Origin: Bacteroidetes bacterium HGW-Bacteroidetes-7
Lineage (GTDB): Bacteria > Bacteroidota > Bacteroidia > Bacteroidales > UBA932
NCBI GenBank assembly: GCA_002842465.1
Contig: PHDA01000026.1
Location: 1 to 34,483 of the forward strand
DNA length: 34,483 bases
Reading direction: 5' to 3'
A program made the position numbers and the translations under genes. Shown piece after piece: positions 1 to 34,483 of the stretch. Below the pieces are notes generated by a model. It saw only the letters and a list, made by a program, of their open reading frames with translations, searched no databases and had not been told where the DNA came from. How positions within the stretch are numbered: position 1 is the first letter of the stretch; every line of letters begins with the position of its first letter.

Positions 1-4
1 CGTA

Positions 5-99
5 TAAAGTTGAGACTTAAAGGAAAGAGCCCGGTACAATACCGAACTCTTTACAATAATAATTAATAATAAACCGTCCAACTTTTTGGGTTCACATCA
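5..99. repeat. 95-bp structured dispersed element, copy 1
   Basis: This stretch matches 25564-25658 without gaps at about 87 of 95 positions. It contains a 13-bp hairpin (arms 24-36 and 40-52, loop CAA) inside a weaker outer pairing between AAAGTTG near 6-12 and CAACTTT near 79-85. The two imperfect positions of the inner stem are C-A on the plus strand but U-G in a minus-strand transcript, which suggests the structure is read as minus-strand RNA. The other copy starts at the stop codon of a FISUMP lipoprotein gene and looks like its terminator. Here no such gene remains next to it, so this may be a remnant, or the element may itself be dispersed. Confidence 0.65.
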
Positions 100-122
100 A
101 ATCCAAGAATTGGCTTTTTTTT

Positions 123-257
123 CTCCGCGCCACTTTTGGACATATGCTTGGTTAACAGATCCTTGAAAAAGAGACTTCAGTCAGAATACGTTAAATCTAA
201 AATAGTCTCATTTGCAATACTCTCAAATACAAGCGGTTGAACAAAACTGGCGCGGAG
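123..257. repeat. 135-bp palindromic REP-like element, copy 1
   Basis: The element begins with CTCCGCGCCACTTTTGGACA and ends with CTGGCGCGGAG, the ends shared by the elements around the transposase gene at 20764-21591. It has the same length (135 bp) as four other copies. The right arm has drifted, so only the outer part of the terminal helix pairs well. An inner helix (GAGACT near 170, AGTCTC near 205) is kept. It lies about 50 bases upstream of the sigma factor gene. Confidence 0.85.
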
Positions 258-293
258 ATGTAGGAAAACAGTCTAACTACTGTCAAATAATGG

Positions 294-301
294 TAAATTT
301 G
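294..301 (+). promoter_or_regulatory. Candidate Bacteroidota -7 element of the sigma factor gene
   Basis: TAAATTTG fits the TAnnTTTG consensus of the primary Bacteroidota sigma factor. It ends only five bases before the ATG at 307, so a transcript from it would have almost no leader. No clear TTTG -33 box is visible at the right distance, so this is tentative. Confidence 0.35.
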
Positions 302-306
302 TTTTG

Positions 307-867
307 ATGCACAACTTGAGAGACGATTCAATTATACTGGAGGAAATTAAAGGCGGAAATAAAGAGGCCTTCCGTGAGCTTGCAGAGAGGTATTCAACGC
401 CTCTGTTCAGGCTCTCGATGGGTTATCTCCACTCCAAAGAGGATGCAGAAGATATGGTTCAGGAGATTTTTGTAAAGCTTTACCACTCACTTGACTCATT
501 TAAGGGTGATTCAAAATTTTCAACCTGGCTGTACAGAATTGCGGTAAATACATGCCTCAACGAAATTGCCAGAAGAAAGCGGAGAGATATTTTTACCACA
601 TTTGGAGATAATATGACAAAGATTTTCAATCATAGTGGAGACTCCAAAAACCCCGAAGAGCAGACCATATCAGAAGAAAATAAAAAAAGAGTACGAAAGG
701 CTATTGAAAGCCTGCCTGAAAAACAACAAACAGCATTTGTTCTTCAAAAATACAAAGAACTGTCTCAAAAAGAGATTGCAGAGATAATGCAGATATCAGA
801 AGGTGCTGTAGAGCAGCATCTGGTCAGGGCAAAGAGCTCACTACAGAAGAAACTCAAAGAGAGATGA
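307..867 (+). CDS. ECF RNA polymerase sigma factor (RpoE-like)
   Basis: Extracytoplasmic-function sigma factor that would direct RNA polymerase to a stress regulon. Region 2 spans about residues 20-92, with the DAEDMVQEIFVKLYH core-binding helix and the FSTWLYRIAVNTCLNEIARRK -10-recognition part. Region 4 spans about 130-183 and contains SLPEKQQ and a helix-turn-helix (ELSQKEIAEIMQISEGAVEQHL). At 186 residues it is a normal ECF length with no extra domain. An in-frame TTG lies directly before the ATG at 307, and the ATG is preferred. It leads a plus-strand series with a one-span membrane protein and a Spy-like protein, the usual setting of a sigma/anti-sigma pair. Its target promoters cannot be read from the window. 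Confidence 0.93.
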   Translation: MHNLRDDSIILEEIKGGNKEAFRELAERYSTPLFRLSMGYLHSKEDAEDMVQEIFVKLYHSLDSFKGDSKFSTWLYRIAVNTCLNEIARRKRRDIFTTFGDNMTKIFNHSGDSKNPEEQTISEENKKRVRKAIESLPEKQQTAFVLQKYKELSQKEIAEIMQISEGAVEQHLVRAKSSLQKKLKER

Positions 868-1055
868 CCCAAAAATCACTGGTAATTAAGATAAATTTTT
901 ACACAAAGCGTAGGAAAAGTTTTTAATCGATGTCTTATAAATAGGAAGCAAACCAGAGAAAAATCGAAACAGAAAACACAGAAGTACTAAAAAGCACAAA
1001 AAGGCATATAATATAAAACTTGAATCACCATATAGTTTTAAAATACATTTAGAGA

Positions 1056-1367
1056 ATGGAAAAGAATAATAAAATAAATGAAAAGAATATACTGGAGAGC
1101 TTTATTGAAAGCGAACTCAGTACAGAGCCGAATCCATTCCTTGCATCAAAGATCATGAACAGGCTCGAAGCCACAACTCTTGAACCGAAAAGAGGTAGAA
1201 GAAGTTTTGCATTGCAAAGTATAGCAGTCGCTGCCGGAGTAACAATAGCAGTAGTTATAGGCATATCTCTCGGAACAAAATATACCGAAACCAGAATCAA
1301 TAACACAACTCTTGCAATCAACGACAGCTACATCGAAAACCTCGGCATATATACACAACAAGAGTAA
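1056..1367 (+). CDS. Putative single-span anti-sigma-like membrane protein
   Basis: A 103-residue protein with an acidic N-terminal half, a motif NPFLASKIMNRLE around residues 27-39, one hydrophobic span near residues 53-73 (SIAVAAGVTIAVVIGISLG) and a short polar C-terminus. Its position 188 bases after the ECF sigma gene, its size and its cytoplasmic-N/one-span layout fit the small anti-sigma proteins of Bacteroidota sigma operons. No zinc-binding HxxxCxxC motif of the ZAS class is present, so the assignment rests mainly on context. It could instead be a structural membrane protein of the stress module. Confidence 0.6.
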   Translation: MEKNNKINEKNILESFIESELSTEPNPFLASKIMNRLEATTLEPKRGRRSFALQSIAVAAGVTIAVVIGISLGTKYTETRINNTTLAINDSYIENLGIYTQQE

Positions 1368-1477
1368 CCTCTAAAGAACAAAGAGTAAAAAAATATCGAG
1401 TATCAAAAAAGTTAAAGTGCTTACATAATAATTGAGTTTCAAATAGGTTAATAGTGCATATTAAAGGGTAAAAGAAT

Positions 1478-2032
1478 ATGAAAAAAGAGACAAAATACAA
1501 ATTGCTCATACTGTCCGTAATAATTTTAGCATTGTTAAACATCAGCACAATAGCCACAATTATAATAGGCAACAGAAATCTTGACCAAGACGATTCTATT
1601 GTTATCGATCCCGAAAGCTCACCCATAAACGGAAGATTTCTTAGACAGGAGCTATCATTCAGCGAAGAACAAATGGATTTTTTCAGACAAGAGAGCAGAG
1701 AGTTTAGGCATAAGGCCAACGACGTAATTTCAAAAATGAACCTTTACAAATCGGAGTTATATAAAGAGATACACAGCATCAATCCGGATTCTCAGAAAAT
1801 AAAAACCTACTCCGACAGCATAGGATTCAAACATGCAAGACTAAAAGAACATACCGCAGAATTCTATCTGGAGATCAGAGAACGATGCGACTCAACTCAA
1901 AAAGAAAGACTTAGAACAATCTTCGAACCGCTTTTCAGAGATAACCATCAAATGAGAGGCCCAGGAGAGGGAAGAGGAGGTGGAGGGAGAGGTCAGGCTG
2001 GAAGAGGCTCAAACGGACACAGACCGGATTAA
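1478..2032 (+). CDS. Spy/CpxP-like membrane-anchored periplasmic protein
   Basis: A 184-residue protein with an N-terminal membrane segment at about residues 7-31 and a mainly helical, charged periplasmic part. The run LSFSEEQMDFFRQESREF resembles the paired LTxxQ-type repeats of Spy/CpxP and of periplasmic heavy-metal sensors, and RERCDSTQKERLRTIFEPLF gives the second. The C-terminus is a low-complexity Gly/Arg tail. In Bacteroidota such proteins often follow an ECF sigma and an anti-sigma gene and act as envelope-stress chaperones or metal-responsive regulators. Which of these applies is not visible. The next gene encodes a small exported protein that probably belongs to the same response. 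Confidence 0.72.
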   Translation: MKKETKYKLLILSVIILALLNISTIATIIIGNRNLDQDDSIVIDPESSPINGRFLRQELSFSEEQMDFFRQESREFRHKANDVISKMNLYKSELYKEIHSINPDSQKIKTYSDSIGFKHARLKEHTAEFYLEIRERCDSTQKERLRTIFEPLFRDNHQMRGPGEGRGGGGRGQAGRGSNGHRPD

Positions 2033-2276
2033 CAATTAAAATCAAGATTGAAAATTGAATTTAAATGCTTTAAAAACGAGCATCAAGCGCAAGCTTTGCC
2101 AAAAAAGTTAAAATCAAGGACTACAAATAATGAGATGAGAGATGATGATGAGAAAAAAAAAAAAAAAGAAATAATCGTGTTGAAAATTCGATAAAATATA
2201 ATTAGTAACCAGATAGAAATAAAATTAATAATCAGACAAATATTAAAGCAAATATTAATTTCAAAAAACAAAAAAA

Positions 2277-2705
2277 ATGAAAACAAAAGTAATTTTAACA
2301 GCACTAATGCTAACAGCTACCATAGGTTTAGCAACAGCACAAAACACAAACAGTAACCACACTCAAAATGCAACAAAAGCAACAAAAAGCTGCTTTGTTG
2401 ACGCAAACAATGACGGAATTTGCGATAGTCACGCCAATGGCACATGTACTTTAGGAAACGGCAAGGGTCTGATGGACGGAACCGGTACAAGGCAGGGAGT
2501 TCGTGACGGATCGGGTCACGGAAGAAGAGGCGAACAACTTGGACTTCATGACGGAACAGGTCGCAGAGTTAACTATAAAAGTGCAAATGAAGGCAAAAGA
2601 GGTGGCGGATACGGCCCCGGTGACGGAACAGGTAACAGGAACAAACGAGTAGAAGAGACATCAAAAAGACCAATGGATGGAACCGGTAACGGTACCAAGA
2701 AATAA
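2277..2705 (+). CDS. Small secreted protein with DG(T/S)G repeats
   Basis: A 142-residue exported protein. Residues 1-21 form a signal peptide (hydrophobic LTALMLTATIGLATA, likely cleaved just after ATA). The mature part carries CFVDANNDGICD, a two-cysteine, Asp-rich motif like calcium-binding loops. It then has five spaced DGTG/DGSG units (MDGTG, RDGSG, HDGTG, GDGTG, MDGTG) in a basic, glycine-rich background. No enzyme fold is recognisable. Its place after the Spy-like gene suggests a secreted component of the sigma-controlled module, perhaps binding metal. A poly-A-rich stretch (2146-2168) lies in the 244-base gap upstream. The stop codon is followed after two bases by a palindromic element. 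Confidence 0.7.
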   Translation: MKTKVILTALMLTATIGLATAQNTNSNHTQNATKATKSCFVDANNDGICDSHANGTCTLGNGKGLMDGTGTRQGVRDGSGHGRRGEQLGLHDGTGRRVNYKSANEGKRGGGYGPGDGTGNRNKRVEETSKRPMDGTGNGTKK

Positions 2706-2707
2706 AT

Positions 2708-2832
2708 CTCCGCGCCAGTTTGTGGTAACTACCACAATTTAAGCAATTTAAAAATGAGCCAATTTTTGTGATAAAAGTCGGCTCATTTTTAATTATTTAC
2801 ATATCAAGCACATACCACAAACTGGCGCGGAG
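2708..2832. repeat. Variant palindromic REP-like element between convergent genes, copy 2
   Basis: The 20-bp arms CTCCGCGCCAGTTTGTGGTA and TACCACAAACTGGCGCGGAG are perfect inverted repeats. They share the outer ten bases with the 135-bp family, but the inner ten differ on both sides with pairing preserved. The element fills the space between two convergent genes, starting two bases after the plus-strand stop codon and ending one base before the minus-strand one. Confidence 0.85.
2750..2790. terminator. Bidirectional terminator hairpin inside the variant palindromic element
   Basis: AAAAATGAGCC (2750-2760) and GGCTCATTTTT (2780-2790) form an 11-bp perfect stem around a 19-base loop. A-rich and T-rich ends on both sides give a U-run in either direction. 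It can end transcription of both the DGTG protein gene and the dehydrogenase gene. Confidence 0.65.
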
Positions 2833-2833
2833 A

Positions 2834-5749
2834 TTATTTCTTTAGTGCTTCTCTTAAAATCACTACAGGGTGTTTGGCAGTGCGACCTGTTCCGTCCAGG
2901 ATTTGCTGGCGGCAAGAGGTTCCGGGTGCTGAAATGATTGTTTCTAAAGCTGAGTTTCCAACATCTGATGCTGTTATTGCTGCGTTAATTAGCGGGAAGA
3001 GGGTTTGGTTACCCACAGCAATAGAAACATCGTAGTGCTCCTTTTCATAACCGAATGCACCCGCCATACCGCAGCAACCGGTGGGTAAAGTCTCAACCGA
3101 ATAGCTTATTGGAAGAGATAGCATTGCAGCAGATGGCTCCACAGATGCAAGTGCCTTTTGGTGGCAGTGGCCGTGCAGAATAATTTTTTTTGCATCATTT
3201 GTGAAGCTATCGGCAGTGATATTACCCTTTTCAACCTCACGCATGATAAATTCGTCGTACAAAAGTGAGCATTTAGAGAGCTCCTTAGCTGCCTCTTTTA
3301 ACTCAACATCAACCAGTGCCGGGTATTCATCTCTGAATGATAAGATTGCAGAGGGCTCAATTCCCAACAAAGGTGTTTCAGCTGTAATCAAATCCTTTAA
3401 CAAAGAGACATTTTGATTTGCAAACTTTTTGGCCCTTCTGAGCAAACCCTTTGACATAGCCGCTCTCCCACTCTCTTTATGCTTTGGAACAATAACTCTA
3501 TATCCAAGCTTATTCATAAGCTCAATAAATGCAATCCCTACCTCCGCCTCATTGTAATTTGTAAACTCATCGGCAAAAAGGTAGATAACTCCCTTCTGAT
3601 CGACTCTATTTTGGCTAGAAATCTCCTTTCCGGAGCGCTTTTTCACGGAAAGGCTTTTTGCATATTGCCTTAGGGTAGTTCTTGAAAGTTTTGGAATTGA
3701 CCTGTTGGCCGAAAACCTAAGAATTTTCTTAATAACATAAGATGTTAAACTATTGGAAGCGAAAAAATTGTAAACTCCCGGAACAAGTGAGCCCAAGCTC
3801 TGAACATCAGCCATTCTGGCAATCATGTAAGATCTAAAACTAACCCCCTTGATATCATAGTAATGCTGCATAAATTCAGCCTTGTAGCGAGCCATGTCAA
3901 CATTAGAAGGACACTCACTCTTACATGCTTTGCATGAAAGACACAAATCAAGAGAATCAAGCATCTCTTTCTGATCAAAAACCTTATCTGTATTAGGTTT
4001 TGTAAGCAACTCCCTCAGCACATTAGCTCTGCCCCTTGTACTATCAACCTCATTTCCGGTAACCCTAAAGCTTGGGCACATTGTACCAGAAAACTGAGAA
4101 GATTTTCTGCAATCCCCCGAACCATTGCACTGCTCAATAGCCCTAAGCCAACCTCCCTGTTCAGAGAAATCAAAAAACGTATCATACTCTCTTACAGCTA
4201 CATTTGGCTCATATCTGAGCGAGCTGTTCATAGGAGGAGTGTCAATAATTTTTTCCGGGTTAAAAATATTAGCCGGATCAAACGCTTTTTTAAGCTCCTT
4301 CAAGATTCCAAAAAGATAATCACCCGTCATTAAAGGGATAAACTCCCCCCTTAACCTGCCATCTCCATGCTCTCCACTCAAAGAGCCCTTATGTTTTTTC
4401 ACAAGCAGAGCTGTCTCCCCGGCAATAGTCCTGAATAAACGGGTATCCTCCTCTTTTTTTAAGTTAAGCAGAGGCCTAAGATGTAACTCACCAGTACCAA
4501 TGTGGGCATGGAATACACACGAAAGTTTGTACTTATCAAGCAATCCTGTAATATCAGCCATGTAATCAGGTAACCTTGCCGGAGCAACGGCTGTATCCTC
4601 AATAACTGAAACAGGTTTTACATCACCCTTCATTGAAGTAAGAAGGCCCAGACCCGCCTTTCTTAACTCCCAAACTTTGGCGGTATCTTTCCCGTAAACT
4701 TTTGAACAATAATAGATAAGCCCACTCTCCAAAAGAGCACTCTCAGCAGCATCAACCATCTTTACCAACTCATCTGTGCTTTCTGCAGCAAACTCTGCAA
4801 TAAGAATTGCAGCAGGCGAACCTTGTATGAAGAACCTGTTTTTATTCTGACTAATGTTTGATTTGCTCAACTCAAGAATATTCGAATCCATGAGCTCTAC
4901 GGCAACTGGGCTATGTTTAAGAGCAATCAGATTTGCTTTGAAAACATCTATCAGTTTGCTGCTGTGGGCGCAAATCAGAGCCCTCTCTTTAGGAAGAAGC
5001 GGTACAAGATTGACCTTAATCTCAGAGATAAGCCCCAGAGTACCCTCAGAACCCGCAATTATTTTGCAAATATCCCTATCAGAGTTTAGAAACTCGTCAA
5101 TGGCATAACCGGTATTGCGGCGCCTCACCTCGGGATCAGGAAAATGGTGAACAATTTCACTCTTTACCCTCTCATTATGAACAAGATTGGCGGCAAATCT
5201 ATAGATTTCACCCTCCCTACCCTCAAGCTTGCATCTCTCTTCAAACTCCTCAACTGTACACGATTTAAAGCTGGCGACAGAGCCATCGGAGAGAACCATT
5301 TGGGTCTCTAACAGGTGATCGCGTGTGCTGCCATGCACAAGGGAATGCGAACCGCATGAATTGTTACCTACCATACCTGCAAAACAGCATCTGTTTGAGG
5401 TAGAGGTTTCAGGCCCAAAGCAAAGGCCAAAACCGGCAACCGCCAGATTGAGCTCATCCAGAACCACTCCGGGTTCTACCCTTGCCCACCGCTCATGCTT
5501 ATTAATTTCAATTATTTTATTAAGATGCTTCGAAACATCAACAATAAGTCCCTTTCCCACAACCTGTCCCGCCAAAGAGGTTCCGGCTGCACGCGGAATG
5601 ATTGAAAAACCCTCGGCTGAAGCCAGCTTAACAATATCTATAAGATCCTGCTTACTTTCCGGATAGAAAACGCCTAAAGGCATCTCACGGTATGCAGAGG
5701 CATCTGTAGAGTAAAGAATTCGGCTTAGAAGGTCTCTTTGGATTTGCAT
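2834..5749 (-). CDS. FAD-linked oxidase / Fe-S dehydrogenase fusion (GlcD-GlcF type)
   Basis: A 971-residue cytoplasmic or membrane-associated oxidoreductase of the D-2-hydroxyacid dehydrogenase type (D-lactate, glycolate or D-2-hydroxyglutarate; the substrate cannot be fixed). The N-terminal half is a GlcD-like FAD-binding domain (PRAAGTSLAGQ, NNSCGSHS), followed by its C-terminal cap (HAHIGTGELHLRPL, SGEHGDGRLRGEF). The second half has a cysteine cluster (CNGSGDCRKS), a 4Fe-4S ferredoxin motif (CLSCKACKSECPSNVD) and CCG-type heterodisulfide-reductase motifs (HGHCHQKAL, TGCCGMAGAFG). It resembles the single-chain YdiJ-type enzymes in length. It lies 12 bases downstream of the acetyltransferase gene, probably in the same transcript. 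Confidence 0.9.
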   Translation of the reverse strand: MQIQRDLLSRILYSTDASAYREMPLGVFYPESKQDLIDIVKLASAEGFSIIPRAAGTSLAGQVVGKGLIVDVSKHLNKIIEINKHERWARVEPGVVLDELNLAVAGFGLCFGPETSTSNRCCFAGMVGNNSCGSHSLVHGSTRDHLLETQMVLSDGSVASFKSCTVEEFEERCKLEGREGEIYRFAANLVHNERVKSEIVHHFPDPEVRRRNTGYAIDEFLNSDRDICKIIAGSEGTLGLISEIKVNLVPLLPKERALICAHSSKLIDVFKANLIALKHSPVAVELMDSNILELSKSNISQNKNRFFIQGSPAAILIAEFAAESTDELVKMVDAAESALLESGLIYYCSKVYGKDTAKVWELRKAGLGLLTSMKGDVKPVSVIEDTAVAPARLPDYMADITGLLDKYKLSCVFHAHIGTGELHLRPLLNLKKEEDTRLFRTIAGETALLVKKHKGSLSGEHGDGRLRGEFIPLMTGDYLFGILKELKKAFDPANIFNPEKIIDTPPMNSSLRYEPNVAVREYDTFFDFSEQGGWLRAIEQCNGSGDCRKSSQFSGTMCPSFRVTGNEVDSTRGRANVLRELLTKPNTDKVFDQKEMLDSLDLCLSCKACKSECPSNVDMARYKAEFMQHYYDIKGVSFRSYMIARMADVQSLGSLVPGVYNFFASNSLTSYVIKKILRFSANRSIPKLSRTTLRQYAKSLSVKKRSGKEISSQNRVDQKGVIYLFADEFTNYNEAEVGIAFIELMNKLGYRVIVPKHKESGRAAMSKGLLRRAKKFANQNVSLLKDLITAETPLLGIEPSAILSFRDEYPALVDVELKEAAKELSKCSLLYDEFIMREVEKGNITADSFTNDAKKIILHGHCHQKALASVEPSAAMLSLPISYSVETLPTGCCGMAGAFGYEKEHYDVSIAVGNQTLFPLINAAITASDVGNSALETIISAPGTSCRQQILDGTGRTAKHPVVILREALKK

Positions 5750-5761
5750 CTGTTGTGCGAT

Positions 5762-6334
5762 TTAGGAAATTCTGCTTACCGAATTGTTTTCAAGCTTGTA
5801 TTTTTGACCACTCTCTTCACAAACAGCCAATCCTTCAGAATTGAAATTCAGCTTATTGCCAAACTCACTTACCCAACCAGTCTGTTTGGCCGGATTACCC
5901 ACAATAAGAGCATACGGAGCAACAGGTTTTGTTACCACAGCTCCTGCGCCTACCATTGAATATCTACCAATCTCATTGCCACATATTATTGTAGCGTTGG
6001 CACCTATCGTAGCCCCTTTGCACACCCTGGTCTCAATGTAGAAACCTTTTCTCACTACTGCACTCCTTGGGTTTACAACATTTGTAAAGACACATGAAGG
6101 GCCCAAAAAGACATCATCTTCGCAAACCACACCGGTATAAACCGATACGTTATTCTGAACCTTAACATTCTTACCCAGAATCACTTTGGGAGAGATAACA
6201 ACATTCTGGCCAATATTGCATCCCTCACCAATTATGCAGTTGGACATTATATGTGTGAAGTGCCAGATTTTTGATCCGCTACCAATTTGACAGCCATCTT
6301 CAATTATTGCAGTTTCATGAGCAAAGTAATCCAT
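5762..6334 (-). CDS. wbpD: WbpD/WlbB-like sugar-nucleotide N-acetyltransferase
   Basis: A 190-residue left-handed beta-helix acyltransferase built from hexapeptide repeats (IIEDGCQIGSGSKIWHF, IIGEGCNIGQNVVI, VILGKNVKVQNNVSVY). Motifs VFTNVVNPRSAV, KGATIGANATIICG, MVGAGAVVTKPVAPYALIVGNPA and QTGWVSEFG closely resemble WbpD/WlbB. Those enzymes acetylate the 3-amino group of UDP-2-acetamido-3-amino-2,3-dideoxyglucuronate using acetyl-CoA in the route to di-N-acetylated mannuronic acid for O-antigen. The other wbp genes are not in the window, so the exact sugar is inferred. The gene starts a two-gene transcript with the downstream dehydrogenase, although no metabolic link between them is evident. 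Confidence 0.82.
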   Translation of the reverse strand: MDYFAHETAIIEDGCQIGSGSKIWHFTHIMSNCIIGEGCNIGQNVVISPKVILGKNVKVQNNVSVYTGVVCEDDVFLGPSCVFTNVVNPRSAVVRKGFYIETRVCKGATIGANATIICGNEIGRYSMVGAGAVVTKPVAPYALIVGNPAKQTGWVSEFGNKLNFNSEGLAVCEESGQKYKLENNSVSRIS

Positions 6335-6381
6335 ACAAATGACATTAAATAACTGTTACCAAAAACAGTTCTATTGATGTG

Positions 6382-6389
6382 CAAATATA
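6382..6389 (-). promoter_or_regulatory. Candidate -7 element for the acetyltransferase transcript
   Basis: Read on the minus strand the bases are TATATTTG, matching TAnnTTTG, about 48 bases upstream of the start codon at 6334. A TTTTTG box sits about 23 bases further upstream, slightly far for a -33 element. Confidence 0.4.
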
Positions 6390-6419
6390 GACAAAAGCTA
6401 AACCCGCAACTACAAAAAT

Positions 6420-7715
6420 TTACTCCAATGCAAATTCAGTAAGGGAGTTTACCCCCCTGATCCCGAAATAGCTATCAGCAATTGTACCCTTTACCCAAAT
6501 CTTTTTACCAAGGTTAGCCGGTTTAGCCTTTAAATTCAGCGCATCTCTTATAGGTCCGGTGGGCAGAGCGACGCCAGCACACCTGCTTTTAAGAGTCTCC
6601 CCAGGAATCAAAGCTATAGCAATATTTGTCTCAACATCAAATGGGGCAATACTAATAAGAGACCCGGTTGTAAGGTAGCCCGCAATGTATCCGCAAACCC
6701 AGATACCCTTCAACCCGGAATACCCTTCAAGCTCATCAGGATTTAGCGCAAGCTCTTTTGATGAACCATCTCGTAAATTTCCAACAACCAAGCTCTCCTT
6801 AACCCAAATAGAAGATGTGTCAATGACAATTTTTGTAGCAGCACCGCCTTCACCCCCACCAGTCTCACCCGAAGAGGAGTGAAGATTAATGGCAACCATC
6901 TCGCTTGGAAGAAGTGTCCGTCTGGTAAGCAGTACACCTGAAGAATCGCCAGGCACAGCGCTTTGTTTTAGTCTGACCGAAATCTCACCCGGGTTCATAT
7001 ATAGGTAACGGCTTTCTGAATAGGGATAAACTACCGAACCCGCAGCATCTGAAAGTACGGTGCTCCACAATCCAAAACGACTTTTAAACTCAGGTGTAAA
7101 AGAGAGCAACACTGCTCCATTGCTCTGTCTGCAAAGGAATTGTAAATATGTCACTTTATCCTTTTCAACTACAACTGTCTTAGAGTCAGAGTAACAAGGA
7201 GCATCAAACTGAGGAGCACCAAATGGTCGTGAAAATACAGAGACATCATAACTAGCCGCTACAAGCACCATATTGGCAGGTCTGTCACCATACCTTCCGT
7301 TATAGATAACAGAACCATCAACCCTTTTTACCACAAGTGTAAATGAATTACTGTCCGGAAATTCCTTTGTGACACCTTTTGTAATTGCAGCCTCACCAAA
7401 TTTCATCGCAAGCGTTCCACTCCCCGTCTCGCCCTTATCTCCCTTATCACCATCGTCATCTGTAAAAACCAATCCCTGACAGGATGAAATTACAGAAGCA
7501 ATTGATAATAATGTAATTGCAAAAACAACGTAAAGCTTAGTAATTAATGACTGAACTACTCGTTTACTGTGTGTTAAAAGTTTTCGAATATTAAACCCAT
7601 AAGCAATAGCAGTAGTTGCAGTAGTAACAGCTGCAGTGTTTAATGTTGAAAATGAATTCCCTGTTTGGTTCGGCAAAATACTATGCCGGATACCATTAAA
7701 AATCTCTCGCCTCAT
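6420..7715 (-). CDS. Secreted lipoprotein with DUF4493-like and DUF6359-like domains
   Basis: A 431-residue protein. The hydrophobic segment LYVVFAITLLSIASVISSC near residues 61-79 ends in a lipobox, followed by an Asp/Gly/Lys linker (TDDDGDKGDKGE). The first domain (about 98-270, including FTLVVKRVDGSVIYNGRYGD and VVVEKDKVTYLQFLC) resembles DUF4493 of Bacteroidota surface proteins. The C-terminal part (about 315-431, IWVCGYIAGYLTTGSL, RDALNLKAKPANLGKKIWVKG, YFGIRGV) resembles the DUF6359 OB-like fold. It is probably an outer-membrane lipoprotein of unknown ligand. The roughly 60 residues before the signal peptide are unusual. No internal ATG offers a better start, so a non-ATG start or a sequence difference is possible. 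Confidence 0.7.
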   Translation of the reverse strand: MRREIFNGIRHSILPNQTGNSFSTLNTAAVTTATTAIAYGFNIRKLLTHSKRVVQSLITKLYVVFAITLLSIASVISSCQGLVFTDDDGDKGDKGETGSGTLAMKFGEAAITKGVTKEFPDSNSFTLVVKRVDGSVIYNGRYGDRPANMVLVAASYDVSVFSRPFGAPQFDAPCYSDSKTVVVEKDKVTYLQFLCRQSNGAVLLSFTPEFKSRFGLWSTVLSDAAGSVVYPYSESRYLYMNPGEISVRLKQSAVPGDSSGVLLTRRTLLPSEMVAINLHSSSGETGGGEGGAATKIVIDTSSIWVKESLVVGNLRDGSSKELALNPDELEGYSGLKGIWVCGYIAGYLTTGSLISIAPFDVETNIAIALIPGETLKSRCAGVALPTGPIRDALNLKAKPANLGKKIWVKGTIADSYFGIRGVNSLTEFALE

Positions 7716-7740
7716 ATCAAAATGTTTTTAGTTAACTATT

Positions 7741-7748
7741 CAAAAATA
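7741..7748 (-). promoter_or_regulatory. Candidate -7 element for the DUF4493-like lipoprotein gene
   Basis: Minus-strand TATTTTTG fits TAnnTTTG and lies 25 bases upstream of the assigned start. No well-spaced -33 box is seen. It lies in the 143-base divergent gap with the oxidoreductase gene. Confidence 0.35.
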
Positions 7749-7831
7749 GAGCACTTCGCTTAAGATATGTTACCAAATTCAATAAATTTCAAAAAATATC
7801 TAATTTTAAAATTACAGTATCCAATTTTAAT

Positions 7832-7839
7832 TAATTTTG
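7832..7839 (+). promoter_or_regulatory. Candidate -7 element for the fused oxidoreductase gene
   Basis: TAATTTTG matches TAnnTTTG and ends 19 bases before the ATG at 7859, a typical Bacteroidota spacing. The upstream region is AT-rich and lacks a clear TTTG -33 box. Confidence 0.4.
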
Positions 7840-7858
7840 TCAAAATTTATTCTTGTCT

Positions 7859-10800
7859 ATGTATAAAATTACAGAGCACCCCATTCTACCGATACCTGCC
7901 GACAACAGGGCAGATTTCATATTCGAAGGCCATAAAGTAACAGGTCAAAAGGGTTTTACAATTGCAGCAGCGCTTCACCAGGCCGGATTAGTCATTCACA
8001 AACACAGTCTTGACAACAGAGAACGCACAATGGAGTGCGGAATTGGAAAGTGCGGTGCATGTGAGATGCTGGTTGACGGGAAAGTGCGCAGGATTTGTAT
8101 CACTAAAGTAGATGGAGTTAAAAGTGTACAGAGAATTGATGAAAACTACCTTCCCGAAGAACAATCTCTTTTAAAGGCAGATATCAAAGTTTATAAGACA
8201 ACTGTTGCAATTGTGGGAGCAGGCCCTGCAGGTCTCGCCGCAAGAGAGGAGCTCAACAAAGCAGGTGTAGATAACCTGGTTATAGACAATAATAGTAAGA
8301 TTGGAGGTCAGTTTTTAATGCAGACTCACCAATTTTTCTTCTTTGAAAAGGAGAAGAGGTTCGGCGGTATGAGGGGATTTGACATTGCAAACTCACTTGC
8401 AGGTGATGACCATTCAGGAATTTTGCTTGACTCTGTAGTGTGGGAGATATTAGAGGGGAAAAGACTCGTAATAAAAAACATAGCAACACAAGAGATATCA
8501 TACGTCGATGCCGAACATCTGGTTGTGGCAACAGGCGCCGTTCCATTTATGCCGGCCTTTAAAAATGATGACCTCCCTGGTGTTTACACCGCAGCTGTAG
8601 TTCAGCGAATGATGAACAACGAACTTACCCTCTTGGGAAAGAAGATTCTTACAGTTGGGGCAGGCAATATAGGTTACCTCACATCATACCAGGCCATGCA
8701 GGCCGGAGCTCAGGTTAAGGCAATAATTGAGGCAATGCCAAACGAAGGCGGATTTCCTGTTCAGGCAAACAGAGTAAGAAGGCTGGGCATTCCAATTCTA
8801 ACATCGCATATTCTTCTCGAGGCAATTCCTAACGAAGACCACACAGGAATCGTTGGCGCCGTTGTAGCAGAGTGTAAAAATTTCAAACCAATTCCGGGAA
8901 CCGAAAAGATAATTGATGATATCGATTGTATAAACATTTGTACCGGTCTTATCCCTGACAATCAATTATTTCGCAAAGGTACAGAGGTTTATGGCCGCCG
9001 TTGCCACGCAGCAGGAGATGCCGTAAAAATCGGAGAGGGAACATCTGCAGTTTTAAGAGGAAAGCAATGTGCTCAGGAGATTATTCAAGATCTTGGAATA
9101 AGACTTAACTATGACGACTACCTCTCGTTATCAAAAGAGTATATTGACTCTCAACAGCATCCTGTAAGGGTAATTGAAACTCCTGCAATGCCTTCAGAAA
9201 AGAGGATGAACGAAAAGGGCTTTGTAATTATTGACTGCCTTTACGGCTTTGCATGTAACCCATGCGCATTTGCCTGCAAATTTGGAGCAATAACCAAATC
9301 ATCAACCTCTACCGTTCCAAGAATTGACTACGACAAGTGTACAGGCTGCATGCAGTGCGTTTACCAATGCCCCGGTCTGGCCATTTTTGGATATCAGTTA
9401 AACAAAAACCGCCTCTTTTTACCAATAGAATATAAAGCAGACGAAGGCTCTCAGGTCTATCTTGTAAATAATAACGGAGAGATTTTGGGCGAAGGAGTTA
9501 TCGAGAAGATTCTTAAAAACGAAAACAAAACCAATATTGCAAGGGTAACCGCCACCTCAATGAAAACGGAAAAACTCACAGAGGTGAGAGGCTTTATTCT
9601 TAAAGAACAGCACCCTGCCAAAATTGAACTTACTCCTCTTTCAAAAAAGCACGACTCCAAAACATATATTTGTCACTGTGAAGATGTTACAGTAGAGAAA
9701 CTACTCTCTGTAATAGGCGACAGAAAGGTAATCTCATCTGACGAATTAAAACACATCTCAAGAATTGGAATGGGTCCATGTCGCGGAAACAGGTGTGTTC
9801 CAAGGGCCAAACTGCTATTAAGGGCATACGGAGTAGAGGTTTGCGGCGAACCTACCCCTCGCGGACCGATGTCAAATCTGGTTACTCTCGGAGATATGGT
9901 ACAGGGTGAGAAGAAGGAGCAGATTGTACTTCCCAAAGGGGGCCGGCCGGTTAAGAAGGTATCGGTTTTGATTGCGGGAGGAGGAATCTCGGGAGCATCG
10001 CTGTTCCGATTCTTTGCAGAGGCTGGTTTTGACCCACTCATGGTTAACGACGGGCTTGGAAGTTCGTGGAGAAATATTGCAGGAGGCCGGCCGGCGTTTT
10101 CACTACCGGCACTTGCCGACATCGCAAAACACAATCTCGAAATATTCAGAGACCTTCAAGGCAAACACAATATTGATTTCCGCCTTATAAGATATGTAAG
10201 CTTTGCCCACGATGAGCAAACCTACAAATCACTTGACGCATCAAGAGGATGGTCTGACGCATACATGGTTGACAAAAAGAATTTCTCAAAAGATATTTCA
10301 CCCTACTTAAATCCAAAACTGGACATTTACAGCCATGCACTAATCACAAATGAATGCTGGCAGGCAAATCCGGGACAGACAATAGATGTAGTAAGAGAGA
10401 TCGGAAGAGCCAAAGGGGGTACAATCCTGGAGAACACCAAACTTGTAGAGGTTTACAAAACAGGTAAAGAGTACAGAGTTGTTCTGCAGAACTCAAACCG
10501 TGAGTATGAAGAGTATCAGACCGAATTATTCATTAATGCACTTGGAGCAGAGGCAGACCATTTTGCCAAAAAACTCGGAATAGAGACAGGCCTTTTTCCT
10601 GTTAAACACCAGGCATTCATAACCAAGCGTCTTCCTATGCTGGGCAAAGACGGAGCCAATCTTGACATGTTAATTGACAGACGCAAGTACAAAGGATTTT
10701 CGGCAGTTTACGGTCAGCAGTTAGCTGAGACAGGTCAGATTATAGGATGTGCTTCACCGGTAAACGATGCCAAAGAGACCGATAAGAATCTGAAAGTTAG

Positions 10801-11083
10801 CTCACAAGAGTTTCTGCAGGTGGTAACCGAGATGTTCAGCAACTGGATACCGCGCCTCTCGGGAGTAGGTTTCCAGGCTGTCTGGTCAGGCTATTATGTA
10901 GAGCCACGATATATTGTTGACCCCGAACTGGGGCTCTTTGCAGGAATGAGAGGCCACGGCTTTATGCTGTCACAGTACCTTGCAAAGTTGTATGTAGATT
11001 CACTAATGGGAAGAGAGGTTCCAGATTATTTCCACCAACTTAAGTTGAACGGAACCGGCCTAAGCGAACAGGCGTTTAAGTGA
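7859..11083 (+). CDS. Fused [2Fe-2S]/FAD/4Fe-4S oxidoreductase (HcnABC / sarcosine-oxidase-alpha-like)
   Basis: A 1074-residue multi-domain redox protein. In order it has an N-terminal [2Fe-2S] domain (MECGIGKCGACEMLVDG, residues about 58-74), and a pyridine-nucleotide-disulphide-type FAD domain (VAIVGAGPAGLAAREEL). Next come a Cys-rich segment (CNPCAFACKF), a 4Fe-4S ferredoxin motif (CTGCMQCVYQCPG) and a BFD-like [2Fe-2S] domain (CHCEDVT and GPCRGNRC). The C-terminal half is a DAO-type FAD oxidoreductase (VLIAGGGISGASLFRFF). These parts are usually separate subunits in HcnABC, opine oxidase or hydroxyproline/amino-acid dehydrogenases. The substrate is probably an amine or imino acid but cannot be read from the sequence. 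TTG six bases upstream is in frame, but ATG 7859 is preferred. Neighbours give no pathway clue. Confidence 0.85.
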   Translation: MYKITEHPILPIPADNRADFIFEGHKVTGQKGFTIAAALHQAGLVIHKHSLDNRERTMECGIGKCGACEMLVDGKVRRICITKVDGVKSVQRIDENYLPEEQSLLKADIKVYKTTVAIVGAGPAGLAAREELNKAGVDNLVIDNNSKIGGQFLMQTHQFFFFEKEKRFGGMRGFDIANSLAGDDHSGILLDSVVWEILEGKRLVIKNIATQEISYVDAEHLVVATGAVPFMPAFKNDDLPGVYTAAVVQRMMNNELTLLGKKILTVGAGNIGYLTSYQAMQAGAQVKAIIEAMPNEGGFPVQANRVRRLGIPILTSHILLEAIPNEDHTGIVGAVVAECKNFKPIPGTEKIIDDIDCINICTGLIPDNQLFRKGTEVYGRRCHAAGDAVKIGEGTSAVLRGKQCAQEIIQDLGIRLNYDDYLSLSKEYIDSQQHPVRVIETPAMPSEKRMNEKGFVIIDCLYGFACNPCAFACKFGAITKSSTSTVPRIDYDKCTGCMQCVYQCPGLAIFGYQLNKNRLFLPIEYKADEGSQVYLVNNNGEILGEGVIEKILKNENKTNIARVTATSMKTEKLTEVRGFILKEQHPAKIELTPLSKKHDSKTYICHCEDVTVEKLLSVIGDRKVISSDELKHISRIGMGPCRGNRCVPRAKLLLRAYGVEVCGEPTPRGPMSNLVTLGDMVQGEKKEQIVLPKGGRPVKKVSVLIAGGGISGASLFRFFAEAGFDPLMVNDGLGSSWRNIAGGRPAFSLPALADIAKHNLEIFRDLQGKHNIDFRLIRYVSFAHDEQTYKSLDASRGWSDAYMVDKKNFSKDISPYLNPKLDIYSHALITNECWQANPGQTIDVVREIGRAKGGTILENTKLVEVYKTGKEYRVVLQNSNREYEEYQTELFINALGAEADHFAKKLGIETGLFPVKHQAFITKRLPMLGKDGANLDMLIDRRKYKGFSAVYGQQLAETGQIIGCASPVNDAKETDKNLKVSSQEFLQVVTEMFSNWIPRLSGVGFQAVWSGYYVEPRYIVDPELGLFAGMRGHGFMLSQYLAKLYVDSLMGREVPDYFHQLKLNGTGLSEQAFK

Positions 11084-11393
11084 TTTTTAAGTGTTCGTGT
11101 AAGTATCTGAATATGTGCGTTTTTCAAAATTAACTTCCACTTTTTGGGGTTATCATTTTTACATATCGCTGACATATAAGCACTTAGATGCGGACTTAAA
11201 ATTTCAACCCCAAAATTTTATTCATAATGCACGATACATGATGTGTGATGTGTGATGTGTGGTCGAAGGCATTTACAGGACCTCTTAAAAACTTCATGGG
11301 GCCTTATCTCGAAGAGATAAAACCCCATTACTTAACCTAAACTTAAACTATGAAAAACTTCATCTAAATAAATAACAAATCCCGTGCCACAAT
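11084..11393. other. Intergenic region between convergent oxidoreductase and helicase genes
   Basis: No gene is seen in this 310-base gap. It contains an inverted repeat TTTTGGGGTT (11142-11151) / AACCCCAAAA (11206-11215) with a 54-base loop, a 7-bp tandem repeat GATGTGT present three times (11240-11260), and the helicase terminator at 11287-11328. Confidence 0.6.
11287..11328 (-). terminator. Rho-independent terminator of the UvrD/PcrA gene
   Basis: A 15-bp stem (arms 11296-11310 and 11314-11328, three-base loop) is followed on the minus strand by a short T-run. Two positions are C-A mismatches on the plus strand but U-G pairs in a minus-strand transcript, which supports the minus orientation. 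Confidence 0.7.
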
Positions 11394-13967
11394 TTATGAA
11401 ATTACCCGAAGTTTTGCATACTTAAGTAATAAAATTTTTCTCCCGCCCTCGTTAAAATCAACTACCGCCTTGAGATTCAATGGATCACCCTCAATAACCA
11501 ATAATTGACCAACTCCAAACCTGTCATGCTCTACGGTTTGACCTGCAACAAGCTTTGAAACAGGATCGGCCACAAAATTTGGATTTGGAGGTTTGGGAGG
11601 GGTAAAACTCGGTTTCGGCCGGCTAACCGGAGTTGATTGCGGTGTATTAGAGTTGCTCCTTGCGCCTGAAGCGCCTCCTCCATTTGAACTACGATTGCTG
11701 TTACCAGCCCCTTTATTACCGTAACTTCCATCAGACGATCCGCGATTACCAAACCCTTTGTTAGCAAATCCCTTGTTACCAAAACTACGGCTACCGAACA
11801 GTTGCTCTTCAATATCGCCGGCCTCTTTGTCCATCTCCGGCCAGTTCACAAATTTTGAATCAATCTCTTTCAGAAATCTGCTTGGCGGATAGTTCACATG
11901 ATTCCCCCACCTGAAACGAGTGTGAGCATACGAGAGGGTAACACTGGTTTTGGCCCGGGTAATTGCTACATACATCAACCTTCTCTCCTCCTCAATCTCA
12001 GACTCACTGCTGGACGAATTAACCGAGGGGAAAAGATTCTCCTCAAGGCCAATAACAAATACATGCGGAAACTCCAAACCCTTTGCCGAGTGAACTGTCA
12101 TAAGGCTTATCTTGTTGAAATCCTCCTCCTTACTGTTTTCATCAATGGCACTCATCAGCGAGATTGTCTCAAGATAATCTTCAAGAAGCGCAACCTGTGA
12201 AACGTTTTCACTATTACCGGCAATATTGTCAATATTTTCGTTGCCCGTCAATATTGTATTCTCGTCAGATATTTTGATGGAATCACTCGTGTCAATTTTA
12301 ACACTATTAACGACTTCATTAACAGAAATACCCTCAACACCCGCTTCTGCCTCGGCTTCAGCCTCTTTCTCCTCTACAAAAGCCTTGATTGAATTGAAAA
12401 GTTCCTCAACGTTTTCAGCCTTGGCCTGCCCCTCAATTGAGAGATCGCCCTTTATCATTGTAGCATACCCGCTCTTGATAAAAATCTCAACAGCAATGTC
12501 GTATGCGTTCATCTCACCAATTTTGGCGGCAACCTCTGAAACCATTTTGCAAAACTCTGTAAGCTTGTGCAATGCAGCGCTTTTGATACCAAAACTCAGA
12601 ACATCACCGGTAAAAAGAGCCTCCCACATAGACATTCCACCCGCCACAGCCGCAGACGACAGATAGCCAACTGTAGTATCTCCAATGCCCCTGCCCGGAA
12701 CATTCACAACCCTCCTAAAAGCCTCATCATCTTTTGGATTAACAAGCAACCTGAGATATGCCATAACATCCTTTACCTCAGCCCTGTCATAGAACGAATT
12801 ACCTCCATAAATCTTGTAGGGCAGAGATCTTTTACGAAGAGCCTCCTCAACCGCCCTTGACTGAGCATTTGTCCTGTAAAGAACAGCAAAATCACTGTAG
12901 GCGCCCTTAGTATCATAAATTTTTGACAAAATTGAAGAGGCTAGCAAAAATGCCTCCTCCTGATCGGTGTAGGCCTTTACAACCTCAATCTTATCTCCCA
13001 CTCCTGCCTCAGAAAAACACTCCTTTTTAAGTTGTGCCGAATTTTTAGATATCAGCGAATTTGCAGCCTTGACAATTGTCTGAGTAGAGCGATAGTTCTG
13101 CTCAAGACGAAACTCCTTAGCCTCCGGATAGTCCTTTCTGAAATTTAAAATATTCTCAATTCTCGCACCCCTGAAAGAGTATATACTCTGTGCATCATCA
13201 CCAACCACGCAAAGGTTTCGGTGCGACGAAGAGAGCTTCTTGACAATCAAATACTGAGCATAATTTGTATCCTGATACTCATCAACCAGAATAAATGAAA
13301 ACCTCTGGCGAAACTTATCCAAAACCTCCGGAAAATCTCTAAGCAAAATATTGGTATAAAGCAATATATCATCAAAATCCATTGCCCCCGATTGCCTGCA
13401 TCTCTTTTCGTACAAAGCAAATATCTCACCGATTTTTGGCTTTCGTGCAGCTGCATCATTAGCCATAAATGTAGCATTTGCCGTGTAAGACGAAGCAGTA
13501 ACCAGATTGTTTTTGGCCATTGAAATTCTGCTCAGAACCTCATTCGCTTTATAAGTTTTATCATCCAGCGACAAATCCCTTATGCACGCCCTCACAGCAC
13601 TTCTTGAATCCGACGTATCGTAAATTGTAAAGCTCTTGGGAAAGCCCAAAAGTTGGGCATCCTCCCTCAGAAATCGTACAAATACCGAGTGAAAAGTGCC
13701 CATCCATAAATACTTAGCAGCCTCATTTCCAACAAGAGAGGCAATCCTCTCCTTCATCTCCCTGGATGCCTTATTGGTAAAAGTTAAAGCAAGCACCGAG
13801 CCGGCCCGGTGCCCATTACTTAAAATATTTGCAATTCTACAGGTAAGTACTTTAGTCTTCCCCGAACCCGCCCCCGCAATTATCAGTGAGGGCCCTTCAA
13901 ATTGTTCAACTGCTTGTCTTTGAGCAGGATTTAGGCCCTCTGTTATAGTAGAAATTTCTCTGTTCAT
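11394..13967 (-). CDS. UvrD/PcrA-type superfamily 1 DNA helicase
   Basis: An 857-residue 3'-5' DNA helicase for nucleotide excision and mismatch repair and replication restart. Motifs in order: Q motif LNPAQRQAVEQFEGP, Walker A AGAGSGKT, Ia LTFTNKASREMKERI, II VDEYQDTN, III GDDAQSIYSFRGA, IV EQNYRSTQTI, V VHSAKGLEFPHVF and VI RRLMYVAITRAK. Two additions are atypical. One is an acidic/Asn-Ser-rich insert near residues 540-600 within domain 2B/2A. The other is a long Gly/Asn/Ser-rich linker before the C-terminal Tudor-like domain (GQTVEHDRFGVGQLL), which in PcrA contacts RNA polymerase. Hence it is longer than the usual 720-780 residues. It is transcribed divergently from nqrA. Confidence 0.93.
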   Translation of the reverse strand: MNREISTITEGLNPAQRQAVEQFEGPSLIIAGAGSGKTKVLTCRIANILSNGHRAGSVLALTFTNKASREMKERIASLVGNEAAKYLWMGTFHSVFVRFLREDAQLLGFPKSFTIYDTSDSRSAVRACIRDLSLDDKTYKANEVLSRISMAKNNLVTASSYTANATFMANDAAARKPKIGEIFALYEKRCRQSGAMDFDDILLYTNILLRDFPEVLDKFRQRFSFILVDEYQDTNYAQYLIVKKLSSSHRNLCVVGDDAQSIYSFRGARIENILNFRKDYPEAKEFRLEQNYRSTQTIVKAANSLISKNSAQLKKECFSEAGVGDKIEVVKAYTDQEEAFLLASSILSKIYDTKGAYSDFAVLYRTNAQSRAVEEALRKRSLPYKIYGGNSFYDRAEVKDVMAYLRLLVNPKDDEAFRRVVNVPGRGIGDTTVGYLSSAAVAGGMSMWEALFTGDVLSFGIKSAALHKLTEFCKMVSEVAAKIGEMNAYDIAVEIFIKSGYATMIKGDLSIEGQAKAENVEELFNSIKAFVEEKEAEAEAEAGVEGISVNEVVNSVKIDTSDSIKISDENTILTGNENIDNIAGNSENVSQVALLEDYLETISLMSAIDENSKEEDFNKISLMTVHSAKGLEFPHVFVIGLEENLFPSVNSSSSESEIEEERRLMYVAITRAKTSVTLSYAHTRFRWGNHVNYPPSRFLKEIDSKFVNWPEMDKEAGDIEEQLFGSRSFGNKGFANKGFGNRGSSDGSYGNKGAGNSNRSSNGGGASGARSNSNTPQSTPVSRPKPSFTPPKPPNPNFVADPVSKLVAGQTVEHDRFGVGQLLVIEGDPLNLKAVVDFNEGGRKILLLKYAKLRVIS

Positions 13968-13973
13968 TGGCTA

Positions 13974-13981
13974 CAAAATTA
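13974..13981 (-). promoter_or_regulatory. -7 element of the helicase gene
   Basis: On the minus strand the bases read TAATTTTG, fitting TAnnTTTG. A TTTTG box begins 21 bases upstream (plus positions 14003-14007), a good -33 distance. The start codon (13965-13967) is only six bases downstream, so the mRNA would be almost leaderless. Confidence 0.5.
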
Positions 13982-13992
13982 CAAATAATGTG

Positions 13993-14000
13993 TATCTTTG
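13993..14000 (+). promoter_or_regulatory. -7 element of the nqr operon
   Basis: TATCTTTG matches TAnnTTTG and lies 21 bases before the nqrA ATG. A weak TTGG box lies about 20 bases upstream. It overlaps the helicase promoter region in the 54-base divergent gap. Confidence 0.5.
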
Positions 14001-14021
14001 CCACAAAATTTCTTCAAAAAA

Positions 14022-15404
14022 ATGTCAGACCACATTCGATTACACAAAGGTTTAAACATTCCTCTTGCAGGAGATGCACAAACCCAGATAACAAAGAGAA
14101 TATCGCCCGACAAAATCGCAATAAAACCCACTGACTTCAAGGCACTTAACGCTAAATTGCTTGTTAAAGAGGGAGATTTAGTCAAAGCAGGGACGCCGAT
14201 ATTTACAGACAAAAGCAGACCTTATATAAATTATTGTTCACCGGTAAGCGGAAAAATTTCCGAAATTTTCCGCGGAGAGAAGCGAAAGCTTCTGGAAATA
14301 CGAATCGATGCAGACGAAACCATCGAATACCTCCAGCTAACAACTCCCAACTTTAGAACCGCAACCAAACAGGAGCTTATTGAAACCCTGCTTGAGAGCG
14401 GTCTTTGGGCAGCCTTCAGACAGCGTCCTTACGGGATAGCTCCTGACAGGGATATTGAGCCTAAGGCAATATTTATATCAGGTTTTGACTCATCACCACT
14501 TGCACCCGATCTGGACTTTGCCCTCAAGGCAGATATCGAACAGATACAGATTGGAGTAGACATTCTGTCAAAACTGACTGCAGGAGGAGTTCACATTGGA
14601 CTTCATGCAACCAATTTTGCCAGCAGCCCCTTCCACCGACTTGGAAAGGTAATCACACATACATTTGACGGGGTTCACCCTGCAGGAAATGTAGGTGTAC
14701 AGATTCACCACGTAAGCCCTGTGAACAAGGGAGAAGTTGTATGGACGCTTGATATGTACACAGTTGCCGCAATAGGCCGTCTCTTTACCAAAGGCATCTA
14801 CGATGTCAAAAAGTTGATAGCAGTCACCGGACCAAGGGCACACAAGCCAAGCTACATAGAGTGTGTTCCCGGCATAAACTTCTCTTCTATAAGTGAATAC
14901 GTCAACATCAAAGGTGACAAAAACGCAAAAGAGCAGCCCCTGCCTATTCGTTACATTAGCGGAAACGTGCTGACCGGAGACAATGTAGGCAAAGATGGTT
15001 ATCTGGGATTTTTCCACAACCAGATCACCCTGATAAACGAAGGAAACTATCATGAAATGTTCGGATGGATCAAACCATTCCGAATGAAAAAATTCAGTAT
15101 ATCACGCTCATATTTCTCGTGGCTCTTCCCTAAAAAACGCTACTCACTGGACACAAACCTGAATGGCGGAGAGAGGGCATTTGTAATGACCGGAGTTTAC
15201 GAAAAGGTTTTACCAATGGATATCTACCCTCTTTATCTGTTTAAAGCCATCCTTGCCGAGGATATCGACAAAATGGAGGCACTGGGTATTTACGAAGTTG
15301 TAGAGGAGGATTTTGCCCTTTGCGAGTTTGTATGCCCTTCTAAAGCAGAGATTCAGGAGATAATTTCAAAAGGTATAAACCTTATGATCAAAGAAATGTC
15401 ATAA
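14022..15404 (+). CDS. nqrA: Na+-translocating NADH:quinone reductase subunit A
   Basis: A 460-residue cytoplasmic subunit of the six-subunit sodium pump Na+-NQR, which passes electrons from NADH to quinone and exports Na+. The N-terminus IRLHKGLNIPLAGDA, the barrel-sandwich-like segment LVKEGDLVKAGTPIFTDK, and HVSPVNKGEVVWTLDMYTVAAIGRLF identify the family. The first ATG (14022) is preferred over an in-frame TTG eight codons upstream because it follows the -7 element by the usual distance. It is the first gene of a complete nqrABCDEF set with gaps of only 7-19 bases. Confidence 0.96.
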   Translation: MSDHIRLHKGLNIPLAGDAQTQITKRISPDKIAIKPTDFKALNAKLLVKEGDLVKAGTPIFTDKSRPYINYCSPVSGKISEIFRGEKRKLLEIRIDADETIEYLQLTTPNFRTATKQELIETLLESGLWAAFRQRPYGIAPDRDIEPKAIFISGFDSSPLAPDLDFALKADIEQIQIGVDILSKLTAGGVHIGLHATNFASSPFHRLGKVITHTFDGVHPAGNVGVQIHHVSPVNKGEVVWTLDMYTVAAIGRLFTKGIYDVKKLIAVTGPRAHKPSYIECVPGINFSSISEYVNIKGDKNAKEQPLPIRYISGNVLTGDNVGKDGYLGFFHNQITLINEGNYHEMFGWIKPFRMKKFSISRSYFSWLFPKKRYSLDTNLNGGERAFVMTGVYEKVLPMDIYPLYLFKAILAEDIDKMEALGIYEVVEEDFALCEFVCPSKAEIQEIISKGINLMIKEMS

Positions 15405-15415
15405 AAGAGTCAAAG

Positions 15416-16570
15416 ATGAAAGCTATAAGAAAATTATTAGATAATATTAAACCAACATTCAGCAAGGGAGGAAAACTCAGTTTTCTGCACTCCTCTTTCG
15501 ATGCATTCGAAACCTTTCTGTTTGTTCCCGATACCGTAACCCATAAAGGGACTCACATTCGAGACAGTATCGACCTTAAGCGCACTATGACAATGGTGAT
15601 AATTGCCCTGATGCCCGCACTCCTCTTTGGAATGTGGAACACAGGGTACCAACATAACCTCTCTGTAGGCGCAAATCTTGAATTCTGGCCTACATTTTTC
15701 TACGGCTTCCTGAAGGTGCTGCCAATGGTAATTGTATCATATGCAGTAGGATTGGGAATTGAATTTGCCGCAGCACAGATTAGAGGTCACGAAGTAAACG
15801 AAGGCTATCTGGTAACCGGAATGCTAATTCCGCTCATTATGCCCGTTGATCTTCCTCTTTGGATGCTTGCCTTGTCGGTTGCTTTTGCAGTTATAATAGG
15901 TAAAGAGGTATTCGGAGGAACAGGAATGAACATCTGGAACCCCGCACTTTTGGCCAGGGCCTTTGCATTCTACGCCTACCCCTCTTTCATGTCGGGTGAC
16001 AAAGTATGGATTGCAGGACTTACAAAGGGAGAGGGAGTGATTGACGGCTTCTCGGGAGCTACACCACTAGCCAACGCACAGGCAGGACTCGATATTCCAA
16101 CTTTCAACGATATGTTCCTCGGAATTATTCCCGGCTCTGTGGGAGAAACCTCCACGCTGGCAATACTAATAGGAGCAGCCCTGCTGTTATTCACAGGAAT
16201 TGCAAGTTGGAAGATAATGCTCTCTGTGTTCGCCGGAGGGCTTTTAACAGGTTTACTCCTGAATGTACTGGCGACTGAGGGCTCATATATGGCAGTTCCT
16301 GCATGGAATCACCTGGTAATGGGAGGTTTTGCATTTGGAGCGGTCTTTATGGCAACAGACCCCGTAACAGGCTCACAGACAGAGAGAGGCAAATGGTTTT
16401 ACGGAGCACTTATAGGCGCTGTAGCCGTAATAATCAGAGTATTTAACCCGGGCTATCCCGAGGGAATGATGCTCTCGATTTTGCTTTTGAACACATTTGC
16501 ACCACTGATTGACTACGTTGTAGTACAGGGAGGAATAAAGAGAAGGCTCAATAGAGCAGTCATTAAATAA
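15416..16570 (+). CDS. nqrB: Na+-translocating NADH:quinone reductase subunit B
   Basis: A 384-residue integral membrane subunit that carries covalent FMN and riboflavin and takes part in quinone reduction and Na+ transfer. The flavin-attachment motif SGAT is present in DGFSGATPLANAQ, with the acceptor threonine at residue 216. Around ten hydrophobic segments follow a polar N-terminal extension that begins MKAIRKLLDNIKPTFSKGG. Length and motif order match the family. The gene starts 11 bases after nqrA. Confidence 0.97.
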   Translation: MKAIRKLLDNIKPTFSKGGKLSFLHSSFDAFETFLFVPDTVTHKGTHIRDSIDLKRTMTMVIIALMPALLFGMWNTGYQHNLSVGANLEFWPTFFYGFLKVLPMVIVSYAVGLGIEFAAAQIRGHEVNEGYLVTGMLIPLIMPVDLPLWMLALSVAFAVIIGKEVFGGTGMNIWNPALLARAFAFYAYPSFMSGDKVWIAGLTKGEGVIDGFSGATPLANAQAGLDIPTFNDMFLGIIPGSVGETSTLAILIGAALLLFTGIASWKIMLSVFAGGLLTGLLLNVLATEGSYMAVPAWNHLVMGGFAFGAVFMATDPVTGSQTERGKWFYGALIGAVAVIIRVFNPGYPEGMMLSILLLNTFAPLIDYVVVQGGIKRRLNRAVIK

Positions 16571-16585
16571 CTCAAGAGAAGAACG

Positions 16586-17332
16586 ATGAATACAAATAAT
16601 AACTTATACACAATAATATATGCAGCCGTATTGGTTGTAGTTGTGGCTGTAATACTCGCTTTCGCCTCTTCGCTTCTTAAAGAGAGACAACAGAGAAACA
16701 TAGAGATTGAGAGAAAAGAGATGATTCTCCGCTCTGTTCAACTCGGAACCGACCAAGCCGCAAGAGATAACGATAAAGACAGCTACATTGAGGCAGAGTA
16801 TGCAAAATACATAAAAGACTCATCAATTAACGAGCAGGGTAAAGATCTCACTCTTTATATCTGTACTGTTGAAAACGGAGAGAAATTCTATGTAATTCCA
16901 CTTAGAGGAGTAGGTCTTTGGGGCCCCGTTTGGGGTTACATCTCTTTAAAAAGTGACTTTAACACAGTTTATGGAGCCACTTTTGACCACAAAAGCGAAA
17001 CTCCCGGGCTGGGTGCTGAAATTTCTACAGCTGCATTCTACAAACAATTTGAGAATAAGACCGTTTTCGATAACGCAGGAAATTTTGTCTCAATTCAGGT
17101 AGTTAAGGGTGGCGCTGATCTGTCAAACGGGCACGAAGTAGATGCCATTTCAGGGGGAACAATAACCTCCAAAGCTGTTGAGGATATGCTCTTTAAGAAC
17201 ATCAAAGAGTACACAACCTTCTTTGCAGCAAAACTGAAAGAGGCAGAAGAGAGAGCAGCAGAAGCAGCATTGCAGGTACAACTAAGTGATTCAACTGCTG
17301 TAGCTCCGGCACTTCAGGTAAATATTAAGTAA
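16586..17332 (+). CDS. nqrC: Na+-translocating NADH:quinone reductase subunit C
   Basis: A 248-residue subunit with one N-terminal membrane helix (residues about 7-30) and an FMN-binding periplasmic domain. The flavinylation motif reads SGGT within DAISGGTITSKAVEDM, with the FMN-acceptor threonine expected at residue 192. The alanine of the usual SGAT is glycine here. The C-terminus has an Ala/Glu-rich helix (KEAEERAAEAALQ) and a short tail beyond the FMN domain. Covalent attachment would need an ApbE flavin transferase, which is not in the window. Confidence 0.96.
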   Translation: MNTNNNLYTIIYAAVLVVVVAVILAFASSLLKERQQRNIEIERKEMILRSVQLGTDQAARDNDKDSYIEAEYAKYIKDSSINEQGKDLTLYICTVENGEKFYVIPLRGVGLWGPVWGYISLKSDFNTVYGATFDHKSETPGLGAEISTAAFYKQFENKTVFDNAGNFVSIQVVKGGADLSNGHEVDAISGGTITSKAVEDMLFKNIKEYTTFFAAKLKEAEERAAEAALQVQLSDSTAVAPALQVNIK

Positions 17333-17351
17333 CCGAGAAATATAGATATAT

Positions 17352-17972
17352 ATGTACAAAAAGATATTTATAGAGCCACTATTTAAAAATAACCCGGTAT
17401 CAGTTCTGGTACTAGGTATCTGCTCGGCTCTGGCAGTAACGGTTAAACTCGAACCCGCGCTGGTAATGGCATTATCTGTTACCATTGTAATGGGATTCTC
17501 CAACGTTATCATATCATCCATCAGAAATACAATTCCAAACCGAATAAGAATTATTGTACAACTTGTAGTAGTTGCAATGCTAGTAATTCTTGTAGACCAG
17601 ATACTTAAAGCATTTGCATACGAAGTGAGCAAGCAGCTTTCTGTTTTCGTAGGGCTAATTATTACCAACTGTATAATAATGGGTAGGATTGAGGCCTTTG
17701 CCCTTGCAAACAAACCTCTTCCATCACTAATAGACGGCTTTGCAAACGGACTCGGATACGGAATCATTCTTGTGGCAGTAGCCTTTTTCCGCGAGTTGTT
17801 TGGTTCAGGATCACTTATGGGATATCAGCTGATACCGGCATCATGGTACATTAAGAACGGAGGTTTTTACGAAAACAACGGCCTCTTTATTCTGCCCCCA
17901 ATGGCCCTGATACTTGTTGGAGTATTCATTTGGGTACAGAGAAGCATTCAAAAAGAATTAATTGAGAAATAA
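17352..17972 (+). CDS. nqrD: Na+-translocating NADH:quinone reductase subunit D
   Basis: A 206-residue membrane protein with six hydrophobic spans, homologous to NqrE and to RnfE/RnfA. In Na+-NQR, NqrD and NqrE together hold an intramembrane Fe-S centre and form part of the ion path. Diagnostic segments are [35 protein letters not shown] (with the conserved Cys) and [26 protein letters not shown]. It begins 19 bases after nqrC. Confidence 0.97.
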
Positions 17973-17983
17973 CACATACCACT

Positions 17984-18601
17984 ATGCAAGAACTAGTTAA
18001 TATATTCGTAAAGTCTATTTTCATAGACAATATGGTATTTGCATATTTCCTTGGAATGTGTTCATACCTGGCAGTATCAAAAAACGTCAAAACTGCAGTA
18101 GGGCTTGGAATAGCTGTAATATTCGTTTTGGGAGTAACACTTCCCGCTAACTACCTGCTTTTTAAATACGTTCTCTCCGACGGGGCACTGGCTTGGCTTA
18201 ACCCCGAGTATGCAAATATTGACCTCAGCTTTTTAAGCTTCATTATCTTCATTGCGGTAATTGCTTCAATGACTCAGCTTGTCGAAATGGTGGTTGAGAA
18301 ATTTTCACCCGGACTATACTCCTCACTTGGAATTTTCCTTCCCCTGATTGCAGTTAACTGCGCCATTCTGGGAGGTTCACTCTTTATGCAGGAGCGAGCA
18401 TACGAAACGCTTGCACAGGCAACTGTATTCGGGCTCGGCTCGGGTTTGGGATGGTTTCTGGCAATTGTAGCTCTGGCTGCCATTCGTGAAAAGCTCTCCT
18501 ACTCCAATGTCCCTGCACCTTTAAGGGGGCTGGGAATTACATTTATCGTAGTAGGTCTTATGGGCATCGCATTTATGAGCTTTATGGGCATTAAACTCTA
18601 G
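17984..18601 (+). CDS. nqrE: Na+-translocating NADH:quinone reductase subunit E
   Basis: A 205-residue six-span membrane subunit, inverted-topology partner of NqrD. Family segments are [22 protein letters not shown] near the N-terminus, [33 protein letters not shown] and [15 protein letters not shown], with conserved cysteines near residues 26 and 120 that ligate the intramembrane Fe-S centre. It starts 11 bases after nqrD. Its stop codon overlaps the ribosome-binding site of nqrF. Confidence 0.97.
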
Positions 18602-18607
18602 GAGGAG
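18601..18607 (+). promoter_or_regulatory. Shine-Dalgarno sequence deciding the nqrF start
   Basis: GGAGGAG overlaps the last base of the nqrE stop codon. It is seven bases from the ATG at 18615 but only one base from the ATG at 18609, so 18615 is the better start. Such a strong Shine-Dalgarno is uncommon in Bacteroidota and may couple nqrE and nqrF translation. Confidence 0.6.
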
Positions 18608-18614
18608 AATGGAA

Positions 18615-19865
18615 ATGAATTTATCAGTTATAACAATACTTTCAATAATAGCTTTTTTGACAGTAATACTGCTTCTTGTGGCATTGCTTCTCTATGCAAA
18701 AGCAAAACTAACCCCATCGGGAGAGGTCAAACTCACCATTAACGAAGGCGAGAAAGAGCTTATCGTATCTCCTGGTGACACAGTCCTTACAACACTTTCA
18801 AATAACAAAATCTTTCTTCCTTCGGCATGCGGAGGAGGAGGAACCTGCGGAATGTGCAAATGTCGCATAACTTCCGGCGGAGGAGAGATTCTCCCAACCG
18901 AAACAAGCTTCTTCACCCGCAAGCAGCAACAGACTCAGTGGCGTCTCGGATGCCAGGTTAAGGTTAAGGAAGATCTTGATATTGAGGTTCCTGAAGAGGT
19001 TCTTGGCATTAAGAAGTGGGAGACCGAAGTGGTTAGCAACCACAACGTTGCAACCTTTATTAAAGAGTTTGTAGTAAAACTCCCTGAGGGAGAACACCTC
19101 AAATTCAAATCCGGAGGTTACATTCAAATAGACATACCTCCTTGCGAGGTTGACTTCTCAAAGGACATTGATGTAGAGAAAGAGTACCACGAAGATTGGG
19201 ACGCCCTCAAAATCTGGGATCTCAAGATGAAGAACGACGAAAACACCTTCCGCGCCTACTCAATGGCCAACCACCCTGCAGAGGGCAACATCATAATGCT
19301 AAACATCCGAATTGCCACTCCACCTTGGGACAGAAGCAAAGGCACATTTATGCCGGTTAACCCCGGAGTCTGCTCATCATACATCTTCTCACGCAAACCG
19401 GGCGACAAAGTAACCATATCGGGCCCTTACGGCGAATTCTTTATAAAAGATACACAAAACGAAATCGTCTTCATAGGCGGTGGAGCAGGTATGGCGCCAA
19501 TGCGCTCGCACATCTTCCACCTCTTCAACACCGAAAAGACCACCCGCAAGGTGAGCTTCTGGTACGGAGCACGATCACTCAGAGAGGTCTTTTACGAAGA
19601 GGAGTTCCGAGCAATCGAGAAAGAGTTCCCTAACTTCACCTTCAACCTTGCCCTCAGCGAACCAAAACCAGAAGACAACTGGACCGGCTACACCGGCTTC
19701 ATCCATAAAGTTCTGCTCGACAACTACCTGGGCAACCACGAAGCACCCGAAGATATCGAATACTACCTCTGCGGCCCACCAATGATGAACAGCGCCGTCT
19801 CCAACATGCTCGACAACCTCGGCGTACCCGACGAAAACATCGCCTTCGACGACTTCGGCGGCTAA
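18615..19865 (+). CDS. nqrF: Na+-translocating NADH:quinone reductase subunit F
   Basis: The NADH-oxidising entry subunit. It has one N-terminal membrane helix, then a plant-type [2Fe-2S] domain ([14 protein letters not shown] with a further Cys in WRLGCQV), an FAD-binding domain ([10 protein letters not shown], RxYS-type flavin motif) and an NADH-binding domain ([20 protein letters not shown] and YLCGPPMMN), ending FDDFGG. It is the last gene of nqrABCDEF. The terminator lies 31 bases downstream. Two bases after the TAA is ACAAGCGCGGA, the same half-palindrome remnant found after the rRNA methyltransferase gene. Confidence 0.97.
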
Positions 19866-19866
19866 A

Positions 19867-19876
19867 CAAGCGCGGA
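19867..19876. repeat. Half-site remnant of the palindromic element after nqrF
   Basis: CAAGCGCGGA begins two bases after the nqrF stop codon. It equals the remnant at 21801-21810 and keeps the GCGCGGA end of the 135-bp elements. It is short, so homology is plausible but not certain. Confidence 0.4.
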
Positions 19877-19896
19877 CAAAACCATTGGCCAACACA

Positions 19897-19935
19897 AAAA
19901 AAAAGACCTTTACCAAATGTAAAGGTCTTTTTTTT
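19897..19935 (+). terminator. Rho-independent terminator of the nqr operon
   Basis: The 9-bp stem GACCTTTAC / GTAAAGGTC (19905-19913, 19919-19927) with a five-base loop is extended by A8/T8 flanks and ends in eight T residues. The matching A-run means it could also work on the opposite strand. Confidence 0.9.
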
Positions 19936-19948
19936 AGCACACACAAAT

Positions 19949-20083
19949 CTCCGCGCCACTTTTGGACATATACTTATACAACAGACACTTACAAAATAGA
20001 CTTTGGCAAAAATGGCTTATATTTGAAAAAGTCTCTTTTGTATATCATTCATTAACAAACAGTTGTCCAAAACTGGCGCGGAG
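19949..20083. repeat. 135-bp palindromic REP-like element, copy 3
   Basis: Begins CTCCGCGCCACTTTTGGACA and ends TGTCCAAAACTGGCGCGGAG, 20-bp arms with one mismatch. An inner helix pairs GACTTT with AAAGTC. It is the first of three copies separated by similar spacers upstream of the transposase gene. Confidence 0.92.
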
Positions 20084-20235
20084 CAACACAAGCACCAAAA
20101 ACGCCGCAGGCACAAACACACGCCGTAGGTATAAACACGCTCCAGCACGCCGCAAGCACAAGCGCGACCCCAAACATCAACACACGCCGTAGGCACAAGC
20201 ACACGCCGTAGGCACCATATACCATACACACAAAT
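20084..20235. repeat. Degenerate GCCGYAGGCAC short-repeat spacer 1
   Basis: About five versions of the motif GCCGYAGGCAC are spaced 17-35 bases apart with CACAA-type filler. Each carries the mini-palindrome GCC-GYA-GGC. The blocks CACGCTCCAGCACGCCG and GCACCATATACCA recur in the next spacer, so element and spacer were duplicated together. Reading frames across it are repeat artefacts. Confidence 0.7.
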
Positions 20236-20370
20236 CTCCGCGCCACTTTTGGACATATACTTATCCAACAGACACTTACAATACAGACTTTGGCAAAAAC
20301 ACGTTAAAATTAAAAAAGTCTCATTTGCATCACGCTCATTAACAAACAGTTGTCCAAAAGTGGCGCGGAG
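20236..20370. repeat. 135-bp palindromic REP-like element, copy 4
   Basis: Arms CTCCGCGCCACTTTTGGACA and TGTCCAAAAGTGGCGCGGAG are a perfect 20-bp inverted repeat. The interior carries AGACTTTGGC and AAAAAAGTCT, which can form a second helix. Same length as copies 1, 3, 5 and 6. Confidence 0.93.
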
Positions 20371-20509
20371 AAACACCAGCACCACACATGACCCTGGCAC
20401 AAATACTGCCACAAGCACCAAATACGCCGCAGGCACAAACACGCTCCAGCACGCCGTAGGCATAAACACATGCCGCAGGCACCATATACCACACACCCCG
20501 CAAAAAAAT
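20371..20509. repeat. Degenerate GCCGYAGGCAC short-repeat spacer 2
   Basis: This spacer contains three clear GCCGYAGGCA(C/T) motifs and one weaker TGCCACAAGCAC. It shares GCTCCAGCACGCCG and GCACCATATACCA with the preceding spacer in the same order, so it is a diverged tandem copy. Confidence 0.68.
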
Positions 20510-20644
20510 CTCCGCGCCACTTTTGGACATGTGCTTATCCAACAGACACTTACAAAACAGACTTTGGCAAAAATGACTTAGATTTAAAAAAGTCTTATTT
20601 GCAAAACACTCAGAAATAAACAGTTGTCCAAAAGTGGCGCGGAG
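20510..20644. repeat. 135-bp palindromic REP-like element, copy 5 (left of transposase gene)
   Basis: It has perfect 20-bp terminal arms identical to copy 4 and a diverged interior that keeps GACTTT / AAAGTC. It lies 119 bases upstream of the transposase start and pairs with copy 6, which flanks the other side of the gene. Confidence 0.93.
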
Positions 20645-20705
20645 ATTGTTTTTCCAATTCTAGAATTAATATTTCTAATCCAAAGGTTCTCTCTTCTAAA
20701 TTATT

Positions 20706-20753
20706 GGTAATTATGCATCTAAGATAAATGGTGATTATGCATCTAAGATAAAC
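20706..20753 (+). repeat. Two 24-bp direct repeats upstream of the transposase gene
   Basis: Two adjacent 24-bp units share ATTATGCATCTAAGATAAA and differ at two positions. They end ten bases before the transposase ATG and may overlap its promoter or operator. No TAnnTTTG box is evident. Confidence 0.75.
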
Positions 20754-20763
20754 TAGATACATT

Positions 20764-21591
20764 ATGAAAAGGATTAGCAAGAGCGCACAAAATTCTGGCA
20801 AGGCAGGACGCAGAAAAGTGGTAAAACAAAAAAGAGTACAAGAAGGCAGCATTCATGTTTACTTTCGAGGGAATGGCAGATTTAATGTGTTTTATGATGA
20901 TTATGACAAAATTGAATTTCTAAAAAAATGCAATTCTGCTGCTGAAAAACACAACACAAGCATTGAGCAAATCGTACTGATGGATAATCATGTTCACATA
21001 CATGTCAATACAAAATCGCTAACTCCATTTGTGTATAATCTAATTCATGGCTATTCATTTTGGTACAACAGAAAACATGGCATAAGCGGAAAACTGTTTG
21101 AATCTCCATTTAACAGCTCACAAAAAAACTCTGCTGATTGGGTTTTGAAAAGTATGTTATATATACTTCAAAATCCATTAAGTGCAAGAATCTGTAAACA
21201 CCCAAAAGAGTACGCTTGGAGTTCTTATCACTCATACTTTACAAGAGGCAATGCGAAAAGCAACCCGGTAATAAAACATCTCAATATTGATAAAACGTTT
21301 ATTTATAACCACTTCAATGATTTACAGGATTTTGAAAGAGCAATATTTGAAGAGGCGGCAAACATTATGGAAGTGAAAGAGACAGAAAATAAAAAGTGGG
21401 AAACAATCCCTGATGCAGAGGTCGTAAGATTTGCAAACATAAAACTAAATGGTAGAAGTGTGTTTCACTTGAACAATGACGAAATTAATCTTATAATATT
21501 GGAACTACGTAATGAAATAGGAGCATCATACAGACAGATATCATCCATTTTGCACCAAAGTTTTGCATATGTAAAGAGGGTATGCAGATAA
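20764..21591 (+). CDS. REP-associated tyrosine transposase (RAYT, Y1/IS200-like)
   Basis: A 275-residue single-strand DNA transposase of the TnpA_REP/RAYT group. The HUH motif is H76-V-H78 in MDNHVHIHV. The nucleophilic tyrosine is likely Y133 in MLYILQNPLSA, and the family signature KEYAWSSY follows. The C-terminal region (about residues 235-275, DEINLIILELRNEIGASYRQISSIL) looks like a helix-turn-helix. In other bacteria such proteins bind and cut REP palindromes and are usually single-copy, domesticated genes. Here the gene is framed by 135-bp palindromic elements, the right one starting two bases after its stop codon, and these are the natural substrate candidates. It is intact and may still be active. 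Confidence 0.88.
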   Translation: MKRISKSAQNSGKAGRRKVVKQKRVQEGSIHVYFRGNGRFNVFYDDYDKIEFLKKCNSAAEKHNTSIEQIVLMDNHVHIHVNTKSLTPFVYNLIHGYSFWYNRKHGISGKLFESPFNSSQKNSADWVLKSMLYILQNPLSARICKHPKEYAWSSYHSYFTRGNAKSNPVIKHLNIDKTFIYNHFNDLQDFERAIFEEAANIMEVKETENKKWETIPDAEVVRFANIKLNGRSVFHLNNDEINLIILELRNEIGASYRQISSILHQSFAYVKRVCR

Positions 21592-21593
21592 AT

Positions 21594-21728
21594 CTCCGCG
21601 CCACTTTTGGACATATACTTGTCCAACAGGAACTTACAAAATAGACTTTGGCAAAAACTCGTTAAAATTAAAAAAGTCTCATTTGCATCACGGTCATTAA
21701 CAAACAGTTGTCCAAAACTGGCGCGGAG
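21594..21728. repeat. 135-bp palindromic REP-like element, copy 6 (right of transposase gene)
   Basis: Begins CTCCGCGCCACTTTTGGACA two bases after the transposase stop and ends TGTCCAAAACTGGCGCGGAG, one mismatch in 20 bp. The interior closely matches copy 4, including CACGTTAAAATTAAAAAAGTCT-like sequence with a few changes. Confidence 0.93.
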
Positions 21729-21810
21729 ACATCAGCGCCATACACGCCGCAGGCACCATATACGCCGTAGGCACAAACACATGCCGCAAGCACCACAAAC
21801 AAGCGCGGAG
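21729..21810. repeat. Short-repeat spacer 3 ending in a half-element remnant
   Basis: Three GCCGYAGGCAC-type motifs (GCCGCAGGCAC, GCCGTAGGCAC, GCCGCAAGCAC) are followed by CAAGCGCGGAG (21800-21810), the right end of a lost palindromic element. That end lies one base before the stop codon of the minus-strand methyltransferase gene. Confidence 0.65.
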
Positions 21811-21811
21811 A

Positions 21812-23749
21812 TTATTGTTGTTTGCGAATTCTGAAATTTGTTGGAAGGAGGTTATTTGCACGGCTGCCGATGTTTTTAACGAAGCCGAGGCCAAGCCCAC
21901 CGTAAGTAACCTTTAAATAGCCCAACGGAGCATCAACCAGATTCAGGCTCTCCTTGGAAAGAAATTTAAGAGCCTGCTCTTTGGTTAGCTCATACTCAGG
22001 CCATTCAACTATTTTGTTAACCTGAGACTGAGAATTTAAATTATCGAACCGTTTAGTTTTGGTGTCATATTTTTTTGAACTCCTGGTATCATGTGTTTTA
22101 TCAAATGTCTTGTTTACCTTAGTGGAGTTACTTGACTCTGATTGATTAATGGTTGGCTTTATGGTTGGCTTAATGGTTGGCTTTGAAAAGGTGTTCTCAA
22201 ATTCATTAAAATTTATAAACAGTGCATCTTCGTGAGAAGGGGATGTTGAGGTAGCATCAGAAGCTCTGCCCGAGGAGTTTTTAGTTGAACTAGATGGATG
22301 CTCAACTCGTGCCTTTCTTCCAGGTTGCCCACTCAAGCCGTTGCTTTTACTTAACCCCTTTTGATAAGGAAATCCAGGAGTGCAAAATGTTTCCTTGCTG
22401 GTTGAGGCTTTTGGTAATGCTGAGATTTTTTGAAAAGCAGAGGGTTCGTTTTTTGCTAAGGTTTCTTGTGATTCAGACGGTTCACTTTCTGATAAGGATT
22501 TATTAGAAGCATAGGGTTCGCTATCTGCTGAGGATTCAGGTTTCTGAAGCAGAGCAAAGTAGAGACCTTCGCCACGCACAATGCCGGAAAAAAACTGATA
22601 TCCACCCTCTTCACTTTTCATTATGCCCCACTCCTCTCTGATTTTATCGCTAAAAACATGCTCAAGACCCTGAGATTTGTAAAACTCCTCGAGCGATATA
22701 AGTGAAGCACCAAGCTCACGCTTCATCCAAGCCACATTCATATCATTTTCGTATCTATTGAAGGTACAGGTTGAATATGCAAGTAAACCGCCCGGCCTGA
22801 GCGCACCCCAAATCTCCTTCAAAATCTTCTTCTGCCTGGCAACACACATTTTTACATTCTCCTCAGACCACTCCGAGATTGCATCAGGATCTTTTCTGAA
22901 CATACCCTCACCCGAGCAAGGAGCATCAACCAATATAAAGTCAAAAAGGTCTGACGAGTGAGGCAGTATAGAAAAATCTTTGGGCACAAATTGATGAGCC
23001 TCTCTGCTGGTAACCTGTATGCCTGGCACTCCCCATTTAAGAATATTTTCTCTTAGGGCTGAAAGACGAGGTTTTACAACTTCGTTAACTGTAATCCGAG
23101 TACCAAGTGGCAGCATTGAGATAAGGTGAGTGCTTTTTCCTCCGGGAGCTGCGCATAAATCGAGAACGTTACGGGGAGAGATCGATTGTAAAACAGGCCT
23201 GAGCATCTCCAGAAACATAGAGCTGGGTTCCTGTACATAGTATGCACCGGCGTGAAGAGCGGGGTCAAAGGTAAATTGAGGCCTCCGGGCTAAGTAGAAA
23301 CCATTTGAACACCAAGGAATTCGATCACCCGACTTAACAACATCATTTGCAACCGAATCAATATCAGCACCCAATGGTTTAAAGGGATTTAGTCTGATAG
23401 AGATTGTGGGCTCGCTATTAAGCAGTGCGTCAATTATTTTATCAGTTAAAGCACCGGCTGTTTCTCTTAAATAAGATTCAAACTTTACAGGAAGTGTTTT
23501 TTGAGAATCTAAATCGTTTCCCTTTATTGAATGTCTGCTTGATAAATCCTTTAATGAACTACCAGAGATATCTTTTAATGCATTATTAGAGATACCCTTT
23601 AATAAACTATTAGAGTTATCTTGTAATGAACTACTTGCTAAATCTGAATTAGAACTCATTTGAAATGAGTCGGGCATTACATTGTTTTTAAGACCCTTCT
23701 TAAAGGTCTTATCTGATTTTTCTTTTTTGTATGACTTCCTCTTATTCAC
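21812..23749 (-). CDS. RsmF/NOL1/NOP2/Sun-type rRNA cytosine-C5 methyltransferase
   Basis: S-adenosylmethionine-dependent rRNA m5C methyltransferase. The catalytic core has LDLCAAPGGKSTHL (from about residue 196), VDAPCSGEGMFR with the catalytic PC motif near 276, and AYSTCTF with the TC motif. The C-terminus (LKVTYGGLGLGFVKNIGSRANNLLP) is the PUA-like RNA-binding part of RsmF. At 645 residues it is well above the usual 450-490. The excess is low-complexity: an 80-residue N-terminus with four 8-residue repeats and a Ser/Glu/Lys-rich insert of about 150 residues between the catalytic and PUA-like parts, including PTIK repeats. A half-palindrome lies one base after its stop codon. Confidence 0.88.
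   Translation of the reverse strand: MNKRKSYKKEKSDKTFKKGLKNNVMPDSFQMSSNSDLASSSLQDNSNSLLKGISNNALKDISGSSLKDLSSRHSIKGNDLDSQKTLPVKFESYLRETAGALTDKIIDALLNSEPTISIRLNPFKPLGADIDSVANDVVKSGDRIPWCSNGFYLARRPQFTFDPALHAGAYYVQEPSSMFLEMLRPVLQSISPRNVLDLCAAPGGKSTHLISMLPLGTRITVNEVVKPRLSALRENILKWGVPGIQVTSREAHQFVPKDFSILPHSSDLFDFILVDAPCSGEGMFRKDPDAISEWSEENVKMCVARQKKILKEIWGALRPGGLLAYSTCTFNRYENDMNVAWMKRELGASLISLEEFYKSQGLEHVFSDKIREEWGIMKSEEGGYQFFSGIVRGEGLYFALLQKPESSADSEPYASNKSLSESEPSESQETLAKNEPSAFQKISALPKASTSKETFCTPGFPYQKGLSKSNGLSGQPGRKARVEHPSSSTKNSSGRASDATSTSPSHEDALFINFNEFENTFSKPTIKPTIKPTINQSESSNSTKVNKTFDKTHDTRSSKKYDTKTKRFDNLNSQSQVNKIVEWPEYELTKEQALKFLSKESLNLVDAPLGYLKVTYGGLGLGFVKNIGSRANNLLPTNFRIRKQQ
22151..22186 (-). 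repeat. 12-bp tandem repeat coding PTIK units
   Basis: Three 12-bp units, GGTTGGCTTTAT-like on the plus strand, encode KPTIKPTIKPTI in the linker of the methyltransferase. Their near identity suggests recent slippage. Confidence 0.8.
23537..23632 (-). repeat. 24-bp imperfect tandem repeat coding 8-residue units
   Basis: Residues 40-71 of the methyltransferase divide into SSLQDNSN, SLLKGISN, NALKDISG and SSLKDLSS, so the DNA has four diverged 24-bp units. The consensus S-x-L-K-D-I-S-x suggests a disordered or weakly helical extension. Confidence 0.75.
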
Positions 23750-23784
23750 AAACCTAATTTCTAAAAAGTATTTTTTTTAGAAAA

Positions 23785-23792
23785 CAAAGTTA
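23785..23792 (-). promoter_or_regulatory. Candidate -7 element of the methyltransferase gene
   Basis: Minus-strand TAACTTTG matches TAnnTTTG and lies about 36 bases upstream of the start codon at 23749. A TTTTG box lies 15 bases upstream of it, closer than the usual 19-21. Confidence 0.4.
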
Positions 23793-23817
23793 CCCTAAAT
23801 TTTAAGTCAAAAGTTAT

Positions 23818-24597
23818 TTATGTTATACAGAACTCAAGCAGTTTGTGATTACTTATAAAACCTACTTTTGAGAGCATTCTTTGGGAAGCAATATTATCGG
23901 CACTACAACCGCATATAGGAATCCAAACATTTTTAAAACAAAACGATTTAAGGTAAATCATAATCTGAACAGCATATCCTTTTCTTCTACAATCAGGATT
24001 AACCCAGACTCCTAAATCATAATATTTGAATCCACTTACAACCTGTGTTATGAAACCACAACCGATAACTACATTATCTCTTTCACAGATTATGACCTCA
24101 TTGTTTTTGATATTGTCTTCCAATAACTCCTTTGGTTCAAATACCTCATCCTCCTGTTGGTTCAAATAAGGTAAATCGGCTAAGATGGCATATCTAAAGC
24201 TTAGACCAGCACTGGGTTGTATTCCTCTATCAGTCAAATCTCTATATAGGAAACCCTGAACAGAATAGGTAAATTGATTTTGCAAACAACACTTTAATAA
24301 CTTATAATCAAATGATTTACATAATATTTGCGTGATTTTTTGTCTGTTTAGTAAATCATTAAAACATTCCCCACCTTTATTCGCAAACTCCTTAACGATG
24401 AAAAACTCAACCAAAGTGCTATCAGGAGCTACTATCGCATAACCAATTGTTTTATCCAGAGAAAATATAAAATACTCTGACTCTTTAATTAAAAACTCCA
24501 GATATAAATCCTGAAATTCAACCAAAGAATTTAAATATTCCATTCTAAGGGCTTCAATTTCCCTATATTCTACTTTATTAAAGGCAACTTTAAACAT
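23818..24597 (-). CDS. GNAT-family N-acetyltransferase
   Basis: A 259-residue protein. The C-terminal half (about residues 130-259) is a GNAT domain with the acetyl-CoA pyrophosphate-binding motif RRKGYAVQIMIYL preceded by YYDLGVWVNPDC and followed by the typical NIASQRMLSKVGF strand-helix. The N-terminal half (DKTIGYAIVAPDSTLVEFFI) may be a second, degenerate GNAT-like domain without the binding loop, as in two-lobed GNATs. The acceptor, which could be an amine, antibiotic or protein, cannot be deduced. It is on the minus strand between the methyltransferase and a membrane-protein gene, separated from the latter by a terminator, so probably an independent unit. Confidence 0.8.
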   Translation of the reverse strand: MFKVAFNKVEYREIEALRMEYLNSLVEFQDLYLEFLIKESEYFIFSLDKTIGYAIVAPDSTLVEFFIVKEFANKGGECFNDLLNRQKITQILCKSFDYKLLKCCLQNQFTYSVQGFLYRDLTDRGIQPSAGLSFRYAILADLPYLNQQEDEVFEPKELLEDNIKNNEVIICERDNVVIGCGFITQVVSGFKYYDLGVWVNPDCRRKGYAVQIMIYLKSFCFKNVWIPICGCSADNIASQRMLSKVGFISNHKLLEFCIT

Positions 24598-24642
24598 AAT
24601 TTTTTTAGCTGTGCGACTAATTTATACCAAATCTTAAAAGTA

Positions 24643-24678
24643 AAAAAAACAATCCTCCTTTAATAAAAAAGGAGGATT
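24643..24678 (-). terminator. Rho-independent terminator of the membrane-protein gene
   Basis: An 11-bp perfect stem AATCCTCCTTT / AAAGGAGGATT with a six-base loop is followed on the minus strand by GTTTTTTTT. It starts about 12 bases after the stop codon. Confidence 0.9.
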
Positions 24679-24689
24679 GCTGCTTTTAT

Positions 24690-25166
24690 TTAAATTGCTT
24701 GCAAAGCACTTAGAAATTCATTCATATGTAAATCTGTGAAGAGTTTAATAAATGCTATAATAGGTACAAAAAGAATGGTGCCTATAAGAAGTCCCTTTCC
24801 AATTGAATCAAAACTACGATTTTTTAACAGCAGATACAAGATCCAGATCACATTTAAAGTAATAATTATATGGGTAATATGAGCAAAAATATTTTCAGAA
24901 CTCCAGGGCATAATAAATAACCCCATAGTTCCGAAATAGTACAATGGCAACAGTGGTACTGCAAGTAAATATTCTCTCTTTTTGAAACGGTATAAAAGGA
25001 AGAATACTAAGTATATTATTATTGCGAATGAACAGGCGTTGAATGTCAGCCACTTTAAAACATTTAGTTTTAGCATCGACATAAAAAAATATGCACTGTT
25101 TAGTAATGTTGCCAATAAAAGAAATGCCAGTGAATGGCTGATAATCTTATGATATTTTGAATTCAT
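24690..25166 (-). CDS. Five-span integral membrane protein of unknown function
   Basis: A 158-residue hydrophobic protein with about five membrane segments (near residues 9-30, 38-60, 67-88, 90-112 and 126-148) and short basic loops such as YRFKKREYL and LLKNRSFDS. I recognise no family or catalytic motif. It ends at a strong terminator. It lies between the GNAT gene and a roughly 490-base gene-poor region, and it appears to be monocistronic. Confidence 0.6.
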   Translation of the reverse strand: MNSKYHKIISHSLAFLLLATLLNSAYFFMSMLKLNVLKWLTFNACSFAIIIYLVFFLLYRFKKREYLLAVPLLPLYYFGTMGLFIMPWSSENIFAHITHIIITLNVIWILYLLLKNRSFDSIGKGLLIGTILFVPIIAFIKLFTDLHMNEFLSALQAI

Positions 25167-25655
25167 GATCTATTTTAATTACAAGGTGATAAATGTTATC
25201 AAAAAAAGATAACACATTAATATAAAATAATTGAAATAATTTCGGGAAGAATTTCTCGAAATAAACGATTCAATCTGCAGAAAATGCAGGTTAATTAAGC
25301 TGTAATTAAAAATTTCAGAACTTTTCTCATAATTCAAATAATTGAGCGCAAAAATAAAAATTAATAATAGTTTGCACATATTATTGTTTTCTCAAACAGC
25401 ATATATATACTCTGAAAGTGAATTTAAAGGCTGTACACGAGACTCACTTGATATCTTTTCTAAGTGAAGAAGAATTTATTACATCTGATTGACACATTAC
25501 AGATTATTGCATGATGCATCTTGTTACATTAAAATTACCCGACGGCCCCGCGGAACAGCCAGGTAAAGTTGAGACTAAAAGGAAAGAGTCCGGTACAATA
25601 CCGAACTCTTTACAATAATAATTAATATTAATTCGTTCAACTTATGGGGTTCACA
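25167..25655. other. Gene-poor intergenic region before the peptide/lipoprotein cluster
   Basis: No convincing gene lies in these 489 bases. A 66-codon minus-strand frame at 25179-25379 is AT-rich and hydrophobic without homology or a promoter. A 7-bp inverted repeat TGTTATC-A7-GATAACA (25194-25214), 28 bases before the membrane-protein start, could be an operator. The left end holds the structured element at 25564-25658. Confidence 0.5.
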
Positions 25656-25658
25656 TCA
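25564..25658 (-). repeat. 95-bp structured dispersed element, copy 2
   Basis: It matches 5-99 gap-free at about 87 of 95 positions, the match ending at the stop codon of the first FISUMP gene (25656-25658). It contains the inner 13-bp hairpin and an outer AAGTTGA / TCAACTT pairing when read as minus-strand RNA. It is probably the 3' end structure of the long minus-strand transcript. Confidence 0.7.
25575..25611 (-). terminator. Probable terminator of the peptide/FISUMP operon
   Basis: On the minus strand AAAGAGTTCGGTA, a TTG loop and TACCGGACTCTTT form a 13-bp stem with one U-G pair, followed by CCTTTTAGT. The T-run is modest, so termination may be partial. Confidence 0.6.
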
Positions 25659-27191
25659 TTTTAAATCCTTGATGCAACGCACAGAGTGGCCGTATGCACG
25701 GCTGCCAGTGTTTATATTTGAAACGAAATTATTGAAGCTCATGCGGCGAGAGCCAGTTTCATCTACAGTACTCGACCAGTAGCGGCCGGTGGTACCGACT
25801 GTGTAGAACAAACCATTATAGCCGTAGCGTTCGCCTCCTGCTGGTAACTTCAATGGGCTAGCAAAAGCGCCTAAGTAGTTACTGATACTCCAAGTAGATC
25901 TCTCTTCATTAAATTCCGCTTCTGTTGGTAGTCTAAAACCGCTAGGGCATGGGTTGTTGGTACCGCTCCTACCCTGCCATAAGTTGTCGTTCTGTGGAAT
26001 GCGCCAGCCGCCACTGGCGACGAGTATGAAATCACTATGTCCAGGATTATCGGTATCTACTGCTGAGTAGGAGTGTCCAGATGTTCTTAACTGATGCCCA
26101 TCTGAGCCTCTGCCCCATTGGTATATATCACCGTAGGCCTGATCATCATCGAAGCTTGTGGCCACACGTGAGGCTCCAAGATTTCTGTCCATCCAGACCC
26201 GGCCGGTTACACTGATTACCTCTCCTACTTCTACTGTAGAAGCACTTGAAGCATCAACAGAAACCACATATTTGAAGCCACGCTTAAAGCCGTTAACAGG
26301 TGCTTCCTTAAACAAGTGGGTCCAGTTTGTACCATCAACTGAGAGTTCTATGAGGCAGCTACCGGTAGGTATAACAGGATTGATAACCATATATACCTTA
26401 GTGTCAGCATTGGTGGCAGTTAGTGTGGCCGGAGTAGTTAACGTTACTACCACTTCGTTTGATCGCCCCGAACTAATAGTGACAATAGGATAAGCAGCAC
26501 CAGCTGCAGGAGTTGCCTGAGTAATATCAATAGTACCAATACTAAATGCAAGAGTGCGGTTTGCTGAGAGTTTAACAGCCTTTAGTTGTCCTGTACCTTT
26601 TATCTGAAACTCAAGAACTGTAAAGAGATGGTTGTAACTTAGGTTTACATCATTAGCAACCGAATTGGTATTCCCAGGAGAGGTAACTGTTACAGGAGTA
26701 GCAACTAAAAAATCAAGAGCTCCTATATGTGCAGTGCTATTTGCAGCCGATTGAGTTTGTGCTGCCGGAAGCGATACCGGAACAGCTGTTGCTGCCGGAG
26801 AACCTGCTGCATAAGGATAGTAAGCATAGAATGTATGTGAAGCACTCGGAGCACCCCAATACATATTGCCGGTAAAGCTTGATTTGGGACCACTGCTTGT
26901 CGCTGCAAATTCAGAATTGACAACCGGGTCACCACCACCGTCTGTTTGAGTACGAGATGTTGGAGCGAAAATTCCAACTTTATCAGTTGTTGCAACCCAA
27001 GTTGTAACAACACCATTCAGAGTGGTCTTTGTGGTTTCGAGTGAGTGTTCACCGGAAATTTTTATTAACGGCAAACTGGTCTCTGCCCGAGTGTTTTCTT
27101 TTGCACTTTCTTTACTGCAAGAGGCAGGGATAACAACAAGCGCTGATAATAGCATTGACATTATCCATGAATAATTTATTGTACTTTTCAT
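25656..27191 (-). CDS. Fimbrillin-like lipoprotein with C-terminal FISUMP domain (cassette 1)
   Basis: A 511-residue exported lipoprotein. The signal peptide ends at the lipobox VIPASC with Cys25, followed by a charged SKESAKEN stretch that could act as a surface-export signal. Residues about 40-320 form a fimbrillin/Mfa-like part (TTLNGVVTTWVATTDKVGIFAP, FYAYYPYAAG, LDFLVATPV, YNHLFTVLEFQIKG). Residues about 325-508 are a FISUMP domain (GRVWMDRNLGASRVATS, YGDIYQWGRGSDGHQLRTS, NPCPSGFRLPTEAEF, YWSS, SVRCIKD). It is a close paralogue of the protein at 27526-29052, with strong divergence limited to loops in the FISUMP half. A 53-residue peptide gene lies 32 bases upstream in each cassette. It probably sits on the cell surface. 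Confidence 0.85.
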   Translation of the reverse strand: MKSTINYSWIMSMLLSALVVIPASCSKESAKENTRAETSLPLIKISGEHSLETTKTTLNGVVTTWVATTDKVGIFAPTSRTQTDGGGDPVVNSEFAATSSGPKSSFTGNMYWGAPSASHTFYAYYPYAAGSPAATAVPVSLPAAQTQSAANSTAHIGALDFLVATPVTVTSPGNTNSVANDVNLSYNHLFTVLEFQIKGTGQLKAVKLSANRTLAFSIGTIDITQATPAAGAAYPIVTISSGRSNEVVVTLTTPATLTATNADTKVYMVINPVIPTGSCLIELSVDGTNWTHLFKEAPVNGFKRGFKYVVSVDASSASTVEVGEVISVTGRVWMDRNLGASRVATSFDDDQAYGDIYQWGRGSDGHQLRTSGHSYSAVDTDNPGHSDFILVASGGWRIPQNDNLWQGRSGTNNPCPSGFRLPTEAEFNEERSTWSISNYLGAFASPLKLPAGGERYGYNGLFYTVGTTGRYWSSTVDETGSRRMSFNNFVSNINTGSRAYGHSVRCIKDLK

Positions 27192-27223
27192 TTGGTTAGT
27201 TTGATTAGTTTAGTGTTAATAAA

Positions 27224-27385
27224 TTACCATACATCTTCTCCAAAATCAGTGGTAGAATCGGCGAAGCCCTTTTCAACAGAAATTTCAACTACCTCAATAC
27301 AAGGCGGTTCGTAGGATTGGTCGACACCACAGAAATTTGTGAAAATTGCTGTGTCAATTGTGAGTGCTTTTTGTTGTTTAATCAT
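27224..27385 (-). CDS. 53-residue peptide, candidate RiPP-like precursor (cassette 1)
   Basis: A small reading frame, ATG to TAA, starts MIKQQKALTIDTAIF, contains C19 and C29 around GVDQSYEPP and ends SVEKGFADST-TDFGEDVW. The only other copy in the window is at 29090-29251, with 48 of 53 residues identical. The last 29 residues are identical between copies with three synonymous changes and no replacement, while the first 24 carry five replacements, so it is under coding constraint. It has no signal peptide or membrane span. Its location after PqqD, peptidase, kinase and exporter genes suggests a precursor peptide. A small structural or regulatory protein for the lipoprotein is the alternative. 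Confidence 0.72.
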   Translation of the reverse strand: MIKQQKALTIDTAIFTNFCGVDQSYEPPCIEVVEISVEKGFADSTTDFGEDVW

Positions 27386-27525
27386 AGTAATTAAGTATAA
27401 ATGATGAGGTAATAAAATACCTACATCGTGATTTACAATATATTAAAGAGACAGCCAGGTAAAGTGCCTGCAGTATTTAAAGTGATGAAGTATTTGAAGC
27501 GCCTAAAGTGCTAAAAAGTGGACTT
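27386..27525. other. Spacer between the two peptide/FISUMP cassettes
   Basis: The 140 bases hold no gene. TAAAGTG occurs three times (around 27460, 27479 and 27504), and ACAGCCAGGTAAAGT here recurs at about 25555-25569, just past the end of cassette 1. This is consistent with the cassettes having arisen by tandem duplication. No clear terminator or -7 box is seen. Confidence 0.5.
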
Positions 27526-29052
27526 TTAATCCTTAATGCAACGCACAGAGAGGCCGTTAGCACGATAGAGGTTGGCAAAGCTGGCATCGAAATGTAGTAA
27601 GAGCAGATGGCGAGCGCTACTACTAGCTACATTACTCGACCAGTAATGGCCGCCTTCACCAATATTGACGAAGATAGCATTTGCGCCATTGCGGTAACCT
27701 GCTGCGGGAAGTTTTAACGGACTAGCGAAAGCTCCTGCAGAGTTATATGTTGCCCAGGTGGAGCGTTCATTGTTCCATTCAGTTTCAGTTGGTAATCTAA
27801 AACCGCTCGGGCAAGGATTATTTATACCACTCGTGCCCTGCCATAAACTGTTGTCTATAGTATTGAACCAATTATAAGGACTACTAGGGTTATAAATGAA
27901 ATTAGCATGTCCAGGATTAATTGTGCCTAATAAATCGCCGGTTGATGAAGATGTTCTCAACTGATGTCCATCGGTTAGCCTGCCCCATTGGTATAAATCG
28001 CCATAAGCATCTGCATCGTCTATACTTGTAGCCACACGTGAGGCACCTAAATTTCTGTCCATCCATATACGGCCGGTTACACTGATTACCTCTCCTGCTC
28101 CTAATGTAGAAGCACTTGAAGCATCAACTGAAACCACATATTTTATCCCGCGCTTAAAGCCGCCAACGGGAGCAGACTTTAGTAAGTAAGTCCAGTTTGT
28201 ACCATCAACCGAGAGTTCTACAAGGCAATCACCAGTGGGTGTACCAGGATTGATCACCATATAAACCTTAGTATCGGTGTTTGTGGCAGTAAGTGTAGCA
28301 GGAGTAGTTAATGTTACTACAGCTTCATTCGACTTTCCTGTCTGGCTGGCAAAAGTATAGGCGACATTCGCGGCAGGAGTTGCCTGGGTAATGTTTATTG
28401 TACCACCACTAAAAGCAAGGGTGTTGTTTGCTGATAGTTTAACAGCCTTTAGTTGCCCTGTACCTTTTATCTGAAACTCAAGAACTGTAAAGAGGTGATT
28501 GTATTTAAGGTTTACTTCATCAGCAACCGGATTGGTATTGTTGGGAGATGTGACTGTTACAGGAGTGGCAACTAAAAAATCAAGAGCACCTATGTGCGCA
28601 GTACTATTTGCAGCCGATTGAGTCTGTGCTGCCGGAAGCGATACCGGAACAGCTGTTGAGGCAGGAGAGCCAGCAGCATAAGGATAGTAAGCATAGAATG
28701 TATGCGAAGTATTCGCAGCACCCCAAAACATAGTGCCGACAAAGAATGTGCTGAGAGCACTGGTTGCGGCGAAAAATTGAGTATTGACAATTGTGGGACC
28801 ACCACCTCCTGGCGCCATGCGTGCCTGAGGAGAGTAAATACCCACTATATCAGTATTTGCAACCCAAGAGGTTACAACGCCATCAAGCGTGGTTTTGGTG
28901 TCTATATTTGCGTGGATTCCGGAAATTTTTATTGGCAAATTGGTCTCCGGCTGAGGGTTCTCTTTTGCACTTTCTTTACTGCAAGAGACAGGGATAACAA
29001 CAAGCACGAAAAGCATTGACAGGATCCATGAATAATTTATTGTCTTTTTCAT
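27526..29052 (-). CDS. Fimbrillin-like lipoprotein with C-terminal FISUMP domain (cassette 2)
   Basis: A 508-residue paralogue of the cassette 1 lipoprotein. I place the start at 29052 (MKKTINYSWILSML), because this aligns with its paralogue and gives a clean signal peptide with lipobox VIPVSC (Cys24). The frame stays open upstream to 29154 only by running through the peptide gene in another frame. The fimbrillin-like part is highly conserved between paralogues. The FISUMP part keeps GRIWMDRNLGASRVATS, NPCPSGFRLPTETEW, HYWSS and SVRCIKD, but loops between them differ strongly. It lies 37 bases after the upstream 53-residue peptide gene. Confidence 0.85.
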   Translation of the reverse strand: MKKTINYSWILSMLFVLVVIPVSCSKESAKENPQPETNLPIKISGIHANIDTKTTLDGVVTSWVANTDIVGIYSPQARMAPGGGGPTIVNTQFFAATSALSTFFVGTMFWGAANTSHTFYAYYPYAAGSPASTAVPVSLPAAQTQSAANSTAHIGALDFLVATPVTVTSPNNTNPVADEVNLKYNHLFTVLEFQIKGTGQLKAVKLSANNTLAFSGGTINITQATPAANVAYTFASQTGKSNEAVVTLTTPATLTATNTDTKVYMVINPGTPTGDCLVELSVDGTNWTYLLKSAPVGGFKRGIKYVVSVDASSASTLGAGEVISVTGRIWMDRNLGASRVATSIDDADAYGDLYQWGRLTDGHQLRTSSSTGDLLGTINPGHANFIYNPSSPYNWFNTIDNSLWQGTSGINNPCPSGFRLPTETEWNNERSTWATYNSAGAFASPLKLPAAGYRNGANAIFVNIGEGGHYWSSNVASSSARHLLLLHFDASFANLYRANGLSVRCIKD

Positions 29053-29089
29053 TTTAATAATTTTTAATAATCTTTCTTCTTTTAATAAA

Positions 29090-29251
29090 TTACCATACAT
29101 CTTCTCCAAAATCAGTGGTAGAGTCGGCAAAACCCTTTTCAACAGAAATTTCAACTACCTCAATACAAGGCGGTTCGTAGGGTTGGTCGACACCACAGAT
29201 ATTTGTGAAAACTGATGTGTCAATTGTAAGTGCTTTTTGTTGTTTATTCAT
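29090..29251 (-). CDS. 53-residue peptide, candidate RiPP-like precursor (cassette 2)
   Basis: The second copy of the small peptide starts MNKQQKALTIDTSVF, has C19 and C29, reads VDQPYEPPCIEVVEI in the middle and ends TDFGEDVW. It differs from the first copy at residues 2, 13, 14, 18 and 24 only. It starts 49 bases after the PqqD-like gene and is therefore the first gene behind the maturation genes. Ser/Thr (STT) and Asp/Glu residues near the C-terminus are candidate modification sites for the kinase or nucleotidyltransferase. This is inference. Confidence 0.74.
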   Translation of the reverse strand: MNKQQKALTIDTSVFTNICGVDQPYEPPCIEVVEISVEKGFADSTTDFGEDVW

Positions 29252-29300
29252 AGTAATTAAGTATTAAGTATCAATTGTTTAATATAAATATGAGAATTCA

Positions 29301-29579
29301 TTAATCGGCAGGAGAAATAATCAAATCTGCCTTTATCATTGATTTTATCCAGGCTCCGGCATCAGTTTTTGCCTGTTCTTTTGTAATCCCATATTTACTG
29401 ATTAGCAAATCTTCGGCACACTCATTTTGGAAATCCTTTCCCTGCAAAGAGTTCCACAGAAATTCAGCAGCACTGTTGAGCATCACCACTTTGGTAAGGT
29501 CTACTCCGGCTGCGCCATTAATAACCAGCATCTTCTCTCCGGCAATTTCGCGTATTGTCAAGTTAGGTCTAAGTTTCAT
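29301..29579 (-). CDS. PqqD-like RiPP recognition element protein
   Basis: A 92-residue stand-alone PqqD-family protein. N-terminal strands (LTIREIAGEKMLVI) are followed by LNSAAEFLWNSLQGKDF and a winged-helix part (AEDLLISKYGITKEQAKTDAGAWIKSM), the pattern of PqqD/RRE domains. Known members bind the leader of ribosomally made peptides and present it to modifying enzymes. It lies 16 bases after the peptidase gene and 49 bases before the first 53-residue peptide gene, the strongest context clue that those peptides are substrates. No radical SAM partner is present in the window. Confidence 0.85.
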   Translation of the reverse strand: MKLRPNLTIREIAGEKMLVINGAAGVDLTKVVMLNSAAEFLWNSLQGKDFQNECAEDLLISKYGITKEQAKTDAGAWIKSMIKADLIISPAD

Positions 29580-29595
29580 AAGCGTATCAGTTGTG

Positions 29596-30015
29596 TTATT
29601 TTAAAAGTCTGGAAAAATGAAGTATTATCCTGTTTATAAAAATTCGCCCTCTTCGGAGTGATAATTTAATTAGTCCGATTTTAGGCACCTCGGCCACTGC
29701 AACTACGTCAGAAAAGTCAATTTCTTCTCTCTGTTCAAGAGCATCTCCCTTTGTAATAATCTTTCCACCATGTGCACTATAGCCTTGTATATCAACAATT
29801 CTATGAAGCACAAACGCCTCTCTGTAACGAAAAAGAATGACGTCTCCAACTTTAAGCTCTTCACGAATGAATGGATTGAGGGTAACCACGTCAACACCAT
29901 CAAGAAGTAGCGGACTCATGCTACTGCCACGCACTGTGATACGCACACTGCTTCCTGACTTAAGACCCTCTTCAATAATATTTAGAGCATCAATATTTGG
30001 AATGATCTTTTTCAT
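29596..30015 (-). CDS. S24/S26-family (signal-peptidase-like) peptidase
   Basis: A 139-residue peptidase-fold protein. The nucleophile motif is S31-S32-M33-S34-P35 with S32 as likely nucleophile, followed by LKVGDVILFR and VLHRIV. H71 takes the general-base place as in Ser-His enzymes of the SipW/Sec11 type rather than the Ser-Lys LepB type. IITKGDA gives the next conserved box. It has no N-terminal membrane anchor, with only a basic/hydrophobic tail at the C-terminus (FINRIILHF). The start overlaps the kinase-like gene by four bases (ATGA), so translation is coupled. It is a candidate for removing the leader of the small peptides, since the exporter lacks a peptidase domain. Confidence 0.82.
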   Translation of the reverse strand: MKKIIPNIDALNIIEEGLKSGSSVRITVRGSSMSPLLLDGVDVVTLNPFIREELKVGDVILFRYREAFVLHRIVDIQGYSAHGGKIITKGDALEQREEIDFSDVVAVAEVPKIGLIKLSLRRGRIFINRIILHFSRLLK

Positions 30016-30926
30016 TTATAAAAGGCCTCCTTAACCAGAAAAGCAGCCTCACGATTTGGCAGGCAGTGTAAGTTATAAACCGGTGTGGTTGAGATTACTT
30101 TTGAAATAATTTCGCAAATATGCCCTTCGAAGTAATTGTCTTTCAGAAAAGCCGGAGGGAATGACGGGTATAGCGCGCCAAAAGACTCAAGAGTATTAAG
30201 CTTTTGTAATTCATTGGAAGAGTGTTGCTTAATCCTAACAACTGCCCTTACAGGGTACCTCTCATTTACATATTTTTGCCCTTTTCCACTCCATGGCGAC
30301 CCATGTACACTGGCCTTCTCTCCATCTACACTCAGAATCGGGCTGTCGTCATTCAGAAGCTTACTGCCGGCAATATGTTGCAACCAAAGCTTGGTGTGCG
30401 TGCTTTTGCCGGTTCCCGACTCCCCCAGGAACAAAACAGCACTATTATTATAAATTATCACTGATGAATGGAGAGCAGAGAATTTTCTGGGAATTCCCGT
30501 AAACCCAAGTACCATCCACAAAGAAAATTTCAGGTGGAAAGGGTTTGGAAGGTTAACCCGTCCATTTTCAGAGTCTGGTATTAACCGGCAGCTTACCTTT
30601 GGCGAACCAATCTCCATTGCAAATTCCATCGAAGCATCACCACCTCTTGTTGTAATTGAAAAATAATATTTTCCCCCTTTTTTTCTAAACTTGCAGAAAT
30701 CCTCCTCAAGGTCAAAAGTGTGAATTACCTTACTCTCATCATCTGCCGAAAACAACTCCGACTCATCTGATTCAAACTCTCTAAACAACTGGATTAAAGG
30801 CTCTTTATCATCAGAAGAATCATTGAAATGGACAAAACCGGGGAGCAGCCTGTCAATATTGCCCAGGTAATCGGTATGTATCTCTACAGACTGATCAGCA
30901 ATTTTATAGTTTAATTTATTTTTCAT
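30012..30926 (-). CDS. HPr-kinase-like ATP-binding protein
   Basis: A 304-residue protein related to the HPr kinase/PEP-carboxykinase fold. Walker A is GESGTGKSTHTKLWL near residue 168, followed by a conserved LLNDDSPIL acidic motif and HGSPWSGKGQKYVNE. The N-terminal 130 residues are unlike HprK itself and may bind substrate. Such proteins occur in lasso-peptide and other peptide clusters, where characterised members phosphorylate a serine of the precursor. Here it is sandwiched between exporter and peptidase genes with zero and minus-four base spacing. Phosphorylation of the 53-residue peptide is a reasonable inference, not shown. Confidence 0.83.
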   Translation of the reverse strand: MKNKLNYKIADQSVEIHTDYLGNIDRLLPGFVHFNDSSDDKEPLIQLFREFESDESELFSADDESKVIHTFDLEEDFCKFRKKGGKYYFSITTRGGDASMEFAMEIGSPKVSCRLIPDSENGRVNLPNPFHLKFSLWMVLGFTGIPRKFSALHSSVIIYNNSAVLFLGESGTGKSTHTKLWLQHIAGSKLLNDDSPILSVDGEKASVHGSPWSGKGQKYVNERYPVRAVVRIKQHSSNELQKLNTLESFGALYPSFPPAFLKDNYFEGHICEIISKVISTTPVYNLHCLPNREAAFLVKEAFYK

Positions 30927-32606
30927 TCAACTTAAATCAATTATTCTATCACATATACTAAGCATACTCTCCTTGTGAGAAACAATTACAATAGTCATAT
31001 TTTTCTCCTGAAATGCCGGGTGCTCCAATGTCTTGGTGATTTCGTCCTCTGTTTTACTATCGAGCGCAGAGGTAGGCTCGTCAAGCAGAAACACATCTGC
31101 CTTTTTATATAATGCCCTAGCTATTGCAACTCTCTGCTTTTCTCCACCGGATAAACGGCAGCCATTATCTCCTATTCTGGTATCTATTCCTAGGGGGAGA
31201 CTATCAACCAGACCTTTAAGAGATGCTCGCTCAATAGCCATATTCAACCTTTCGTTATCTGTCTCCTGCGCCAAAACTATATTCTCTGCCAAGGTAGAAT
31301 CCATAATAAATATATCCTGAGATACATATCCTACCCGTTTATGCCATTCGCCTCTGTTTAGCGGACTAAGCAGAGTGTCATCAATATAAATATCCCCTTT
31401 TGAAGGGTTATAAAGTCCAAGCAAAAGGTAAAACAGAGTGCTTTTACCGGAACCGGAATCCCCCTTAATACCAACCTTTTCCCCCTTGGAAATTGTAATA
31501 GAAAAGTTGTTTATTGTAAAATCTCTATCATCATATCCAAAGCAAACATTCCTGAATTCCAGTTTATTATCAAATTTTAATGGAGTACTTGAACAAGGCT
31601 CCTGCTCCATATCTATGTCGGCCTCCTTATGAATGTCTTTAATAATTTCAAGAGTGTACATATTGGATTTTATCACCGAATATTGAGAAACAACAGACCT
31701 CAGAGCAGGCATAAGCTTTAGGGTGGCCACTGCAAAAAGAGCAACCAGCAAACGGAAATCACCACCAGTACTATCAAAAAAGTATCCGGTTAAAATAACT
31801 CCCATGATTACAACTATAACCCCTATCTCAATTAGTCTGGAAGAGATACTCTTAAGGCTTTCTGTTCTCACCCTGTAATTTGAAATCGCATCCAACCCCT
31901 TTTTAAAAACATTTATAAGCTTTGGAAACGAGTTATTTACCTCTACCTCGGCATAGCCCCTGAATGTTTCAATAGTAACCTTCCATTGGTTCTTCTTAGC
32001 CTCATTATCGGACTTACCTGCCCTTTGAAGCTCTCCACCAATTTTCATCTGATAGAAAAGGACAAACGGAATAAAGAGAACAACCTCTATCAGAGCAATA
32101 TAAATGTTCATGTAAGCAAGCGAAGCAACTATCAAAATCGCCAGAATCAGATCCCCTGCCAACGTTATCGCCGGGCTAAGCACGCCAAAAACATATGAGT
32201 AGCAAACACTATTTGTGTTGTGAGAAAGAGCATGAGAACTGCTCTCCTTTATAAAGAGTAAACCTTTGTTATAATAACGGGTAAAAAGAGATTCAGAATA
32301 GTGTGAGAATATTTTTAAAAGAGATCTGTTTTGATGGTTGTTAATCTTGTGCAGAGCATAATTTTTCAATAATGTGAATAACAGAACCACCCCGCAAACC
32401 AACAATAGAAAGGTGCCAAAACTATCGATATTTAATCCGGTATAGATTCGGTTCAACCACTCATTTTTTGAGATTCCGTCCTCTTCAAGCAGAAGCAGCA
32501 AAAGAGGAACAAACAGCGCCAGACCTGCCATCTCAAGAAACGCCCGCACAACAGTTAAAAAAGCCAACACCAACCACTTAAAACCCGCAGGGAATATCTT
32601 TAGCAT
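30927..32606 (-). CDS. ABC exporter (fused membrane and ATPase domains)
   Basis: A 559-residue half-transporter of the peptide/lipid-exporter type. An N-terminal six-helix membrane domain (to about residue 310) is joined to an ATPase domain with Walker A GDSGSGKST, signature LSGGEKQRVAIARALYKKADVFLLDEPTSALD (in parts: LSGGE, then Walker B FLLDEP) and switch His in IVIVSHK. There is no C39 peptidase domain at the N-terminus, so it should export an already cleaved or uncleaved product. It starts one base after the nucleotidyltransferase gene and directly abuts the kinase-like gene. Its substrate is inferred to be the small peptide. Confidence 0.9.
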   Translation of the reverse strand: MLKIFPAGFKWLVLAFLTVVRAFLEMAGLALFVPLLLLLLEEDGISKNEWLNRIYTGLNIDSFGTFLLLVCGVVLLFTLLKNYALHKINNHQNRSLLKIFSHYSESLFTRYYNKGLLFIKESSSHALSHNTNSVCYSYVFGVLSPAITLAGDLILAILIVASLAYMNIYIALIEVVLFIPFVLFYQMKIGGELQRAGKSDNEAKKNQWKVTIETFRGYAEVEVNNSFPKLINVFKKGLDAISNYRVRTESLKSISSRLIEIGVIVVIMGVILTGYFFDSTGGDFRLLVALFAVATLKLMPALRSVVSQYSVIKSNMYTLEIIKDIHKEADIDMEQEPCSSTPLKFDNKLEFRNVCFGYDDRDFTINNFSITISKGEKVGIKGDSGSGKSTLFYLLLGLYNPSKGDIYIDDTLLSPLNRGEWHKRVGYVSQDIFIMDSTLAENIVLAQETDNERLNMAIERASLKGLVDSLPLGIDTRIGDNGCRLSGGEKQRVAIARALYKKADVFLLDEPTSALDSKTEDEITKTLEHPAFQEKNMTIVIVSHKESMLSICDRIIDLS

Positions 32607-32607
32607 A

Positions 32608-33747
32608 TTATTTCCAGTTACGGGTTTGAAAATTTTGAAACACCCTAAATATTAGCGATTTAAAAAACAGCCCACTCTCTATTGAATCATATTTCCACTT
32701 TGAACGAACAAGCTGATTAACACCCAACAATTTTCTACGGGGAACCCACATCGTCTCAATCTCTTTTCTGTCAATTGATCTGTATTGGTTACAAAAAGTA
32801 TCCTCTAAAACCCGGTTTGTAAGAGCAACAACTTGCTGCTGGTCAATAGTAAACTCCGCAAGGCTCTCTTTTGGCAGACCCAAATGAAACTTACCTATTG
32901 CCAGAAATGAGCAGATTAAATTGTACTGACCATGCTCTCTCATAACTAACTCAAAATTTGCAAAATCTATTCTCTTTAAGTTTTTATGAAAAAAGAGAGC
33001 CAAATCGCAAAAATGCCTCAATACCAGCCCGGATGCCAAAAAATGAGTAATATCATGACGACATAAAAAGATAGCTGTAAAGTCGGGAGTTGGAATACGA
33101 ACAGGATCATTGTCTACCATTATTGTGTCGAACCCCTGCACACGGAGTACTTCAAGCATATATTTTTCAAGGCTTTTGTCGGCTTTTGTGTCTTCAACAT
33201 TGAGAAATGTCTTGTGATTTTCTACAGGAACCCCTTTAAAAAAGAATTTCGAGTGTTTTGACCCATCTTTCTCAACCTCAATTCCTAACTCTTCAATAAC
33301 CTTATTGCCCTTTTCATAATCTCCAAAAAGGAAAATATCAATATCTCCACACTCCCTGTGATTTGGATTTGGATAGAGTTCACTCAACCCAATTCCTTTA
33401 AGCAGAAGCATCTCTATTCCATTCTCACGAAAAACCGCTACCAGCTCTTTTATAACCGCTCTCTGCTTTTTGTTTCTTGCCTCCTGTTTTTTTGAACTCA
33501 GTTCCCAACGAATAAGCAACTCCCTGGAGAGCCCATCAAGACTGCTAATTTTCGGAATCGTGCAGGATTGCTCCATTTGCCTCATTCCGTCCAGCGTGAG
33601 AGACAACACACCCTGCCTGGCAGCAAGATTAACAAGGCTGTTCCAGTCCAGACCATTAGGAATTTCTAAAAAGGCCTCTCTGTTGCTGAAGCACAGAGAG
33701 GTCTTTAATAGTGAGAAAAGTGTATTTTGCTCAGGGCTGAAGTTCAT
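32608..33747 (-). CDS. Nucleotidyltransferase-family protein (NTP_transf_5-like)
   Basis: A 379-residue protein with the nucleotidyltransferase core LLLKGIGLSELYPNPNHRECGDIDIFLF, where the GDIDI aspartates are the expected metal ligands, and a helical C-terminal half. It resembles PF14907 proteins, which are found in lasso-peptide and related peptide clusters but are poorly characterised biochemically. The start is placed at 33747 (MNFSPEQNTLF). The frame is open further upstream but there overlaps the FISUMP gene, whose stop codon lies four bases before this ATG, so the two are translationally coupled. A role in nucleotidylating the peptide or lipoprotein is speculative. Confidence 0.8.
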   Translation of the reverse strand: MNFSPEQNTLFSLLKTSLCFSNREAFLEIPNGLDWNSLVNLAARQGVLSLTLDGMRQMEQSCTIPKISSLDGLSRELLIRWELSSKKQEARNKKQRAVIKELVAVFRENGIEMLLLKGIGLSELYPNPNHRECGDIDIFLFGDYEKGNKVIEELGIEVEKDGSKHSKFFFKGVPVENHKTFLNVEDTKADKSLEKYMLEVLRVQGFDTIMVDNDPVRIPTPDFTAIFLCRHDITHFLASGLVLRHFCDLALFFHKNLKRIDFANFELVMREHGQYNLICSFLAIGKFHLGLPKESLAEFTIDQQQVVALTNRVLEDTFCNQYRSIDRKEIETMWVPRRKLLGVNQLVRSKWKYDSIESGLFFKSLIFRVFQNFQTRNWK

Positions 33748-33751
33748 AGTC

Positions 33752-34483
33752 TTAATCTTTGATACAGCGCACAGACTGGCCGCGTGCCCGGTTGAAGTTG
33801 TTCCAAAGAATTCCATTAGTATACCAGGCACGAAAATACAGGGTGCGAGCGTTACCGGACATTGGGGTATCTGACGACCAGTAGTAGCCGAAGGAATCAA
33901 CATAGGAGAGCAAACCATCGTAGTTGATGCGGACGCCTGCTAAGGGGAGTTTAAGTGGCGAGCCAAAAGCCCCTACTCCGCTACGTTCACTCCAAGTATT
34001 GATTTCTGCAGTTAATTCAGCCTCGGTAGGTATTCTAAAACCGCTTGGGCATGGGTTGTTGGTGCCAGTCTCTCCCTTCCATAAGTCGGAGTTTTGCGGG
34101 CTGCGCCAATCATCAGAGGATAATATAAAATTAGCATGTCCCGGTACATCTGTAATTGATAAGGTGCTGGTTGTGCCTGATGTTCTGATTTGATGCCCGT
34201 CGCTGCCTCTTCCCCATTGGTATAAATCGCCATAAGCTGCTTCATCGGTGCTGCTTGTTGCAACTTGCGTGGCACCTAAATTCCTGTCCATCCATATCTT
34301 ACCAGTTGTTGGGTTGGTTACTACTGGTATTACTAATGGCGTTATAGAATTTGAAGCAGAACTAGGCACACTTGTGCCAATTGGATTTGTGGCTGTTACT
34401 GTAAAAGTATATGCAGTTCCATTGGTGAGACCGGTTACTGTAATTGAACCGGCAGTACCGCTGCCTGTTAAACCACCCGGACT
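33752..34483 (-). CDS. fnIII-FISUMP surface protein, N-terminus beyond the window
   Basis: The C-terminal 243 residues of a longer protein; the frame stays open to the window edge. It starts in a fibronectin type III domain (TVTGLTNGTAYTFTVTATNP, GTSVPSSASNS), then a Pro/Val linker, then a complete FISUMP domain (GKIWMDRNLGATQVATSS, YGDLYQWGRGSDGHQIRTSG, NPCPSGFRIPTEAEL, YYWSSDTP, RARGQSVRCIKD). It differs in architecture from the two fimbrillin-like FISUMP lipoproteins, with fnIII instead of fimbrillin, but carries the same C-terminal module. Upstream parts and signal peptide are outside the window. Its coupling to the nucleotidyltransferase gene makes it part of the cluster transcript. Confidence 0.82.
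   Translation of the reverse strand, partial: SPGGLTGSGTAGSITVTGLTNGTAYTFTVTATNPIGTSVPSSASNSITPLVIPVVTNPTTGKIWMDRNLGATQVATSSTDEAAYGDLYQWGRGSDGHQIRTSGTTSTLSITDVPGHANFILSSDDWRSPQNSDLWKGETGTNNPCPSGFRIPTEAELTAEINTWSERSGVGAFGSPLKLPLAGVRINYDGLLSYVDSFGYYWSSDTPMSGNARTLYFRAWYTNGILWNNFNRARGQSVRCIKD

Follow-up and report, generated by a model that had tools for sequence, protein, structure and literature searches.

A likely Bacteroidota branch of the linear polyphosphorylated peptide pathways, with precursor genes paired to lipoprotein genes

The gene cluster described here, from a member of the Bacteroidales, likely encodes a RiPP pathway resembling that of the linear polyphosphorylated peptides (LPPs), as a Bacteroidota branch of it. 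Tiny peptides, each with its gene beside that of a surface protein, are very probably trimmed, phosphorylated and exported by its products. This reading draws on the genes present and their homologues, on the conservation of catalytic and contact residues, on a peptide motif, and on co-occurrence and gene pairing. The window, that is the whole stretch of DNA analysed, is an entire contig of 34,483 nt (G000:C34), and the cluster is therefore cut at its 5′ end. All cluster genes lie on the minus strand in the ORF layout. ORF layout and Pfam bore out the genes, their order and the exact spacings of 4, 1, 0, −4, 16 and 49 bases given by an earlier note on this DNA; further downstream, the spacings are 37, 140 and 32. 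The features are:

33752-34483, minus strand: C-terminal part of an fn3 and FISUMP protein that runs off the contig
32608-33747, minus strand: NTP_transf_5 nucleotidyltransferase, LppN-like (PF14907, 5e-42; homologues in Bacillota LPP loci)
30927-32606, minus strand: ABC exporter, PglK/MsbA-like, LppD-like (PF00005, 6e-33; homologues in Bacillota LPP loci)
30012-30926, minus strand: HprK-like kinase, LppK-like (AF2 model, conserved residues, Bacillota LPP homologues)
29596-30015, minus strand: archaeal-type signal peptidase-like leader peptidase, LppS-like (TIGR02228, SEC11A, S32-H71-D91)
29301-29579, minus strand: PqqD-type discrete RRE, LppB-like (PF05402, 7e-8; TfuB1 RRE 6jx3; contact residues N35 and D73)
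29090-29251, minus strand: 53-aa precursor peptide 1, with a leader ending at F41 and residues A42-W53 (29093-29128) as predicted core
27526-29052, minus strand: Mfa_like_1 and FISUMP lipoprotein, its gene following that of peptide 1 at 37 bp
27224-27385, minus strand: 53-aa precursor peptide 2, whose predicted core (27227-27262) is the same as that of peptide 1
25656-27191, minus strand: Mfa_like_1 and FISUMP lipoprotein, its gene following that of peptide 2 at 32 bp

LPPs were published in May 2026 (PMC13381572, cited here for the part of its text available). They are made from a precursor by a PqqD-type RRE, an archaeal-type signal peptidase, an HprK-like kinase, an NTP transferase and an MsbA-like exporter, with lppAKBSDN of Paenibacillus alginolyticus as the reference set; Ser3 of the core is multiply phosphorylated, and in that part of the text the class is called restricted to Bacillota. 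All six gene kinds are common to the window cluster, including the conserved set of SpI, discrete RRE, HprK-like kinase, NTP transferase and MsbA-like transporter, whereas the host here belongs to the Bacteroidota (Bacteroidales). The earlier note placed the gene combination outside the classical RiPP classes known to it and called the cluster a candidate undescribed one; this view is largely overturned, since the combination is that of the LPPs of Bacillota, a class with a name. In the open literature, which was the scope here with subscription papers and preprints outside it, the window's gene set is not described in the available parts of PMC10352776, of PMC8939145, which treats graspetides, or of PMC7533575, which reports ruminal lasso clusters, with an HPr kinase, PqqD and a nucleotidyltransferase in Butyrivibrio.

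Homologues of LPP proteins were sought by turning the published leader consensus into a DNA pattern, which returned 32 stretches, all Bacillota by title. Against the Bacillota LPP loci, the Bacteroidota profiles gave, at E ≤0.1, 13 matches for the RRE (best 3e-9), 20 for the peptidase (1.5e-19), 23 for the kinase (best 2e-28), 19 for the NTP transferase (2e-18) and 23 for the ABC exporter, which has the PglK and MsbA profiles among its best matches, both under their cut-offs. The peptidase, kinase and RRE have catalytic or contact residues in common with 26 distinct Bacillota LPP homologues of each. The protein first labelled S24/S26 matched best the archaeal-type signal peptidase I (TIGR02228, 4e-12, 46 bits, below the cut-off of 52), with SEC11A as its match in the PDB (0.0019). 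Its Ser, His and Asp, the residues of the SpI-like leader peptidase of LPPs, are kept in 20/20 Bacteroidota proteins and 26/26 LPP homologues.

The RRE resembles the TfuB1 RRE structure 6jx3 in profile comparison (9e-6). The residues that hold the Tyr and Pro of the LPP leader, N33 and D70 of LppB, correspond to N35 and D73 of the RRE in the window when mapped by spacing, LppB itself being outside the compared set; the Asn is present in 26/27 Bacteroidota and 26/26 LPP rows, and the Asp in 27/27 and 24/26. The Bacillota genomes concerned also hold 21 further RREs, called "other" or "paeninodin-type" here for the absence of a nearby signal peptidase gene and not for the presence of a cyclase; of these, four carry both residues, all four at LPP-motif precursors, and the remaining 17 have the Asn in 0/17 and the Asp in 1/17. 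RRE profile scores were also tried as a test of LPP versus lasso kinship and rejected, LPP and other Bacillota RREs not being separated by them.

The kinase matches HprK weakly in sequence (TIGR04352, 0.0027), and the Pfam search gave no HprK match for it or for one Bacillota LPP kinase. Its AlphaFold (AF2) model (pLDDT 82.6) has 41 PDB matches at E ≤0.001, every one to a PEPCK or an HPr kinase; their TM-scores are low (0.23-0.48). The P-loop G168-T176, H153, D193 and P211 are invariant in 9/9 aligned rows. In the kinase tree, the 17 kinases beside other RREs, classed in the same way by the lack of a nearby signal peptidase gene, split off with a support of 100, the Bacteroidota and LPP kinases being on the other side; the LPP kinases form their own clade (100), outside of which the 21 Bacteroidota rows fall.

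The two window peptides are 91% identical, and the peptide genes appear to be under purifying selection, with pS of 0.12-0.48 and pN of 0.04-0.14 (five copies, ten pairs). A wider set of 48 peptides, several of them from one genus, was defined by profile match plus YxxP, 53 frames giving 48 once identical ones were merged. The first peptide set had been chosen by a pattern in which [YFW]xxP and G[FYL] were obligatory and the Ser was not, and because of this selection the [YFW]xxP and G[FYL] columns are not independent evidence. The distance from the Tyr to the GF-type pair is 17 residues in 46/48, a Ser is third after that pair in 41/48, and the net charge of the core is negative in 48/48. The LPP motif YxxPxVLxHQxIxFETxxS is not present in full; the peptides, those of the window included, have the RRE-binding YxxP, which the selection demanded, and a Ser close to where LPPs are phosphorylated, and the HQxIxFET stretch occurs in 0/48 Bacteroidota peptides. 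YxxPx[hydrophobic] is common to both groups, as is Ser at core position 3 provided that the cut precedes the Ala, whereas the Bacteroidota leader has [VI]ExGF in place of HQxIxFET and is usually one residue longer; one peptide (L025) has the exact LPP spacing, Y-16 P-13. The Bacteroidota peptides are also scattered over the genome, with up to 11 matches in one, compared with one to three LPP precursors per cluster in the available text of PMC13381572. One genome holds nine peptide-lipoprotein pairs with near-constant leaders and acidic, variable cores (mean identity 0.92 for the leader and 0.36 for the core). A core-to-partner co-variation in genome G846 (r 0.49, p 0.009, nine pairs) was dropped because it fell to r 0.00, p 0.49 when the only closely similar pair was reduced to a single member.

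The pairing of these peptides with lipoprotein genes is a new observation and, together with the short acidic cores, distinguishes the Bacteroidota from the LPP systems. A close downstream gene is present for 40/48 peptide genes, the other 8/48 having no follower in range, and this follower is a lipoprotein in 36/40 (30 by a stricter rule) versus 45/316 control pairs, the lipobox rule being our own and more starts per gene having been permitted for the control pairs than for the tested ones. Among the 40 followers, 18 carry the fimbrillin-like domain PF13149 and eight the FISUMP domain PF09603. The FISUMP proteins, listed by the earlier note as further cluster content, are regular lipoprotein partners of the peptides and not bystanders. 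The two complete lipoproteins of the window match Mfa_like_1 at 2e-21 and 2e-20, and FISUMP is found at 37 bits in one protein, above the cut-off of 33.9, and at 30 and 32 bits in the others, below it. The partial fn3 and FISUMP protein at 33752-34483 is probably the lipoprotein of another pair; in the relatives L022, L023, L088 and L089 a peptide-lipoprotein pair stands before the NTP gene, in this same place. Fimbrillin-like lipoproteins and FISUMP proteins of Bacteroidetes are not known to have a peptide partner or a maturation set; the partner lipoproteins here have the same domains and are paired with a peptide and a maturation set.

This tight pairing would also fit a related pathway of different chemistry, with leader removal and export only, or with a phosphate-linked peptide attached to the lipoprotein or to a glycan by the NTP transferase, the product being a conjugate instead of a free peptide. 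In the available text of PMC13381572, the authors did not succeed in identifying the final LPP product, and they suspect LppN of depending on a partner that the core cluster does not supply, which favours such a scheme; the partner proteins lack the leader motif (0/40 and 0/8), which neither supports nor excludes conjugation. We regard this different chemistry as rather unlikely.

Peptide and RRE tend to occur together. In the order sample, the RRE is present in 8/10 peptide genomes (6/8 without training genomes) versus 33/237 others; in family f26, where 50/201 genomes have the peptide, in 50/50 versus 118/151; and among relatives in 9/10 versus 8/50, eight of those ten having supplied profile rows. 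The phylum-wide sample (peptide 2/395, RRE 16/395) is too sparse for a co-occurrence test. RRE genomes without this peptide type amount to 33/41 in the order sample, of which the 20 loci fetched were among the better scores of the 41, and to 118/168 in f26. Peptide-less homologous clusters would, for the earlier note, count against its proposal, and these do exist in part: in G018 (L026) every one of the five machinery genes has an open frame, and no peptide could be recognised. Modules with no peptide match at E ≤1 occur in G004, G006, G025 and G046, and with weak peptide matches only in G026, G027 and G033. In G004, the RRE match holds a stop and the NTP gene is split over two frames, and this module may be decaying.

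Such peptide-less modules, and the position of the small frames directly before lipoprotein genes, could be explained if the frames were upstream ORFs regulating lipoprotein translation, the machinery acting on something else. We consider this improbable, because a regulatory upstream ORF needs neither an amino-acid motif such as YxxP and AxS, nor purifying selection, a constant leader with a variable core, or co-occurrence with the RRE. A phosphorylated, paeninodin-type lasso pathway with its cyclase and B2 protease encoded elsewhere is very improbable: the kinase, NTP transferase, RRE and exporter are common to paeninodin clusters (PMC13381572, available part), but Pfam and TIGRFAM-type profile searches found neither the macrolactam cyclase nor the B2 transglutaminase-like protease in the cluster, which has the signal peptidase-like leader peptidase instead, PF13471 (B2) has 0 matches in the genome (92% complete), and the kinase and the RRE, with Tyr-type instead of Trp-type contact residues, side with LPP. 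The cluster searches likewise upheld the reported absence of lasso cyclase, radical SAM, LanM and ATP-grasp domains.

For the LPP-like pathway, we infer phosphorylation, the cleavage place, export, co-transcription and a role with the lipoprotein in the following way. The PqqD-type RRE would bind Y25xxP28xI30 of the leader, and the HprK-like kinase would phosphorylate the conserved Ser44. The signal peptidase-like protein would remove the leader beside the GF motif, between GF and AxS or between GFA and xS, the NTP transferase may attach a group to the phosphate, and the ABC exporter would secrete the short acidic peptide. Peptide and lipoprotein (often of the fimbrillin, FISUMP or BspA kind) are probably co-transcribed and would act together on the surface. 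The proposal of the earlier note that the cluster modifies and exports the peptides stands in outline, a RiPP-type maturation and export set fitting the small peptides.

Bacteroidota dominate the gut. A RiPP class confined to Bacillota, and of unknown role, in its 2026 description would extend to this phylum, and the encoding of precursors with lipoproteins gives a clue to the role of LPP-type peptides. Overlooked small genes are flagged, and testable candidate precursors are now available in a named species, Phocaeicola massiliensis (L097). Tentatively, many surface lipoproteins of Bacteroidales, whether fimbrillin-like, FISUMP, BspA-like or large and unnamed, might be made as two-gene units with a private ribosomal phosphopeptide, served by one shared LPP-type machine per genome, the peptide having a function in the surface structure as a ligand, cap, linker or anchor. 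If true, a RiPP would here have a structural and no antimicrobial role, in a peptide-plus-adhesin system common in a family that is probably the Bacteroidaceae.

The cluster in the window, which the earlier note had described as nine genes and a partial one, shows the positions, single direction and spacings given there; since the window is the entire contig C34 of genome G000, its upstream end lies beyond the contig. All gene kinds of the linear polyphosphorylated peptide (LPP) system are present, i.e. precursor, RRE, leader peptidase, kinase, NTP transferase and exporter. In the published description (Nat Commun, May 2026; PMC13381572), these correspond to the precursor LppA, the RRE LppB, the SipW-like leader peptidase LppS, the HprK-like kinase LppK, the NTP transferase LppN and the exporter LppD. 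According to the same paper, core Ser3 receives several phosphates from LppK, LppS cleavage requires LppB, LppB N33 fixes a Pro kink and LppB D70 bonds the leader Tyr. The family is described there as restricted to Bacillota, and the word 'Bacteroid' is absent from the paper's main text (PMC13381572).

A Bacillota LPP set was obtained by running a DNA pattern, built from the published leader consensus, on genome_contigs. It matched 32 stretches, all Bacillota by title (31 Bacilli and 1 unclassified Bacillota bin), and 31 of the 32 yielded a motif-bearing precursor frame. Profiles from the Bacteroidota loci found homologues of all five machinery proteins in these stretches. The peptidase Ser, His and Asp were present in 20/20 Bacteroidota and 26/26 LPP members. 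In the kinase, the two groups share the P-loop along with other residues. Mapped by spacing, N35 and D73 of the window RRE are the counterparts of LppB N33 and D70; the Asn was found in 26/27 Bacteroidota and 26/26 LPP rows, the Asp in 27/27 and 24/26, respectively. Among 21 comparison RREs from the same Bacillota genomes, having no signal peptidase gene near, both residues occurred in four, all at LPP-motif precursors (loci L106, L112, L120 and L126), while the remaining 17 carry Gly in place of Asn, with the Asp in 1/17. By these contact residues, shared with LPP RREs, the window RRE belongs to the Tyr-reading kind, and the window peptides do contain Tyr.

The kinase tree (63 rows, unrooted) contained 25 LPP kinases, 21 Bacteroidota kinases and 17 beside other RREs, the latter taken as paeninodin-type from the missing nearby signal peptidase gene and not from cyclases. 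The paeninodin-type kinases form one side of a branch with a support of 100, and the LPP kinases one side of another, also with a support of 100. The Bacteroidota kinases are intermediate, on the LPP side of the paeninodin-type branch, yet outside the LPP clade, and as a group they require two changes in this tree.

A separate row in Butyrivibrio fibrisolvens pNP243 (L098, 9575-11598) has kinase, 57-aa YVKPEL peptide, PqqD and S24/S26 peptidase consecutively, with NTP transferases near. It could be either lasso or LPP-like, because lasso clusters with similar neighbours are on record for this species (PMC7533575).

Y25, P28, E31, E38, G40, F41 and S44 are common to eleven peptides found close to the modules of relatives; the search pattern itself partly required the Tyr, Pro and Gly-Phe. 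Among 48 distinct peptides, each with a profile match and YxxP, the Tyr lies 17 residues from a GF-type pair in 46, vs 16 in the LPP leader. The stretch after this pair starts with Ala or Cys in 46/48 and has Ser third in 41/48 (AxS), resembling the AQS of LppA; the core net charge is ≤ −2 in 48/48, and Trp lies within the last six residues in 33/48. The HQxIxFET stretch was absent from all 48, and we therefore name the system LPP-like, not LPP. In genome G846, nine peptides extend across ~51 kb with the machinery situated among them, and their mean identity is 0.92 in leaders and 0.36 in cores, which is the RiPP leader-core pattern.

Of 60 relatives, 10 have the peptide, 17 the RRE and 9 both, a co-occurrence that is no independent test as 8 of the 10 supplied profile rows; in the tenth, G019, the NTP gene runs off a 3.9-kb contig. 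The module is patchy in the window's genus, since the RRE was found in 9/25 genomes. In an order sample of 247 genomes, the peptide was found in 10, the RRE in 41 and both in 8 (p 1e-5; 2.5e-4 minus two peptide-profile genomes). In family f26 (201 genomes), the counts were 50, 168 and 50 (p 4e-5; 8e-5 minus G410, which gave a profile row). This family is probably Bacteroidaceae, because the G759 locus (L352) is identical in gene order and 38-residue peptide to Phocaeicola massiliensis OY725995 (L097).

Twenty order loci, from the 41 RRE genomes and some cut by contig ends, were inspected: at least one other module gene lies beside the RRE in 19, kinase and peptidase both in 15, and all five genes in 7. 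Counting against the association, G018 has an open module and no recognisable peptide of this type, and this type was likewise not found in 33/41 RRE genomes of the order sample and 118/168 of f26. A small YxxP peptide adjoins the RRE gene in L207 (10197-10358, core LWLMSEGG) and in L209 (9707-9925, core SMVMDSDFPGG), and these may represent a further type of substrate for this machinery; the substrate range is therefore probably wider than the peptide profile captures. In Prevotella sp. oral taxon 299 (L099, 9980-11624), kinase, peptidase and PqqD are consecutive, with none of this peptide type near.

Elsewhere in the window, the following features were observed:
20101-20138 and 21738-21795, short ACGCCGCAGGCAC-like repeats, with a looser copy at 20396-20444
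20764-21591, IS200-like Y1 transposase gene, flanked by the short repeats
21812-23749, RsmF-type 16S rRNA methyltransferase, extended at its N-terminus by repetitive sequence
23546-23635, 24-bp tandem repeat in this extension
The arrangement at 20101-21795 is presumably that of REP elements with a REP-associated transposase. The RsmF-type protein has a long Ser-rich stretch ahead of its PUA domain.

A follower, defined as an ORF that begins between -20 and 150 bp downstream of the peptide gene, was present for 40/48 peptides; the other eight include L097, where a lipoprotein gene lies somewhat further downstream. By our own lipobox rule, and with related rows kept in the statistic, 36/40 followers start with a lipoprotein signal (30/40 with a stricter pattern) vs 45/316 controls (p 2e-22). 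Pfam assigned Mfa_like_1 to 18 of the 40, FISUMP to 8 and BspA-type LRR to 4, with overlaps possible. The four followers lacking the signal are the module's own kinase (L025), an unnamed 1153-aa protein (L034 and L090) and a frame in L216, for which the actual start codon possibly lies elsewhere. This 1153-aa protein, which has no lipoprotein signal, is preceded by an AxS peptide in two genus mates (L034, 13448-17107; L090, 670 on); the L034 copy gave no Pfam match, nor did six large partners tested in G846. The converse pairing fails, as G000 has 18 Mfa_like_1 matches and two peptides only, and the leader motif was not found in partner proteins.

These data establish the gene-level steps of the following mechanism, and those only. 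The YxxP of the leader would be bound by the RRE, Ser44 phosphorylated by the kinase and the leader cut beside GF by the peptidase. The exporter would then secrete an acidic peptide of ~12 residues, which may act together with its lipoprotein partner.
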